Shown here: positions 1 through 64,000 of the stretch, in pieces | Layout: the number at the start of each line of letters is the position of its first letter | Position numbering within the stretch: the stretch's first letter is position 1 | Assembly (NCBI RefSeq): GCF_015840915.1 | Contig: NZ_CP060398.1 | Location: 1,426,001 to 1,490,000, forward strand | Length of the DNA: 64,000 nt | Reading direction: 5' to 3' | DNA from: Synechococcus sp. CBW1002 | GTDB taxonomy: Bacteria > Cyanobacteriota > Cyanobacteriia > PCC-6307 > Cyanobiaceae | Made by a program: the position numbers and the translations under genes | Notes under the pieces: model-generated | The model's input: only the letters and a program-made list of their open reading frames with translations | Databases searched by the model: none | What the model was told of the DNA's origin: nothing

Positions 1-482
1 AAATTGCGCTGGCTGCCTTTTGTCGGTGTGCCGCAAGCCTTGTGCGCCAGGCCGCGATGGGGCATCTGATCGGCGGCCAGCGGCTCAAGATCAGGTGGTC
101 CCAGGCCCGCCTCGTTGGCCTTGGCGATCGCCAGATCTTTTGCCGCAGCTGCCTTCTCGACTACGCGATCGGCTGTCTTGCTGCATTCTTGCCGTTGCTG
201 CTCGGGCCCCTCTTCCGCGGCCTTCGCTGCCGCTGCCGCCTGCTCCTGCCGTTCCCGTGCAGCGGCAGCCGCGGTTTCAGCCTCCAGTTCCCGGCGAGCT
301 TGGCGGATCCTCTCCAGCCGGTCTTCTCGGCGGCTCAGTGCCTCAGGCAGGTCGCTGCCGCGTTTGCCCTTGCCGTAGCGGCCATCCTCCTGGGCGTCGA
401 GGATCTCGGCCTTGCGCAGCAGCTCCCTGATCTCCTGCTCCAACTGCTCCTCGGATTTGAGCATCCGCTGGTGGCTCATGGC
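1..482 (-). pseudogene. IS1182-type transposase, middle part (3' piece of a split gene)
   Basis: Read on the minus strand from about 482, the translation starts MSHQRMLKSEEQLEQE and continues through a charged coiled-coil stretch to PPDLEPLAADQMPHRG. It lines up with the middle of the intact transposase at 3169-4716. It follows exactly where the N-terminal piece at 2641-3109 stops (ANASKHK), so one transposase gene was split by the IS110-1 element at 483-2640. The gene runs off the left edge of the window, so its C-terminal catalytic part is not seen. The open plus-strand frames here are antisense shadows. Confidence 0.85.
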
Positions 483-587
483 CATTGATGATTTCGGGAC
501 CCCACCAGCGCGGGCCTGACCCTGCTCATGGCGGACCTTCTCCAGTTTGGGGTGGTGTCTTTCACAAGACCTGTCGGTCCGTGCGGT

Positions 588-680
588 GGGGCAACCAGCC
601 GGGAAGTCCCGTGACCTCATAGGAGTCCGACGTTCCCGTCCCGTCAATGGCCTGTCCGTCTGCCCGGTTGGTTGCACCCC
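588..680 (+). ncRNA. putative IS110 bridge RNA (leader of IS110-1)
   Basis: The segment upstream of the transposase can fold by pairing GGGGCAACCAGCCGGG (588-603) with CCCGGTTGGTTGCACCCC (663-680). The core GAAGTCCCGTGACCTCATAG is conserved in IS110-2 at 8514 onward (GAAGTGTCGTGACCTGATAC) although the flanks differ. The loop contains CATAGGAGT (618-626), repeated exactly at the element's right end (2628-2636). IS110-group elements are known to transcribe a bridge RNA from this position, with loops that pair with donor and target DNA. Exact ends and transcription are inferred. Confidence 0.6.
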
Positions 681-698
681 CTCCCGTCCCCAGCAGTC

Positions 699-1781
699 AT
701 GAGCGCAGCGACAGCACATGCCCCCGAGATCAGCACTGGCCACGATGTGGTGGTCGGCATTGACACCCACAAACTCACGCACATGGCGGTGGCCCTGGGC
801 GCCAATGGCGGCTGGCTGGGCAGCCTCAAGCTGGATGCCAAACGCAGTGGCTACCAGGAGCTGATCCGCTGGGCCGCAGCATTCGGCTCCAACCCGGTAT
901 TCGCCGTGGAGGGAACCGGTTGCTACGGCGCCGGGCTCTGCCGCGCCCTGCAGGCCGCAGGGATGGCAGTGGTAGAAGTGAACCGGCCGGATCGCTCCAC
1001 GCGGCGGCGCATCGGTAAGGACGACACCATCGATGCGGAGGCCGCAGCACGGGCCTGTATCGCCGGAACGGCCAGCGTCATCCCCAAGGCGGGCGACGCT
1101 TTGGTGGAGATGATCCGCATGCTCAAGGTGGCCAAGGATTCGGCCACCGCGAACCGCACCGCAGCCCTCAATCAGCTGCACGCCATCGTGGTGACGGCGC
1201 CGGCAGCGTTGCGGGAACGGCTGCAGCGGCTCAAGAGAAAGGAGCTGCTCGAAAGCTGCACAGGCCTGCGTTCTGGCGAGATCACCACCCCTCAGGCGGC
1301 CGCCAAGATGACCCTGCGCATCCTGGCGCGCCGCATCCAGCAGCTGGATGAGGAGCTCAAGGAAACCGTCACGCAGCTGGATCGACTGACCATGCAGCTG
1401 TGCCCCGAGCTGCGGAACACCTACGGCGTGGGTGTGGACATCAGTGCCACCCTCGTTGTGGCAGTTGGCGACAACCAGGAACGGATGAAATCCGAGGCGT
1501 CATTCGCTGCCCTCTGTGGCGTCAATCCACTGCCCGCCAGTTCGGGCAAGGTGGTGCGGCACCGGCTGAACCGCAGCGGCAACCGCCAGGCCAACTGCGC
1601 CCTGCACCGCATCGTGATCTGCCGGCTGCAGCGGCATCAGCAGACCCGGGAGTACGTCGAACGACGCACGGCAGAAGGACGCTCGATGAAGGAGATCATC
1701 CGCTGCCTCAAGCGGTTCGTCGCCCGCGAGGTGTTCGGCATCCTGCGCGGCGGTCCCGCCGTTCGCACCGCAACGGCCTGA
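699..1781 (+). CDS. IS110-family transposase (DEDD recombinase), IS110-1
   Basis: About 360 residues. The N-terminal RuvC-like DEDD domain shows GIDTHKLTHMAVALG, VEGTGCYGAGLCRAL and KDDTIDAEAAARA. The C-terminal Transposase_20-type domain shows LCGVNPLPASSGKVVRHRL, with the serine region expected to be catalytic. The protein is expected to recombine element ends with a target guided by the leader RNA. I chose ATG 699 over an upstream in-frame TTG (672) because 663-680 forms the 3' arm of the leader stem, and because the homologue in IS110-2 starts at the equivalent place (8613). No frameshift is seen, so it is probably functional. Confidence 0.9.
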   Translation: MSAATAHAPEISTGHDVVVGIDTHKLTHMAVALGANGGWLGSLKLDAKRSGYQELIRWAAAFGSNPVFAVEGTGCYGAGLCRALQAAGMAVVEVNRPDRSTRRRIGKDDTIDAEAAARACIAGTASVIPKAGDALVEMIRMLKVAKDSATANRTAALNQLHAIVVTAPAALRERLQRLKRKELLESCTGLRSGEITTPQAAAKMTLRILARRIQQLDEELKETVTQLDRLTMQLCPELRNTYGVGVDISATLVVAVGDNQERMKSEASFAALCGVNPLPASSGKVVRHRLNRSGNRQANCALHRIVICRLQRHQQTREYVERRTAEGRSMKEIIRCLKRFVAREVFGILRGGPAVRTATA

Positions 1782-1814
1782 TCGCCAGCAGGATTGCTCC
1801 AGTAGCCCAGGCTC

Positions 1815-1863
1815 CTGGCAGATCCGTTGCCTGCCGTGGGGCGGCAGGCAACGGATCTGCCAG
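1815..1863. repeat. perfect 21-bp hairpin in the 3' region of IS110-1
   Basis: 1815-1835 is perfectly complementary to 1843-1863, with a 7-base loop. It lies between two blocks shared with IS110-2, AGCCCAGGCTCC (before) and GAGCCGGCCG (after). IS110-2 has a hairpin at the same place (10992-11040) with a different stem sequence, so the pairing rather than the sequence is kept. No T-run follows, so it does not look like an ordinary intrinsic terminator. Confidence 0.75.
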
Positions 1864-1883
1864 AACGAGAGCCGGCCGGTGGT

Positions 1884-2531
1884 TCACTCCTCCACGGGGA
1901 TCAGCACGTCGAGCACCTCGGACAGCAACGCCTGGCCAGGCTTCTCCGGCACGACCAGCACGACGGCTTTGGCCTCGCTCACGTCGCTGTCGTCGGCCAT
2001 GGCCTCGCCATCGGCCTCCCAGGTCTCCAGTGCCGCATCCAGCCAGCGGGCCTTTGTCTCCAGGAAGGCGATGGCATCGTCGGGGCTCCAGCGGGCATCG
2101 TTGCCGCGACAGGGATAGCGCTGCAGGAGCTCGAGGATGCCGATCTCCTGCAGCTCCGGAGTGGCGGAGGGATCGCGCACGAGCACGGTGTCGGGATCGG
2201 TGGCGTTGTCGATCAGCTTCTGGTTGTCGCTGCGATCGTCGCCATCCTCCAGCTCCTGCCAATCCAAGAGATTCAGCGCCCTCTCCTGCACGGCCTGCAC
2301 ATCGACCACAGGAACCTGCCGTGCGGCGCTCCCTTGGCTGGGATCGTCGGCCAGGTGCAGCAAGCCATCAGCCGCTCTGCAGATCTGCTGCAGCGACAGC
2401 GATGAACCCAGGGCGGCCATCACACACTCAGCCAGCTCATCGAGGGAGAGATCAGGACCGTCCTCTGCCCTACGGACCTGGTCGATGGCCTCCCACAGCA
2501 GCAGCTCGCTGGAGGTGGTGACGGGTTCCAC
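1884..2531 (-). CDS. unknown passenger gene inside IS110-1
   Basis: The frame encodes about 215 residues, starting at GTG 2531 (MEPVTTSSELLLWEAIDQV); an in-frame stop lies a few codons upstream. The protein is strongly acidic and predicted soluble, with many Asp/Glu and no membrane segment, signal peptide, cysteine cluster or motif I recognise. It ends ALLSEVLDVLIPVEE. It lies antisense to the transposase, between the conserved hairpin and the right end, a position that is empty in IS110-2. It could be cargo of the element or a fragment of an older gene captured there. I do not know its function. Confidence 0.5.
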   Translation of the reverse strand: MEPVTTSSELLLWEAIDQVRRAEDGPDLSLDELAECVMAALGSSLSLQQICRAADGLLHLADDPSQGSAARQVPVVDVQAVQERALNLLDWQELEDGDDRSDNQKLIDNATDPDTVLVRDPSATPELQEIGILELLQRYPCRGNDARWSPDDAIAFLETKARWLDAALETWEADGEAMADDSDVSEAKAVVLVVPEKPGQALLSEVLDVLIPVEE

Positions 2532-2640
2532 GGCGTGGCCAGCGCTGGTTCACGGCCATCGTGGCTGAGCTGGTCAGCACTGCCACCTCGATGGCGCTCA
2601 GCCGGAGCGTCCGGGGGCTTGACAGTCCATAGGAGTGTCT

Positions 2641-3109
2641 TGTGTTTGGAGGCATTGGCCTTCACCTTGGTGCCATCCAGCGCCACCTGTCCCAGGCTCA
2701 CCATGCCGGCCTTCTGGCACAGGCGCAGGATCTGCACAAACAGCTCCTCCAGGGCTCCAAGATGGCGGCGGCGGAAGTCGCTGATGCGGCTGTGGTCCGG
2801 CTGCTGGTTGCCGGTCAGCACCCGGAAAGCCGCATCCTCATGGCAGGCCCGCTCGATCTTGCGAGACGAGGCCATGCCGATGCAGTAGGCATACAGCAAC
2901 AGCAGCGTCAGCATCCTGGGGTCATACCCCTTCTCACCGCGGGCATCCTTCTGCCGGGCGGGAGACATGATCAGCGCAAAGTCCAGTTCCTCCACCAGCT
3001 CCAGCAGGAAGAACACCAGGTGATCGCTCGGCAGCCAGTCGATTGGCGACGGCGGCATCAAGCTGGTCTGTCCCGGAGTCCAGGGCCGGAAGGTCTTGGG
3101 CTTGCTCAT
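2641..3109 (-). pseudogene. IS1182-type transposase, N-terminal piece
   Basis: From ATG 3109 the translation runs MSKPKTFRPWTPGQ to GTKVKANASKHK, including the N-terminal transposase domain (RKIERACHEDAAFRVLTGNQ, then HSRISDFRRRHL) and the first DDE region, VALDGTKVKANAS. After ASKHK the frame enters IS110-1 and becomes meaningless. The rest of the gene resumes at 482 and runs leftwards. It is a close relative, but not a copy, of the divergently oriented transposase starting at 3169; the two start codons are only about 60 bp apart. Confidence 0.85.
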
Positions 3110-3168
3110 ACCCCATCTTATCGGCCAGATCCATTGCAGTCACTGGGATCTGGGCGATACACTCGGGC

Positions 3169-4716
3169 ATGCAGAAGCGCAAGACCTTTCGCCCCTGGCA
3201 GCCGCAGCAGGCCACCCTGCTGCCGCCGTCACCGCGTGAGTGGCTCTCAGAAGACCACCAGGTGTATTTCCTGCTGGACCTGGTGGATGAGCTGGATCTC
3301 TCCGCGATCCTCGTACCCGCTCAGGCCAAGGACCCCCGCGGAGAGAAGGGATTCGATCCACGCATGATGACGATGCTGCTGCTTTACGCCTACTGCGTGG
3401 GCATCGTCTCCTCCAGGAAGATCGAGCGGGCCTGCTACGAGGATCTGGCATTCCGCGTGCTGACCGGCAACCAGCAGCCGGACCACAGCCGAATCAGCGA
3501 GTTCCGCCGGCGCAACCTTGATGCCCTCAAGGGCCTGTTTATTCAGATCCTGCGCCTGTGCCAGAAGGCGGGGATGGTGAGCCTGGGCCATGTGGCCCTC
3601 GATGGCACCAAGGTGCAGGCCAATGCCTCCAAGCACAAGGCGATGAGCCACGAGCGGATGCTCAGGGCGGAGAAGGAGCTCCAGAAGGAAATCAACGCCT
3701 TGATCCGCAAGGCCGAGATCCTGGATGCCCAGGAAGACCGGCGCTACGGCAAAGGAAACCTGGGCAGTGAACTTCCCGATGAGCTGCGCCACAAGCAGGG
3801 CCGCCTCGCAAAAATCCGTCAGGCCCGCAAGGAGATGGAGGCGGAAACCGCTGCAGCTGCAGCGCGGCAGCGGCAGGAGGAAGCCGAGAAGGCCAGAGCC
3901 AAAGCGACCGCAGCCGAGGAATCGGATGGATCGGCCCCTGAGCAGGCCGAGCTGAACAGGAAAGCGGAAGCCGCAGCGGCAAAGGCAGCAGCGGCGGGGG
4001 ACAAAGCCATCGAGGCCGCCGAGAGCGCTGGCCTCGAGCCACCAGATCTGGAGCCACTCGCCTCTGACGCGATGCCCAGGCGTGGTCTGGCGAGAAAGGC
4101 TGACGGCACACCGACGGCCAAGACCCAACGGAATTTCACAGATTCCGACAGCCACCTCATGCAGTCCGGCGGCACCTACCTGCAGGGCTACAACTGCCAG
4201 CTGGCGGTCGACAGTGACCACCAGGTGATCGTGGCGGTGGGCGTCAGCAACCAGCCACCGGACGTGGAGCACCTGGAGCCCATGCTGGAGCGGATCGCCG
4301 CCAGCGCCGGTGAACTGCCGGACGTGATGACGATGGATGCGGGCTACTGGAGCGACGACAACGCAGGTCACTGTGAGGACCTTGGCATTGACGCCTACAT
4401 CGCCACCGGCCGTCTGCCGCATGGGAAGCCGCCACCGCCACAGCGAGGACCGCTGCCCAGAGATGCCGACGCCAGAACCCGCATGGCCCGCAAGATCAGA
4501 AGCAAGAAGGGATCCAGGATCTACGCCCAGCGCAAAGCGATCGTGGAGCCGGTGAACGGCCAGATCAAGGAAGGCCGGGGCCTGCGGCGGTTTCTCTTGC
4601 GGGGCCTGGAGAAGGTCGATGGTGAATGGCATCTGATCGCTGCCACCCACAACCTGCTCAAGTTGTTCCGGTACAGGCGATCACAGCAGCAGCTCTGGGC
4701 AGCAGCGACGGGATGA
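3169..4716 (+). CDS. IS1182-type transposase (DDE)
   Basis: 515 residues, apparently intact. The N-terminal transposase domain spans about residues 10-170 (LLPPSPREWLSEDHQVYF, then RVLTGNQQPDHSRISEF, then VALDGTKVQANAS). An Ala/Glu-rich coiled-coil insertion follows at about 175-300. The C-terminal DDE part shows DSHLMQSGGTYLQGYNCQLA, MTMDAGYWSDDN and KAIVEPVNGQIKEGRGLR. ATG 3169 fits the homologous start (MQKRKTFRPW). About 140 bp of noncoding sequence follow, ending ACAAACTC just before the CTAG where IS630 sits. That end is similar to the IS5-delta ends and probably marks this element's right border. Confidence 0.9.
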   Translation: MQKRKTFRPWQPQQATLLPPSPREWLSEDHQVYFLLDLVDELDLSAILVPAQAKDPRGEKGFDPRMMTMLLLYAYCVGIVSSRKIERACYEDLAFRVLTGNQQPDHSRISEFRRRNLDALKGLFIQILRLCQKAGMVSLGHVALDGTKVQANASKHKAMSHERMLRAEKELQKEINALIRKAEILDAQEDRRYGKGNLGSELPDELRHKQGRLAKIRQARKEMEAETAAAAARQRQEEAEKARAKATAAEESDGSAPEQAELNRKAEAAAAKAAAAGDKAIEAAESAGLEPPDLEPLASDAMPRRGLARKADGTPTAKTQRNFTDSDSHLMQSGGTYLQGYNCQLAVDSDHQVIVAVGVSNQPPDVEHLEPMLERIAASAGELPDVMTMDAGYWSDDNAGHCEDLGIDAYIATGRLPHGKPPPPQRGPLPRDADARTRMARKIRSKKGSRIYAQRKAIVEPVNGQIKEGRGLRRFLLRGLEKVDGEWHLIAATHNLLKLFRYRRSQQQLWAAATG

Positions 4717-4858
4717 GGGGTAGAGACCCTGGCAATGCCGCCAGGGCTGAGTCAACCTCGCCCCAATGAACCAGCTCAGCGGGAGAGGTAGACCTCAGAG
4801 CTCACCTCACCGGGATTCGTCGTGACCAGGGGCTCGCTGCTCTATTGGCAACAAACTC

Positions 4859-5950
4859 CTAGTGTGCCGTCCCGGAGATCTGCGAGCAAAGTCGCTGGAG
4901 CTTCTCCAGGATTGAATCCGCTGTGGCCGTCCAGTTGAACGGCGCCTTGGTCTTGTTGTAGGCCGCCACGAATTGCTCGATCTTGGAGATCAACTCCTTG
5001 ACGCTGGAGAAGCTGCCGCGTCGGATCGCCCGCTGGGTGATGATCCCAAACCAACGCTCCACCTGGTTGATCCAGGAGGCGTAGGTCGGTGTGTAGTGCA
5101 CGTGGAAGCGGGGCCGCTGCGCCAGCCAGGCCCTCACCTTGGCGTGCTTGTGGGTGCAGTAGTTGTCGACGATCAAGTGGACATCAAGCTCCTCGGGGAC
5201 CGACTTCTCGATCTGGCGCAGGAACCCCAGGAACTCCTGATGCCTATGGCGGGGCTTGCATTGGGTGATCACCTCGCCTGTTGCCACATCCAGAGCAGCG
5301 AACAGCGTGGTGGTGCCGTGGCGGATGTAGTCGTGGGTGACGCCCTCCACGTAACCCAGGCCCATGGGCAACAGCGGCTGGGTGCGGTCCAGTGCCTGGA
5401 TCTGCGTCTTCTCGTCGACGCAGAGCACCATCGCCTTATCCGGAGGGTTCAGGTACAGGCCGACGATGTCGCGGACCTTCTCCACAAAGAACGGGTCGGT
5501 GGAGAGCTTGAACGACTTCTGCCGGTGGGGCTGGACCGAGAAAGTCTGCAGCCAGCGGTGAACGGTGGTTTTGGAGATGCCGGTGGCAGCCGCGAGGGAG
5601 CGCGCAGACCACTGGGTGCTGCCATCGGTGGGCTTGGTCTGCAGTGCCCGGTTGATCACCTCCGCCACCGTGTCGTCCTCGTAGGTGCGAGGCCTACCCG
5701 GCCGCAGCTCGTCATGCAGGCCCTCCAGGCCCAGCTCCCGGTACCGCTTGCGCCACTTGCCAACGGTCATCCCCGTCAGCCCCATCCGTTTGGCGATGGC
5801 GGTGTTGGTCTCGCCGGCACCGCAGGCCAGCACGATCTGAGCGCGCTGCACGATCGAATGCGGCAACGACCGGGAATTTGCAAGGGCCCGCAACTGCTGA
5901 ACCTCGTCCTCGCTGAGGACCAGCGGAGGCATCGGACGACCAAGCGCCAC
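4859..5950 (-). CDS. IS630-family transposase
   Basis: 363 residues. The N-terminal helix-turn-helix domain ([20 protein letters not shown], then [14 protein letters not shown]) and a second winged-helix part are followed by the DDE domain: [27 protein letters not shown] and [17 protein letters not shown]. The family inserts at TA by cut and paste. The stop codon overlaps the terminal TA of the element. No disruption is seen, so it may be active. A related but different element left only its first 100 bp at 38570-38675. Confidence 0.93.
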
Positions 5951-6006
5951 AAGGCACCTCGGGTGACACTCTCGATTCTAGCTGTTATTTCCGGGACGGC
6001 ATACTA
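4860..6006 (-). mobile_element. IS630-family element, complete
   Basis: The ends are inverted repeats GTGTGCCGTCCCGG (from 4862) and CCGGGACGGCATAC (ending 6004), flanked by TA on both sides (4860-4861 and 6005-6006), the IS630/Tc1 target duplication. It sits exactly at CC-TA-G between the end of the IS1182-type element and the truncated hydrolase gene. It therefore arrived after the hydrolase had already been cut. Confidence 0.92.
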
Positions 6007-7315
6007 GCACCAGTTGGTTGCCCAGGGTCTTGCCCCAACGCATTGGCTGGATCGCTTCGGGATCGGGAGGCACGACCCAGTCGCGGCTGCCGCTCACCAG
6101 CAGCACACGGCCGCTCAATTCGCCGCCTGAGCCCCGGGGAAACAGCAGCGACACCGGCGGGCTGACAGCCCCCACGGCAATGACGCGGGGATCTCGGAGG
6201 GCGGCATTCTGTGCACCCTTCAGCCAGCTGCATTGCAGCGTCCAGCTCAGGTTTCGATCGGGATCATCCACGTTCGAGCAGCGTTGGCGCAGGCTGCTGT
6301 CGGTGGGCCTCACCCCGGCCACCTGCAGGGCCGTGGTCGCCCCCCAGGAATGGCCCAGCACCACGACCCGCTCGGCATCGACAGGCCTGGCGAAGCCCAG
6401 CCGACCCGCCAACACCGCATCGAGCACGCCGCTCAGATCCTGCGGGCGCAGGGCCAGCTCCTCGGGGCCCGGCGGCGGCGCCTGGCCCGCCAGCACCGCC
6501 TCCTGCTGGCTGCTGTCGCTACCGGGATGGCGAGGCAGCACCACGGTGTAGCCCCGTGAGGACAGCAGCGTTCCCCAGCCCTCGAAGCTGGTCGGCTTGT
6601 CCCACAGGCCGTGGGAGATGAGCACCAGACGGCCGTTGGCACCGCTGGCTGGCTCGATCACCATCACCTCCAGCGGCTGGGGCCGATGGGGAACCTGCAG
6701 GCTGGCCAGCCGCCGGTTCACAGCCACCCCAGGGCCGTTCGTCGTGCCAGCGGGCAGGGCGGCGGCGGTTGTGGTGGCGAGCAGCGCTTCAGCCTGCTGC
6801 CGTTGCCCCGCCATCCGGGTGACGATCTGACGGGCGCGGCCGAGATTGAGCGTCACCCGTTGACCGGGGATCGCCTGCATCAGGCTCAGCAGGGTGGGCT
6901 CGCCGTTCGCGGAGGCCCGCAGCAGGGCTTCATTCAGCGTCCGCCCGCTGAGGTCGGTCTTGCGCCCCTCCACCGTGCCGAGCGAGGCGATCACGAGCAT
7001 GGCCTGCTCGAGCAGGGGCGAGCCCACCGAACCATCGGCCACCTGTTTCACGCTGAGGGGCACTGGCTGGAGCAACAGCTCCCTGAGCTGGCGACCTGCG
7101 GCGCCACCGGTGGCGCGATCCAGCTCGGCCAGATCACTGTTGCCCTGGCGCAAGGCCTCAGGGGACTGCAGTTCATCCAGGCGTACTGTGAAACGGGTCT
7201 CCAGCAGGGGGATCTCAATCACCACCTCTTCTAGGGCCCTAGCCGGGGCCGAAGCCATCAGGGTGGCGATCAGTGCGCTTCCAAGCCGTCCGGCCAGGCG
7301 TAAGTGGCAGTTCAT
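6007..7315 (-). pseudogene. secreted alpha/beta hydrolase with DUF1400-like N-terminus, 3' truncated
   Basis: From ATG 7315 there is a clear signal peptide (MNCHLRLAGRLGSALIATLM, cleavage probably after APARA). A conserved N-terminal region (VVIEIPLLETRFTVRLDEL) like that of cyanobacterial DUF1400 proteins follows, then an alpha/beta hydrolase core with LVLISHGLWDKPTSFEGW (oxyanion area) and the nucleophile elbow VVLGHSWGATTALQ. The acid residue probably lies in VSGSRDWVVPPDPEA. The frame is cut at GNQLVL, before the expected catalytic histidine. Beyond IS630 it would read only a few more residues (GVCCQ-stop) from the end of the IS1182-type element. The truncation therefore predates IS630. 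The product is expected to be inactive. Confidence 0.8.
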
Positions 7316-7496
7316 CGTCTGTTCAGCATTGTTGGTGACTTTCGCTGCCGGGATTGCCGCTGGCCATGGTGACCCCGCCAGGGTTGCAGGCCCCAAGCCT
7401 GGCGGCCTGTGGGAGGCATCGATGAACAACGAGTCGTGCTCTTGAGCTTCCATGGGCATCAGTGCCAGGCTCGTCCCAGAAGTGCAATGTCTCTCC

Positions 7497-8395
7497 ATGG
7501 CCGCATCAGCGGGAGCCCCGCTGGTGCGTCGGCTGCGGATCGAGCACGACGATCTGGGTTTTCTCGAGGAGACGGCACGGCTGCTGGGATTTCGCAGCCG
7601 CATGCTGCAGCTGGAGGCGGGCACCAACCCCAGCCACCCGCTGCGGCGGATCCGGAAACTGGCGGATCAGGCCCTCGATCGACTCAATCCCACCTTCTGT
7701 GCGCTCTACGCCGCAGAAGGCCGACCCTCGGTGCCGCCCGAGCAGTTGCTCCTGGCCTCGTTGCTGCAGGCGTTTTACGGCATCCGCTCGGAGCGGTTGC
7801 TGTTGGAGCAGCTCAACTACAACCTGCTGTTCCGTTGGTTTGTGGGGCTGAGCCCGGATGATCTGATCTGGCACCCCACCACATTCACCAAGAACAGGGA
7901 GCGGCTGCTCAATGACCAGGTGATGGGAACGTTCCTGAAGAAGCTGATGGCGGCTCCCGAGATCAAGCCCCTGCTCAGTGATGAGCACTTCTCCGTCGAT
8001 GGCACGCTGCTGCAGGCCTGGGCGTCGCATGCATCTCTGGAGCGGATCGATGGGCAGGACGATCCACTGCCACCACCGTCAGGCCCCGGTGAGGGCTTTG
8101 GTGCTCCCAAAGGCGAAAAGAAGCGTGCCAAAGGCGACTTCCGCGGCATCAAGCTCAGCAACCAGACCCATCGCTCCAGCACCGATCCCGACGCGCTCCT
8201 GTGCCGGAAATCCAATGCCCACCCGGCACTTCCCAGCTACCGGGGGCATGTGCTGATGGACAACCGCAATGCCCTGATCGTGGACTGCAGGGTGACACAG
8301 GCCGTGGGCACTGGGGAGCGGGATGCCGCCAAAGACATGGCTGCTGCCATCCCCGGTGCCCACCAGAAAACCCTTGGTGCCGACAAGAACTACGA
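7497..8395 (+). pseudogene. IS5-delta transposase, 5' piece with replaced N-terminus
   Basis: From HPLRRIRKLADQALDRLN onward the translation matches the intact transposase at 31311-32447, through SVDGTLLQAWASHASL to HQKTLGADKNYD. It then breaks at 8396, where IS110-2 enters. The first 27 or so residues of the intact protein are missing. In their place the frame reads MAASAGAPLVRRLRIEHDD and LGFRSRMLQLEAGTNP, which I do not recognise and which is probably unrelated upstream DNA joined in frame. The C-terminal piece resumes at 11119. Confidence 0.8.
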
Positions 8396-8498
8396 CTGTG
8401 ATGATCCTGGCAACCCCATCATCAGCAGATCTGACTCGAACTACGACCGGCCTGGCCAGCTCAGTGCCTTTCTGCGTGATCTGTCGATCTGCATTGAT

Positions 8499-8595
8499 GG
8501 GGCCGATCAACGGAGAAGTGTCGTGACCTGATACGAGCCTGGTCAAGAGGCCCCATCACAGTCCTGTCCGACCTCCCCGCTGATCGCTTCTCCCC
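8499..8595 (+). ncRNA. putative IS110 bridge RNA (leader of IS110-2)
   Basis: Same position as the IS110-1 leader. Possible outer pairing is GGGG (8499-8502) with CCCC (8592-8595), and CGATCA with TGATCG (8581-8586). The conserved core is GAAGTGTCGTGACCTGATAC. ATACGAGC (8531-8538) is repeated exactly at this copy's own right end (11107-11114), just as the different string in IS110-1 matches its own right end. Transcript boundaries are not known. Confidence 0.6.
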
Positions 8596-8612
8596 ACCAC
8601 CATCTGGCATCG

Positions 8613-9779
8613 ATGGCATCAGCAACCCTGACACAGTCCGTTCATCAGCGGGCGCCTGATGTTGTGATCGGCGTCGACACCCACAAGGACATCCATGTGG
8701 CTGTGGCCCTGGCTCCCAACGGCGGCAGGCTCGGCGACTTCCGGATTCCCACAACCCGAAGGGGCTATGACGAGCTGATGACCTGGACTGAGCAATTCGG
8801 CTACACGCCGGTCTTTGCCGTCGAGGGCACCGGTTCTTTCGGAGCCGGGCTGTGCCGTGAGCTTGTCGATGCTGGCTACGAGGTCGTCGAGGTGAACCGC
8901 CCCGATCGCTCCACCAGGCGCCGCCTCGGCAAGAATGACGCCATCGATGCCGAGGCCGCTGCCCGAGCGTGGATCGCCGGCACGGCCACGGTGACACCCA
9001 AGGCAGGCGGCGAAAGGGTGGAAATGATCCGGATGCTCAAGTGCGCCAAGGATTCGGCCACCGGCAGCCGCACCCGGGCGATCAACCAGATCAAAGCGAT
9101 TCTGGTGACCGCTCCGGCGGCCCTGCGCGAGCGGCTGGAGCCTCTGCACCGCAGCGCCCTGATCCGGGCCTGCTCGGCCCTGAGGCCAGGCCCGCTGGAT
9201 GCTCCGCTGGCCGCCGCCAAACGGGCACTGCGAACCCTGGCTCGCCGGGTTCTGGCCCTGGAAGTGGAAATCGCAGGGTTGCGGGACGACCTTGATCAGC
9301 TCACCCAGGCTGTTTGTCCCGCTCTGCGCCAGACCTTTGGCGTGGGAGTCGACAACGCCGCCACTCTGCTCACCGCGACTGGGGATAACCCGGAGCGCCT
9401 GCGCAGCGACGCCAGTTTTGCAGCGCTCTGCGGCGTTAATCCCCTACCAGCAAGCTCTGGTAAGACCCACCGACATCGCCTGAATCGGGGCGGCAACCGT
9501 CAGGCCAATGCGGCACTGCACCGGATCGCGGTGGTGCGGCTGCGATGGGACGAGCAGACCCAGGCCTATGCCGAGCGTCGAACAGAGGAGGGGCTCTCGA
9601 AAGCGGAGATCCTCCGCTGCCTCAAGCGGTTCATTGCCCGCGAGGTGTTTCGAATCCTCATGGGTGGTCCAGCCGTGCGGTTGAAGAAGGCATGTGAGGT
9701 GGGTGCCTTTTATTGGACAGTTCCGGCCCCTGACATCGTTAACCCAGGACGGGTGGAACATGGTTCGGCCTCAGTGTAG
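8613..9779 (+). CDS. IS110-family transposase, IS110-2 (stop codon displaced by IS3-alpha)
   Basis: The DEDD domain shows GVDTHKDIHVAVALA, VEGTGSFGAGLCREL and KNDAIDAEAAARA. The C-terminal domain shows LCGVNPLPASSGKTHRHRL. The native protein is 360 residues ending VRLKKA. The original TGA was split by the IS3-alpha insertion (target duplication ATG at 9692-9694 and 10961-10963), so the frame now reads 28 extra residues into the IS3 end. All catalytic regions are upstream of the junction, so activity could be kept, but the hairpin and right end are now 1.27 kb further away. Confidence 0.88.
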   Translation: MASATLTQSVHQRAPDVVIGVDTHKDIHVAVALAPNGGRLGDFRIPTTRRGYDELMTWTEQFGYTPVFAVEGTGSFGAGLCRELVDAGYEVVEVNRPDRSTRRRLGKNDAIDAEAAARAWIAGTATVTPKAGGERVEMIRMLKCAKDSATGSRTRAINQIKAILVTAPAALRERLEPLHRSALIRACSALRPGPLDAPLAAAKRALRTLARRVLALEVEIAGLRDDLDQLTQAVCPALRQTFGVGVDNAATLLTATGDNPERLRSDASFAALCGVNPLPASSGKTHRHRLNRGGNRQANAALHRIAVVRLRWDEQTQAYAERRTEEGLSKAEILRCLKRFIAREVFRILMGGPAVRLKKACEVGAFYWTVPAPDIVNPGRVEHGSASV

Positions 9780-10618
9780 ACCGCGTGGGGAGTTTTGCCT
9801 CCAAGGGAACTGTGAGGTCTTGCATGGCAATACCGCCACAGGAAGCGGGCCAGGCTGATTTCAGCGTCCCAGCCATCGCTGTATGCCCGTAGGTAGACCT
9901 CCTCGTACTTGACAGTCCTCCACAGCCGTTCAACAAGGATGTTGTCGTAGCACCGCTTTCTGCCGGACCAGCTGATCTGGATCCGCTCCCCTTTGAGTCT
10001 GGCCACAAAGTCAGCGGACGTGAACTGACAGCCTTGATCGGAGTGGAAGATCTCTGGCCTACGGCCGCCTCCCAAGGCCATCTCCAGGGCCTCCAGACAG
10101 AACTTCGTGTCAAGGCTGTTGGAGAGCCTCCAGCTGAGCACATGCCTGGAATGGAGATCCATGATCGCCACCAGATAGAGGAACCCTTTCTGCAGAGGGA
10201 TGTAGGTGATGTCGGTCGCCCAGACCTGATCCACCGACGTGACCTGCGTGAGGTCCACCAGGCAGGGGAACCGCACGGACGGATCACCTGGAACCGTCGT
10301 CCGGGGCTTCTGGTAGATCGCCCGTAATCCCATGCGCCGCATGAGGTTTCGCACTCGATCTCGGCTGATCGGGATACCATCTTGGGCCAGATAGTCCACC
10401 ATCCGGCGGCTGCCGCTGCAGGGATCCTCCAGGTAGAGAGCATCGATCCTGGCCATGATCCGCAGCGTCGATACACGGACCGGTGTCGGCCGGTAGTACA
10501 GCGTGGATCGAGGCAGCCCCAGCAGCGCACACTGCCTGCTGATGCTGAGCTCGGGGTGGTCGTGATCGACCAGCTTGCGCAGTTCACGGGCATCAGAGCA
10601 GTTGAGACTTTTTTTTGA
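9710..10618 (-). CDS. IS3-alpha OrfB (rve integrase-type transposase)
   Basis: The part downstream of the slippery A8 run encodes about 302 residues. It has an HTH_21-type region (CALLGLPRSTLYYRP) and an rve DDE core: VWATDITYIPLQKG, IFHSDQGCQFTSADF and NILVERLWRTVKYEEVYL. It has no good start codon of its own. It lies in the +1 frame relative to OrfA and is probably made as an OrfAB fusion by frameshifting or transcript slippage on the A-run. Confidence 0.9.
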   Translation of the reverse strand, partial: SKKSLNCSDARELRKLVDHDHPELSISRQCALLGLPRSTLYYRPTPVRVSTLRIMARIDALYLEDPCSGSRRMVDYLAQDGIPISRDRVRNLMRRMGLRAIYQKPRTTVPGDPSVRFPCLVDLTQVTSVDQVWATDITYIPLQKGFLYLVAIMDLHSRHVLSWRLSNSLDTKFCLEALEMALGGGRRPEIFHSDQGCQFTSADFVARLKGERIQISWSGRKRCYDNILVERLWRTVKYEEVYLRAYSDGWDAEISLARFLWRYCHARPHSSLGGKTPHAVYTEAEPCSTRPGLTMSGAGTVQ

Positions 10619-10880
10619 GCCACTCCAGCTCCATCTGCAGCCGTCCGATCTGCTGGAACAGCTCCGCCTCCTTGGCCTGCCCCTCCTCCTTGTCCTTGGT
10701 CTTCTTGCCTCGGGTGAAGAGCTCGCTGGCACCGTCCAGGAGCTGCCGCTTCCACTGGCTCACCTGGATCGGGTGGATGGCGTGGTCGGCGGCGATCTCC
10801 TGGATCGTCTTGCGGCCACTGATCGCCTCCATGGCGACCCTGGCCTTGAACTCGGGGCTGTGGGCGCGGCGCTTGCTCAT
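10593..10880 (-). CDS. IS3-alpha OrfA (HTH protein)
   Basis: 95 residues, MSKRRAHSPEFKARVAMEAI, with a helix-turn-helix (TIQEIAADHAIHPIQVSQWK) and a C-terminal leucine-zipper-like coiled coil (AELFQQIGRLQMELEWLKKK). It should bind the element ends and, fused to OrfB, form the transposase. It ends just after the A8 slippery run. A GGGGCTCCC-type ribosome site lies just before ATG. Confidence 0.92.
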   Translation of the reverse strand: MSKRRAHSPEFKARVAMEAISGRKTIQEIAADHAIHPIQVSQWKRQLLDGASELFTRGKKTKDKEEGQAKEAELFQQIGRLQMELEWLKKKSQLL

Positions 10881-10991
10881 CGGTGGGAGCCCCTTTCAGG
10901 GGCGGTACCCCGCCTCAGAGGTTAACGATGGGGCCTGTCCAGAAAAGCCAGACCACCTCAATGAGCCCCCAGGGGGCAACAGCCCAGGCTC

Positions 10992-11040
10992 CCGCCAACC
11001 AGCCCGCCCGCTCCTCCATTGCGGGCGGGCTGGTTGGCGG
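10992..11040. repeat. perfect 20-bp hairpin in the 3' region of IS110-2
   Basis: 10992-11011 pairs perfectly with 11021-11040, with a 9-base loop. It is preceded by AGCCCAGGCTCC and followed by GAGCCGGCCG, as in IS110-1, but the stem sequence is unrelated (Pro/Ala-codon-like GC repeats instead of a mixed stem). Structure is kept while sequence changes. Confidence 0.75.
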
Positions 11041-11118
11041 ATGAAGAGCCGGCCGCCTCTCCGTCACGGCATTGGCGAAAAGCTGCGCCAGGGGGGTTGA
11101 CGATCTATACGAGCATCA

Positions 11119-11602
11119 CCCGGGGCTTTGTCGCCCAGATGCGGCGGCGTGGCGTGACACCGCACGTGGCGCAGAACACAGCTCGGCCTGGTGGTTCTGC
11201 GATCGATGTCCGCACCACTCGCCACAAGGGCTACGCCAAGTCGATCAACGCCCGCCGCGGCATCGAGAAGGTGTTTGGTTGGATCAAGCAGTGGGGCGGG
11301 CTGCGCCAATTCAAAGTGCGCGGCACTGAGAACGTCAATGCGGTGTTTGGCCTGCATGTGATCGCCTACAACCTGATCCGGCTGGGCAACCTGCTCAAGC
11401 CAGCGATGGCAGCGGCATGACCATGAAAAGGTCGTTGCCCCGAAGTGTGACCAGGCGGCAGGGATCAGACAGACCCAACAGAGCAAAACGCAAAACATCG
11501 TGCGTTCTGATCCGCTGATTTGCTGAACCCGGGCCCTTCCGGCGTGTGATCAGTTCTCCGGAAGGAAAAACGCGCCTCGTCAGACGGTTTTTCTGCAAAC
11601 TC
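11119..11602 (+). pseudogene. IS5-delta transposase, C-terminal piece and right end
   Basis: The frame resumes as RGFVAQMRRRGVTPHVAQ and continues through RRGIEKVFGWIKQWGGLRQF (the catalytic Glu region) to LLKPAMAAA (stop at 11420). The element's right inverted repeat GGTTTTTCTGCAAACTC ends at 11602 and is followed by CTAA, a YTAR target as used by IS5-type elements. Confidence 0.85.
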
Positions 11603-11692
11603 CTAAGAGATCAAAACGGCCCACACCTGGAACGTTCGGCCCCAGGCGCCAACGCCAGCAGCTTCGACCATCTACAGCCATTGGAATGTTGA
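11603..11692 (+). pseudogene. 3' end of an unidentified chromosomal gene
   Basis: Directly after the IS5-delta right end an open frame reads LRDQNGPHLERSAPGANASS and ends LQPLEC-stop at 11692, a dozen bases before a good terminator. This suits the last 29 codons of a gene cut by IS5-delta. There is too little sequence to say which gene. Confidence 0.4.
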
Positions 11693-11703
11693 TTGGTTCA
11701 GGA

Positions 11704-11729
11704 CCCTCGGGCACTGCTCGGGGGTTTTT
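11704..11729 (+). terminator. intrinsic terminator
   Basis: A short GC stem, CCC-CG-GC with loop ACT and two G-U pairs, runs from 11704 to 11724 and is followed by five T. It lies right after the stop codon at 11690-11692 and ends that plus-strand gene. On the minus strand there is no T-tail. Confidence 0.6.
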
Positions 11730-11738
11730 GATTTCTCC

Positions 11739-11990
11739 CTATTGGCCATCCCCGCACCCCCGCTGCAGCACTTCCCGTCGCAGAGCATCAAGGTCGTTGG
11801 AGCGCGGATCCTGTGGAGCAAAGAGCAGCGCCCAGGCCAGAGGCACTTGCTGGCGATCAAGAGCCGAATCCACGGCACTCAACCAAGCCTTGGCATCACC
11901 ACCGAGCCGAGTCACCAAGGACTGGTTGGCCTCCATCTCGCTGGCGCTGGCACCGGTGAGCTCGATCCGCGCAAAGTCACCGCCTGAGGC
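11739..11990 (-). pseudogene. C-terminal part of an unidentified protein
   Basis: Minus-strand frame reads GGDFARIELTGASASEMEAN, then LAWALLFAPQDPRSNDLDAL, and stops at 11739. It looks like genuine coding sequence: balanced composition, helical, no stops. It is cut on its 5' side close to the IS3-beta end at 12001. I do not recognise the family. It does not continue the fucosyltransferase-like fragment on the other side of IS3-beta, so DNA was probably lost or rearranged at this insertion. Confidence 0.45.
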
Positions 11991-12221
11991 GCCGCGGGGC
12001 GGCGCCTATCAGCAAAGATGTCCGCTCAGGGTACTGATCTGAGTACCTCAGAAAGCCTACTCCGGATGGAGGATCATGGGCTTCGAGATCGGATGTTGAT
12101 CGTCATCGCGCGTTGATCAGGAGCGCAGGCTTGAGCGGCCGGCCCCCGGTCGGAGGCTGAGGCCGGCCCGCCTCTTGCGGGCGGTCCAACCACAACCCCC
12201 TGGGGCCTGGGTTTCTGATCT

Positions 12222-13280
12222 TCAAGCAGCGACAGTGTCCTGCGGTCTGGGATGGTTGACCCGCACGACTGTTGGCTGAGCCCAATCGCGAGGTGGCCTG
12301 GCCCAGCGGCGTGGATGTTGCGCACGCGCCTGCTCATAGGTCTGCTGACGGACTCTGCAGATCGCGTCAGCTTCTCCGTAGTGACGTTGATTGGGCGTCA
12401 CATACTTGATGCCGCTGTGACGATGCTCAGCGTTGTACCAGTCAACAAAACCATCGACCCAGGCACGCACTGAGAGAAGATCCCGGAAACGACGCACTGG
12501 ATAGCTCTGGTGATATTTCATGGTTCGGAACCATGACTCAACGTAGGCGTTGTCATTGCTCACCCGCGGCCGCGAGAATGACAGGGAGATGCCGAGCTCG
12601 GCCAGCTTGGCGGCCAAGGTGTAGGAGCGCATGGGTGCTCCGTTATCGGCGTGCAGGATCGTGGTCGACCCCGAGCTGATCCCTTCATCACGGCAGACAC
12701 GATCAAAGAAGTGCTTGGCCAGTTCGCCGCATTCACGATCGTGCACCTCAACGCCAAGGATGCGCCGGCTCCACACATCCATCACCATATAAAGGTAGTA
12801 GAATTGACCCTTCACAGGCCCCGGCAACAGGGTGATATCCCAGGCCAGCACTTGATGGATGCCCGTTGCCTCCAGCACGGGTGGCTCTCTTGGCTCCCGC
12901 GGTGGGCGGCTCCTGCCGCGATGATTTAACAGGCCTTCCTGGCGCATGATGCGGTAAATCGTTGACTCCGATCCCACGTAGACTCCCTCCTCGGCAAGGA
13001 TCGCCACGATCTGACCAGGCGTGAGATCGGCAAAGCGTGGATCGTTGACAGTGGACAACACCTGTTGGCGCTCCTCCTCGCTGAAACGATGCATGACATG
13101 CCTGGACGCTCCCTTGCGTTGATCGCAGCTGAATCCCTGGGTCCGAATCATCAAGCCCCATCGCCTCAGCGTGCGTGTCGCCAGGCCGAAAAGATCAGCA
13201 ATGGCCTTGGCCGAAAGGCCACGACTGATGCCTTCCTGTAGAAGCGCGACGATCGCACCGCGATCGCCAGACGGAATCAA
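12222..13280 (-). CDS. IS3-beta OrfB transposase (DDE)
   Basis: 352 residues. An N-terminal HTH (LSAKAIADLFGLATRTLRRW) precedes an HTH_21-like region (ILAEEGVYVGSESTIYRIM) and the rve core with VLAWDITLLPGPVKGQ, ILHADNGAPMRSYTL and NAYVESWFRTMKYHQSYP. It starts at TTG 13280, whose bases overlap the OrfA stop (TTGA), a layout that suits translational coupling rather than frameshifting. Intact. Confidence 0.92.
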   Translation of the reverse strand: MIPSGDRGAIVALLQEGISRGLSAKAIADLFGLATRTLRRWGLMIRTQGFSCDQRKGASRHVMHRFSEEERQQVLSTVNDPRFADLTPGQIVAILAEEGVYVGSESTIYRIMRQEGLLNHRGRSRPPREPREPPVLEATGIHQVLAWDITLLPGPVKGQFYYLYMVMDVWSRRILGVEVHDRECGELAKHFFDRVCRDEGISSGSTTILHADNGAPMRSYTLAAKLAELGISLSFSRPRVSNDNAYVESWFRTMKYHQSYPVRRFRDLLSVRAWVDGFVDWYNAEHRHSGIKYVTPNQRHYGEADAICRVRQQTYEQARAQHPRRWARPPRDWAQPTVVRVNHPRPQDTVAA

Positions 13281-13786
13281 GGATCCTCGTCCGGTTGAAA
13301 GATCTGGTTGAACTTTTTTGAGAGCATCAACAACGTCGCCGCTTCTGTCAGTGCTTTTTCTTTCTTCTGCAATTCACGCTCCAGCTGGCGATTCCGCCGG
13401 ACCAGTTCCTGATTCTTGCGTTGCAGTTCCCGCTGATCAGCCATGCTCGGCGCGCTGGGGCCATTGGCATCCTCGGCGGCCTGGCGCCAACGGGCAACCT
13501 GCTTGGGGTACAGCCCCCGCTCCCTGCAGAACGACCCGAGCTCGCTTCCGTTCAGTCCTGCGGCCTGGATCACGGCTGCCAGCTTGTCGGCAGCGCTCCA
13601 CTGCTCCGGCGGCCGGTTCGTGGCAGGCACCAGCTGGCCCTGCTTCTGCCACTGGCTCCGCCAGTTGTAGATGGTCTGCGCCGTGATCCCGGTGTCGCGG
13701 GCGATCTCAGCCACGCTCTCAAGGTTCGGAGGGCTCATCCGCAGGCGGACGGCTTCCCGCAGAGCGGCGTCATAGGGCGGTTGCAT
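13277..13786 (-). CDS. IS3-beta OrfA (HTH and coiled coil)
   Basis: 169 residues. The HTH region is SVAEIARDTGITAQTIYNW, followed by a second one (LNGSELGSFCRERGLYPKQV) and a C-terminal coiled coil (NQELVRRNRQLERELQKKEK). It pairs with OrfB to move the element. The ATG lies 66 bp inside the end. Confidence 0.92.
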   Translation of the reverse strand: MQPPYDAALREAVRLRMSPPNLESVAEIARDTGITAQTIYNWRSQWQKQGQLVPATNRPPEQWSAADKLAAVIQAAGLNGSELGSFCRERGLYPKQVARWRQAAEDANGPSAPSMADQRELQRKNQELVRRNRQLERELQKKEKALTEAATLLMLSKKFNQIFQPDEDP

Positions 13787-14190
13787 AGTCGTCGGTTGGG
13801 CCCCCAGGTGGACGGGTCAAACCGAGCGGACTTCTTTGCTGACACTGGGGGATGCACACCAATCACATTGTGACCAGCATGACGGGAAGCCCATGCCCGA
13901 AAGGACGCCAACGCAGCAGAAAGCGGGGCGGGCAATTCAGATGGCTCACGGAAGCAAAATAAATTTCCAAATGTTGTGCCAGTCAGATTTGAACGCCTGA
14001 ACGGTCGCCTCCCTGGCGAGTTAAACAGATTGAGGCAGGCATCGGCGGGCCAAGGAGCAATGATCCGATTGGCCAACAGCAACTGATCCCGAACAAGTCG
14101 ATGAACCAGCGGATGATTGAAGAGCAAATCAAAACCCATATTGGTCGCAAGAGATTGGCAGCTAAATGTCTGGCGCAAGATTCGCAGCAC

Positions 14191-15904
14191 GTACCCGTTC
14201 AGGAGTCGGGACAGCTCGCAACGAACATCGGGCTTGCTGAACCCTTGACGGTGGCTTGATTCCTGGTTGCATCTCAGTAAGAGACTCCTTGCGATGACCA
14301 CCCCACCGGCCGGGATTTCAGAAGCCGATTGGGCCGCCACCCCGGTGGGAGTGAAGGCTGGATTTCTTGAGCTGGTCAGTCAGTGCCAGAGGCAGCAACA
14401 GGAGATCGAGCAGCTCCGCATCCAGCTCACCGCCCTGGCGACCGAACTGGCCCATCTGCGCGAGCGGATCGGCCGCAGCTCCCGAAATTCTTCCAAGCCT
14501 CCCTCCAGTGATGGCCAGGGGTTTAAGCCGCCCGAACGACGCAAGGGCAGTGGCCGCAAGCGCGGCGGCCAGCCGGGCCATCCCGGATCTGGGCCGGAGC
14601 TGCTGCCGATCGAGCGGGTGGATGAGGTGGTCGAGCACCACCCCCAGGCCTGCCGCCGCTGCGGCACGTTGCTACAGGGTCAGGATCCCGAGCCCTTGAG
14701 GCACCAGGTGATCGAGATTCCACCGATCACGCCTCTGGTGATCGAGCACCGGCTGCACCGCCTGGTCTGCCCCTGCTGTACCACCAGCACCTGTGCCTCG
14801 TTACCGGCGGAGGTGGAAGTAAGCCATTACGGTCCCCGGCTCAGTGCTCTGGTGGGTCTGCTGGGTAGTGCCTTCCCGTTGAGTTTCAGCAAGACCCAGG
14901 CGCTGCTGGATCAGCTGCTGGGGGTACAGATCAGCCGGGGAGCGATGGCCACTATCCGCCAGCGCTTGAGTGCAGCACTGGAGCAGCCCATGCAGGAGGC
15001 CCTTGCGTTTGCCCGTCAGCAGTCGGTGGTCTATGTCGATGAAACCGGTGCCCCCACCGGTAATGCCGATGGGGGCAACCCCGATGGCCGGCGCGGCTGG
15101 GAGTGGGTCATGGTGACCGCCATGGGGGTGACAGTGTTCTTGCAGAGCCTGAGCCGCTCGGCTGCCGCCGCGATCGACCTGCTCGGGAATGCCTTTGGCG
15201 GAATTGTGGTGAGCGATCGCTTCTCCGCCTACAACCATCTCCCGCTGGAGCAGCGCCAGCTGTGCTGGGCGCACGTGATCCGCGATCTCACTGCCATCGC
15301 TGACCGTCAGGGCGCCAGCGGTGAGATTGGAGCGGAGCTGCTGGGCCTGCAGCAGCAGCTGTTTGCCCAGTGGCACCGCTACAAAGACGGAACGATCGAC
15401 TGGTCCACGTTGCAGCAGGGCTGTCGGCCGATCCGCCAGGCGTTTGTGGGCACGCTGCAGCGGGTTGTGGAGCTGGGCTGCCAGCGCGGCGAGCGAACGC
15501 CGTGGGCCAAGACGGTGCGTACCTGCCATCAGTTGCTGCAAGTGAGCGATGGCCTCTGGACCTTCCTGGAGATTGAAGGGATCGAGCCCACCAACAACGC
15601 AGCCGAGCGTGCCCTGCGCCATTCGGTGATTCAGCGCAAGATCAGCCATGGCGTCCAATCCCGCCAGGGTGCAATCTGCCGCAGCAGGTTGCTCACGGTC
15701 ACCACCAGCCTGCGGCAACAGGGCCGTGATATCTGGCAGTTCCTGGAGCAGGCCTTGATCGCCCATCATCGCGGCGGTGAGATGCCATCGCTGTTGCCGA
15801 ATCCCTGAGCCGGCCGTCATCGATCGTGGTGTCTGTGGTTGCTCGTTGATCAACGATCAGGGGTGGAATGCTGCGCTGCTGCGTCACGGCCCCTGAACGG
15901 ATAC
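14191..15904 (+). mobile_element. IS66-family element, copy 1, complete (1714 bp)
   Basis: Ends GTACCCGTTCAGG and CCTGAACGGATAC are inverted repeats. The 8-bp duplication CGCAGCAC lies at 14183-14190 and 15905-15912, the IS66 norm. It carries only the large transposase gene, without the small tnpA and tnpB genes of classical IS66. Confidence 0.95.
14294..15808 (+). CDS. tnpC: IS66-family transposase (TnpC)
   Basis: About 504 residues. There is an N-terminal coiled coil (QCQRQQQEIEQLRIQLTAL), a linker ending KRGGQPGHPGSGPELLP, a zinc-binding region with CRRCGTLL and CPCC, and the DDE domain: VVYVDETGAPTGNADG, GIVVSDRFSAYNHLPL and EPTNNAAERALRHSVIQRK. ATG 14294 is preferred over an upstream TTG (14267). 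No frameshift. Confidence 0.95.
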   Translation: MTTPPAGISEADWAATPVGVKAGFLELVSQCQRQQQEIEQLRIQLTALATELAHLRERIGRSSRNSSKPPSSDGQGFKPPERRKGSGRKRGGQPGHPGSGPELLPIERVDEVVEHHPQACRRCGTLLQGQDPEPLRHQVIEIPPITPLVIEHRLHRLVCPCCTTSTCASLPAEVEVSHYGPRLSALVGLLGSAFPLSFSKTQALLDQLLGVQISRGAMATIRQRLSAALEQPMQEALAFARQQSVVYVDETGAPTGNADGGNPDGRRGWEWVMVTAMGVTVFLQSLSRSAAAAIDLLGNAFGGIVVSDRFSAYNHLPLEQRQLCWAHVIRDLTAIADRQGASGEIGAELLGLQQQLFAQWHRYKDGTIDWSTLQQGCRPIRQAFVGTLQRVVELGCQRGERTPWAKTVRTCHQLLQVSDGLWTFLEIEGIEPTNNAAERALRHSVIQRKISHGVQSRQGAICRSRLLTVTTSLRQQGRDIWQFLEQALIAHHRGGEMPSLLPNP

Positions 15905-16077
15905 CGCAGCACATCATCCGAGTCAGTCTCAAGGGGAATCTGAGACACCAGCTGCCCGAGAAACTGATCACACTTGCCATCAACCAAATCAATTGACTGG
16001 CAAAAAGGATACAATGATTCCGAAGTAATGGCCCCACTCAAATGCAGGCCCAGCCCATGCCTAGCAGCATAATAAGT

Positions 16078-17107
16078 CTTGATTACCCAGCTCGCTCCGT
16101 GCAGGCCATTTGTCCCGACTAGAGTGGTACGCAGATACTGTTCTGGCCATGGCGCGCAACGGCATCCAGTTCCAGAAGGGCCTGTCTCTGCCTGAGTTCC
16201 AGCGGCTCTACGGCACAGAGGAGCAATGTGAGGCTGCTCTGGAGAAGGCTCGCTGGCCGGATGGGTTCCGGTGCCCTCGCTGCAATAGGCATGAGCATGG
16301 CCTGGTTTACGGCCGACGACTCAAGCGCTACCAATGCCGCAACTGCGGCCATCAGACAACACTCACGGCCGGCACGATCCTGCAGGCCACCAAGCTCCCT
16401 CTGACAAACTGGTTCCTGGCCTTTTATCTGATCGGCCAGGCCAAGAACGGGATCTCCTCGCTGGAATTGAGTCGTCACCTGGGCGTCAACTACGACACCG
16501 CCTGGCTGCTTCACAACAAGATCCTGCGGGCGATGAGCGAACGGGAGGAGGAGTATCTGCTGCGGGGAAAGATTCAGATAGATGATGCCTACCTCGGCGG
16601 AGAACGCACTGGCGGCAAGGTGGGTCGCGGATCAGAAAACAAGATTCCGATCGTGGCAGCCGTCTCGTTGAACGAGTCCGGCCATCCGATCCACGCAAAG
16701 ATCGCGCCGGTGAATAGCTTCAGTTCAGAGGCGATCGCTAACTGGTCCTTGAATAATCTGACTCCCGGTAGCGATGTACTCTCCGATGGCCTGGCCTGCT
16801 TCCGCGCCGTGACCACGGCCAACTGCCACCACAAGGCGAATGTCACCACCGGCCAGCACCCCAACGACCTGCCGCAGTTCCGCTGGATCAACACCCTGCT
16901 GGGCAACCTAAAGACCAGCTTCAACGGCACCTTCCATGCCTTCAACTTTGACAAGTACGCCAAGCGCTACCTGGGCGGCTTCTGCTTCCGCTTCAATCGG
17001 CGCTTTGCCATGGCTGAGATGACCGAGCGCATCGCCAATGCAGTCTGCTGCTGCATGCCTTGCACGGAGCGGGATCTCAGGCTTGCGGAGGCTTATGGGT
17101 AATCAAG
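16078..17107 (+). mobile_element. IS1595-family element, complete
   Basis: Inverted ends CTTGATTACCC and GGGTAATCAAG are flanked by the 8-bp duplication TAATAAGT (16070-16077 and 17108-17115). Inserted in the fucosyltransferase-like gene. Confidence 0.93.
16149..17102 (+). CDS. IS1595-family transposase (ISXO2-like)
   Basis: About 317 residues. The N-terminal zinc ribbon has paired cysteines (CPRCNRH and CRNCGHQTT). The ISXO2-like DDE/N domain has IQIDDAYLGGERTGGK, GSDVLSDGLACFRAV and the region WINTLLGNLKTSFNGTFHAF. ATG 16149 (MARNGIQFQKGLSLPEF) fits family starts; a TTG at 16110 would add 13 residues. Intact. Confidence 0.93.
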   Translation: MARNGIQFQKGLSLPEFQRLYGTEEQCEAALEKARWPDGFRCPRCNRHEHGLVYGRRLKRYQCRNCGHQTTLTAGTILQATKLPLTNWFLAFYLIGQAKNGISSLELSRHLGVNYDTAWLLHNKILRAMSEREEEYLLRGKIQIDDAYLGGERTGGKVGRGSENKIPIVAAVSLNESGHPIHAKIAPVNSFSSEAIANWSLNNLTPGSDVLSDGLACFRAVTTANCHHKANVTTGQHPNDLPQFRWINTLLGNLKTSFNGTFHAFNFDKYAKRYLGGFCFRFNRRFAMAEMTERIANAVCCCMPCTERDLRLAEAYG

Positions 17108-17280
17108 TAATAAGTTGAAATTGGGTCTGGATCGGGCCAAATCACTTCGAGAGGCTCTCCAATCATCCTGCCAACCCAATAGCAAGAGCACAAGCCTCGG
17201 ATTCGGTCCGCGAATCCACCCGCGACCATCCTTCTGCCTCCAGATAGTCGTATCGTCGTAAAGCGCATCAGCCCATGCAT

Positions 17281-17763
17281 TCAGGGCTCACAGTATCATG
17301 AGAGTTGATGAAGGAGATCAGGCTTTCTCGCAAATCAGCGAATACTCAACCCATCACAGCAGATAACAGCCAGCTAGAACAAAGCAAGGGCATGCTTAGC
17401 GAAGAAATCATTGCGCTGACCAGTCAGAAAACGCCAATCAGGCAGCATAGATCTCTCGCAAAATGTAAGCTTTCAGGGGGCGGGACAGCATACGGCGCAC
17501 TTGGCCTCGGCCGAACCCATAACGATGTCCTGATTCCCGCCTGCATCCCAGGCTGAGACCACTTGGGTTGGGCGCCCCCTCCGGCTGGCAATTCCGACGC
17601 GGACTGGTTGTCGTGGCCAGCTAACGATCCGCAGGGGAACATCCACAAAGAAGCTTTCACCGGATCTGGGAAGATCATCCCAACGAAGCACTTGGAGAAG
17701 GACAGTGACAAAGCCATGACTGATCGGTAGACTGCCCATAGAGCGTGATGATCCCCAAAGGCC
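17281..17763. other. intergenic stretch, no certain gene
   Basis: It lies between the divergent starts of the broken fucosyltransferase-like gene and the glycosyltransferase at 17764. A plus-strand frame from about 17566 to 17730 (LGWAPPPAGNSDADWLSWPA, ending KAMTDR) has coding-like composition and may be the 3' remnant of a gene. Another short frame at 17305-17556 is weaker. I cannot assign either. Confidence 0.4.
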
Positions 17764-20322
17764 GTGGCAAAGCGCAAAAAGCACAAGCCAATGGAGATGA
17801 ATCAGCAAGAAGCAACTCTTAACAGGAATGACAGCGCCGAGGCCAACACGCAGGCAGAGAGGCATCAAGCAGAAGCAATGATGCCCAGCGTCAGCATCTG
17901 TACAGTCACGCATCAGAGACAAGCTTATCTGACGCTTGTAGAACAGTGCATTCTCAACCAAACCTACCCACTTACCAAGATTGAATGGATAATCCTGGAT
18001 GACTCCTCTGAAGACCACCCTGATTTCCATCCAATCGAGCAGAGCGGCCTAACGATCAACTATCAGAGGCTGCCAAAAAAGCTCAGGCTTGGGGAAAAAA
18101 GAAATCTCAGCCACACCTTCTGTCGCGGAGACATCATCATCTATTTCGATGATGACGATTACTATCCGCCCGAAAGAGTGGAACACGCTGTCAACCAATT
18201 GGAGCAGAGTGGATGCATGGTGGCCGGATCCACAGTGCTGCCCATTCTATTTCTGCCAGATGAAGAGCTGTGGGTCGAGGGACCCTATGACCCCAATCAT
18301 GCAACCTCAGGAACGCTCGCATTCAGGCGAGCACTGCTGGAACAAACAAGCCATGACGATGAAGCCGTTTGCCTTGAAGAGAAGAGTTTTCTCAAGGACT
18401 ATTCCATACCAATGGCCCAGCTGGAACCAAGATTCACAATAATCAGCATCTTCCATGGCGGCAATATCATTGACAAGCGAGAGTTGATTCAACAGGTAGA
18501 AAACACGCGCATTCAGCGTGTCCCCACACAAGACCCGAATCAAATCGGGTTGATCAGGCAGCTCGCCAAAGCTTATGGGAATGCAAATAGCAAGACATCG
18601 ACTGAAATGACACAGCCAGGAGCAACAAGACCAGTTTCTTCCGCACAACAGCTGAGCCCGCCTATGGACGAGGAGAAACTCAGACTCCCAGCAAGATCCA
18701 TCATTGAGCTTGATGATCAGGACATTCATTTTAAGGTAGTGATCCCATCGTTTAATGCCGAGAGGTACATAGAAGCCTGCATTCGGTCGCTTCAAGAGCA
18801 GAACCATAGAAATCTTGAAGCGATTATTATTGATGATGGATCAACCGACAACACGGCGGCAATCGCAAGTGCTGCAATCGAGGGGGATTCACGATTTCGA
18901 ATAACCAGCAATACCACAAATAGTGGTAGCTCATTGCAAAGTTTTCTTCAAGGCACAAGATTGCTAAGGCCGTCTCTCGACGATGTATTAATTACGCTTG
19001 ACGGTGATGACCAGTTGCTAGGGAAAGATGCACTACAGATCGTGGCATTTACTTATCAGAGCCAGCAATGCTTACTCACCTATGGAAGCTTCATTCGCGC
19101 CAGCGATCAACGACACATTGGTGGCGCTTACGACACTCGGACAGTGATCACAAACAGCTTTCGCCAAGCACCCTGGCGAGCATCGCACCTGCGCACTTTC
19201 AAGGCTGGCTTGCTGGAGCTACTTAGTATTGGCGACCTGAGCGATGAACATGGGAACATTATAAAACAGGCCGGGGATATTGCGTTGATGCATCCACTAC
19301 TGGAGATTTCTGGGCACAGAGCTGTCCACATTCCCTCCGCGATTCATCTCTACAACGATCAGAACCCAATCAATGTGCACAAAGTTAATCATCAGAGTCA
19401 AGCCCAGACGTCCATACAGATTAGGCAGAGAGCATCCTATGCACATGCTCCATTTATCACCCTATACAGTCCACCAATCGGGAGTGGGCACAGCACTACC
19501 ACTCAGCTGAGGACACCTCAAATGCCTGGCACTTGCAAGGCAACTCAAGATTTATCCATGATCTCAGTTACTATTCCCACCAAGGAAAGACCAAGGCACT
19601 TGATCAATATTATCCGATGTTTTCAGTCTCAGACATGGCCCAACAAAGAGCTGTTGATCTTGGATGACAGCCGAGAACGATGCGCTGAAGCCGAAGCAAT
19701 CGCGCAGAGTGATTCGAGGATCTGCTATATCCACCAGCATCACCGAGATAGTATCGGCACTAAGCGAAAGAGACTCTGCGCTGCTGCCAAAGGCGAGTAC
19801 ATCGCTCATTTTGACGATGATGATTATTACGCACCTGATTATCTTGAGACAATGCTGAATAGCCTCTTGGCAGGCAGGTACGACTTCGTTAAGCTCCGAA
19901 GCTGGTGTTCGCTCCACGCGCCAACGAGGATTTACGGCTTTTGCAATACAGCCCTGCTAGACAGCTCCTGCTCCTATCGAATATCATCTTCCGGAATCGA
20001 AAGGTTTCCCAGGCTGTTTTCTAGCGAAGAAAAGGATCGATCGCTATACGGATATGGCTTTTCGTATTTTTATCGGAGCGATCTTCTCAATAAAGTCAAC
20101 CACCCGGAAGACATCAACCACGGCGAAGACATCAAGCTTGCCATGGACTGCATATCAGCCGGGGCAAGCATTGGCCTTGTCGACGATTACAGGGGACTTG
20201 CTATTCACATTATTCATGGAGGCAATACCTCATCCTGCTTTGCTCAGCACTTGATCTTGGAGCAGAATCTCACCAAGATGACAAGCATTCTCCCTTTACC
20301 AAACACGTTTCTTTCTCTTTAG
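17764..20322 (+). CDS. three-domain family 2 glycosyltransferase
   Basis: 852 residues from GTG 17764 (ATG 17794 is an alternative), with no membrane segment or signal peptide. There are three GT-A domains in tandem. The first (about 42-245) has VSICTVTHQRQAYL, WIILDDSSE and DIIIYFDDDDYYPPERVE. The second (322-550) has VVIPSFNAERYIEACI, IIIDDGSTDNTA and LITLDGDDQL. The third (600-840) has SVTIPTKERPRHLI, LLILDDSRE and IAHFDDDDYYAPDYLE. The aspartate clusters are the metal and nucleotide-sugar sites; all three domains keep them, so one chain may add several sugars. Its first and third domains are homologous to the second and first domains of the protein at 54930. AT-richer than its IS neighbours. 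Sugar specificity unknown. Confidence 0.85.
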   Translation: MAKRKKHKPMEMNQQEATLNRNDSAEANTQAERHQAEAMMPSVSICTVTHQRQAYLTLVEQCILNQTYPLTKIEWIILDDSSEDHPDFHPIEQSGLTINYQRLPKKLRLGEKRNLSHTFCRGDIIIYFDDDDYYPPERVEHAVNQLEQSGCMVAGSTVLPILFLPDEELWVEGPYDPNHATSGTLAFRRALLEQTSHDDEAVCLEEKSFLKDYSIPMAQLEPRFTIISIFHGGNIIDKRELIQQVENTRIQRVPTQDPNQIGLIRQLAKAYGNANSKTSTEMTQPGATRPVSSAQQLSPPMDEEKLRLPARSIIELDDQDIHFKVVIPSFNAERYIEACIRSLQEQNHRNLEAIIIDDGSTDNTAAIASAAIEGDSRFRITSNTTNSGSSLQSFLQGTRLLRPSLDDVLITLDGDDQLLGKDALQIVAFTYQSQQCLLTYGSFIRASDQRHIGGAYDTRTVITNSFRQAPWRASHLRTFKAGLLELLSIGDLSDEHGNIIKQAGDIALMHPLLEISGHRAVHIPSAIHLYNDQNPINVHKVNHQSQAQTSIQIRQRASYAHAPFITLYSPPIGSGHSTTTQLRTPQMPGTCKATQDLSMISVTIPTKERPRHLINIIRCFQSQTWPNKELLILDDSRERCAEAEAIAQSDSRICYIHQHHRDSIGTKRKRLCAAAKGEYIAHFDDDDYYAPDYLETMLNSLLAGRYDFVKLRSWCSLHAPTRIYGFCNTALLDSSCSYRISSSGIERFPRLFSSEEKDRSLYGYGFSYFYRSDLLNKVNHPEDINHGEDIKLAMDCISAGASIGLVDDYRGLAIHIIHGGNTSSCFAQHLILEQNLTKMTSILPLPNTFLSL

Positions 20323-20506
20323 TGTCCACTGGATAACTATGCTTCCCTCAAGAGATGCGATGCATCTAATCAGGGCATCCTGAGAAAGGGGAAAGCGGCT
20401 GCGCCGCAATGGATCCGAGCAGTTTTCAACTATAGAATGTGCTCAATTCGGCTCGATATCGCCGAAAAGAGCAGCGTCCCGTGGAGTGGTGTAACTCAGA
20501 AGGTCC
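20323..20506. other. intergenic, with remnant of an IS256-type end
   Basis: No gene. The last 23 bases (20484-20506, GAGTGGTGTAACTCAG then AAGGTCC) are the inverse of the sequence at 53192-53214 that follows an IS256-type transposase remnant. This is probably a left end of that element cut off by IS66 copy 2. Confidence 0.5.
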
Positions 20507-20933
20507 GTACCCGTTCAGGAGTCGGGACAGCTCGCAACGAACATCGGGCTTGCTGAACCCTTGACGGTGGCTTGATTCCTGGTTGCATCTCAGTAAGAGA
20601 CTCCTTGCGATGACCACCCCACCGGCCGGGATTTCAGAAGCCGATTGGGCCGCCACCCCGGTGGGAGTGAAGGCTGGATTTCTTGAGCTGGTCAGTCAGT
20701 GCCAGAGGCAGCAACAGGAGATCGAGCAGCTCCGCATCCAGCTCACCGCCCTGGCGACCGAACTGGCCCATCTGCGCGAGCGGATCGGCCGCAGCTCCCG
20801 CAATTCTTCCAAGCCTCCCTCCAGTGATGGCCAGGGGTTTAAGCCGCCCGAACTGAGGTGGTCTGGCTTTTCTGGACAGGCCCCATCGTTAACCTCTGAG
20901 GCGGGGTACCGCCCCTGAAAGGGGCTCCCACCG

Positions 20934-21221
20934 ATGAGCAAGCGCCGCACCCACAGCCCCGAGTTCAAGGCCAGGGTCGCCATGGAGGCGATCAGTGGCC
21001 GCAAGACGATCCAGGAGATCGCCGCCGACCACGCCATCCACCCGATCCAGGTGAGCCAGTGGAAGCGGCAGCTCCTGGACGGTGCCAGCGAGCTCTTCAC
21101 CCGAGGCAAGAAGACCAAGGACAAGGAGGAGGGGCAGGCCAAGGAGGCGGAGCTGTTCCAGCAGATCGGACGGCTGCAGATGGAGCTGGAGTGGCTCAAA
21201 AAAAAGTCTCAACTGCTCTGA
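20934..21221 (+). CDS. IS3-alpha OrfA
   Basis: 95 residues, SKRRTHS variant, otherwise as described for 10593-10880. The stop TGA lies 14 bases after the A8 run. Confidence 0.92.
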   Translation: MSKRRTHSPEFKARVAMEAISGRKTIQEIAADHAIHPIQVSQWKRQLLDGASELFTRGKKTKDKEEGQAKEAELFQQIGRLQMELEWLKKKSQLL

Positions 21222-22104
21222 TGCCCGTGAACTGCGCAAGCTGGTCGATCACGACCACCCCGAGCTCAGCATCAGCAGGCAGTGTGCGCTGCTGGGGCTG
21301 CCTCGATCCACGCTGTACTACCGGCCGACACCGGTCCGTGTATCGACGCTGCGGATCATGGCCAGGATCGATGCTCTCTACCTGGAGGATCCCTGCAGCG
21401 GCAGCCGCCGGATGGTGGACTATCTGGCCCAAGATGGTATCCCGATCAGCCGAGATCGAGTGCGAAACCTCATGCGGCGCATGGGATTACGGGCGATCTA
21501 CCAGAAGCCCCGGACGACGGTTCCAGGTGATCCGTCCGTGCGGTTCCCCTACCTGGTGGACCTCACGCAGGTCACGTCGGTGGATCAGGTCTGGGCGACC
21601 GACATCACCTACATCCCTCTGCAGAAAGGGTTCCTCTATCTGGTGGCGATCATGGATCTCCATTCCAGGCATGTGCTCAGCTGGAGGCTCTCCAACAGCC
21701 TTGACACGAAGTTCTGTCTGGAGGCCCTGGAGATGGCCTTGGGAGGCGGCCGTAGGCCAGAGATCTTCCACTCCGATCAAGGCTGTCAGTTCACGTCCGC
21801 TGACTTTGTGGCCAGACTCAAAGGGGAGCGGATCCAGATCAGCTGGTCCGGCAGAAAGCGGTGCTACGACAACATCCTTGTTGAACGGCTGTGGAGGACT
21901 GTCAAGTACGAGGAGGTCTACCTACGGGCATACAGCGATGGCTGGGACGCTGAAATCAGCCTGGCCCGCTTCCTGTGGCGGTATTGCCATGTAAGACCTC
22001 ACAGTTCCCTTGGAGGCAAAACTCCCCACGCGGTCTACACTGAGGCCGAACCATGTTCCACCCGTCCTGGGTTAACGATGTCAGGGGCCGGAACTGTCCA
22101 ATAA
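21196..22104 (+). CDS. IS3-alpha OrfB
   Basis: Same DDE protein as at 9710-10618, with a Tyr for Cys change (VRFPYLVDL). Codons run TCA AAA AAA AGT through the slippery site, +1 relative to OrfA (CTC AAA AAA AAG). Confidence 0.9.
   Translation, partial: SKKSLNCSDARELRKLVDHDHPELSISRQCALLGLPRSTLYYRPTPVRVSTLRIMARIDALYLEDPCSGSRRMVDYLAQDGIPISRDRVRNLMRRMGLRAIYQKPRTTVPGDPSVRFPYLVDLTQVTSVDQVWATDITYIPLQKGFLYLVAIMDLHSRHVLSWRLSNSLDTKFCLEALEMALGGGRRPEIFHSDQGCQFTSADFVARLKGERIQISWSGRKRCYDNILVERLWRTVKYEEVYLRAYSDGWDAEISLARFLWRYCHVRPHSSLGGKTPHAVYTEAEPCSTRPGLTMSGAGTVQ
21198..21205 (+). other. A8 slippery run between OrfA and OrfB
   Basis: Eight A followed by G at the OrfA/OrfB junction. The same run is present in all full IS3-alpha copies and in the diverged copy at 23691-24956. 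OrfB needs a net +1 (or -2) shift. Loss of one A during transcription of the run would give it. Most IS3 elements instead need -1. Confidence 0.7.
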
Positions 22105-23489
22105 AAGGCACCCACCTCAAACGACGCAAGGGCAGTGGCCGCAAGCGCGGCGGCCAGCCGGGCCATCCCGGATCTGGGCCGGAGCTGCTGCCGATCGAGC
22201 GGGTGGATGAGGTGGTCGAGCACCACCCCCAGGCCTGCCGCCGCTGCGGCACGTTGCTACAGGGTCAGGATCCCGAGCCCTTGAGGCACCAGGTGATCGA
22301 GATTCCACCGATCACGCCTCTGGTGATCGAGCACCGGCTGCACCGCCTGGTCTGCCCCTGCTGTTCCACCAGCACCTGTGCCTCGTTACCGGCGGAGGTG
22401 GAAGTAAGCCATTACGGTCCCCGGCTCAGTGCTCTGGTGGGTCTGCTGGGTAGTGCCTTCCCGTTGAGTTTCAGCAAGACCCAGGCGCTGCTGGATCAGC
22501 TGCTGGGGGTACAGATCAGCCGGGGAGCGATGGCCACTATCCGCCAGCGCTTGAGTGCAGCACTGGAGCAGCCCATGCAGGAGGCCCTTGCGTTTGCCCG
22601 TCAGCAGTCGGTGGTCTATGTCGATGAAACCGGTGCCCCCACCGGTAATGCCGATGGGGGCAACCCCGATGGCCGGCGCGGCTGGGAGTGGGTCATGGTG
22701 ACCGCCATGGGGGTGACAGTGTTCTTGCAGAGCCTGAGCCGCTCGGCTGCCGCCGCGATCGACCTGCTCGGGAATGCCTTTGGCGGAATTGTGGTGAGCG
22801 ATCGCTTCTCCGCCTACAACCATCTCCCGCTGGAGCAGCGCCAGCTGTGCTGGGCGCACGTGATCCGCGATCTCACTGCCATCGCTGACCGTCAGGGCGC
22901 CAGCGGTGAGATTGGAGCGGAGCTGCTGGGCCTGCAGCAGCAGCTGTTTGCCCAGTGGCACCGCTACAAAGACGGAACGATCGACTGGTCCACGTTGCAG
23001 CAGGGCTGTCGGCCGATCCGCCAGGCGTTTGTGGGCACGCTGCAGCGGGTTGTGGAGCTGGGCTGCCAGCGCGGCGAGCGAACGCCGTGGGCCAAGACGG
23101 TGCGTACCTGCCATCAGTTGCTGCAAGTGAGCGATGGCCTCTGGACCTTCCTGGAGATTGAAGGGATCGAGCCCACCAACAACGCAGCCGAGCGTGCCCT
23201 GCGCCATTCGGTGATTCAGCGCAAGATCAGCCATGGCGTCCAATCCCGCCAGGGTGCAATCTGCCGCAGCAGGTTGCTCACGGTCACCACCAGCCTGCGG
23301 CAACAGGGCCGTGATATCTGGCAGTTCCTGGAGCAGGCCTTGATCGCCCATCATCGTGGCGGTGAGATGCCATCGCTGTTGCCGAATCCCTGAGCCGGCC
23401 GTCATCGATCGTGGTGTCTGTGGTTGCTCGTTGATCAACGATCAGGGGTGGAATGCTGCGCTGCTGCGTCACGGCCCCTGAACGGATAC

Positions 23490-23690
23490 CATCGCTTTTA
23501 CGTTAGCGTCAAAGAGGCGATCAAAGCGCTCCTGTTCGGTACTATTCATTGAGCTGGCTTCCCGTTGGGAAGATGAAGGGAATCAGCGCATCAGTAGATG
23601 CGCATCCCTCAGTGTCTTCCCGGAATCAGTCGCCAGCCGCAACCCAGCGGGGACTGCTCAGCTCTCGCCCTGAGCATCACCCTGTGTCAT
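23490..23690. other. intergenic stretch between IS66 copy 2 and a diverged IS3-alpha
   Basis: No coding frame or known element end recognised. A CAT duplication brackets the IS3-alpha variant, so this and 24957 onward were once contiguous. Confidence 0.4.
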
Positions 23691-23770
23691 TGAGGTGGTC
23701 TGGTTTTTCTGGACAGGGCCCATCGTTAACCTCTGAGGCGGGGCACCGCCCCTGAAAGGGGCTCCCACCG

Positions 23771-24058
23771 ATGAGCAAACGCCGCACTCACAGCCCCGAG
23801 TTCAAGGCCAGGGTCGCCATGGAGGCGATCAGTGGCCGCAAGACGATCCAGGAGATCGCCGCTGATCACGCTATTCACCCAATCCAGGTGAGCCAGTGGA
23901 AGCGGCAGCTGCTGGACGGCGCCAGCGAGCTGTTCACCAGGGGCAAGAAGACCAAGGACAAGGACGAGGGGCAGGCCAAGGAAGCGGAGCTGTTCCAGCA
24001 GATCGGCCGGCTCCAGATGGAGCTGGAATGGCTCAAAAAAAAGTCTCAGCTGCTCTGA
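23771..24058 (+). CDS. OrfA of the diverged IS3-alpha
   Basis: 95 residues, almost the same protein as the other OrfA copies (KDKDEGQAKEAE instead of KDKEEGQAKEAE) despite numerous synonymous changes, so selection on the protein is visible. Confidence 0.92.
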   Translation: MSKRRTHSPEFKARVAMEAISGRKTIQEIAADHAIHPIQVSQWKRQLLDGASELFTRGKKTKDKDEGQAKEAELFQQIGRLQMELEWLKKKSQLL

Positions 24059-24941
24059 TGCCCATGAACTGCGCAAGCTGGTCGATCACGACCACCCTGA
24101 GCTCAGTGTCAGCCGCCAATGTGCGCTGCTGGGGCTGCCTCGATCCACGCTGTACTACCAGCCCACACCGGCGCGGGAATCGACGCTGCGGATCATGGCC
24201 AGGATCGATACTCTCTACCTGGAGGATCCCTGCTGCGGCAGCCGCCGGATGGTGGGCTATCTGGCCAGAGATGGGATCCCGATCAGCCGTGACCGGGTGC
24301 GAAACCTCATGCGCCGCATGGGTTTACGGGCGATCTACCAGAAACCGCGCACGACGATTCCGGGTCATCCATCCGAGCGCTTCCCCTGCCTGGTGGATCT
24401 CAGCCTGGTCACGGCAGTGGATCAGGTCTGGGCCACTGATATCACCTACATCCCGCTTCAGAAAGGCTTTCTCTACCTGGTGGCGATCGTGGATCTCTTC
24501 TCCAGGAATGTTCTCAGCTGGAAACTCTCCAACAGCCTTGACACGGAATTCTGCCTGGAAGCCCTGGACGTGGCGCTGGGGGCTGGCCGCAAGCCACAGA
24601 TCTTCCACTCCGACCCAGGATGCCAGTTCACCTCCACGGACTTCGTGGCAAGGCTGCAAGCCGAGAAAATCAGGATCAGCTGGTCCGGAAGGAAACGCTG
24701 CTATGACAACATCCTGGTGGAAAGGCTGTGGCGCACAGTCAAGTACGAGGAGGTGTACCTACGTGCCTACAGCGATGGCTGGGAGGCAGAAATCAGCCTG
24801 GCCCGCTTTCTGTGGAGGTACTGCCATGTAAGGCCCCACAGCTCTCTGGGAGGTCGAACTCCCCATGAGGTCTACACTGAGAACGAATCCTGTCCCTCCC
24901 GCCCAGGGTTAACGATGTCAGGGACCAAACCTGTCCAATAA
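24033..24941 (+). CDS. OrfB of the diverged IS3-alpha
   Basis: DDE core intact: VWATDITYIPLQKG, IFHSDPGCQFTSTDF and NILVERLWRTVKYEEVYL. It again lies +1 to OrfA across an A8 run. Differences from the main copies include SLVTAVDQ for TQVTSVDQ and LFSRNVLSWKLS for LHSRHVLSWRLS. Confidence 0.9.
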   Translation, partial: SKKSLSCSDAHELRKLVDHDHPELSVSRQCALLGLPRSTLYYQPTPARESTLRIMARIDTLYLEDPCCGSRRMVGYLARDGIPISRDRVRNLMRRMGLRAIYQKPRTTIPGHPSERFPCLVDLSLVTAVDQVWATDITYIPLQKGFLYLVAIVDLFSRNVLSWKLSNSLDTEFCLEALDVALGAGRKPQIFHSDPGCQFTSTDFVARLQAEKIRISWSGRKRCYDNILVERLWRTVKYEEVYLRAYSDGWEAEISLARFLWRYCHVRPHSSLGGRTPHEVYTENESCPSRPGLTMSGTKPVQ

Positions 24942-24956
24942 AAGGCACCCACCTCA

Positions 24957-25041
24957 CATCCCCGCAAGGCGCAGAGCCTTGAATCGACAAAAGTTGACTA
25001 TGATTATTCTTGTAATCTGCCGCGAAGCGGCTTAGTTCAAC
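24957..25041 (+). repeat. IS91-like terminus, remnant
   Basis: The last 26 bases (25016-25041) contain CTGCCGCG-A-AGCGGC, a small palindrome, and end in CAAC. The same terminus ends the IS91-like element at 30377 and occurs inverted at 58690-58720. It directly abuts the broken IS110-type gene that follows. Confidence 0.55.
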
Positions 25042-25259
25042 TACTATTCGGAGAGAATCTCAAGATGCGAAGATAGAATCAATGAACTGTTGCAGACCTT
25101 GGTTGAGTCAACGGGCCAGGAGAACAAGCATTTCTTAGGTGACAAGAAGCTCTCAAGTGCGAAGCTTGACGGTCGAAATCGGGTTCGATCTCTGAACTTC
25201 AATCCCAGGCCACTGTGCGCTGCTCTTTGTGGCAGAGACATGATTGAGGTGGGTGCCTT

Positions 25260-26168
25260 TTATTGGACAGTTCCGGCCCCTGACATCGTTAACCCAGGAC
25301 GGGTGGAACATGGTTCGGCCTCAGTGTAGACCGCGTGGGGAGTTTTGCCTCCAAGGGAACTGTGAGGTCTTACATGGCAATACCGCCACAGGAAGCGGGC
25401 CAGGCTGATTTCAGCGTCCCAGCCATCGCTGTATGCCCGTAGGTAGACCTCCTCGTACTTGACAGTCCTCCACAGCCGTTCAACAAGGATGTTGTCGTAG
25501 CACCGCTTTCTGCCGGACCAGCTGATCTGGATCCGCTCCCCTTTGAGTCTGGCCACAAAGTCAGCGGACGTGAACTGACAGCCTTGATCGGAGTGGAAGA
25601 TCTCTGGCCTACGGCCGCCTCCCAAGGCCATCTCCAGGGCCTCCAGACAGAACTTCGTGTCAAGGCTGTTGGAGAGCCTCCAGCTGAGCACATGCCTGGA
25701 ATGGAGATCCATGATCGCCACCAGATAGAGGAACCCTTTCTGCAGAGGGATGTAGGTGATGTCGGTCGCCCAGACCTGATCCACCGACGTGACCTGCGTG
25801 AGGTCCACCAGGCAGGGGAACCGCACGGACGGATCACCTGGAACCGTCGTCCGGGGCTTCTGGTAGATCGCCCGTAATCCCATGCGCCGCATGAGGTTTC
25901 GCACTCGATCTCGGCTGATCGGGATACCATCTTGGGCCAGATAGTCCACCATCCGGCGGCTGCCGCTGCAGGGATCCTCCAGGTAGAGAGCATCGATCCT
26001 GGCCATGATCCGCAGCGTCGATACACGGACCGGTGTCGGCCGGTAGTACAGCGTGGATCGAGGCAGCCCCAGCAGCGCACACTGCCTGCTGATGCTGAGC
26101 TCGGGGTGGTCGTGATCGACCAGCTTGCGCAGTTCACGGGCATCAGAGCAGTTGAGACTTTTTTTTGA
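25260..26168 (-). CDS. IS3-alpha OrfB
   Basis: Same protein as at 9710-10618 (CHVRPH form), intact. Confidence 0.9.
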   Translation of the reverse strand, partial: SKKSLNCSDARELRKLVDHDHPELSISRQCALLGLPRSTLYYRPTPVRVSTLRIMARIDALYLEDPCSGSRRMVDYLAQDGIPISRDRVRNLMRRMGLRAIYQKPRTTVPGDPSVRFPCLVDLTQVTSVDQVWATDITYIPLQKGFLYLVAIMDLHSRHVLSWRLSNSLDTKFCLEALEMALGGGRRPEIFHSDQGCQFTSADFVARLKGERIQISWSGRKRCYDNILVERLWRTVKYEEVYLRAYSDGWDAEISLARFLWRYCHVRPHSSLGGKTPHAVYTEAEPCSTRPGLTMSGAGTVQ

Positions 26169-26430
26169 GCCACTCCAGCTCCATCTGCAGCCGTCCGATC
26201 TGCTGGAACAGCTCCGCCTCCTTGGCCTGCCCCTCCTCCTTGTCCTTGGTCTTCTTGCCTCGGGTGAAGAGCTCGCTGGCACCGTCCAGGAGCTGCCGCT
26301 TCCACTGGCTCACCTGGATCGGGTGGATGGCGTGGTCGGCGGCGATCTCCTGGATCGTCTTGCGGCCACTGATCGCCTCCATGGCGACCCTGGCCTTGAA
26401 CTCGGGGCTGTGGGTGCGGCGCTTGCTCAT
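26143..26430 (-). CDS. IS3-alpha OrfA
   Basis: 95 residues, SKRRTHS form, intact. Confidence 0.92.
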   Translation of the reverse strand: MSKRRTHSPEFKARVAMEAISGRKTIQEIAADHAIHPIQVSQWKRQLLDGASELFTRGKKTKDKEEGQAKEAELFQQIGRLQMELEWLKKKSQLL

Positions 26431-28202
26431 CGGTGGGAGCCCCTTTCAGGGGCGGTACCCCGCCTCAGAGGTTAACGATGGGGCCTGTCCAGAAAAGCCA
26501 GACCACCTCAGATGCAGCTACCTGGGGACTCCTGAAAAAGATTCTCGGCCCATCGGCGCCGGATTCGTCCGTTTGCTTCGCGTTAATCAGGCTGGCAAGC
26601 GCGGTGACATCAAGTCGGCCAGATCTCAAAAGCCTGGCTTGCAGATGCCCTCAGGCGCTCTGATCGCTGACCAGGCCATAAAAAAGCTGTAGATCCACCC
26701 AAAAAGAAGGACAAAAAAGAGGCGCAGCAGCCTCAAGACCTTTTCCGCGCACATCACGACAAAGGCCATCGAGATGGAGGATTCGGCACCAGCTGGTAGA
26801 CGAGCCATGATCAGATCCAGGGAATACTTGCGCTTTCCAGAGCCAAAGACGCCTTCCACTTCATTGCGTCGAGCTTGATCAGATCGGAGCTGGTGCTTGT
26901 GTGCAGTGGTGACATCAGGATCCTTGGGCGGGCGACCCAATCGCTTGCCGGAGAGGCGAATACCGTTCCTCGTGCAGAAATGCCTATTCTTGGCCGTGAT
27001 ATAAATCCGGTCGGCGCAGATGCGCTCTGGGTAAGATCCTGTATCCAACTTGTATTTATCCGCCTGAGCGATCAGGTCTTCTCCTTCGTTGTAGGGGTTC
27101 CAGCTTATGCGGTGCAAGAACGGAAAGCCGTTTTGAACCGAAACACTGATTTTGGCTCCAAACTCCACCGCAGCACGTGCTTTGCCTCGCACCATTGGGC
27201 GGATATGGGTCTGCACAAGCTTCACCAGGCGGTCTGGAATGCTGTTGGTCTGAGAGACGAGCAGAAGGCCCTGTTGCCGCTCCAACTCGCTGCAGGCCAA
27301 CAACTTCTGCCACCAATGCCTCTTAAGCTCGGAAAGCCTTGCCCCGCAGCCGATCAGAGCATCAATGGCCTTGAGATTCTGCCGTACATAGCCAAGCTGA
27401 TGTTTAATGGCAGCCTTCACTTTGCGGCGACGTGGTCGTTTTTGCTTCGCCACTCTCAGGAAATGAGCACGAGCAAGGCCACGGTCGTAGCGAGGTCGAT
27501 GTCTCCTGAATCCCGATGACTGACTGCACAGATCATCAATGACTCGCTCGGTCGTTGTGCGAGCCTCGTTGAGGAGCTTGAGGTCTCTGGGATAGGTGAT
27601 GTCGGCTGGAGTGCAACTGGCATCAATCGTGAGAGTGCCCCAATTCTTTCCTTCTGGCCAGTCAGCAGGCTTGATCAACGCATCAAGTTCTAGCTGAGCG
27701 CCTCCTCCACTGGAATCACGATCATCATGGTCGTCATCGTCTGCTGCCTGAGCAAGTGCTTCTAGAAGGATCTCTTTGCCGCGCTGCACCACCAGCTCGT
27801 TGATACGGCGCAGATCCTCGTCAGAAAAACGCTTGCGAAAGTGCACCATCATCGAGGCATCAAACGGTGCCTTGGCTGTGTAGCCCGCAAAGCCGAGAAA
27901 GAACGAACAAGGATAGATCGTGCGCAGCCACGATCTTATCCGGTGTTGGACAAGCCCTTTGAGGCTTTAGACCAGTCGTCTACGGTAGATACGTCCCGCC
28001 TGAATTCAGGTCTGGTTCAGATTTACAACCAGGAGAATGGCCAGCAGCCTGGCTTCATGAGTGTTTCTGTTGCTTGTTTCGCATTGTACGACCACGGCAA
28101 AGCTGCGGCTGCATATCGTGATGCCGATCGCTCTCTACAGAGCCGCATGCGGATGCCTTCTGGCTATGAAACCATGAATATAATTTGCACTATGACTTCA
28201 GC

Positions 28203-28947
28203 TCAACACAACTGATGCTCAGGGATTCGGACCATCCTAGCGATCAGTGTCATCGCCTTCCCGCAAGACTGACAGAGAACCGGTGATCGTTGCAGGGGGA
28301 GCCGTGGCGACGGTATAGGAACCTTGAGCACAAGCTGCAACAGCTGAACCAGCCGCTTGCAGTTCGCATGCAGAATGCCAAAATCCCGCACGCGTCGAAA
28401 CCGCCGTGGCAGTACGTGCCTCAGCAGCAGCCAGAGAAACTCGGCCCCTGGCATCGTGCGGATCTGCTCTTGGCCCCGGTTGTCCTTATAGCGGAAGCTG
28501 ACCTCACCAGCGGTGTTTGCGATAATGTTCTTCTCTGGCAGAACGCCCCGATAGAGATAGCGACCCAGATAAACGAGGGCTTGCTCTCCGTGTCCGACAT
28601 CCGTGCAGTCCACCACCCATTCATTCGGGAGCTGTTCTTCGCAGCGTAGACCCGCCACTCGTAGGGCCTCAAACCATTTGGCGCGGAAGACCCTCGCCAG
28701 ATTGTTGGCCCAGAACAGGACGTTGCTCTTCTTCTCGCGCCACTCTCTACTCTGCTGGTTAATTGCGCCTGCGGGCACAATCAGATGGACATGGGGATGA
28801 TAGTCGAGCCGGCGGTTATGAGTGTGCAGAACTGCATGGGCTCCAGTTCGGCCCTTCAGCCTTCGATCTCTTCTCGAGAACGAGTCAATAGTCTGCCATG
28901 CGGTTTTGAGCAGCAGATCATAGGTTTTGTGCTGATGATTCCAGAAC
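28203..28947 (-). pseudogene. IS91-type transposase (HUH, Y2), 5' truncated
   Basis: The frame starts abruptly at the IS3-alpha end (WNHQHKTYDLLLKTAWQTID) and continues with the HUH motif LDYHPHVHLIVPAGAIN and the paired-tyrosine region LVYLGRYLYRGVLPEKN. It ends at 28203 after a C-rich tail. These are the rolling-circle nickase motifs of IS91-family transposases. The N-terminal zinc finger is missing: only about 160 bp remain between the other side of IS3-alpha and the element end, and the IS3 flanks (AAC and CAC) do not match, so IS3-alpha probably caused an adjacent deletion. Confidence 0.8.
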
Positions 28948-29027
28948 TGAGGTGGTCTGGCTTTTCTGGACAGGCCCCATCGTTAACCTCTGAGGCGGGG
29001 TACCGCCCCTGAAAGGGGCTCCCACCG

Positions 29028-29315
29028 ATGAGCAAGCGCCGCGCCCACAGCCCCGAGTTCAAGGCCAGGGTCGCCATGGAGGCGATCAGTGGCCGCAAGA
29101 CGATCCAGGAGATCGCCGCCGACCACGCCATCCACCCGATCCAGGTGAGCCAGTGGAAGCGGCAGCTCCTGGACGGTGCCAGCGAGCTCTTCACCCGAGG
29201 CAAGAAGACCAAGGACAAGGAGGAGGGGCAGGCCAAGGAGGCGGAGCTGTTCCAGCAGATCGGACGGCTGCAGATGGAGCTGGAGTGGCTCAAAAAAAAG
29301 TCTCAACTGCTCTGA
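29028..29315 (+). CDS. IS3-alpha OrfA
   Basis: 95 residues, SKRRAHS form, the same variant as copy 1 (10593-10880). Confidence 0.92.
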   Translation: MSKRRAHSPEFKARVAMEAISGRKTIQEIAADHAIHPIQVSQWKRQLLDGASELFTRGKKTKDKEEGQAKEAELFQQIGRLQMELEWLKKKSQLL

Positions 29316-30198
29316 TGCCCGTGAACTGCGCAAGCTGGTCGATCACGACCACCCCGAGCTCAGCATCAGCAGGCAGTGTGCGCTGCTGGGGCTGCCTCGA
29401 TCCACGCTGTACTACCGGCCGACACCGGTCCGTGTATCGACGCTGCGGATCATGGCCAGGATCGATGCTCTCTACCTGGAGGATCCCTGCAGCGGCAGCC
29501 GCCGGATGGTGGACTATCTGGCCCAAGATGGTATCCCGATCAGCCGAGATCGAGTGCGAAACCTCATGCGGCGCATGGGATTACGGGCGATCTACCAGAA
29601 GCCCCGGACGACGGTTCCAGGTGATCCGTCCGTGCGGTTCCCCTGCCTGGTGGACCTCACGCAGGTCACGTCGGTGGATCAGGTCTGGGCGACCGACATC
29701 ACCTACATCCCTCTGCAGAAAGGGTTCCTCTATCTGGTGGCGATCATGGATCTCCATTCCAGGCATGTGCTCAGCTGGAGGCTCTCCAACAGCCTTGACA
29801 CGAAGTTCTGTCTGGAGGCCCTGGAGATGGCCTTGGGAGGCGGCCGTAGGCCAGAGATCTTCCACTCCGATCAAGGCTGTCAGTTCACGTCCGCTGACTT
29901 TGTGGCCAGACTCAAAGGGGAGCGGATCCAGATCAGCTGGTCCGGCAGAAAGCGGTGCTACGACAACATCCTTGTTGAACGGCTGTGGAGGACTGTCAAG
30001 TACGAGGAGGTCTACCTACGGGCATACAGCGATGGCTGGGACGCTGAAATCAGCCTGGCCCGCTTCCTGTGGCGGTATTGCCATGTAAGACCTCACAGTT
30101 CCCTTGGAGGCAAAACTCCCCACGCGGTCTACACTGAGGCCGAACCATGTTCCACCCGTCCTGGGTTAACGATGTCAGGGGCCGGAACTGTCCAATAA
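29290..30198 (+). CDS. IS3-alpha OrfB
   Basis: Intact DDE protein, CHVRPH form. Confidence 0.9.
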   Translation, partial: SKKSLNCSDARELRKLVDHDHPELSISRQCALLGLPRSTLYYRPTPVRVSTLRIMARIDALYLEDPCSGSRRMVDYLAQDGIPISRDRVRNLMRRMGLRAIYQKPRTTVPGDPSVRFPCLVDLTQVTSVDQVWATDITYIPLQKGFLYLVAIMDLHSRHVLSWRLSNSLDTKFCLEALEMALGGGRRPEIFHSDQGCQFTSADFVARLKGERIQISWSGRKRCYDNILVERLWRTVKYEEVYLRAYSDGWDAEISLARFLWRYCHVRPHSSLGGKTPHAVYTEAEPCSTRPGLTMSGAGTVQ

Positions 30199-31254
30199 AA
30201 GGCACCCACCTCACACCGCAAGGCGTGCATCCCTCACTGTGAGCCGCCAGGACTCAGTACAAGCGGAAACAAATGCTTCTGCTCCTTCTCAGAGGCTTCA
30301 ACCAGGTCACTGTCGCTTAAAAAGTGATGAGTAGGCTATACTTGGTCTTGATCTGCCGCGTAGCGGCTTCGTCCAACTGAATATAGGCGTTCTCTCTGAT
30401 CTGATGGACTGTCTCTTCGTCGGTGAGCCCTAACTTCTGTTTGATGTAGAGAGCACCAAAGGCCATTCTCACTGATTTGGCTGGAGCGCCAATTGTGGCG
30501 CTGAATTGAGGGGCATAGGTTTCTTCCAGCTCATCCCATGGGATCAGCCCCTCCAGTTGAACCCAGCGATTCTCAGGATCAAGTGTGCCGCCAAATGGCA
30601 GGTGGAACTCCTTGATTGAGATCTGACCGTTATTGTGCCTCCGGTACATATGGAGCGATCAGGAGTAAAGGCAATCACGGATTGCCTGATTCACGGCTAC
30701 TTTAGCGGTTTCTCATGCTTGAGACCAGCTGCGGCGCAATGGATCTGGATTTTTCAGGAGTCCCTACCTGGAATGGGCCATGGAACTCTTTTGACTGTGA
30801 TTAGTGAGTGTGGGACTGATATGAGGCGATGGCCAACGGCCAAGCATTTCACGTCATGGCTTGGCCTGGCCCCGCGGAACAAGGTATCTGGTGGAAGGCT
30901 TCTGTCATCAGGTACAGCGGTGGGGAGCCAATCCTGCCCGGACTACTATTTGGATGGCCGCGCAAGTTTTGGCGCGTGCGCAGACATCTCTCGGTGGATT
31001 TCAAAGACGTTTAGCAGCGAGGATTGGTCGCCCAAAGGCAATCATTGCAACAGCACGCAAGTTGGCCGAACTCTATTACCGAGCATTACGCGATGGCATA
31101 TCCCTTGTTGATCCTGGTCTGAGCCATTACGAAGCTGAGCAGCGGCAGATACAGATCAATGCCATAAAGAGACGAGCTCAGCGCCTTGGCCTAACGCTCA
31201 CTCAAGCGTGAATAGAGCAAACATAGATTCCCGCCGCAACGCTGTGCTTCTTAG

Positions 31255-32623
31255 GAGTTTGCTGAAAAACCCGGCCATCTCTGCGAGAATGGGCCAGCTG
31301 TCCAGCCCAGATGCGAGGTCAACGGGAGCGCAGCGGCTCCCTGTTCTCCTACGTGTCGATTGAGGATCGGATCCCGGCCGGCCATCCGCTGCGGCGGATC
31401 CGCAAGCTGGCCGATCAGGCCCTCGATCGCCTCAATCCCACCTTCTGTGATCTGTACGCCGCAGAAGGCCGGCCATCAGTGCCGCCGGAGCAACTGCTGC
31501 TGGCCTCGTTGCTGCAGGCGTTCTACGGCATCCGCTCGGAGCGGTTGCTGCTCGAGCAGCTCCACTACAACCTGCTGTTCCGCTGGTTTGTGGGGCTGAG
31601 CCCAGATGATCCGATCTGGCATCCCACCACATTCACAAAAAACCGGGAGCGGCTGCTGAACGAGCAGGTGATGGGGAAGTTCCTGGAGAAGCTGATGGGT
31701 GCTCCGGAGGTCAAGCCGCTGCTCAGTGACGAGCACTTCTCCGTCGATGGCACCTTGCTGCAGGCCTGGGCCTCCCATGCCTCACTGGTGCGGATCGATG
31801 GGCAGGACGATCCGCCGCCACCGCCGTCAGGCCCTGGCGAGGGTTTTGGCGCTCCAAAGCCCGGCAAGAAGCGAGCGAAAGGGGATTTCCGAGGCATCAA
31901 GCTCAGCAACAAGACCCACCGCTCCGGCAGTGATCCCGACGCCTTGCTGGCCCGGAAATCCAACGCCCACCCGGCTCAACCGAGCTACCGGGGTCATGTG
32001 CTCATGGACAACCGCCATGCCCTGATCGTCGATTGCAAGGTCACGCAAGCCACGGGCACCGGGGAGCGGGATGCCGCCAAAGCCATGGCCGCGGATCGTC
32101 CCGGTGCCCACCAGAAAACCATCGGTGCCGACAAGCACTACGACACCAGGGGCTTTGTCGCCGAGATGCGCCGCATCGGCGTGACGCCGCACGTGGTGCA
32201 GAACACCGCCCGATCTGGTGGTTCCGCCATCGATGGCCGCACCACCCGCCACGTGGGCTACGCCAAGTCGATCCATGCCCGCCGCGGCATCGAGAAGGTG
32301 TTTGGCTGGATCAAACAGTGGGGAGGTCTGCGCCAGTTCAAGCTGCGCGGCACCGAGAAGGTGAGTGCGGTGTTCGGCCTGAATGTGATCGCCTACAACC
32401 TGATCCGCCTGGGCAACCTGCTCAAACCGGCGATGGCGGCGGCGTGAACAGGTGGTTGCCCAGAAGTGTGCCCAGACGGCAGTGATCAGGGAGCCCCAAA
32501 GGGGCAAAACACACCAAAAGGGGAGCTCTGAGCCGCTGAAACTCTGAAAACCAGACCGAAATGAGCTGCACCAGCTCTCAGGAGGGAAAAACGCTGCTTC
32601 TCAGGCGGTTTTTCCGCAAACTC
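31255..32623 (+). mobile_element. IS5-delta, complete (1369 bp)
   Basis: Perfect GAGTTTGC ... GCAAACTC ends, extending imperfectly through GAAAAACC, are flanked by TTAG on both sides (31251-31254, 32624-32627), a YTAR duplication typical of IS5-type elements. Confidence 0.9.
31311..32447 (+). CDS. IS5-family transposase (IS5-delta)
   Basis: 378 residues, intact. The N-terminal DUF772-type domain (GSLFSYVSIEDRIPAGHPLR to GIRSERLLLEQLHYNLLFRW) is followed by the DDE part: SVDGTLLQAWASHASL, TIGADKHYDTRGFVA and RRGIEKVFGWIKQWGGLRQF. It starts with ATG 31311 just inside the left end. Useful as reference for the broken copy at 7497-11602. Confidence 0.93.
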   Translation: MRGQRERSGSLFSYVSIEDRIPAGHPLRRIRKLADQALDRLNPTFCDLYAAEGRPSVPPEQLLLASLLQAFYGIRSERLLLEQLHYNLLFRWFVGLSPDDPIWHPTTFTKNRERLLNEQVMGKFLEKLMGAPEVKPLLSDEHFSVDGTLLQAWASHASLVRIDGQDDPPPPPSGPGEGFGAPKPGKKRAKGDFRGIKLSNKTHRSGSDPDALLARKSNAHPAQPSYRGHVLMDNRHALIVDCKVTQATGTGERDAAKAMAADRPGAHQKTIGADKHYDTRGFVAEMRRIGVTPHVVQNTARSGGSAIDGRTTRHVGYAKSIHARRGIEKVFGWIKQWGGLRQFKLRGTEKVSAVFGLNVIAYNLIRLGNLLKPAMAAA

Positions 32624-32627
32624 TTAG

Positions 32628-32783
32628 GAAAGTCTCAGCTGCTCTGATGCCCATGAACTGCGCAAGCTGGTCGATCGCGACCACCCTGAGCTCAGTGTCA
32701 TCCGCCAATGTGCGCTGCTGGGGCTGCCTCGATCCACGCTGTACTACCACCTCAGCTGAATGGCCCTTGACGGGGTTTTCAGC
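32628..32783 (+). pseudogene. fragments of a diverged IS3-alpha OrfB and of an IS5-like end
   Basis: 32631-32748 matches the start of OrfB of the diverged IS3-alpha (codons for CSDAHELRKLVDRDHPELSV), cut at the next element. From about 32765 GGGGTTTTCAGCAAACTC followed by CTAA is a right end like that of IS5-delta. Neither can be functional. Confidence 0.7.
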
Positions 32784-32805
32784 AAACTCCTAATCAAGAG
32801 AAGTC

Positions 32806-32835
32806 TTGACGACAATTAAGAATTCACTCTAAAAT
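32806..32835 (+). promoter_or_regulatory. probable sigma70-type promoter of the GT92-like gene
   Basis: TTGACG (32806-32811) and TAAAAT (32830-32835) are separated by 18 bases, about 20 bp before the coding region. The region is AT-rich. It lies just outside the IS5-like end, so the gene may keep its own promoter. Confidence 0.5.
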
Positions 32836-32852
32836 CACAAAGTGCAGCACCT

Positions 32853-33881
32853 TTGTGGCGACTGCTCCTCCAATCGCCTTCACCGCCCGTGACCTGCAAT
32901 CTCTCAGTCCTAACGCGATTATATGATGGAGAAGCTCCTTATCTGCAAGGATTTATAGATTATCATCGGTCCATTGGAATCGAAAGCTTCTACTTTATTC
33001 TCGAACCAGGCCAATCGCTACTTTGCAGACAGATCTTGGTCGACAACCTAATTTCGCCATTGGACATTGATTCACAGAATATGACCGCGGCGCTTCCACG
33101 CATAGTCACTAAGTATTCGGCAATTATTGATGCTGACGAGTACCTCCATCCCGGCACTGTCAAGCTGTTGCTTTCGCATGATATTCAGACCCTTTCAATG
33201 CCTTGGGCCTTGACAGCAACGCTTGACTTTTCCAGAGTTGAAAGTCACAAGAAGCAGTTTATATTGTTTCCGCGCGGAAAAGAGATTGTCCGAGTTGCGG
33301 ATGTCCAGGAAGTCAAGCCGCACACATCTACGATGTCCAGGCTGGGTTCACGCATCACCCTAAAGCAGGGCAAGAGTCTTCCACTAAGGCATTACTATTG
33401 CAGGGGTGTTGAAGACTTACTAGTGAAGTTCTCACTTTCTGGGGGGACATACTCAAGGCTTTATGGACTTAGTCAAAAGTCTGAGCAAGTCATTGAATCA
33501 ATTCGCACTGGAAGAATCTGGGAAGAATTTGGCTCACATCAACCTTCAGGGACTCTGACTCGGATAGCGGCGACTGCCTTGGTCTTGGCCTTAATGCAAG
33601 GTACGACAGTTATTGATGACTTTCCCCTGCCAAAGGTCAATACAGCACTCTCCACTCTATTGCTCTCTAGGCTTGGAATAACTGAGGCTGATACGGAGAT
33701 TGCCGTCAAAGCCGTTGACCAACTAAAAGATATATTCTATAGTGATACATTACTGGTTTTTAGGAGTATGTTTCATGAGTATTTTGCTGATTCGTGTGAT
33801 GGAGTCAATCTTCAGGCTATGGCCCTTGCCCTTGTCAGGCAAGGCGATTCCCGACTAAGAATTTTAAGTAGGGCCTCCTGA
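32853..33881 (+). CDS. GT92-like glycosyltransferase
   Basis: 342 residues with a TTG start by frame; the true start could lie a little downstream. NLSVLTRLYDGEAPYLQGF and IDYHRSIGIESFYFILEPG are typical of the N-terminal part of family-92/Glyco_tranf_2_4 enzymes, and SAIIDADEYLHP (93-96 DADE) gives the DxD metal site. A later LPLRHYYCRGVEDLLVKFS also fits the family. No membrane segment. AT-rich like the two other glycosyltransferases here, and flanked on both sides by IS debris, so probably a transferred surface-glycan gene. The acceptor and sugar are unknown. Confidence 0.75.
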   Translation: MWRLLLQSPSPPVTCNLSVLTRLYDGEAPYLQGFIDYHRSIGIESFYFILEPGQSLLCRQILVDNLISPLDIDSQNMTAALPRIVTKYSAIIDADEYLHPGTVKLLLSHDIQTLSMPWALTATLDFSRVESHKKQFILFPRGKEIVRVADVQEVKPHTSTMSRLGSRITLKQGKSLPLRHYYCRGVEDLLVKFSLSGGTYSRLYGLSQKSEQVIESIRTGRIWEEFGSHQPSGTLTRIAATALVLALMQGTTVIDDFPLPKVNTALSTLLLSRLGITEADTEIAVKAVDQLKDIFYSDTLLVFRSMFHEYFADSCDGVNLQAMALALVRQGDSRLRILSRAS

Positions 33882-33917
33882 TCAAGTAAGAACCACACCC
33901 AGGGCAACAAAGTGGGG
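33871..33917 (+). repeat. short dispersed repeat (GGGCCTCCTGA ... CAAAGTGGGG)
   Basis: About 47 bp, GGGCCTCCTGA, AAGTAAGAACCA, CCCAGG, CAAAGTGGGG, recurs with few changes at 61103-61149. It overlaps the end of the GT92-like gene. It looks like an end of an element not otherwise seen here. Confidence 0.5.
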
Positions 33918-34034
33918 AGGCCCGGCTGAACTCTGAGTGTTGCTCAGGCTGCAGCCGGTTGATTGCTCAGGAGTCCATCCTCACCTCTTCGGATGGATTC
34001 AGTGCCGATGAGTAGCCAGGGCTAATTCAAAGTC

Positions 34035-34247
34035 TCACCATAGGTCCGGGGATGGCTGGCGCGTGGCCATCGCCAGCAATGCCGTGATGTTGTCGTACAT
34101 CACCGCCTGCATCCCGGCACGCATCGCCCGACATCCGACCAGCCTCAGCAGGTTCATCGCTGCGGTTCGCAGCGTGGCCATCGCGCCGGCGCCATTGCCC
34201 GGAATCCAGTGCCAGCCCTCGATGCTCCAGCGGTCTCGCACCAGTTA
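34035..34247 (-). pseudogene. ISAs1-family transposase, C-terminal remnant
   Basis: Reads VRDRWSIEGWHWIPGN, then AMATLRTAAMNLLRLVGCRA and a C-terminal tail to SPDLW. It matches the end of the ISAs1 protein at 53263 (IRQRWSIENEWHWARD, FLRTIVMNLLRRGGYRS), but a dozen residues after WHW are missing. Cut on its 5' side by the IS5-epsilon-like end at 34248. Confidence 0.75.
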
Positions 34248-34364
34248 GGGACTCCTGAAAAAGTCAGAACGACTGCGGCGCAACTTGTTTCAGTGACCGA
34301 GACCCGATGAACTGGGCTCGATCAAGGCAATTGACGATTGCTACAACTGCTGAACGCTGCAGAT
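34248..34364 (+). repeat. left end of an IS5-epsilon relative
   Basis: GGGACTCCTGAAAAAG and the following noncoding leader correspond to the 5' end of IS5-epsilon. The start codon and first 22 codons of its gene continue at 48779, on the far side of the 14.4-kb IS3-alpha/composite insertion; GAT flanks both sides. Confidence 0.75.
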
Positions 34365-34721
34365 TGAGGTGGGTGCCTTTTATTGGACAGTTCCGGCCCC
34401 TGACATCGTTAACCCAGGACGGGTGGAACATGGTTCGGCCTCAGTGTAGACCGCGTGGGGAGTTTTGCCTCCAAGGGAACTGTGAGGTCTTACATGGCAA
34501 TACCGCCACAGGAAGCGGGCCAGGCTGATTTCAGCGTCCCAGCCATCGCTGTATGCCCGTAGGTAGACCTCCTCGTACTTGACAGTCCTCCACAGCCGTT
34601 CAACAAGGATGTTGTCGTAGCACCGCTTTCTGCCGGACCAGCTGATCTGGATCCGCTCCCCTTTGAGTCTGGCCACAAAGTCAGCGGACGTGAACTGACA
34701 GCCTTGATCGGAGTGGAAGAT
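34365..34721 (-). pseudogene. IS3-alpha split copy, 3' part (OrfB C-terminus)
   Basis: Identical to the first 357 bp of other IS3-alpha copies, ending at GAAGAT. The missing 909 bp are at 47867-48775. Together, with one GAT removed, they rebuild an exact 1266-bp IS3-alpha whose own outer flanks are GAT (34362-34364) and GAT (48776-48778). Confidence 0.95.
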
Positions 34722-34787
34722 CCCCCCAGTGTCAGCAAAGAAGTCCGCTCGGTTTGACCCGTCCACCTGGGGGCCCAACCGACGACT

Positions 34788-35297
34788 ATGCAACCGCCCT
34801 ATGACGCCGCTCTGCGGGAAGCCGTCCGCCTGCGGATGAGCCCTCCGAACCTTGAGAGCGTGGCTGAGATCGCCCGCGACACCGGGATCACGGCGCAGAC
34901 CATCTACAACTGGCGGAGCCAGTGGCAGAAGCAGGGCCAGCTGGTGCCTGCCACGAACCGGCCGCCGGAGCAGTGGAGCGCTGCCGACAAGCTGGCAGCC
35001 GTGATCCAGGCCGCAGGACTGAACGGAAGCGAGCTCGGGTCGTTCTGCAGGGAGCGGGGGCTGTACCCCAAGCAGGTTGCCCGTTGGCGCCAGGCCGCCG
35101 AGGATGCCAATGGCCCCAGCGCGCCGAGCATGGCTGATCAGCGGGAACTGCAACGCAAGAATCAGGAACTGGTCCGGCGGAATCGCCAGCTGGAGCGTGA
35201 ATTGCAGAAGAAAGAAAAAGCACTGACAGAAGCGGCGACGTTGTTGATGCTCTCAAAAAAGTTCAACCAGATCTTTCAACCGGACGAGGATCCTTGA
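34788..35297 (+). CDS. IS3-beta OrfA
   Basis: 169 residues, identical in sequence to 13277-13786. Confidence 0.92.
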   Translation: MQPPYDAALREAVRLRMSPPNLESVAEIARDTGITAQTIYNWRSQWQKQGQLVPATNRPPEQWSAADKLAAVIQAAGLNGSELGSFCRERGLYPKQVARWRQAAEDANGPSAPSMADQRELQRKNQELVRRNRQLERELQKKEKALTEAATLLMLSKKFNQIFQPDEDP

Positions 35298-36352
35298 TTC
35301 CGTCTGGCGATCGCGGTGCGATCGTCGCGCTTCTACAGGAAGGCATCAGTCGTGGCCTTTCGGCCAAGGCCATTGCTGATCTTTTCGGCCTGGCGACACG
35401 CACGCTGAGGCGATGGGGCTTGATGATTCGGACCCAGGGATTCAGCTGCGATCAACGCAAGGGAGCGTCCAGGCATGTCATGCATCGTTTCAGCGAGGAG
35501 GAGCGCCAACAGGTGTTGTCCACTGTCAACGATCCACGCTTTGCCGATCTCACGCCTGGTCAGATCGTGGCGATCCTTGCCGAGGAGGGAGTCTACGTGG
35601 GATCGGAGTCAACGATTTACCGCATCATGCGCCAGGAAGGCCTGTTAAATCATCGCGGCAGGAGCCGCCCACCGCGGGAGCCAAGAGAGCCACCCGTGCT
35701 GGAGGCAACGGGCATCCATCAAGTGCTGGCCTGGGATATCACCCTGTTGCCGGGGCCTGTGAAGGGTCAATTCTACTACCTTTATATGGTGATGGATGTG
35801 TGGAGCCGGCGCATCCTTGGCGTTGAGGTGCACGATCGTGAATGCGGCGAACTGGCCAAGCACTTCTTTGATCGTGTCTGCCGTGATGAAGGGATCAGCT
35901 CGGGGTCGACCACGATCCTGCACGCCGATAACGGAGCACCCATGCGCTCCTACACCTTGGCCGCCAAGCTGGCCGAGCTCGGCATCTCCCTGTCATTCTC
36001 GCGGCCGCGGGTGAGCAATGACAACGCCTACGTTGAGTCATGGTTCCGAACCATGAAATATCACCAGAGCTATCCAGTGCGTCGTTTCCGGGATCTTCTC
36101 TCAGTGCGTGCCTGGGTCGATGGTTTTGTTGACTGGTACAACGCTGAGCATCGTCACAGCGGCATCAAGTATGTGACGCCCAATCAACGTCACTACGGAG
36201 AAGCTGACGCGATCTGCAGAGTCCGTCAGCAGACCTATGAGCAGGCGCGTGCGCAACATCCACGCCGCTGGGCCAGGCCACCTCGCGATTGGGCTCAGCC
36301 AACAGTCGTGCGGGTCAACCATCCCAGACCGCAGGACACTGTCGCTGCTTGA
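35294..36352 (+). CDS. IS3-beta OrfB
   Basis: 352 residues, identical to 12222-13280, with the same TTGA start/stop overlap. Confidence 0.92.
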   Translation: MIPSGDRGAIVALLQEGISRGLSAKAIADLFGLATRTLRRWGLMIRTQGFSCDQRKGASRHVMHRFSEEERQQVLSTVNDPRFADLTPGQIVAILAEEGVYVGSESTIYRIMRQEGLLNHRGRSRPPREPREPPVLEATGIHQVLAWDITLLPGPVKGQFYYLYMVMDVWSRRILGVEVHDRECGELAKHFFDRVCRDEGISSGSTTILHADNGAPMRSYTLAAKLAELGISLSFSRPRVSNDNAYVESWFRTMKYHQSYPVRRFRDLLSVRAWVDGFVDWYNAEHRHSGIKYVTPNQRHYGEADAICRVRQQTYEQARAQHPRRWARPPRDWAQPTVVRVNHPRPQDTVAA

Positions 36353-36573
36353 AGATCAGAAACCCAGGCCCCAGGGGGTTGTGGTTGGACCGCCCGCAAG
36401 AGGCGGGCCGGCCTCAGCCTCCGACCGGGGGCCGGCCGCTCAAGCCTGCGCTCCTGATCAACGCGCGATGACGATCAACATCCGATCTCGAAGCCCATGA
36501 TCCTCCATCCGGAGTAGGCTTTCTGAGGTACTCAGATCAGTACCCTGAGCGGACATCTTTGCTGATGGGCGCC

Positions 36574-36846
36574 GACCGGCGGGATTCCATGGCGCTTGGC
36601 AACGGCTACCCCAGAGGGTTCCGGGGAGGCAGTGCAGCAGCCCCGGCGCGTCGACGCTCCGAACCGCCATGGTGACCACCATTGGCAGGCACCATGACCA
36701 TAGGCTGGGTGATGGACAGCACGGGACTGTTTCAGTCAGGCCGCAGCCAGGCGGGGGCTCCGGCCACGTTGCTGATCCCGCGGGACTGGGCCAGCTTCCG
36801 CAGCTCCATCCTGGTGAGGGTGGCGAGGGCCAGGGCCTGCCCCCGG
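36574..36846. other. no gene recognised
   Basis: GC-rich DNA between IS3-beta copy 2 and the left end of IS3-gamma. A short plus-strand frame (GAPATLLIPRDWASFRSSIL near 36750-36810) could be a gene fragment, but nothing supports a function. Confidence 0.3.
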
Positions 36847-36904
36847 TTTCAGGAAAGATGTCACCCCTCTCATCCGTACATCCGGGGGCTTGAGGACATG
36901 ACCA

Positions 36905-37411
36905 ATGCGTCGTTACAGCGAGGCCGTCAAGGCTGATGTGAGAAGGCGGATGAGCCCGCCGCACAGGCAGAGCGTGGCCCGGATTTCAGAAGAGCTGGGC
37001 ATCCACGTGATCACCCTCTACAAATGGAGGAAGACGTGGCGGTTGCAGGGAGAGGTGGTGCCGGCATCTCAGAAGGAACCAGATGGCTGGAGTGCTGCCG
37101 ACAAGTTCACGGTGGTGCTGGAGACGGCCGGGTTGAACGCCACTGAGCTCAGTGCCTATTGCCGCGAGCGGGGGCTCTTTCCTGAGCAGGTGAGCCGCTG
37201 GCGTCAGACCGCTCAGGATGCCAACGCCAAGCCGGTGCTGACGATGGCCGAGCAAAAGGAGCTCGAAAGGCTCCGTGCCCAGGACCAGCGAGAGATCAAA
37301 GCACTCAAGAAGGAGCTGCAGCGCAAGGAGAAGGCCCTGGCGGAGGCGGCGGCCTTGCTGGTGCTGCGAAAAAAGTGGGATGCCTTCTGCTCGGAGGACG
37401 CGGAAGGTTGA
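36905..37411 (+). CDS. IS3-gamma OrfA
   Basis: 168 residues, MRRYSEAVKADVRRRMSPPH, with an HTH (RISEELGIHVITLYKWRKTW) and a C-terminal coiled coil (QREIKALKKELQRKEKALAE). Related to IS3-beta OrfA over the whole length. Confidence 0.9.
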   Translation: MRRYSEAVKADVRRRMSPPHRQSVARISEELGIHVITLYKWRKTWRLQGEVVPASQKEPDGWSAADKFTVVLETAGLNATELSAYCRERGLFPEQVSRWRQTAQDANAKPVLTMAEQKELERLRAQDQREIKALKKELQRKEKALAEAAALLVLRKKWDAFCSEDAEG

Positions 37412-38520
37412 CCAGCGCCGCGCACCGGCGGAAGGTGATCGAGCTGATCGGCGAGGCGCATGCGGCTGGAGCCGGCCTGGTGAGCGCATGCGGTGAGATC
37501 GGCATCTGCCTGCGTACCCTCAAACGATGGCGGAAGGCCTTTCTGGGTGATGGGGACGGCGAGGACCGCCGTAAAGGAAGTCCTCGCCTGGTCGTTCACC
37601 GGCTGACGGAGGAGGAGCGCCAGCGGATCCTGCTGACGTGCAACCAACCGGAGTACGCCTCGCTTCCGCCCGGGCAGATCGTGCCAGCGCTGGCGGATCA
37701 GGGCCTCTATATCGCCTCCGAGAGCAGTTTCTACCGGGTGTTGCACCAGGCAGGGCAGTGTCACCGACGTGGGCGGGCCCGGTTGCCGCAGGAACCGCGC
37801 TCCGTGCCGCGCCTCAGGGCGGATGGCCCAAACCGGGTTTGGAGCTGGGACATCACCTATCTGCCGACCACAGTCCGGGGTGTGTGGCTTTACCTCTACC
37901 TAGTGGTCGACGTCTGGAGCCGCAAGGTGGTGGCCTGGGATATGGCTGAGGTGGAATCGGCTGAGATCGCGGCGGATCTGGTGCAGCGAGCCTGTCTCAA
38001 GGAGCGTTACCGCCGCCCAAGGGGATGTGGCGCCAACCAGTCCACCCCCCTGCCGCTGATCCTCCATGCCGACAACGGCAATGCCATGCGCGCCGCCACA
38101 CTCGAGGCGCGGCTGGAGGAGTTGGGTGTCCTGCGGTCGTTCTCTCGGCCCAGGGTTTCGAATGACAATCCCTTCTCGGAAGCCTTGTTCCGCACGTTCA
38201 AGTACCGGCCCGACTACCCCAGTCGGCCGTTTACCAGCAAAGAAGAGGCGTGTGAGTGGGTGTCGGCGTTTGTCGACTGGTACAACCATCAACACCGCCA
38301 CAGCGGCATCAAATTCGTGACGCCTCACCAGCGTCACAGCGGTGCCGCGAAGGCAATTTGCCAGCAGCGAGCCAATGTCTACGAGAAGGCCCGTCAGGCC
38401 CATCCAAGACGCTGGAGCCGAAGCACCCGCTGCTGGCGTCAACCCGAAGAAGTGTGGATCAACAAGCCACCAGAGGAACCCGATCCGATCCTCGCGCTAC
38501 CCTTAACCGAGGCCGTCTAA
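37408..38520 (+). CDS. IS3-gamma OrfB transposase (DDE)
   Basis: About 370 residues from TTG 37408, overlapping the OrfA stop. HTH region ICLRTLKRWRKAF; DDE core with VWSWDITYLPTTVRGVW, LILHADNGNAMRAATL and NPFSEALFRTFKYRPDYP, then the conserved FVDWYNHQHRHSGIKFVTP. Intact. Confidence 0.92.
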   Translation: MTSAAHRRKVIELIGEAHAAGAGLVSACGEIGICLRTLKRWRKAFLGDGDGEDRRKGSPRLVVHRLTEEERQRILLTCNQPEYASLPPGQIVPALADQGLYIASESSFYRVLHQAGQCHRRGRARLPQEPRSVPRLRADGPNRVWSWDITYLPTTVRGVWLYLYLVVDVWSRKVVAWDMAEVESAEIAADLVQRACLKERYRRPRGCGANQSTPLPLILHADNGNAMRAATLEARLEELGVLRSFSRPRVSNDNPFSEALFRTFKYRPDYPSRPFTSKEEACEWVSAFVDWYNHQHRHSGIKFVTPHQRHSGAAKAICQQRANVYEKARQAHPRRWSRSTRCWRQPEEVWINKPPEEPDPILALPLTEAV

Positions 38521-38569
38521 ATGGCAGCCAAGGAGTGACACCTTCCCTGAAAGTTACCGCCTGGGGCCC

Positions 38570-38675
38570 TAGTGTGCCGTCCCGCAAATAACAACTAGAA
38601 TCCGGGGTGTCGCTAGAGGTGCTCCGTGGCACTAGGCCTCCCGATGAATCTACTGGTCCTCAGTGAGTGCCAACC
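38570..38675 (+). repeat. IS630-family left end, remnant
   Basis: TA then GTGTGCCGTCCCGCAAATA and the start of a transposase gene (ALGLPMNLLVLSE) match the orfed end of the IS630 at 4860-6006 (inverse of 5905-6006) with about one change in six. It is cut after about 14 codons. Confidence 0.8.
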
Positions 38676-38722
38676 AGAATTACATAGGATGCATGCATGG
38701 GTGCATGATCTGACAGAACAGA

Positions 38723-39358
38723 ATGAACACCAGGTCGACGGCCGGTATCGACACCAATTCTGAAACATCGCAGACTGATGTGGCTGAATCACTCTGCTCG
38801 ACTTGTGGCTTTTGCTGCAGCGGTGCTTTCTTCTATCGCACTGTAGTAACTGAGGAAGAGGTCTCTTGCCTCACATCTCTATCGGTACCAGCAAAGCCAT
38901 ATCGCCATAGCAAGTTCAGCATTATGCACCCATGCAGTGCACTCTCAGAATGCAAGTGCTCAATTTATAGCCAGAGGCCACAGGATTGTAGAGACTGGAG
39001 CTGCAAGCTTCTGATAGCGACAGAATCCGGAACCATTCCCTTTTCCAGCGCGAAGGCCATCATCGCCAATGGAAAGTCGCAAATCTCATCTCTGACCACT
39101 CGAATCAACTCCTTGTTGCCTCCAGAACGATCAGGCACGACGAACTTTTACCTATTGCTTCACAAGCTTACCGACTACGTTGAAGAGAGCATAATGAGTG
39201 GCAGGCCAGAGGGCGTCGGCCGTAAAGCACTTCAACTCATTGGGGCCACTAGAGATTACCTCGTTCTGATCAACGAGCACTTCAGGTCACCCAGTCTTCT
39301 TGGAAGGATCAACACTCTAATCGACTCAGTAGGCACAGCCAAGCCCGGAAAGTCTTAG
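38723..39358 (+). CDS. YkgJ-type cysteine-cluster protein
   Basis: 211 residues. CSTCGFCCSGAFF (the CxxCxxCC signature) is followed by HPCSALSECKCSIYSQRPQD and CRDWSC, the arrangement of the YkgJ/UPF0153 family thought to bind zinc or an iron-sulfur cluster. The C-terminal half is helical and unrecognised. No signal peptide. ATG 38723 is the first start after the IS630 relic; an ATG-poor, AT-rich leader precedes it. Cargo of the composite transposon. Function unknown; a metal-dependent modification or oxidase partner is possible. Confidence 0.75.
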   Translation: MNTRSTAGIDTNSETSQTDVAESLCSTCGFCCSGAFFYRTVVTEEEVSCLTSLSVPAKPYRHSKFSIMHPCSALSECKCSIYSQRPQDCRDWSCKLLIATESGTIPFSSAKAIIANGKSQISSLTTRINSLLPPERSGTTNFYLLLHKLTDYVEESIMSGRPEGVGRKALQLIGATRDYLVLINEHFRSPSLLGRINTLIDSVGTAKPGKS

Positions 39359-39777
39359 TTCTGAGGTATTGATCTTCGGATGAACTCAGTTCAACCTGCT
39401 CGGGATCTATGGTTCGGGTACTCGTTCAGGGGGGGGGTGACTGATACGGCGACGACATCTTCGCTTCGGCGAATGCAACCCCCAAGCGGCAATCAGTCAC
39501 GATGCCTAAATCCAGGCCACGGTGCACGGCGACGATTAGGTAGGCGGGGGGTCCGCGCAACTCCATCGGCGGGTCTCAAGGCGCGACAACAGGGCTCCGA
39601 TCGCCAGCCGGAGCCCCTCGGTGCCCGCCCAACTGTCGTTGCGGATCAAGGCGCGGTACATGGACAAGCGAGCCCAGGGGCTCAGACAGCAGATCGCTGC
39701 TGATGCCGTTGGCATCTCGGTTCGCAGCGCTCAGCGCATCGATCGAGGTGAGTTGCAACCCCTGAGGTGGGTGCCTT

Positions 39778-40686
39778 TTATTGGACAGTTCCGGCCCCTG
39801 ACATCGTTAACCCAGGACGGGTGGAACATGGTTCGGCCTCAGTGTAGACCGCGTGGGGAGTTTTGCCTCCAAGGGAACTGTGAGGTCTTACATGGCAATA
39901 CCGCCACAGGAAGCGGGCCAGGCTGATTTCAGCGTCCCAGCCATCGCTGTATGCCCGTAGGTAGACCTCCTCGTACTTGACAGTCCTCCACAGCCGTTCA
40001 ACAAGGATGTTGTCGTAGCACCGCTTTCTGCCGGACCAGCTGATCTGGATCCGCTCCCCTTTGAGTCTGGCCACAAAGTCAGCGGACGTGAACTGACAGC
40101 CTTGATCGGAGTGGAAGATCTCTGGCCTACGGCCGCCTCCCAAGGCCATCTCCAGGGCCTCCAGACAGAACTTCGTGTCAAGGCTGTTGGAGAGCCTCCA
40201 GCTGAGCACATGCCTGGAATGGAGATCCATGATCGCCACCAGATAGAGGAACCCTTTCTGCAGAGGGATGTAGGTGATGTCGGTCGCCCAGACCTGATCC
40301 ACCGACGTGACCTGCGTGAGGTCCACCAGGCAGGGGAACCGCACGGACGGATCACCTGGAACCGTCGTCCGGGGCTTCTGGTAGATCGCCCGTAATCCCA
40401 TGCGCCGCATGAGGTTTCGCACTCGATCTCGGCTGATCGGGATACCATCTTGGGCCAGATAGTCCACCATCCGGCGGCTGCCGCTGCAGGGATCCTCCAG
40501 GTAGAGAGCATCGATCCTGGCCATGATCCGCAGCGTCGATACACGGACCGGTGTCGGCCGGTAGTACAGCGTGGATCGAGGCAGCCCCAGCAGCGCACAC
40601 TGCCTGCTGATGCTGAGCTCGGGGTGGTCGTGATCGACCAGCTTGCGCAGTTCACGGGCATCAGAGCAGTTGAGACTTTTTTTTGA
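39778..40686 (-). CDS. IS3-alpha OrfB
   Basis: Intact, CHVRPH form. Confidence 0.9.
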   Translation of the reverse strand, partial: SKKSLNCSDARELRKLVDHDHPELSISRQCALLGLPRSTLYYRPTPVRVSTLRIMARIDALYLEDPCSGSRRMVDYLAQDGIPISRDRVRNLMRRMGLRAIYQKPRTTVPGDPSVRFPCLVDLTQVTSVDQVWATDITYIPLQKGFLYLVAIMDLHSRHVLSWRLSNSLDTKFCLEALEMALGGGRRPEIFHSDQGCQFTSADFVARLKGERIQISWSGRKRCYDNILVERLWRTVKYEEVYLRAYSDGWDAEISLARFLWRYCHVRPHSSLGGKTPHAVYTEAEPCSTRPGLTMSGAGTVQ

Positions 40687-40948
40687 GCCACTCCAGCTCC
40701 ATCTGCAGCCGTCCGATCTGCTGGAACAGCTCCGCCTCCTTGGCCTGCCCCTCCTCCTTGTCCTTGGTCTTCTTGCCTCGGGTGAAGAGCTCGCTGGCAC
40801 CGTCCAGGAGCTGCCGCTTCCACTGGCTCACCTGGATCGGGTGGATGGCGTGGTCGGCGGCGATCTCCTGGATCGTCTTGCGGCCACTGATCGCCTCCAT
40901 GGCGACCCTGGCCTTGAACTCGGGGCTGTGGGTGCGGCGCTTGCTCAT
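40661..40948 (-). CDS. IS3-alpha OrfA
   Basis: 95 residues, SKRRTHS form, intact. Confidence 0.92.
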   Translation of the reverse strand: MSKRRTHSPEFKARVAMEAISGRKTIQEIAADHAIHPIQVSQWKRQLLDGASELFTRGKKTKDKEEGQAKEAELFQQIGRLQMELEWLKKKSQLL

Positions 40949-41267
40949 CGGTGGGAGCCCCTTTCAGGGGCGGTACCCCGCCTCAGAGGTTAACGATGGG
41001 GCCTGTCCAGAAAAGCCAGACCACCTCACCCAAGGCCACCACCAGCAGCCGGGTCGGACCTGGCGCACCCGTGCCGATCCCCTCGCGGACGTCTGGGACA
41101 GCGTCTTGGTGCCGATGTTGGAGCAGGCGCCCCAACTTGAGCCCCAGACCCTGCTGCTCCATCTGGAGCGGATTCACCCTGGCCAGGAGTGGCACCAGCG
41201 CAAGCGCACCCTGTAGCGGCGGGTGGAGCAGTGGCGGGCGCTACAGGGCCACACCAAGGAGGTGATG

Positions 41268-41462
41268 TTAACGAAGAACAGCGCCCGTGCTGCTCACCAC
41301 TAGCTTGGAATCAGCAACGATGTTGATCGGCTCTGTAGGGGGAATGACTGTCAGTCTGAATCCGTTGATGGAATTGGGGAAGGTGAACCAGATTGACCGG
41401 CCTTCTTCCGCCGCCGATGAAGCCTTCAACGATGGATTGCCGATCAGAATGGCTGCATTCAC
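41268..41462 (-). CDS. short unknown frame, possibly a gene fragment
   Basis: 64 residues from GTG (MNAAILIGNPSLKASSAAEE, SIWFTFPNSINGFRLTVIPP). Composition looks protein-like, but there is no recognisable domain, and it overlaps the end of the istA relic, so it may be the tail of a gene cut by that element. Confidence 0.3.
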   Translation of the reverse strand: MNAAILIGNPSLKASSAAEEGRSIWFTFPNSINGFRLTVIPPTEPINIVADSKLVVSSTGAVLR

Positions 41463-41532
41463 CAGTTATGACAGCCGTGTGTTGCGTCGGCGCAGGCTCG
41501 AGGCTCAGCCTCACTGACACTCCACCGTCCGA

Positions 41533-42036
41533 TCAATGCAGCTGCTCGCTGAGCCGCTGCAGACGCCCGCCGGTCTGGCTCGCTTCCTCCAGGAGCTCCT
41601 CCCAGTCGTCTGGCGGATGGCCACGGTCCACCATCGACTGGAACACCCGGTAGGCATCCGTCTTGCTGCCGTAGGCCCGCTTGGTATCTGTGTCGTTCAC
41701 CCAGCCCAGCACGATCACCTTCGAGCGATTGTGAAAGCGAAAGAACAGACGGAACTGCTGAAAGAACTTGGCCCGGCGCCAGTGCCGATGCCCAGCGCCC
41801 AGGGTTGATCCCTGCTGGTACTCCTTGCGGCTGGGGTCCTGAGGAATGTCCTGGAGCATCAACCGTGCGATGGCAGCCAGGCGCTTGCTGGTGTTCTTAC
41901 TGCGATATCCGAGGGGGTCCTTGCGTCGCATCATCTCGACCTCCGCGATCAGCGCCTCCAGCTGATCCAGGAACACCGGGTGTGCAACCACCAGCCACCC
42001 ATGGGCCACCAGGGACGCTGCATCGGCCTTGCCCAC
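41533..42036 (-). CDS. yhaV: YhaV-type toxin (type II toxin-antitoxin, endoribonuclease)
   Basis: 167 residues, starting at GTG 42036 two bases after the antitoxin stop. HGWLVVAHPVFLDQLEALI, SKRLAAIARLMLQDIPQDP, TLGAGHRHWRRAKFFQQFRL, FFRFHNRSKVIVLGWVND and TKRAYGSKTDAYRVF are the conserved blocks of YhaV, a RelE-like mRNA-cleaving toxin acting in the cytoplasm. Length is normal. It is the second gene of the prlF-yhaV operon and lies inside the composite transposon, where a toxin-antitoxin pair could favour retention of the element. Confidence 0.93.
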   Translation of the reverse strand: MGKADAASLVAHGWLVVAHPVFLDQLEALIAEVEMMRRKDPLGYRSKNTSKRLAAIARLMLQDIPQDPSRKEYQQGSTLGAGHRHWRRAKFFQQFRLFFRFHNRSKVIVLGWVNDTDTKRAYGSKTDAYRVFQSMVDRGHPPDDWEELLEEASQTGGRLQRLSEQLH

Positions 42037-42038
42037 GA

Positions 42039-42461
42039 TCAGATGGTGTCGCCGCAGCCGATGTTTCCGAAGTCGGTATCGCAGCCGCCGGTCTCGTCGT
42101 CGTCCGGCAGCGGTGCATCGAGATCCAGCTCGATGCCTCCAACCAGATCCTGCAGGCGGGCGACCAGATCAGTAGCGATGGGCTTGAGGCGCTCGGGATG
42201 GCTGGCGATGTCCTGCTCCAACAGCGCCAGGAAGGGAGCGAGGGCCGGATCGTCGTCGGGCTCTGGGCTGACCCGCTCCAGGACAACCTCGCCGTTGGAG
42301 CGGAAGGTGTAGCGGATGCGGTCGCGTTTGCGCAGCCCCAGGGCCCGCCGCACCGGCTGCGGAACGGTGGTCTGGTAACGATCGGTGAGCGTCGATTCCA
42401 CCTCCTGCTGGGGAGCGTCCACGGCGGAAGCGGCCGCTGCAGACGAGGAAAGAGGAGCCAT
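42039..42461 (-). CDS. prlF: PrlF-type antitoxin (AbrB-like)
   Basis: About 140 residues from ATG 42461 (MAPLSSSAAAASAVDAPQQE). STLTDRYQTTVPQPVRRALG and KRDRIRYTFRSNGEVVLERV form the SpoVT/AbrB swapped-hairpin DNA-binding domain. The acidic C-terminal half (IELDLDAPLPDDDETGG) should wrap the toxin. A longer frame to 42539 is open, but a 26-bp palindrome at 42486-42511 sits in it, so the inner ATG is preferred. The antitoxin, alone or with YhaV, is expected to repress the operon. Confidence 0.9.
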   Translation of the reverse strand: MAPLSSSAAAASAVDAPQQEVESTLTDRYQTTVPQPVRRALGLRKRDRIRYTFRSNGEVVLERVSPEPDDDPALAPFLALLEQDIASHPERLKPIATDLVARLQDLVGGIELDLDAPLPDDDETGGCDTDFGNIGCGDTI

Positions 42462-42485
42462 CGGGCCACCCAGCGGAACCAATAC

Positions 42486-42511
42486 AAAGGTAATGCAGTT
42501 GCATTGCCTTT
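42486..42511. promoter_or_regulatory. probable PrlF operator palindrome
   Basis: AAAGG-T-AATGCA then TGCATT-G-CCTTT form a nearly perfect 26-bp inverted repeat 24 bp upstream of the prlF start and about 140 bp upstream of the divergent deacetylase gene. Autoregulated toxin-antitoxin operons usually have such a site. Confidence 0.6.
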
Positions 42512-42650
42512 GCGAGTGGAGTGTGGCTCCAGCTCCCACCCGCCAGCGGCTTGAGCAGGCAGGGATCTCCTGCTGCCAAACGCCGTTGATCTGGCGGACT
42601 GCTGGTGTGGCCGCACAGACTCAAGATTGGGGCCATCGAAGAGATGCCCG

Positions 42651-43382
42651 ATGGATGGGATCCCCCTGCTGTTGTTGGCCCTGGGCCTGATACTGCTGAG
42701 TGATCTGGTGGCGTTCGGGCTGCTGCTGCCTTCACTGCTGATCCGTACGGTTCTGGCCCGGCGCCATCCGGATGTGGTGTTCTGCGGAGCGGCGGATCGC
42801 AGGCGGCTGGCCCTCACCATCGACGATGGGCCGAGCGGGCCAGGTTCCGGGGCCTTGCTGGATCTGCTTCGGGAGCTGGATGTGCCGGCCACGTTCTTCC
42901 TGGTCGGCTCCCATCTGGAGCGCGATCCGCACTTTCCGCGCCGGGCCCTGCAGGAGGGCCACGACCTCGGCAACCACCTCTGGCGGGATGAGCGGACCGC
43001 CACCCTGGAGGAGCCGGGCTTTCTGCAGCAACTGCGCGACACCCAGCGGGCAATCGAGCGGGCCGCTCTGCCGGAACGGCTCACCTGGCGCTGGTGCCGA
43101 CCCGGACAGGGATGGTTTCACCGGCCGATGGTGGAGTGGCTGCGCGGCCGCCGCTACCGCCTGGTGCTGGCCTCGATCTTCCCCTGGGATACCCTGCGGC
43201 CACCGCTGGGTTTCATGCGCTGGTTCGTGCGGATCAACGCCCATCCCGGCGGAATCCTGGTGCTGCACGACACGCCGGCCCTGAGTGGGCGAACCCTCCG
43301 AGCCCTGCGCCGGATCATTCCCGACCTGCAACGGCTCGGGTATACGTTCGTGCCGCTGGCGGAGCTGCTCGACGCGGAGTAA
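42651..43382 (+). CDS. polysaccharide deacetylase (NodB homology, CE4), membrane-anchored
   Basis: About 243 residues from ATG 42651. One N-terminal membrane segment (LLLLALGLILLSDLVAFGLL) is followed by the NodB domain: RRLALTIDDGPSGPGSGALL (motif 1, the second Asp binding metal), VPATFFLVGSHLERD, GHDLGNHLWRDE (motif 2, one His of the usual pair visible) and RWCRPGQGWFHRPMVEWL (motif 3). ILVLHDTPALS fits the final motif. It should remove acetyl groups from a polysaccharide at the outer face of the membrane. Transcribed away from prlF-yhaV. Cargo of the composite transposon. Confidence 0.88.
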   Translation: MDGIPLLLLALGLILLSDLVAFGLLLPSLLIRTVLARRHPDVVFCGAADRRRLALTIDDGPSGPGSGALLDLLRELDVPATFFLVGSHLERDPHFPRRALQEGHDLGNHLWRDERTATLEEPGFLQQLRDTQRAIERAALPERLTWRWCRPGQGWFHRPMVEWLRGRRYRLVLASIFPWDTLRPPLGFMRWFVRINAHPGGILVLHDTPALSGRTLRALRRIIPDLQRLGYTFVPLAELLDAE

Positions 43383-43425
43383 CTGCGCCTAGAAGAAGGA
43401 TCAGCGCAGAGCCTGAATTGCCACC

Positions 43426-43839
43426 TCATTCCAATAGACGTAAGTCTGGCGCCTGCCAGCGCAGCCGAGCAGCTGTGGAATGGAGAAGAGCACGGCTGTA
43501 GTACTGCAAGGGCAAAGACCGTTCGCCATGGCGGGCGATCAGCTCCACAGCCAGGTCCTCGATCGGTTGCGTGCGATCTGTTTTCTGCAGGAAGCCATGA
43601 ATGATCCACACGTAGAACCGCGTGATCGTTTCGTGGTATCCCTGGCTTTCAGTATTTTCTATGCCGGTGGCTGCGTTGTAGATTCTGATTCCATCACGGA
43701 GTTTTTCGAGCGCCTCAACTGGAGACGCATGAAGCACATGCCACAGTCCAATCTTCAGATGGGCGTGGTGGGTCCACTCGCTTCTGGGCAAGGTGCAGGA
43801 GGTGAAGGATTGCACCAGCTCTTGCACGGGCTGCTCCAT
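43426..43839 (-). CDS. conserved hypothetical protein
   Basis: About 137 residues from ATG 43839 (MEQPVQELVQSFTSCTLPRS). EWTHHAHLKIGLWHVLHASP and GYHETITRFYVWIIHGFLQ recall a widespread small helical family with a conserved H-H-x-x-H near the N-terminus and a YHET motif. Its function is not known to me. It runs convergently towards the deacetylase gene with a 43-bp gap. Confidence 0.65.
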   Translation of the reverse strand: MEQPVQELVQSFTSCTLPRSEWTHHAHLKIGLWHVLHASPVEALEKLRDGIRIYNAATGIENTESQGYHETITRFYVWIIHGFLQKTDRTQPIEDLAVELIARHGERSLPLQYYSRALLHSTAARLRWQAPDLRLLE

Positions 43840-44185
43840 CAAGGTGTTCCATCGAGGTGTTCGTCGCTGCGCCAGGGCGGACCTGGACAAACCATGAACT
43901 TCCTTGAACAGAGTCTTGACATTCATGCCTGTGACTTGACGGCAGATGTTCAGCAGGTGGTTGCCCAAGAACTCCCAAATCACGAACGTCTTTAAGTGCG
44001 TACCAGTCCAGCCTTTGAACGCCTTCAGCGGAGGCCTGGACCAGCTCAATACCCTTGACAGTTCCAGCGCTCTTGTACCAGGGGTCTTCGCACAATGACG
44101 CAAAAGCCTGACGTGCTTCTTCCTGGGACTGAAAGGTCCCGACATTCACGATCCCCCAGGAATCGTGGGTATGAATCCTGAACAT
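43715..44185 (-). CDS. small conserved hypothetical protein, 3' end uncertain
   Basis: The first 65 residues from ATG 44185 (MFRIHTHDSWGIVNVGTFQS, AFASLCEDPWYKSAGTVKGI, ending RLDWYALK) look like a small cyanobacterial-type protein that normally ends soon after the LDW motif. Here the frame runs on with low-complexity residues to 43715 and overlaps the next gene in another frame, suggesting that a frameshift or deletion has removed the true stop. Confidence 0.5.
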   Translation of the reverse strand: MFRIHTHDSWGIVNVGTFQSQEEARQAFASLCEDPWYKSAGTVKGIELVQASAEGVQRLDWYALKDVRDLGVLGQPPAEHLPSSHRHECQDSVQGSSWFVQVRPGAATNTSMEHLDGAARARAGAILHLLHLAQKRVDPPRPSEDWTVACASCVSS

Positions 44186-44246
44186 CAGAAGCTCACCGTG
44201 TTGCTCCCATTATCGTGGAACCACCCTCCGAGCTGCGCTACTCCGC

Positions 44247-44338
44247 ATGCGTCCGGAGACCATGCACGACGACATAACGCATCGTTCTCGCCTGGTAGAG
44301 GAAGCAGCGGCAGGTGAAGCGTTTGTGATCGGCATGGC
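44247..44338 (+). pseudogene. Phd/YefM-type antitoxin, N-terminal remnant
   Basis: MRPETMHDDITHRSRLVEEA followed by AAGEAFVIGMA resembles the N-terminus of Phd-family antitoxins (T-H-x-S-R-L-V-E-E and A-G-E-x-F-V-I). It is cut at 44339 by the IS110-3/IS3-beta unit. No partner toxin is present on the other side. Confidence 0.5.
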
Positions 44339-44530
44339 CCCCAGTGTCAGCAAACGAACCAGTACGCGCGTACGCCCTCGCGCCCGAAACACCCACGGCC
44401 AAGCCAGAGCGCCCTTGCCACTCTGGTCATGAGGACATCGGGCCATGGCCGATGACATCTTTGGAGGCCTGACCCCGAAAGCAAACGTGGCCTGGGATTC
44501 GAATTGCGCTCCCTGCCCTGGCGACGGCTC
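44339..44530 (+). repeat. end of an unidentified element (192-bp repeat), copy 1
   Basis: CAGCAAACGAACCAGTACG is followed by conserved noncoding sequence and the start of a gene at ATG 44445 (MADDIFGGLTPKANVAWDSN, then APCPGDG), cut after 28 codons. Other copies at 52491-52683 (inverted) and 58721-58908, and a shorter diverged one at 58909-59001. The family is not recognised. Confidence 0.6.
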
Positions 44531-46026
44531 GACTGACCAATGAGTTAGTCGGCCGATCCCGATTAGGAATTTGCTGATTTTAGTGCGCGAATCCTGCCTG
44601 ATGCCCTCCCGATCACCTAGTGAGTCCTTAAGCCATGGGAGAACCAATTTCAGCAGGCAAGCGCCGAGCTCGTCTGAAAGTCATTAACCCTCGTTCCGCT
44701 GGAATTGATGTCGGCAGTAGATTCCACGTTGTTGCTGTTCCTGTCGAGCTTGATCCGAATCCCGTCCGCAAGTTTTCAAGCTTCACAAAGGATCTAATCG
44801 CACTCGCCGAATGGCTGCTGGCAGTTGGAATTAGCACCATTGCCATGGAGTCCACTGGAATCTACTGGGTTCCGCTTTACGAGATTCTCTCTGGCAAAGG
44901 CATTGACGTCTTTCTTGTTAATGCCAGGCACGCCAAGAATGTTCCGGGCCGCAAGACGGATATCAACGATGCACAATGGCTTCAGCAGCTCCACAGCTAC
45001 GGCCTGGTGAGAGCAAGCTTTCGTCCAGACCAAAAAATCACAGAACTACGCTCATATCTGCGGCAGCGTGATCAACTTGTTCGATACCGCTCGTCTCATC
45101 AGCAACACATCCAGAAGGCGCTGATGCTTATGAATCTTCAGCTTCATCATGTTGTCAGAGATATCAGCGGACTAACCGGTAGGCGAATCATCGATGCCAT
45201 ACTTTCAGGTGAGAGGGACCCCGAAAGACTCGCTTCTCTCCGAGACAGACGCTGCAAGGAGAGCGCGGCAACAATTGCGGCTGCTCTTGAGGGGAACTAC
45301 CAAGACGATCACTTGTTCTCTTTGAAGATCGCAGTTGAGCTCTTTGACACCTATTCAGAGAAGATCAGGGCCTGCGAGCTTGCGGCACAATCATTGATGA
45401 CAGAGCTTGCCGGCTCGGACTATCAAGATCCAGGCAGTCAACCTGGGGATTGGAAGATATGCGGACATGGCTTTGCATTTAACCCAACCCACCTAATTCA
45501 AGCCTTGTCAGGCCACAATCTTCTAAGGCTTCCGGGATTAGGACCAACAACAGTTCTCACGCTCATTAGTGAGTGTGGGTTGGACATGAAGCGCTGGCCC
45601 AGTGCCCAGCATTTTGTGTCATGGCTGGGACTCAGTCCTCAGAACAGGATCTCAGGGGGAAAGGTACTTTCTTCACGAACACGACAGGGCACTACGCGAG
45701 CAGGTAGTGCCTTTTGGATGGCTGCCGTACCGCTGGGAAGAACGAATACTGCACTGGGTGCTTTTCAACGTCGTCTGGCAGCACGTGCCGGAAAGAGTAA
45801 AGCATTAATTGCTACTGCCCGAAAGCTTGCCATTCTTTACTACAAGACGCTCCGTGATGGTTTGGTATATCAGGATCCCGGTGCTGCCGCATATCAGGAG
45901 GAATCAAGGGATCGTCAGATTCGTGGTCTCCAGCGACGCGCCATTGCCCTTGGTTTTCAACTTGTTGCCTCTGCTTGAGGTGTGGTCAGTCAGCCGAGAT
46001 CCCTGTTGGCCGTTGGTGTTTCTTAG
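44531..46026 (+). mobile_element. IS110-3, IS1111-like element
   Basis: Subterminal inverted repeats GACTGACCA (44531-44539) and TGGTCAGTC (45983-45991) lie a few tens of bases outside the transposase gene, as in the IS1111 group. It sits between the 192-bp repeat and a slightly truncated IS3-beta end (CTTAG then GAAGAAGTCC). The exact outer borders are not certain. Confidence 0.7.
44635..45978 (+). CDS. IS110-family transposase (IS1111-like), IS110-3
   Basis: 447 residues. The DEDD domain shows GIDVGSRFHVVAVPVELD, AMESTGIYWVPLYEIL and GRKTDINDAQWLQQLHSYGL. The Transposase_20 domain shows LLRLPGLGPTTVLTLISECG and FVSWLGLSPQNRISGGKVLS, with the serine region SSRTRQG. Only distantly related to IS110-1 and -2. 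Intact and identical to the copy at 51042-52385. A guide RNA is expected in a flanking noncoding region (44540-44634 or 45979-46026), but I cannot delimit it. Confidence 0.92.
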   Translation: MGEPISAGKRRARLKVINPRSAGIDVGSRFHVVAVPVELDPNPVRKFSSFTKDLIALAEWLLAVGISTIAMESTGIYWVPLYEILSGKGIDVFLVNARHAKNVPGRKTDINDAQWLQQLHSYGLVRASFRPDQKITELRSYLRQRDQLVRYRSSHQQHIQKALMLMNLQLHHVVRDISGLTGRRIIDAILSGERDPERLASLRDRRCKESAATIAAALEGNYQDDHLFSLKIAVELFDTYSEKIRACELAAQSLMTELAGSDYQDPGSQPGDWKICGHGFAFNPTHLIQALSGHNLLRLPGLGPTTVLTLISECGLDMKRWPSAQHFVSWLGLSPQNRISGGKVLSSRTRQGTTRAGSAFWMAAVPLGRTNTALGAFQRRLAARAGKSKALIATARKLAILYYKTLRDGLVYQDPGAAAYQEESRDRQIRGLQRRAIALGFQLVASA

Positions 46027-46077
46027 GAAGAAGTCCGCTCGGTTTGACCCGTCCACCTGGGGGCCCAACCGACGACT

Positions 46078-46587
46078 ATGCAACCGCCCTATGACGCCGC
46101 TCTGCGGGAAGCCGTCCGCCTGCGGATGAGCCCTCCGAACCTTGAGAGCGTGGCTGAGATCGCCCGCGACACCGGGATCACGGCGCAGACCATCTACAAC
46201 TGGCGGAGCCAGTGGCAGAAGCAGGGCCAGCTGGTGCCTGCCACGAACCGGCCGCCGGAGCAGTGGAGCGCTGCCGACAAGCTGGCAGCCGTGATCCAGG
46301 CCGCAGGACTGAACGGAAGCGAGCTCGGGTCGTTCTGCAGGGAGCGGGGGCTGTACCCCAAGCAGGTTGCCCGTTGGCGCCAGGCCGCCGAGGATGCCAA
46401 TGGCCCCAGCGCGCCGAGCATGGCTGATCAGCGGGAACTGCAACGCAAGAATCAGGAACTGGTCCGGCGGAATCGCCAGCTGGAGCGTGAATTGCAGAAG
46501 AAAGAAAAAGCACTGACAGAAGCGGCGACGTTGTTGATGCTCTCAAAAAAGTTCAACCAGATCTTTCAACCGGACGAGGATCCTTGA
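46078..46587 (+). CDS. IS3-beta OrfA
   Basis: 169 residues, as 13277-13786. Confidence 0.92.
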   Translation: MQPPYDAALREAVRLRMSPPNLESVAEIARDTGITAQTIYNWRSQWQKQGQLVPATNRPPEQWSAADKLAAVIQAAGLNGSELGSFCRERGLYPKQVARWRQAAEDANGPSAPSMADQRELQRKNQELVRRNRQLERELQKKEKALTEAATLLMLSKKFNQIFQPDEDP

Positions 46588-47642
46588 TTCCGTCTGGCGA
46601 TCGCGGTGCGATCGTCGCGCTTCTACAGGAAGGCATCAGTCGTGGCCTTTCGGCCAAGGCCATTGCTGATCTTTTCGGCCTGGCGACACGCACGCTGAGG
46701 CGATGGGGCTTGATGATTCGGACCCAGGGATTCAGCTGCGATCAACGCAAGGGAGCGTCCAGGCATGTCATGCATCGTTTCAGCGAGGAGGAGCGCCAAC
46801 AGGTGTTGTCCACTGTCAACGATCCACGCTTTGCCGATCTCACGCCTGGTCAGATCGTGGCGATCCTTGCCGAGGAGGGAGTCTACGTGGGATCGGAGTC
46901 AACGATTTACCGCATCATGCGCCAGGAAGGCCTGTTAAATCATCGCGGCAGGAGCCGCCCACCGCGGGAGCCAAGAGAGCCACCCGTGCTGGAGGCAACG
47001 GGCATCCATCAAGTGCTGGCCTGGGATATCACCCTGTTGCCGGGGCCTGTGAAGGGTCAATTCTACTACCTTTATATGGTGATGGATGTGTGGAGCCGGC
47101 GCATCCTTGGCGTTGAGGTGCACGATCGTGAATGCGGCGAACTGGCCAAGCACTTCTTTGATCGTGTCTGCCGTGATGAAGGGATCAGCTCGGGGTCGAC
47201 CACGATCCTGCACGCCGATAACGGAGCACCCATGCGCTCCTACACCTTGGCCGCCAAGCTGGCCGAGCTCGGCATCTCCCTGTCATTCTCGCGGCCGCGG
47301 GTGAGCAATGACAACGCCTACGTTGAGTCATGGTTCCGAACCATGAAATATCACCAGAGCTATCCAGTGCGTCGTTTCCGGGATCTTCTCTCAGTGCGTG
47401 CCTGGGTCGATGGTTTTGTTGACTGGTACAACGCTGAGCATCGTCACAGCGGCATCAAGTATGTGACGCCCAATCAACGTCACTACGGAGAAGCTGACGC
47501 GATCTGCAGAGTCCGTCAGCAGACCTATGAGCAGGCGCGTGCGCAACATCCACGCCGCTGGGCCAGGCCACCTCGCGATTGGGCTCAGCCAACAGTCGTG
47601 CGGGTCAACCATCCCAGACCGCAGGACACTGTCGCTGCTTGA
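46584..47642 (+). CDS. IS3-beta OrfB
   Basis: 352 residues, as 12222-13280. Confidence 0.92.
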   Translation: MIPSGDRGAIVALLQEGISRGLSAKAIADLFGLATRTLRRWGLMIRTQGFSCDQRKGASRHVMHRFSEEERQQVLSTVNDPRFADLTPGQIVAILAEEGVYVGSESTIYRIMRQEGLLNHRGRSRPPREPREPPVLEATGIHQVLAWDITLLPGPVKGQFYYLYMVMDVWSRRILGVEVHDRECGELAKHFFDRVCRDEGISSGSTTILHADNGAPMRSYTLAAKLAELGISLSFSRPRVSNDNAYVESWFRTMKYHQSYPVRRFRDLLSVRAWVDGFVDWYNAEHRHSGIKYVTPNQRHYGEADAICRVRQQTYEQARAQHPRRWARPPRDWAQPTVVRVNHPRPQDTVAA

Positions 47643-47863
47643 AGATCAGAAACCCAGGCCCCAGGGGGTTGTGGTTGGACCGCCCGCAAGAGGCGGGCCG
47701 GCCTCAGCCTCCGACCGGGGGCCGGCCGCTCAAGCCTGCGCTCCTGATCAACGCGCGATGACGATCAACATCCGATCTCGAAGCCCATGATCCTCCATCC
47801 GGAGTAGGCTTTCTGAGGTACTCAGATCAGTACCCTGAGCGGACATCTTTGCTGATAGGCGCC

Positions 47864-48775
47864 GATCTCTGGCCTACGGCCGCCTCCCAAGGCCATCTCC
47901 AGGGCCTCCAGACAGAACTTCGTGTCAAGGCTGTTGGAGAGCCTCCAGCTGAGCACATGCCTGGAATGGAGATCCATGATCGCCACCAGATAGAGGAACC
48001 CTTTCTGCAGAGGGATGTAGGTGATGTCGGTCGCCCAGACCTGATCCACCGACGTGACCTGCGTGAGGTCCACCAGGCAGGGGAACCGCACGGACGGATC
48101 ACCTGGAACCGTCGTCCGGGGCTTCTGGTAGATCGCCCGTAATCCCATGCGCCGCATGAGGTTTCGCACTCGATCTCGGCTGATCGGGATACCATCTTGG
48201 GCCAGATAGTCCACCATCCGGCGGCTGCCGCTGCAGGGATCCTCCAGGTAGAGAGCATCGATCCTGGCCATGATCCGCAGCGTCGATACACGGACCGGTG
48301 TCGGCCGGTAGTACAGCGTGGATCGAGGCAGCCCCAGCAGCGCACACTGCCTGCTGATGCTGAGCTCGGGGTGGTCGTGATCGACCAGCTTGCGCAGTTC
48401 ACGGGCATCAGAGCAGTTGAGACTTTTTTTTGAGCCACTCCAGCTCCATCTGCAGCCGTCCGATCTGCTGGAACAGCTCCGCCTCCTTGGCCTGCCCCTC
48501 CTCCTTGTCCTTGGTCTTCTTGCCTCGGGTGAAGAGCTCGCTGGCACCGTCCAGGAGCTGCCGCTTCCACTGGCTCACCTGGATCGGGTGGATGGCGTGG
48601 TCGGCGGCGATCTCCTGGATCGTCTTGCGGCCACTGATCGCCTCCATGGCGACCCTGGCCTTGAACTCGGGGCTGTGGGTGCGGCGCTTGCTCATCGGTG
48701 GGAGCCCCTTTCAGGGGCGGTACCCCGCCTCAGAGGTTAACGATGGGGCCTGTCCAGAAAAGCCAGACCACCTCA
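47864..48775 (-). pseudogene. IS3-alpha split copy, 5' part
   Basis: Begins GATCTCTGGCC and carries the orfA end and most of orfB (to GGGRRPEI). It completes the copy begun at 34365-34721. Outer flank GAT at 48776-48778 equals that at 34362-34364. Confidence 0.95.
48408..48695 (-). CDS. IS3-alpha OrfA of the split copy
   Basis: 95 residues, SKRRTHS form, complete, although its OrfB is cut. Confidence 0.9.
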   Translation of the reverse strand: MSKRRTHSPEFKARVAMEAISGRKTIQEIAADHAIHPIQVSQWKRQLLDGASELFTRGKKTKDKEEGQAKEAELFQQIGRLQMELEWLKKKSQLL

Positions 48776-48878
48776 GATGTACCGAAAACACCATAACGGG
48801 CAGCTCTCAATCGAAGAGTTCCATGTCCCATTTGGCGGCACGTTGAGGTGGTCTGGTTTTCTGGACAGGTCCCATCGG
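48776..48878 (+). pseudogene. start of an IS5-epsilon relative, then a short IS3-alpha end
   Basis: MYRKHHNGQLSIEEFHVPFG then GTL is the N-terminus of a protein close to 59118-60668 (MYRRHNNGQISIKEFHLPFG); its leader is at 34248-34364. At 48844 it is cut by TGAGGTGGTCTGG and about 22 more bases of an IS3-alpha orfA end, which is all that remains of that copy. Confidence 0.8.
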
Positions 48879-49156
48879 GAGATGGGTGTGCTCAGATCCT
48901 TCTCCAGGCCAAGGGTCTCAAACGACAATCCCTACTCAGAATTCCTGTTCCGCACGGTCAAGTACCGGCCCGACTACCCCAGTAGGCCGCTTGCCAGCAA
49001 AGAGGGGGCGTGTGAGTGGGTGGCGGCGTTTGTCGACTGGTACAACCACCGGCACCGCCACAGCGGCATCAAATTCGTCACGCCTCATCAGCGTCACAGC
49101 GGTACTGCCACCGCAATGTGCCAGCAGCGAGCCGATGTCTACGAGAAGGCCCGCCC
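48879..49156 (+). pseudogene. IS3-gamma copy 2, OrfB C-terminal region, first part
   Basis: Reads MGVLRSFSRPRVSNDNPYSE, FVDWYNHRHRHSGIKFVTP and ADVYEKARP, matching 38115-38400 with several differences (FLFRTVKYRPDYP). It is interrupted at 49157 by the hybrid unit; the last codons resume at 52684. Confidence 0.88.
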
Positions 49157-49377
49157 GGCGCCTATCAGCAAAGATGTCCGCTCAGGGTACTGATCTGAGT
49201 ACCTCAGAAAGCCTACTCCGGATGGAGGATCATGGGCTTCGAGATCGGATGTTGATCGTCATCGCGCGTTGATCAGGAGCGCAGGCTTGAGCGGCCGGCC
49301 CCCGGTCGGAGGCTGAGGCCGGCCCGCCTCTTGCGGGCGGTCCAACCACAACCCCCTGGGGCCTGGGTTTCTGATCT

Positions 49378-50436
49378 TCAAGCAGCGACAGTGTCCTGCG
49401 GTCTGGGATGGTTGACCCGCACGACTGTTGGCTGAGCCCAATCGCGAGGTGGCCTGGCCCAGCGGCGTGGATGTTGCGCACGCGCCTGCTCATAGGTCTG
49501 CTGACGGACTCTGCAGATCGCGTCAGCTTCTCCGTAGTGACGTTGATTGGGCGTCACATACTTGATGCCGCTGTGACGATGCTCAGCGTTGTACCAGTCA
49601 ACAAAACCATCGACCCAGGCACGCACTGAGAGAAGATCCCGGAAACGACGCACTGGATAGCTCTGGTGATATTTCATGGTTCGGAACCATGACTCAACGT
49701 AGGCGTTGTCATTGCTCACCCGCGGCCGCGAGAATGACAGGGAGATGCCGAGCTCGGCCAGCTTGGCGGCCAAGGTGTAGGAGCGCATGGGTGCTCCGTT
49801 ATCGGCGTGCAGGATCGTGGTCGACCCCGAGCTGATCCCTTCATCACGGCAGACACGATCAAAGAAGTGCTTGGCCAGTTCGCCGCATTCACGATCGTGC
49901 ACCTCAACACCAAGGATGCGCCGGCTCCACACATCCATCACCATATAAAGGTAGTAGAACTGACCCTTCACAGGCCCCGGCAACAGGGTGATATCCCAGG
50001 CCAGCACTTGATGGATGCCCGTTGCCTCCAGCACGGGTGGCTCTCTTGGCTCCCGCGGTGGGCGGCTCCTGCCGCGATGATTTAACAGGCCTTCCTGGCG
50101 CATGATGCGGTAAATCGTTGACTCCGATCCCACGTAGACTCCCTCCTCGGCAAGGATCGCCACGATCTGACCAGGCGTGAGATCGGCAAAGCGTGGATCG
50201 TTGACAGTGGACAACACCTGTTGGCGCTCCTCCTCGCTGAAACGATGCATGACATGCCTGGACGCTCCCTTGCGTTGATCGCAGCTGAATCCCTGGGTCC
50301 GAATCATCAAGCCCCATCGCCTCAGCGTGCGTGTCGCCAGGCCGAAAAGATCAGCAATGGCCTTGGCCGAAAGGCCACGACTGATGCCTTCCTGTAGAAG
50401 CGCGACGATCGCACCGCGATCGCCAGACGGAATCAA
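49378..50436 (-). CDS. IS3-beta OrfB (copy 4)
   Basis: 352 residues, same protein as 12222-13280; two silent base changes are visible in the region 49900-49970. Confidence 0.92.
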   Translation of the reverse strand: MIPSGDRGAIVALLQEGISRGLSAKAIADLFGLATRTLRRWGLMIRTQGFSCDQRKGASRHVMHRFSEEERQQVLSTVNDPRFADLTPGQIVAILAEEGVYVGSESTIYRIMRQEGLLNHRGRSRPPREPREPPVLEATGIHQVLAWDITLLPGPVKGQFYYLYMVMDVWSRRILGVEVHDRECGELAKHFFDRVCRDEGISSGSTTILHADNGAPMRSYTLAAKLAELGISLSFSRPRVSNDNAYVESWFRTMKYHQSYPVRRFRDLLSVRAWVDGFVDWYNAEHRHSGIKYVTPNQRHYGEADAICRVRQQTYEQARAQHPRRWARPPRDWAQPTVVRVNHPRPQDTVAA

Positions 50437-50942
50437 GGATCCTCGTCCGGTTGAAAGATCTGGTTGAACTTTTTTGAGAGCATCAACAACGTCGCCGCTT
50501 CTGTCAGTGCTTTTTCTTTCTTCTGCAATTCACGCTCCAGCTGGCGATTCCGCCGGACCAGTTCCTGATTCTTGCGTTGCAGTTCCCGCTGATCAGCCAT
50601 GCTCGGCGCGCTGGGGCCATTGGCATCCTCGGCGGCCTGGCGCCAACGGGCAACCTGCTTGGGGTACAGCCCCCGCTCCCTGCAGAACGACCCGAGCTCG
50701 CTTCCGTTCAGTCCTGCGGCCTGGATCACGGCTGCCAGCTTGTCGGCAGCGCTCCACTGCTCCGGCGGCCGGTTCGTGGCAGGCACCAGCTGGCCCTGCT
50801 TCTGCCACTGGCTCCGCCAGTTGTAGATGGTCTGCGCCGTGATCCCGGTGTCGCGGGCGATCTCAGCCACGCTCTCAAGGTTCGGAGGGCTCATCCGCAG
50901 GCGGACGGCTTCCCGCAGAGCGGCGTCATAGGGCGGTTGCAT
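50433..50942 (-). CDS. IS3-beta OrfA (copy 4)
   Basis: 169 residues, as 13277-13786. Confidence 0.92.
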   Translation of the reverse strand: MQPPYDAALREAVRLRMSPPNLESVAEIARDTGITAQTIYNWRSQWQKQGQLVPATNRPPEQWSAADKLAAVIQAAGLNGSELGSFCRERGLYPKQVARWRQAAEDANGPSAPSMADQRELQRKNQELVRRNRQLERELQKKEKALTEAATLLMLSKKFNQIFQPDEDP

Positions 50943-51041
50943 AGTCGTCGGTTGGGCCCCCAGGTGGACGGGTCAAACCGAGCGGACTTCTTCCTAAGAA
51001 ACACCAACGGCCAACAGGGATCTCGGCTGACTGACCACACC

Positions 51042-52385
51042 TCAAGCAGAGGCAACAAGTTGAAAACCAAGGGCAATGGCGCGTCGCTGGAGACCACGAA
51101 TCTGACGATCCCTTGATTCCTCCTGATATGCGGCAGCACCGGGATCCTGATATACCAAACCATCACGGAGCGTCTTGTAGTAAAGAATGGCAAGCTTTCG
51201 GGCAGTAGCAATTAATGCTTTACTCTTTCCGGCACGTGCTGCCAGACGACGTTGAAAAGCACCCAGTGCAGTATTCGTTCTTCCCAGCGGTACGGCAGCC
51301 ATCCAAAAGGCACTACCTGCTCGCGTAGTGCCCTGTCGTGTTCGTGAAGAAAGTACCTTTCCCCCTGAGATCCTGTTCTGAGGACTGAGTCCCAGCCATG
51401 ACACAAAATGCTGGGCACTGGGCCAGCGCTTCATGTCCAACCCACACTCACTAATGAGCGTGAGAACTGTTGTTGGTCCTAATCCCGGAAGCCTTAGAAG
51501 ATTGTGGCCTGACAAGGCTTGAATTAGGTGGGTTGGGTTAAATGCAAAGCCATGTCCGCATATCTTCCAATCCCCAGGTTGACTGCCTGGATCTTGATAG
51601 TCCGAGCCGGCAAGCTCTGTCATCAATGATTGTGCCGCAAGCTCGCAGGCCCTGATCTTCTCTGAATAGGTGTCAAAGAGCTCAACTGCGATCTTCAAAG
51701 AGAACAAGTGATCGTCTTGGTAGTTCCCCTCAAGAGCAGCCGCAATTGTTGCCGCGCTCTCCTTGCAGCGTCTGTCTCGGAGAGAAGCGAGTCTTTCGGG
51801 GTCCCTCTCACCTGAAAGTATGGCATCGATGATTCGCCTACCGGTTAGTCCGCTGATATCTCTGACAACATGATGAAGCTGAAGATTCATAAGCATCAGC
51901 GCCTTCTGGATGTGTTGCTGATGAGACGAGCGGTATCGAACAAGTTGATCACGCTGCCGCAGATATGAGCGTAGTTCTGTGATTTTTTGGTCTGGACGAA
52001 AGCTTGCTCTCACCAGGCCGTAGCTGTGGAGCTGCTGAAGCCATTGTGCATCGTTGATATCCGTCTTGCGGCCCGGAACATTCTTGGCGTGCCTGGCATT
52101 AACAAGAAAGACGTCAATGCCTTTGCCAGAGAGAATCTCGTAAAGCGGAACCCAGTAGATTCCAGTGGACTCCATGGCAATGGTGCTAATTCCAACTGCC
52201 AGCAGCCATTCGGCGAGTGCGATTAGATCCTTTGTGAAGCTTGAAAACTTGCGGACGGGATTCGGATCAAGCTCGACAGGAACAGCAACAACGTGGAATC
52301 TACTGCCGACATCAATTCCAGCGGAACGAGGGTTAATGACTTTCAGACGAGCTCGGCGCTTGCCTGCTGAAATTGGTTCTCCCAT
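51042..52385 (-). CDS. IS110-family transposase (IS1111-like), second copy
   Basis: 447 residues, identical to 44635-45978, in the inverted hybrid unit. Confidence 0.92.
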   Translation of the reverse strand: MGEPISAGKRRARLKVINPRSAGIDVGSRFHVVAVPVELDPNPVRKFSSFTKDLIALAEWLLAVGISTIAMESTGIYWVPLYEILSGKGIDVFLVNARHAKNVPGRKTDINDAQWLQQLHSYGLVRASFRPDQKITELRSYLRQRDQLVRYRSSHQQHIQKALMLMNLQLHHVVRDISGLTGRRIIDAILSGERDPERLASLRDRRCKESAATIAAALEGNYQDDHLFSLKIAVELFDTYSEKIRACELAAQSLMTELAGSDYQDPGSQPGDWKICGHGFAFNPTHLIQALSGHNLLRLPGLGPTTVLTLISECGLDMKRWPSAQHFVSWLGLSPQNRISGGKVLSSRTRQGTTRAGSAFWMAAVPLGRTNTALGAFQRRLAARAGKSKALIATARKLAILYYKTLRDGLVYQDPGAAAYQEESRDRQIRGLQRRAIALGFQLVASA

Positions 52386-52490
52386 GGCTTAAGGACTCAC
52401 TAGGTGATCGGGAGGGCATCAGGCAGGATTCGCGCACTAAAATCAGCAAATTCCTAATCGGGATCGGCCGACTAACTCATTGGTCAGTCG

Positions 52491-52683
52491 AGCCGTCGCC
52501 AGGGCAGGGAGCGCAATTCGAATCCCAGGCCACGTTTGCTTTCGGGGTCAGGCCTCCAAAGATGTCATCGGCCATGGCCCGATGTCCTCATGACCAGAGT
52601 GGCAAGGGCGCTCTGGCTTGGCCGTGGGTGTTTCGGGCGCGAGGGCGTACGCGCGTACTGGTTCGTTTGCTGACACTGGGGGG
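52491..52683 (-). repeat. end of an unidentified element (192-bp repeat), copy 2
   Basis: Inverse of 44339-44530, closing the hybrid unit with TTTGCTGACACTGGGGG. Confidence 0.6.
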
Positions 52684-52845
52684 CCAGGCTCATCCAAGAC
52701 GCTGGAGCCGATCCACTCGCTGCTGGCGCCAACCCGAAGACGTGTGGATCAACAAGCCACCAGAGGAACCAGATCCGATCCTCGCGCTACCCTTAATCGA
52801 GGCCGCCTGAATGGCAGCCAAGGAGTGACACCTTCCCTGAAAGTC
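52684..52845 (+). pseudogene. IS3-gamma copy 2, OrfB last codons and right end
   Basis: QAHPRRWSRSTRCWRQPEDV to LPLIEAA-stop (52810), then GTGACACCTTCCCTGAAAG, the IS3-gamma right inverted repeat. Confidence 0.88.
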
Positions 52846-53214
52846 ACCGTCATTGGGGAAGATGCCGCGATCGTGCGGTTGGTGGGCAGTCAGCTGCTGG
52901 AGCAGCAGGAGGAATGGCAGCTGGAGCGCCGCCGCTTCTTCTCCGAGGCCACCATGGCCAAAATCCCCGAGCTCGAGGCAATGTTGGAGCCCACCGATGG
53001 TGATCCGGCCAAGCGGGCGGCAGTAGCCATGAGCTGAAACGCACCAACTCCTTCCTCGATCTACACGAATCCCCTCGATCGCTGAGTTGCACATTCAGCG
53101 ATCAGGGTTCATAGTGGAACGATGGAGCTGCGCAATCAGCTCCCAAGCAGTCATCCCCTGACTGCTCCTGATCACCCTCCTGAAAGGGTCACAGGACCTC
53201 CTGAGTTACACCAC
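52846..53214 (+). pseudogene. IS256-family transposase, C-terminal remnant and right end
   Basis: AAIVRLVGSQLLEQQEEWQL, RRRFFSEATMAKI and a stop at 53037 match the last 50-60 residues of IS256-type (mutator) transposases. The noncoding tail ends GGACCTCCTGAGTTACACCA then CTC, an inverted-repeat-like end also found at 20484-20506. The catalytic part is absent. Confidence 0.7.
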
Positions 53215-53241
53215 TCGAAGGGGCGCTACCGCGGCCAGGGG

Positions 53242-54507
53242 CAGGGCTGCCTAAAAGTGTGATCAGCCCAAGCTCCCTCGGCTGGCCACGCCGCCAAGTG
53301 CCAGCATTCCCTTGATGTCGTAGGCCAACTCCCGCAGGCCTTGGCGGATCGAGCGGTAGCCGCCCCGCCGCAGCAAGTTCATCACGATGGTTCGCAGGAA
53401 GGCGAACACCGGGGCCCCGATCCGGTTGGCGTAGCGATGAGCGTCCTCACCCAGCTGGACGTCACGGGCCCAGTGCCATTCGTTCTCAATGCTCCAGCGC
53501 TGACGGATCAGGCGCAGCAGGGCTTGTGGCGTGGTGCGCACGCTGGTGAGGAACAGGTGGTGCCTGATCTTGCGCTTGCCCTTGCGGGTGAGGGTGCCTG
53601 TGATCACCTCAACGATCCAGGCGCTGCCGGGCCAGTTGGCTTTGATGTGCTCCGGTGCCTCTCTGGCTCGCAGTTCCCAGACGGTGTCGCGCCCGTGGCT
53701 CTTCTCGTGATCTGTTGCAGTGAAAGGGATGTGACGCTTTCCCTGGAACTGGCAGCCGATCTGGCGGTAGAGGGTCTTCTGGTTCGATTTGACGGTCAGG
53801 AGCACGTCGGCCCCCTGGGAGAGGCACCAGCGAAAAACGCCTGCGTCGTGTGCAGGGCATCCGCCTGGATCAACACGCCATCGAGATCCAGGCTGCTGAG
53901 CAGCTCTTTCAGCGCCGCACGCTCACTGGATTCGTGGGTGTCATAGGTCGTCTGGGCCAGGGCGACGCCAAGGGCCCGGGCGTACACCGTGACCTGGGCG
54001 ACAAACCGGTGACTGCCGTCTTCTGTCTCCACGGCAGAGCCGCGCAGGGTCTTGCCATCACACACCAGCTGATCCAGACCCGTTGCCCCGCTTGGGACCT
54101 GGCTGATCATCCAGGCCTGCAGCACCTGGCCAAACTCCTGCAGGTGGGCCTTGTTGAACAGGTAGAGGAAGGTGGCATCGGAGGGCCAGCGCTTGAAATT
54201 CAGGCCCAGCGCCTGGTTGAGTGCCTCACGGTGCCGCCGGGCAAAGGCCTCCAGATCACGGGAGCTGCGGCAGCCGCTCAGGATCCCGAGCACAGCCACC
54301 AGCAGCAGGAACCACTGCGGGTAACGCACCCCGCGGCGGTAACGCCCATCCGGGATGGCCTTGAGGAAGCTGATCAGGTCATCCGGTGCGGGCTGATCGA
54401 CTCCGGTGGAGCGGGTTTCGGGCATTGGGGGCACTGAGACCCGCCGACCAAACCCAATGCTGGCAGACCTGCCAAGAGCTACCAGGACAGACTTTTAGGC
54501 GACTCTG
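53242..54507 (-). mobile_element. ISAs1-family element
   Basis: Ends CAGGGCTGCCTAAAAGT and ACTTTTAGGCGACTCTG; the 10-bp duplication CGGCCAGGGG lies at 53232-53241 and 54508-54517. Inserted in the first codons of an IS1182-type transposase remnant. Confidence 0.92.
53263..54434 (-). pseudogene. ISAs1-family transposase, frameshifted
   Basis: First part from 54434 (MPPMPETRSTGVDQPAPDDL, FLKAIPDGRYRRGVRYP, LVCDGKTLRGSAVETEDGSH) to QADALHTTQAFF. The second part continues in another frame from RWCLSQGADVLLTVKSNQ to IRQRWSIENEWHWARD and the end at 53263. The break falls at a run of five T near 53835 where six would keep the frame, so a one-base deletion is likely. All DDE regions are otherwise present. 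Confidence 0.88.
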
Positions 54508-54600
54508 CGGCCAGGGGCGAAAGGTCTTGCGCTTCTGCATGCCCGAGTGTATCGCCCAGATCCATTGCAGTCACTGGGATCAGGGCAGATTGATGGGCGG
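54508..54600 (-). pseudogene. 5' end of an IS1182-type element
   Basis: Inverse of the leader and start of the transposase at 3169 (MQKRKTFRPW); GATCCATTGCAGTCACTGGG is shared with 3129-3148. The gene is lost after the ISAs1 insertion; beyond it only PR-stop remain. Confidence 0.8.
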
Positions 54601-54929
54601 CTGTGGAGAGACTGGGTGCTGATCTATGCGCGACAGGCTCCTGGTCCTCTAATGGCGAAGCTGAGACACTAGCTTGGCTTTCCATGCCGCTTGAGCATTC
54701 TAACGACGCACTGCACAAGAGTATAAATCAACTTATCTATGCTAGTCTCTTTCCATTTTGGCCGAAGAAGTGTCGATGCACCCTGATAGCCGCCGTGGCA
54801 CACCGAGACAATTTAGACTGATTCGACCTCTCAGAGTGTCAGAGGCAAATGAGCCTTTCTCGAGCCCAGAAGACACCACAGCCACGACAAGGCAGACTGG
54901 CGAATGTCCGGACATCGTAATGGAAGATC
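54601..54929. other. leader region of the glycosyltransferase-sulfotransferase gene
   Basis: AT-rich noncoding DNA with several stops in all frames. I see no convincing promoter pair or terminator and no IS end. It presumably carries the promoter of the large gene that follows. Confidence 0.35.
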
Positions 54930-57900
54930 ATGAGTAGGGATAGATCACACCAGCAAACATCGCACCTCAGCCCCAGCAGGCAGCCAATCGACCCCGCAAC
55001 AAATGTCGAAGAAATACCAAAGATCTCCGTCATTGTTCCAACAAGACACAGAGCCCACTCTCTGCCTCAGCTTCTAATGCTTTATGACCGACAAAGCTGG
55101 TCCAATAAGGAGATTCTAGTTCTAGATGACAGCGACAACCCTGACTCTGCTTTTCGTGACAAGACTGAGCATCGAAGTGATGCATTTTATTGGCATACGA
55201 GTAGGAGACTAAGCATCGGTGAGAAGCGCAACCTGCTTGCCAGTCGAAGCAACGGCGATATAATTGCGCACTTCGATGAAGACAATTATTACGCGGCGAA
55301 TTATCTTGAGATGATGTGGAAGGCGATGAGCACCAGTGGCTGTGATGTCGTGAAGTTAGCCGGCTGGTTTTGTCTGCATGAGCCGAGCGGGAGACTTGGC
55401 TACTGGGATACAGCAGATCATGAATCCGATCATTTTAATTTCTGTGGCACCGAGCCAGTTGGCAAGAGACTTGAAAGATTTACAGCTGCAGCCTATCGTT
55501 CATTCCAAACAGGGCATGGTTTTTCATGCATGTACAGAAAGTCATGCTGGGAACAAACTCGATTTCCAGACCAAGAATTGGAAGAGGATTCGCATTTCGT
55601 CGAAAGAGTCTTACAGAGAAAAGGATCAGTCAGCTTTGTCCAAGATGATATTGGAATCTGCTTGCATATCATCCGCGCGAACACTGCTTCTCGATGCTTC
55701 CCTAATCGCCTTATATCCGAAAAAGAACTGAGGCACATCTTCCAAGGATACATTCTAACATCAGAAAAGACACGAAAGCAGGATGTCCGAGAAGACAGTA
55801 TCATCGGCCATTCAACACCTGTTTCTGCAGCAGGCACTACAAGACAACAACAGAAGACAGTCACGCACAAATCAGAAAATCGAGTTGGCTCCAGTAGCAA
55901 GGGCTTCGCCTACACAGGTAGATCACACGAGCCAATGCAGTCAGCGGAACGACTTCGGCACAATAAGACAATGAAGAATTTTCCAGACGAAGGAAGCGAG
56001 GAAATCAAAGTTAGTCTATTTACTGTAGCACACAATCGATCGACCCTATTGCCGCTTCTTGAAAAATGCATTCTCAGTCAGACATATTCACGACTCCTTA
56101 CAGAATGGGTAATCATTGATGACTCAGATCTTGATGGGCCCATCTTTTCGCCAACTCCAAATACGGGTCTCAAGACAAAGTTGATCCGACCCAAAAACAA
56201 GCAGCCCCAAGGCAGGGAAAGAAGTATTAGTTACGATCATTGCGATGGAGATATCATTATTCATATGGATGAAACTGCATATTATCCACCATCACGAGTT
56301 GAGCACGCAGTCAAGCGCCTCATGGACACTGACCACGACGTAGCTGGCGCAGACACTTTACCCATCATCAATATGCCGAAGCGAGAACTTTGGCTACTAG
56401 GCCCCTTCAACCACAACCAGGTCACTGCCAATACACTAGCCTTCAAACGGGCTGCCCTAAACAAAATCCGCGGGGACCAGCAGGATTCTGCGACTAATGA
56501 AGAAGAGTATATTTTGCAGAATCACTCATTTCCGTTGGCGCAGCTTGATCCGATCAAGACCATTGCCTGCGTTGAATATCAATCGAGTATATTCCCAAAT
56601 GGAGAACTGACTCATGCTAGATATAGTCTCAAGCCGAAGAAAGCAGATGATAGCCTTTTGAAAGAAATTATTTCAAGCGCCAGACTTGAAGAGTACCAGA
56701 TCTCACTAGCGACGAGCCGACAATTCGCCAAGAGTCAAGGCATGGATCAACTATTGAGTCCTAGGAAGACTCTTGCAGAGAGAACTATTCAGCCTGCGAG
56801 AGGATATAGCTCATCACAACGGTCTACAAGAGTTGCAGTTATCACTCCCTATCACAACGAGCCAACACCAATCTTGCGACGCTGTCATGAAAGCGTGCTG
56901 AGACAGAGTAGTTCTTGTAGTCACTTTTTCATTGCCGATGGCCCTGGCAATCCAGAGCTTGATAGCTGGGACTGCCGGCACATCATTCTTGGCAAAGGAC
57001 ATCGCGATAATGGCAATACTCCTCGAGGGATAGGCAGCCTCTGCGCAATGAACGAGGGCTATGATGCCATCGCTTACCTCGATGTCGACAATCTATACAA
57101 AGATGACCATATCAGGCTAGCACTTGCGCGCAGAGAAGAAACACAAGCGGATGTTATATTTACCTATCGACATGTATTTTTTCCAGACGGGCAAGTAATC
57201 CCAACTCTGCTAGAAGAAGATACAAACAAGGCGCATGTCGACACCAGTTGCATGGTACTCTTTCGACCTGCTTTCTCCGCACTTTCTATTTGGAGCGAGA
57301 TGCCATCGAAATATGGGCCGATCTGCGATCGCGTTATGTTTCACCATCTAATTCATAATCATTCCTGTGCATGGCTAGAAGATGCGACAGTTCTATTTGA
57401 AAGCTGGTACCTCGGCCATTTTTATCTGATAGGTCGCTGTCCGCCAATCAACGCCAAGATCGTGCCGAGGCGCTCAGCACTAGAGTGGGAAGCTATAATT
57501 AGGCAATATAAACAACAATCACGCGGAGCAGCTTCATTTGCTGGGCCCATCATTCATGAGGCGCCAAGCATAGGTATTGCAGCAATCATGGGCCCAGCAA
57601 GATCCGGAACTTCAGTGCTGCAGCGAAGTCTTTGCCTTCACTATCCATTCGTAGGCATACCGGAGCACTCTTTAATTAGTCAGTATGCAGAGTTAGTTGG
57701 GCATGATCCAGAGGTCAGGCATGAAGGAAGCTACCTCCTCGAAAGATTTGACAGCATTGGAAAGAGTGATCCAAGGTTTGAATGGGTCCGTAAGCACGTT
57801 GTAGATCTCCGGCCCATAGTCTCCCCGCAAAAGAACTATAATCTGGCTGAGTTATATATCGCGGTTGTCGAATCAACTCTATCGAGAAGGGCTAAGGAGT

Positions 57901-58652
57901 TCATTGCCCGCACGGGATCGGGATTTGTCATAGACAAGACAATAACGTCAAGCGAATATGCACATCACTTGCTCAAGGCCGTTCCAAGTGTTAAGTGCAT
58001 TCTCTCTATGCGCAACCCTATTGACCAAATTTGTGCGATGAGAAAGATCTCACAAGAAAAGCCAGGCTCATGGCAAGAGCCGCATCGCACAATTGACACC
58101 CTAGCATTTCAATATATAATACGAATTCTTAATCCCCTAATTGCAGCTCCGCCTAATCGACTTATTATCGTGAGTCACGAAGGATTTGTTCGTAATCGAG
58201 AGGAATCAATTCTTAAGATTGCCAGATTTCTTCTGGATTCTCGACAATTCGCAAACAATAGAAACGAGAATCAAGCGGCTATGCTACTGGAGTGCTTAGG
58301 CGATGCCAAGACTACTATCTATGAGGATGAGCTGAGGTCGATAGATGACAGCCTTGCTTTTGAGTTGACAGTAAATGATGAGCCATGGAAGAAGAATAGC
58401 CTTCAAAAAGCCATCAGCCATAGTGCACATTCCTATAATCTAACTGACTTCATGACGGCCGATGAATACGCCTATCTATACGCCCTTTTTCAGCCTTTGC
58501 ATGAGCGGTACTGGAAGATAGTTGGCCCTAGCCACAAAGGAGGGATTGGCGTCAGAGTCCCTGATCTGGCAAGAGAGCACCAGGCATGGGTGGCCGCTCT
58601 TTGTTCTTCGCTAGAAGAACGAGTAAGGGATAATGTTGATCATATTTTTTAA
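54930..58652 (+). CDS. giant glycosyltransferase (three GT2-like domains) fused to a sulfotransferase
   Basis: 1240 residues from ATG 54930 (a stop lies three codons upstream). Domain 1 (about 32-270): ISVIVPTRHRAHSLPQLL, EILVLDDSDN, IAHFDEDNYYAANYLE. Domain 2 (359-560): VSLFTVAHNRSTLLPLLE, WVIIDDSDLDGP, DIIIHMDETAYYPPSRVE, where the usual DxD cluster is reduced to DET. Domain 3 (635-850): VAVITPYHNEPTPILRRC, AIAYLDVDNLYKDDH. Domain 4 (880-1220): sulfotransferase with the 5'-phosphosulfate loop IMGPARSGTSVLQRSL and the 3'-phosphate motif CILSMRNPIDQICAMRK. No membrane segment. It probably builds and sulfates a surface glycan using nucleotide sugars and PAPS. Domains 1 and 2 are homologous to domains 3 and 1 of the 17764 protein. 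AT-rich, flanked by IS debris. Confidence 0.85.
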   Translation: MSRDRSHQQTSHLSPSRQPIDPATNVEEIPKISVIVPTRHRAHSLPQLLMLYDRQSWSNKEILVLDDSDNPDSAFRDKTEHRSDAFYWHTSRRLSIGEKRNLLASRSNGDIIAHFDEDNYYAANYLEMMWKAMSTSGCDVVKLAGWFCLHEPSGRLGYWDTADHESDHFNFCGTEPVGKRLERFTAAAYRSFQTGHGFSCMYRKSCWEQTRFPDQELEEDSHFVERVLQRKGSVSFVQDDIGICLHIIRANTASRCFPNRLISEKELRHIFQGYILTSEKTRKQDVREDSIIGHSTPVSAAGTTRQQQKTVTHKSENRVGSSSKGFAYTGRSHEPMQSAERLRHNKTMKNFPDEGSEEIKVSLFTVAHNRSTLLPLLEKCILSQTYSRLLTEWVIIDDSDLDGPIFSPTPNTGLKTKLIRPKNKQPQGRERSISYDHCDGDIIIHMDETAYYPPSRVEHAVKRLMDTDHDVAGADTLPIINMPKRELWLLGPFNHNQVTANTLAFKRAALNKIRGDQQDSATNEEEYILQNHSFPLAQLDPIKTIACVEYQSSIFPNGELTHARYSLKPKKADDSLLKEIISSARLEEYQISLATSRQFAKSQGMDQLLSPRKTLAERTIQPARGYSSSQRSTRVAVITPYHNEPTPILRRCHESVLRQSSSCSHFFIADGPGNPELDSWDCRHIILGKGHRDNGNTPRGIGSLCAMNEGYDAIAYLDVDNLYKDDHIRLALARREETQADVIFTYRHVFFPDGQVIPTLLEEDTNKAHVDTSCMVLFRPAFSALSIWSEMPSKYGPICDRVMFHHLIHNHSCAWLEDATVLFESWYLGHFYLIGRCPPINAKIVPRRSALEWEAIIRQYKQQSRGAASFAGPIIHEAPSIGIAAIMGPARSGTSVLQRSLCLHYPFVGIPEHSLISQYAELVGHDPEVRHEGSYLLERFDSIGKSDPRFEWVRKHVVDLRPIVSPQKNYNLAELYIAVVESTLSRRAKEFIARTGSGFVIDKTITSSEYAHHLLKAVPSVKCILSMRNPIDQICAMRKISQEKPGSWQEPHRTIDTLAFQYIIRILNPLIAAPPNRLIIVSHEGFVRNREESILKIARFLLDSRQFANNRNENQAAMLLECLGDAKTTIYEDELRSIDDSLAFELTVNDEPWKKNSLQKAISHSAHSYNLTDFMTADEYAYLYALFQPLHERYWKIVGPSHKGGIGVRVPDLAREHQAWVAALCSSLEERVRDNVDHIF

Positions 58653-58689
58653 TATGTCTAGAGAAATCTGAGGGCTAGTTATTCCGTAT

Positions 58690-58720
58690 GTTGGGTGAAG
58701 CTGCTACGCGGCAGATTCAA
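58690..58720 (-). repeat. IS91-like terminus, isolated
   Basis: Inverse of TTGAATCTGCCGCGTAGCAG followed by CTTCACCCAAC, the same terminus as at 25016-25041 and about 30350-30377. No transposase next to it. Confidence 0.55.
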
Positions 58721-59001
58721 TCCCCAGCAAACGAACCAGTACGCGCGTACGCCCTCGCGCCCGAAACACCCACGGCCAGGCCAGAGCGCCCTTGCCACTC
58801 TGGTCATGAGGACATCGGGCCATGGCCGATGACATCTTTGGAGGCCTGACCCCGAAAGCAAACGTAGCCTGGGATTCGAATTGCGTTCCCTGCCCTGGCG
58901 ACGGCCCCCCGGTTTCAGGAAACGAACCAGTACAGCTCTGCACGCCCTCGCGGCCGAAACACCCATGGCCAATGCCAAAGCCCTTAGCCACACTGGTACT
59001 G
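58721..59001 (+). repeat. unidentified element end, copies 3 and 4
   Basis: 58721-58908 repeats 44345-44530 (CAGCAAACGAACCAGTACG to the start of MADDIFGGLTPKANVAWDSN, with V for A in VPCPGDG). From 58909 a second, diverged copy begins CCCCGGTTTCAGGAAACGAAC, whose outer bases resemble the IS3-gamma end. It is cut at 59001 by IS5-epsilon. Confidence 0.6.
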
Positions 59002-60769
59002 GGGGACTCCTGAAAAATCCAGATCCATTGCGCCGCAGCTGGTCTCAAGCATGAGAAACCGCTAAAGTGGCCGTGAATCAGGCAATCCGTGATTGCCTTT
59101 ACTCCTGATCGTTCCATATGTACCGGAGGCACAATAACGGTCAGATCTCAATCAAGGAGTTCCACCTGCCATTTGGCGGCACACTTGATCCCGAGAATCG
59201 CTGGGTTCAACTGGAGGGGCTGATCCCATGGGATGAGCTGGAAGAAACCTATGCCCCTCAATTCAGCGCCACAATTGGCGCTCCAGCCAAATCAGTGAGA
59301 ATGGCCTTTGGTGCTCTCTACATCAAACAGAAGTTAGGGCTCACCGACGAAGAGACAGTCCATCAGATCAGAGAGAACGCCTATATTCAGTTCTTTCTCG
59401 GCTTTGCGGGCTACACAGCTAAGGCACCGTTTGATGCCTCGATGATGGTGCACTTTCGCAAGCGTTTTTCTGACGAGGATCTGCGCCGTATCAACGAGCT
59501 GGTGGTGCAGCGCGGCAAAGAGATCCTTCTGGAAGCACTTGCTCAGGCAGCAGACGATGACGACCATGATGATCGTGATTCCAGTGGAGGAGGCGCTCAG
59601 CTAGAACTTGATGCGTTGATCAAGCCTGCTGACTGGCCAGAAGGAAAGAATTGGGGCACTCTCACGATTGATGCCAGTTGCACTCCAGCCGACATCACCT
59701 ATCCCAGAGACCTCAAGCTCCTCAACGAGGCTCGCACAACGACCGAGCGAGTCATTGATGATCTGTGCAGTCAGTCATCGGGATTCAGGAGACATCGACC
59801 TCGCTACGACCGTGGCCTTGCTCGTGCTCATTTCCTGAGAGTGGCGAAGCAAAAACGACCACGTCGCCGCAAAGTGAAGGCTGCCATTAAACATCAGCTT
59901 GGCTATGTGCGGCAGAATCTCAAGGCCATTGATGCTCTGATCGGCTGCGGGGCAAGGCTTTCCGAGCTTAAGAGGCATTGGTGGCAGAAGTTGTTGGCCT
60001 GCAGCGAGTTGGAGCGGCAACAGGGCCTTCTGCTCGCCTCTCAGACCAACAGCATTCCAGACCGCCTGGTGAATCTTGTGCAGACCCATATCCGCCCAAT
60101 GGTGCGAGGCAAAGCACGTGCTGCGGTGGAGTTTGGAGCCAAAATCAGTGTTTCGGTTCAAAACGGCTTTCCGTTCTTGCACCGCATAAGCTGGAACCCC
60201 TACAACGAAGGAGAAGACCTTATCGCTCAGGCGGAAAAATACAAGCTGGATACAGGATCTTACCCAGAGCGAATCTGCGCCGACCGGATTTATATCACGG
60301 CCAAGAATAGGCATTTCTGCACGAGGAACGGTATTCGCCTCTCCGGCAAGCGATTGGGTCGCCCGCCCAAGGATCCTGATGTCACCACTGCACACAAGCA
60401 CCAGCTCCGATCTGATCAAGCTCGACGCAATGAAGTGGAAGGCGTCTTTGGCTCTGGAAAGCGCAAGTATTCCCTGGATCTGATCATGGCTCGTCTACCA
60501 GCTGGTGCCGAATCCTCCATCTCGATGGCCTTTGTCGTGATGTGCGCGGAAAAGGTCTTGAGGCTGCTGCGCCTCTTTTTTGTCCTTCTTTTTGGGTGGA
60601 TCTACAGCTTTTTTATGGCCTGGTCAGCGATCAGAGCGCCTGAGGGCATCTGCAAGCCATGCTTTTGAGATCTGGCCGACTTGATGTCACCGCGCTTGCC
60701 AGCCTGATTAACGCGAAGCAAACGGACGAATCCGGCGCCGATGGGCCGAGAATCTTTTTCAGGAGTCCC
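59002..60769 (+). mobile_element. IS5-epsilon copy 2, complete (1768 bp)
   Basis: GGGGACTCCTGAAAAAT and TTTTTCAGGAGTCCC ends; 5-bp duplication TACTG at 58997-59001 and 60770-60774. Confidence 0.93.
59118..60668 (+). CDS. IS5/IS1182-superfamily transposase (IS5-epsilon)
   Basis: 516 residues, intact. N-terminal DUF772-type domain (FHLPFGGTLDPENRWVQLE, APAKSVRMAFGALYIKQKL, FFLGFAGYTAKAPFDASMM) is followed by an acidic linker (AADDDDHDDRDSSGGG), then the DDE part: GTLTIDASCTPADITYPRDL, ERICADRIYITAKNRHFC and RRNEVEGVFGSGKRKYSL. The C-terminus has two hydrophobic stretches. Start ATG 59118 lies in the conserved leader. Confidence 0.92.
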   Translation: MYRRHNNGQISIKEFHLPFGGTLDPENRWVQLEGLIPWDELEETYAPQFSATIGAPAKSVRMAFGALYIKQKLGLTDEETVHQIRENAYIQFFLGFAGYTAKAPFDASMMVHFRKRFSDEDLRRINELVVQRGKEILLEALAQAADDDDHDDRDSSGGGAQLELDALIKPADWPEGKNWGTLTIDASCTPADITYPRDLKLLNEARTTTERVIDDLCSQSSGFRRHRPRYDRGLARAHFLRVAKQKRPRRRKVKAAIKHQLGYVRQNLKAIDALIGCGARLSELKRHWWQKLLACSELERQQGLLLASQTNSIPDRLVNLVQTHIRPMVRGKARAAVEFGAKISVSVQNGFPFLHRISWNPYNEGEDLIAQAEKYKLDTGSYPERICADRIYITAKNRHFCTRNGIRLSGKRLGRPPKDPDVTTAHKHQLRSDQARRNEVEGVFGSGKRKYSLDLIMARLPAGAESSISMAFVVMCAEKVLRLLRLFFVLLFGWIYSFFMAWSAIRAPEGICKPCF

Positions 60770-61102
60770 TACTGGGGAGGCCGGGCCGGCCGAGCAGAAG
60801 GAGCTCGAAAAGCTCCGAGCCCAGGACCAGCGGGAGATCAAAGCTCTCAAAATGGAGCTGCAGCGCAAGGAGAAGGCCCTGGCGGAGGCGGCGGCCTTGC
60901 TGATGCTGCGAAAAAAGTGGGAGGCCTTCTGCTCGGAGGACGAGGAAGGCTGACCAGCGCCGCGCACCGGCGGAAGGTATCCGGCGACAATCTGGTTGAA
61001 GCGGCCATCAACCTGATTGACACGGGACAAAACCAGGTTTGGAGCTGGGACATCACCTATCTGCCGACCACAGTGCGGGGTGTGTGGCTGTACCTCTACC
61101 TG
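60770..61102 (+). pseudogene. IS3-gamma copy 3, internally deleted and chimeric
   Basis: OrfA C-terminus (AEQKELEKLRAQDQREIKAL to SEDEEG-stop at 60953), then TSAAHRRKV of OrfB. A foreign insert follows (SGDNLVEAAINLIDTGQ) and then OrfB again at NQVWSWDITYLPTTVRGVW, ending at LYLYL. The first and last parts match IS3-gamma with small differences; two-thirds of OrfB are missing. Confidence 0.82.
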
Positions 61103-61149
61103 GGGCCTCCTGAGAAAGTAAGAACCAGCCCCAGGTCAGCAAAGTGGGG
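61103..61149 (+). repeat. short dispersed repeat, second copy
   Basis: Matches 33871-33917 (GGGCCTCCTGA, AAGTAAGAACCA, CAAAGTGGGG). It separates the IS3-gamma relic from IS3-alpha. Confidence 0.5.
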
Positions 61150-61764
61150 TGAGGTGGTCTGGCTTTTCTGGACAGGCCCCATCGTTAACCTCTGAGGCGG
61201 GGTACCGCCCCTGAAAGGGGCTCCCACCGATGAGCAAGCGCCGCACCCACAGCCCCGAGTTCAAGGCCAGGGTCGCCATGGAGGCGATCAGTGGCCGCAA
61301 GACGATCCAGGAGATCGCCGCCGACCACGCCATCCACCCGATCCAGGTGAGCCAGTGGAAGCGGCAGCTCCTGGACGGTGCCAGCGAGCTCTTCACCCGA
61401 GGCAAGAAGACCAAGGACAAGGAGGAGGGGCAGGCCAAGGAGGCGGAGCTGTTCCAGCAGATCGGACGGCTGCAGATGGAGCTGGAGTGGCTCAAAAAAA
61501 AGTCTCAACTGCTCTGATGCCCGTGAACTGCGCAAGCTGGTCGATCACGACCACCCCGAGCTCAGCATCAGCAGGCAGTGTGCGCTGCTGGGGCTGCCTC
61601 GATCCACGCTGTACTACCGGCCGACACCGGTCCGTGTATCGACGCTGCGGATCATGGCCAGGATCGATGCTCTCTACCTGGAGGATCCCTGCAGCGGCAG
61701 CCGCCGGATGGTGGACTATCTGGCCCAAGATGGTATCCCGATCAGCCGAGATCGAGTGCGAAAC
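61150..61764 (+). mobile_element. IS3-alpha, 5' half
   Basis: The orfA end and the first 615 bp of an IS3-alpha copy, cut at GCGAAAC by a complete inverted copy. The other half is not present after 63030. Confidence 0.93.
61230..61517 (+). CDS. IS3-alpha OrfA
   Basis: 95 residues, SKRRTHS form, complete, followed by OrfB codons only up to RDRVRN (61764). Confidence 0.9.
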   Translation: MSKRRTHSPEFKARVAMEAISGRKTIQEIAADHAIHPIQVSQWKRQLLDGASELFTRGKKTKDKEEGQAKEAELFQQIGRLQMELEWLKKKSQLL

Positions 61765-61779
61765 TGAGGTGGGTGCCTT

Positions 61780-62688
61780 TTATTGGACAGTTCCGGCCCC
61801 TGACATCGTTAACCCAGGACGGGTGGAACATGGTTCGGCCTCAGTGTAGACCGCGTGGGGAGTTTTGCCTCCAAGGGAACTGTGAGGTCTTACATGGCAA
61901 TACCGCCACAGGAAGCGGGCCAGGCTGATTTCAGCGTCCCAGCCATCGCTGTATGCCCGTAGGTAGACCTCCTCGTACTTGACAGTCCTCCACAGCCGTT
62001 CAACAAGGATGTTGTCGTAGCACCGCTTTCTGCCGGACCAGCTGATCTGGATCCGCTCCCCTTTGAGTCTGGCCACAAAGTCAGCGGACGTGAACTGACA
62101 GCCTTGATCGGAGTGGAAGATCTCTGGCCTACGGCCGCCTCCCAAGGCCATCTCCAGGGCCTCCAGACAGAACTTCGTGTCAAGGCTGTTGGAGAGCCTC
62201 CAGCTGAGCACATGCCTGGAATGGAGATCCATGATCGCCACCAGATAGAGGAACCCTTTCTGCAGAGGGATGTAGGTGATGTCGGTCGCCCAGACCTGAT
62301 CCACCGACGTGACCTGCGTGAGGTCCACCAGGCAGGGGAACCGCACGGACGGATCACCTGGAACCGTCGTCCGGGGCTTCTGGTAGATCGCCCGTAATCC
62401 CATGCGCCGCATGAGGTTTCGCACTCGATCTCGGCTGATCGGGATACCATCTTGGGCCAGATAGTCCACCATCCGGCGGCTGCCGCTGCAGGGATCCTCC
62501 AGGTAGAGAGCATCGATCCTGGCCATGATCCGCAGCGTCGATACACGGACCGGTGTCGGCCGGTAGTACAGCGTGGATCGAGGCAGCCCCAGCAGCGCAC
62601 ACTGCCTGCTGATGCTGAGCTCGGGGTGGTCGTGATCGACCAGCTTGCGCAGTTCACGGGCATCAGAGCAGTTGAGACTTTTTTTTGA
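61780..62688 (-). CDS. IS3-alpha OrfB
   Basis: Intact, CHVRPH form. Confidence 0.9.
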   Translation of the reverse strand, partial: SKKSLNCSDARELRKLVDHDHPELSISRQCALLGLPRSTLYYRPTPVRVSTLRIMARIDALYLEDPCSGSRRMVDYLAQDGIPISRDRVRNLMRRMGLRAIYQKPRTTVPGDPSVRFPCLVDLTQVTSVDQVWATDITYIPLQKGFLYLVAIMDLHSRHVLSWRLSNSLDTKFCLEALEMALGGGRRPEIFHSDQGCQFTSADFVARLKGERIQISWSGRKRCYDNILVERLWRTVKYEEVYLRAYSDGWDAEISLARFLWRYCHVRPHSSLGGKTPHAVYTEAEPCSTRPGLTMSGAGTVQ

Positions 62689-62950
62689 GCCACTCCAGCT
62701 CCATCTGCAGCCGTCCGATCTGCTGGAACAGCTCCGCCTCCTTGGCCTGCCCCTCCTCCTTGTCCTTGGTCTTCTTGCCTCGGGTGAAGAGCTCGCTGGC
62801 ACCGTCCAGGAGCTGCCGCTTCCACTGGCTCACCTGGATCGGGTGGATGGCGTGGTCGGCGGCGATCTCCTGGATCGTCTTGCGGCCACTGATCGCCTCC
62901 ATGGCGACCCTGGCCTTGAACTCGGGGCTGTGGGTGCGGCGCTTGCTCAT
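62663..62950 (-). CDS. IS3-alpha OrfA
   Basis: 95 residues, SKRRTHS form, intact. Confidence 0.92.
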   Translation of the reverse strand: MSKRRTHSPEFKARVAMEAISGRKTIQEIAADHAIHPIQVSQWKRQLLDGASELFTRGKKTKDKEEGQAKEAELFQQIGRLQMELEWLKKKSQLL

Positions 62951-63030
62951 CGGTGGGAGCCCCTTTCAGGGGCGGTACCCCGCCTCAGAGGTTAACGATG
63001 GGGCCTGTCCAGAAAAGCCAGACCACCTCA

Positions 63031-63530
63031 CACATCAGGCCCATAGTTCGTGGCAAAGCCAGATGTAATGTCGAATTCGGAGCCAAGATCTCAATTTCAG
63101 TTACGGGTGATGGATTCACCTACCTAGATCGCCTGAGCTACGATCCCTACAATGAAGGAGAAGATCTAAAGGCTCAAGCAAGAGCCTATCGCCGTCGTCA
63201 TGGTCATTATCCAGAAGTGATCTGTGCCGATCAGATCTATCGGACTCGAGCGAACCGCGCTTTCTGTCAGCGTCATGGGATTCGCCTGAGTGGACCTCGC
63301 CTTGGTCGGCCCAAGAGCGATCCTAAGCTTGTGGCAGAAGAGAAGAGACAGTGTCTTGATGATCAACGGCAACGTAACGCGGTAGAAGGCAAAATCGGAC
63401 AGGGGAAGCGGCGATTTGGATTGGGTTTGATTCGTGAGAAGCTCGCTGCCACCCAAGGATCAGCCATTGCATTGGCTGTACTGGTAATGAACCTCGAGAA
63501 GCTGCTGGGGCTTCTTTTGGTTCTTTTTGC
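63031..63530 (+). pseudogene. C-terminal part of an IS5-epsilon relative
   Basis: HIRPIVRGKARCNVEFGAKI, SYDPYNEGEDLKAQARAYRR, EVICADQIYRTRANRAFC and QRNAVEGKIGQGKRRFGLGL match the C-terminal third of 59118-60668 with many substitutions. The N-terminal two-thirds are missing (IS3-alpha abuts). The end is cut by IS3-beta copy 5 after LVLFA. Confidence 0.88.
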
Positions 63531-64000
63531 CCCCCCAGTGTCAGCAAAGAAGTCCGCTCGGTTTGACCCGTCCACCTGGGGGCCCAACCGACGACTATGC
63601 AACCGCCCTATGACGCCGCTCTGCGGGAAGCCGTCCGCCTGCGGATGAGCCCTCCGAACCTTGAGAGCGTGGCTGAGATCGCCCGCGACACCGGGATCAC
63701 GGCGCAGACCATCTACAACTGGCGGAGCCAGTGGCAGAAGCAGGGCCAGCTGGTGCCTGCCACGAACCGGCCGCCGGAGCAGTGGAGCGCTGCCGACAAG
63801 CTGGCAGCCGTGATCCAGGCCGCAGGACTGAACGGAAGCGAGCTCGGGTCGTTCTGCAGGGAGCGGGGGCTGTACCCCAAGCAGGTTGCCCGTTGGCGCC
63901 AGGCCGCCGAGGATGCCAATGGCCCCAGCGCGCCGAGCATGGCTGATCAGCGGGAACTGCAACGCAAGAATCAGGAACTGGTCCGGCGGAATCGCCAGCT
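63531..64000 (+). mobile_element. IS3-beta copy 5, runs off the window
   Basis: Starts CCCCCCAGTGTCAGCAAAG as at 34722; continues identical to the other copies to the window edge. Confidence 0.93.
63597..64000 (+). CDS. IS3-beta OrfA, partial
   Basis: First 134 codons (MQPPYDAALREAVRLRMSPP onward), identical to the other copies; the 3' end lies outside the window. Confidence 0.92.
   Translation, partial: MQPPYDAALREAVRLRMSPPNLESVAEIARDTGITAQTIYNWRSQWQKQGQLVPATNRPPEQWSAADKLAAVIQAAGLNGSELGSFCRERGLYPKQVARWRQAAEDANGPSAPSMADQRELQRKNQELVRRNRQ

What the first reader, a model, noticed from the sequence alone, without database searches (positions are those of the whole stretch)
54930..58652. 1240-residue fusion of three glycosyltransferase-like domains with a sulfotransferase
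One frame encodes three GT-A-type domains followed by a PAPS-dependent sulfotransferase with both nucleotide-binding motifs. Such a chain could polymerise and sulfate a glycan without release of intermediates. Sulfated extracellular polysaccharides are known in cyanobacteria, but I do not know this domain order as a described enzyme.
Basis: partly seen in the sequence, partly recalled or inferred. Interest (0 to 1): 0.72.

Follow-up and report, generated by a model that had tools for sequence, protein, structure and literature searches.

The report
Orphan glycosyltransferase–sulfotransferase fusion, probably peptide-modifying
A 1240-residue protein in a cyanobacterium really does join three sugar-transferase-like domains to a sulfate-transferase domain; its relatives sit beside a peptide-secretion machine and a small secreted-peptide gene, so it most likely decorates a secreted peptide rather than building a polysaccharide, although the copy in this window has lost those partners and some catalytic residues.

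Summary
In detail: window 54930-58652(+) is one intact 1240-aa frame with three Glycos_transf_2 domains (GT1, GT2, GT3) and a C-terminal Sulfotransfer_3 domain (ST). Qualifications: GT2 has lost its DxD (DETA, where relatives have DDDD); ST keeps the 5'-PSB, but the usual 3'-PB serine is alanine. GT2-GT3-ST is not a recent join: three genomes in two other genera of the family carry it at 34-36% identity. The N-terminal GT1 is found only here. In all three relatives the gene lies within 0.4 kb of an HlyD adaptor that adjoins a C39-peptidase ABC exporter; between them is a small ORF with a conserved double-glycine leader, under purifying selection. The same exporter clade elsewhere sits beside APH-HopA1 proteins, domains known from RiPP dehydration. 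I propose a peptide-modifying glyco/sulfotransferase of a secretion cassette laid out like Xanthomonas raxX-raxSTAB. No enzyme activity is shown. In the window genome the gene is an orphan in an IS island: no related peptide or closely related exporter was found, and the homologous slot holds only an IS and a truncated histidine kinase.

The parts
54930..58652 (+). 1240-aa ORF, GT1-GT2-GT3-sulfotransferase fusion
55020..55784 (+). GT1: GT-A-type domain (residues 31-285), IGEKRN and FDEDNYY motifs present; absent from the three full orthologues; 54% identical to the first domain of a 496-aa protein in G009
56007..56729 (+). GT2: GT-A domain (residues 360-600) with degenerate motifs (QGRERS, MDETAYY): likely pseudo-enzyme in this copy
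56829..57515 (+). GT3: GT-A domain (residues 634-862), DNGNTPR and LDVDN motifs; best conserved part (53% to G075)
57576..58649 (+). ST: Sulfotransfer_3 domain plus C-terminal extension (residues 883-1240)
57591..57608 (+). 5'-PSB PAPS-binding motif GPARSG
58011..58037 (+). 3'-PB motif RNPIDQICA; Arg kept, usual Ser replaced by Ala
54591..58724 (.). single-copy stretch holding the gene; repeated sequence on both sides, 54% of the window is repeated

Best explanation
The protein belongs to a small picocyanobacterial family of GT2-GT3-ST fusions that modify a ribosomally made peptide before secretion. Proposed steps: (1) a precursor with a double-glycine leader is made; (2) the fusion enzyme adds one or more sugars to its core with the GT-A domains, and the ST domain transfers sulfate from PAPS to the sugar or to a core residue such as Tyr; (3) the C39 domain of the ABC exporter cuts after the GG and exports the core with the HlyD adaptor and a housekeeping outer-membrane channel. 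Shown: the domains, the conserved cassette in three relatives, the coding nature of the peptide, the exporter domains. Inferred: that the peptide is the substrate, the order of modifications, the acceptor residues. In the window genome the gene is an orphan: cassette partners were not found, the homologous slot is overrun by an IS, and GT2 is degenerate. It either works on something else, with GT1 in place of GT2, or is on its way out.
For: Three orthologues (G062; G075 = Synechococcus sp. BSA11S; G291 = Microcystis elabens FACHB-917) all lie beside a C39-ABC transporter plus HlyD. Between HlyD and the gene each has a small ORF starting MG(H/D)F.QLND..AELL.GG. G075 against G291: pS 0.62, pN 0.22 over the peptide; 0.67 and 0.13 over the leader; Shine-Dalgarno-like sequences in two of three. 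The adjacency survives inversion of the gene in G062. About 33 exporters form a clade well apart from long-type C39 transporters; other members sit by GG-leader peptides, and at G098 and G120 by proteins with APH plus HopA1 domains, known RiPP dehydration enzymes (PMC9486802). So this position is used by peptide-modifying enzymes. RaxX/RaxST/RaxA/RaxB is a precedent for sulfation coupled to such an exporter (PMC6637879). Orphan status: no leader match in the own genome; its only short-type C39 exporter is in a different, YcaO-type cluster (by eye); slot comparison.
Against: Only three loci, two of them in one genus. No biochemical data. No peptide or exporter partner for the window copy itself. 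The NYGQY motif of the peptides also occurs in a peptide of an exporter locus without ST (G194), so Tyr is not diagnostic of sulfation; the G062 peptide has no Tyr. The ST profile and fold do not favour tyrosylprotein sulfotransferases over glycan sulfotransferases. Proteins further along in G062 and G291 carry sulfotransferase-like motifs by eye, which could mean a surface-glycan island around the cassette.
Confidence: 0.5

Rival explanations
1. Glycan assembly enzyme: the tandem GT-A domains build an oligosaccharide or polymer (lipid-linked or surface glycan) and ST sulfates it; the neighbouring peptide exporter is coincidental.
For: Best Foldseek hits of the GT2-GT3-ST model are two-GT-A-domain polymerases (chondroitin polymerase K4CP, heparosan synthase 2). 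Cyanobacterial sulfotransferase genes incl. PF13469 mostly lie in EPS clusters (PMC8205485). The related GT1-GT2 protein of G009 lies beside other probable glycan genes (by eye).
Against: The conserved neighbours in all three orthologues are peptide-secretion genes; no Wzx, Wzy or polysaccharide exporter was recognised by eye beside them. The fold match has low inter-domain confidence (pTM 0.40; TMq 0.18), and other two-domain hits are a collagen galactosyltransferase and LARGE1, which act on protein-linked acceptors. GT2 is degenerate in the window copy.
Confidence: 0.25
2. In the window genome the gene is a decaying remnant stranded in an IS island and has no present function.
For: 54% of the window is repeated sequence; the gene has 46.5% GC and GC3 0.44 against 0.86 in a core gene of the same genome; GT2 motifs and the 3'-PB Ser are lost; partners not found; no copy in the sister genome G023, whose homologous slot is empty.
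Against: 1240 codons remain open; GT1, GT3 and 5'-PSB motifs are intact; GC differs by codon position as in coding DNA. The related 852-aa paralogue in the window is also intact and AT-rich, so low GC may mark acquisition rather than decay.
Confidence: 0.2
3. The peptide cassette is real but the fusion acts on a different secreted protein, not on the GG-leader peptide.
For: In G075 and G291 the peptide ORF is on the opposite strand from the fusion gene, so the two are not in one operon.
Against: The peptide is conserved at this position in all three loci, has the same strand as the fusion gene in G062, and is the only recognisable substrate of the exporter nearby.
Confidence: 0.05

Closest known systems
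Xanthomonas raxX-raxSTAB (RaxX, RaxST tyrosylprotein sulfotransferase, RaxA adaptor, RaxB C39-type exporter)
   Same: sulfotransferase gene beside a peptidase-containing exporter, an adaptor and a small GG-leader peptide gene
   Different: here the sulfotransferase is the C-terminal domain of a glycosyltransferase chain; no specific RaxX/RaxST relation was seen; the published survey reports raxST homologues in Cyanobacteria but none with raxX and most without raxA/raxB (PMC6637879)
Class V lanthipeptide systems (APH-type LanK + HopA1-type LanY), incl. cyanobacterial type-B (PMC9486802)
   Same: the same exporter clade has such APH-HopA1 proteins as neighbours in G098 and G120; leader peptide with a dedicated modifying enzyme
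   Different: dehydration there; glycosyl and sulfuryl transfer proposed here
Bacterial two-domain GAG synthases (K4CP chondroitin polymerase, heparosan synthase 2)
   Same: two GT-A domains in tandem in one chain
   Different: no sulfotransferase in those chains (own knowledge); neighbours here are peptide-secretion genes; GT2 metal motif lost in the window copy
Cyanobacterial sulfated EPS clusters such as xss/synechan (PMC8205485)
   Same: glycosyltransferases and sulfotransferases together in a cyanobacterium
   Different: separate genes plus Wzx/Wzy export there; one fused chain beside a peptide exporter here
Cyanobacterial GG-leader secreted peptides (EbfG with PteB, PMC4997328; bacteriocin clusters, PMC3140520)
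   Same: double-glycine leader and C39-type exporter
   Different: no sulfotransferase or glycosyltransferase is mentioned in PMC3140520 and no glycosyltransferase in PMC4997328

Membership tests
Glycosyltransferase family 2 (Pfam PF00535) | profile score over the curated cut-off | tested here: met
   95.4 bits against 23.3, three stretches
Glycosyltransferase family 2 (Pfam PF00535) | DxD metal motif in each catalytic domain | tested here: inconclusive
   present in GT1 (DED) and GT3 (DVD), absent in GT2 (DETA)
PAPS sulfotransferase (Pfam PF13469) | profile score over the cut-off | tested here: met
   50.8 bits against 27; fold agrees
PAPS sulfotransferase (Pfam PF13469) | 5'-PSB and 3'-PB motifs with the essential basic residue and Ser | tested here: inconclusive
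   5'-PSB intact; 3'-PB Arg kept, Ser at R+8 is Ala in the window and G075, Ser in G291; both motifs degenerate in G062
raxX-raxSTAB-type sulfopeptide cassette | ST gene linked to C39 exporter, HlyD adaptor and GG-leader peptide, in the orthologues | tested here: met
   G062, G075, G291
raxX-raxSTAB-type sulfopeptide cassette | the same linkage at the window copy | tested here: not met
   no exporter, adaptor or leader peptide found in the window or in the homologous slot
raxX-raxSTAB-type sulfopeptide cassette | tyrosylprotein sulfotransferase activity on the peptide | not testable with these tools
   needs enzyme assay or mass spectrometry
raxX-raxSTAB-type sulfopeptide cassette | ST domain specifically related to RaxST/TPST | tested here: inconclusive
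   ST profile finds a bacterial ST and heparan 3-O-ST at E up to 10; a low-confidence model matches heparan-type ST and TPST about equally
Two-domain GAG synthase (K4CP type) | tandem GT-A domains | tested here: met
   with low inter-domain confidence
Two-domain GAG synthase (K4CP type) | both GT domains catalytically complete | tested here: not met
   GT2 of the window copy lacks DxD; it is complete in the three relatives

The most novel reading that the evidence does not exclude
A new class of secreted bacterial peptide that is both glycosylated and sulfated by one multidomain enzyme, encoded with its own C39/HlyD exporter in free-living picocyanobacteria.
Probability: 0.3. Interest if true: 0.8.

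Novelty: new variant of a known kind. Interest (0 to 1): 0.58.

Why it matters
RaxX is the bacterial sulfated, exporter-coupled peptide found here as a precedent. If the three cassettes do what their layout suggests, sulfopeptide-type secretion also exists in free-living picocyanobacteria, coupled to glycosylation in a single chain. They give a small, concrete gene set (exporter, adaptor, peptide, fusion enzyme) with which to test whether such peptides act in cell-cell interaction. The comparison also shows the position beside one exporter clade being filled by quite different modifying enzymes (APH-HopA1, GT-GT-ST).

Tried and rejected
Recent two-gene join: rejected for GT2-GT3-ST. Copies in phages: none found; plasmid hits cover only single domains; viral contigs gave only GT-domain matches. 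ST relatives elsewhere in the phylum: none beyond G000 and G062 in a sample of 386 genomes at E 1e-8. A cassette for the window copy: sought by leader peptide, C39 family, leader DNA pattern and slot comparison; not found, but a divergent peptide cannot be excluded. Tyr content of the peptide as a sign of sulfation: considered (the G062 peptide lacks Tyr and its ST lacks both PAPS motifs) but not used as proof, since NYGQY also occurs in a peptide of an exporter locus without ST (G194) and n = 1. A genome-contig scan with the window protein found nothing; the alignment scan named two of the three orthologues. An NHLP/YcaO-type exporter in the own genome was considered as partner and set aside as a different kind of cluster.

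Full report
Check of the observation. The frame at 54930-58652(+) is real: ATG start, 1240 aa, no internal stop. Pfam finds three Glycos_transf_2 stretches and one Sulfotransfer_3 stretch, with both families over cut-off. NCBIfam gives only weak partial hits to GT enzymes, none over cut-off. AlphaFold2 gives GT-A folds with pLDDT mostly above 90 for GT2 and GT3; the ST domain, modelled from four sequences at mean pLDDT 55, still has sulfotransferases as its best structural matches.

Catalytic state. Comparing the window copy with its three orthologues: GT2 is degenerate here (QGRERS for LGAKRN, MDETAYY for DDDDYY); GT3 keeps DNGNTPR and DVD; ST keeps the 5'-PSB GPARSG and the 3'-PB Arg, but has Ala at the usual Ser. 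GT1, present only here, has IGEKRN and DED. A simple reading is that GT1 took over from GT2; this is inference. In G062 the ST domain has lost both PAPS motifs while GT2 and GT3 look complete, so single domains of this chain appear to be lost one at a time.

Age of the fusion. Among 400 genomes of the same family, three others carry GT2-GT3-ST: G062 and G291 in genus g6, G075 in g35. The window copy is 34-36% identical to them over the shared part; G291 and G062 are 64% and 41% identical to G075. This is not a recent join. The sister genome G023 has no copy. GT1 is closest (54%) to the first domain of a 496-aa GT1-GT2 protein in G009, and the own genome has further multi-GT proteins using the same domain types (863, 852 and 506 aa).

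Neighbours of the relatives. In all three orthologue loci the gene is within 0.4 kb of an HlyD-type adaptor that overlaps or adjoins a C39-peptidase ABC exporter of about 730 aa. Between HlyD and the fusion gene lies a small ORF, antisense to HlyD, with a strongly conserved double-glycine leader: MGHFTQLNDDDAELLAGG (G075), MGHFSQLNDDDAELLSGG (G291), MGDFAQLNDNEAELLSGG (G062). Between G075 and G291 it has pS 0.62 and pN 0.22 (leader 0.67 and 0.13), as for a real coding gene. NCBIfam gives a weak, sub-threshold match to 'CTB family bacteriocin'. G291 is Microcystis elabens FACHB-917 and G075 is Synechococcus sp. BSA11S.

The exporter clade. A search with the G075 exporter separates about 33 close short-type relatives (E below 1e-190) from long-type C39 transporters (E about 1e-95). 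In the loci fetched only the three above have the fusion gene. Several others have GG-leader peptides near the exporter. At G098 and G120 the neighbour is an 800-850-aa protein with APH and HopA1 domains. APH and HopA1-like proteins together dehydrate Ser/Thr in class V lanthipeptides, and a cyanobacterial type-B group is described (PMC9486802). So the position next to this exporter is used by peptide-modifying enzymes, which strengthens the reading of GT2-GT3-ST as one.

The window genome. The gene sits in a 4.1-kb single-copy stretch between repeated sequences; 54% of the window is repeated. Its GC3 is 0.44 against 0.86 for a core gene of the same genome. No leader peptide was found by protein or DNA pattern. 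The only short-type C39 exporter of the genome belongs to a cluster with a YcaO-like protein (by eye). The homologous slot, between a radical-SAM gene (88% identical to that of G062) and a second conserved gene, holds the cassette in G062, nothing in the sister genome G023, and an IS transposase plus a truncated histidine kinase in the own genome. G098 has a histidine kinase and a response regulator in its exporter locus (by eye), so the fragment may be the remnant of such a locus. The window gene is thus an orphan about 200 kb away. Whether it moved from that slot is not shown.

Mechanism. The best-supported model is a peptide-modifying glyco/sulfotransferase coupled to C39/HlyD export, laid out like raxX-raxSTAB (PMC6637879), which lacks the glycosyltransferase part. 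It resembles that system in layout; membership is not shown: sulfation of the peptide is untested, the ST domain is not specifically RaxST/TPST-like in the tests made, and the window copy lacks the linkage. The main rival is a fused glycan synthase with sulfotransferase, supported by fold similarity of the tandem GT-A domains to K4CP and heparosan synthase and by the usual place of cyanobacterial sulfotransferases in EPS clusters (PMC8205485). A second rival, for the window copy alone, is decay.

Novelty. Text searches for a sulfotransferase-glycosyltransferase enzyme tied to double-glycine peptides or RiPPs in cyanobacteria found no such description in the held library. The library covers open-licence papers only, so this is not proof. 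I class it as a new variant of a known kind: sulfopeptide-type secretion cassettes, with an unusual fused modifying enzyme.

Noticed in passing
L203 4500-6905(-); L206 11817-14348(-) and 563-3079(+): In G098 and G120 the same exporter clade lies beside 800-850-aa proteins with APH and HopA1 domains and Ser/Arg-rich GG-leader peptides without obvious Cys: possible class V lanthipeptide-like dehydratases acting on Cys-poor peptides.
   Followed up: partly
17764-20322(+): An intact 852-aa paralogue with three GT domains in another order (GT2-like, middle GT, GT1-like) also lies in the window's IS island; a similar 863-aa protein lies at G000:C1 about 267-269.5 kb.
   Followed up: partly
L085/L086 (G000:C1:1906000-1932000): The own genome has a RiPP-like cluster: two ABC transporters (one with C39), an adaptor-like protein, a YcaO-like protein and a probable FAD enzyme, interrupted by IS elements (read by eye).
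   Followed up: no
L054/L055 joined, 16104-18899(-), G062: The G062 orthologue has lost both PAPS motifs of its ST domain and its peptide core has no Tyr; a single case, but it fits loss of sulfation there.
   Followed up: partly
L055 about 3971-4627 and L058 2975-3853: Further proteins with sulfotransferase-like P-loop motifs by eye (KAGGSS, FRSGSTFFF) downstream of the cassettes in G062 and G291; the G291 one has no Pfam match.
   Followed up: no
window, whole: 54% of the window is repeated sequence, largely transposase genes; the gene and the 852-aa paralogue lie in two of seven single-copy stretches over 1.5 kb.
   Followed up: yes
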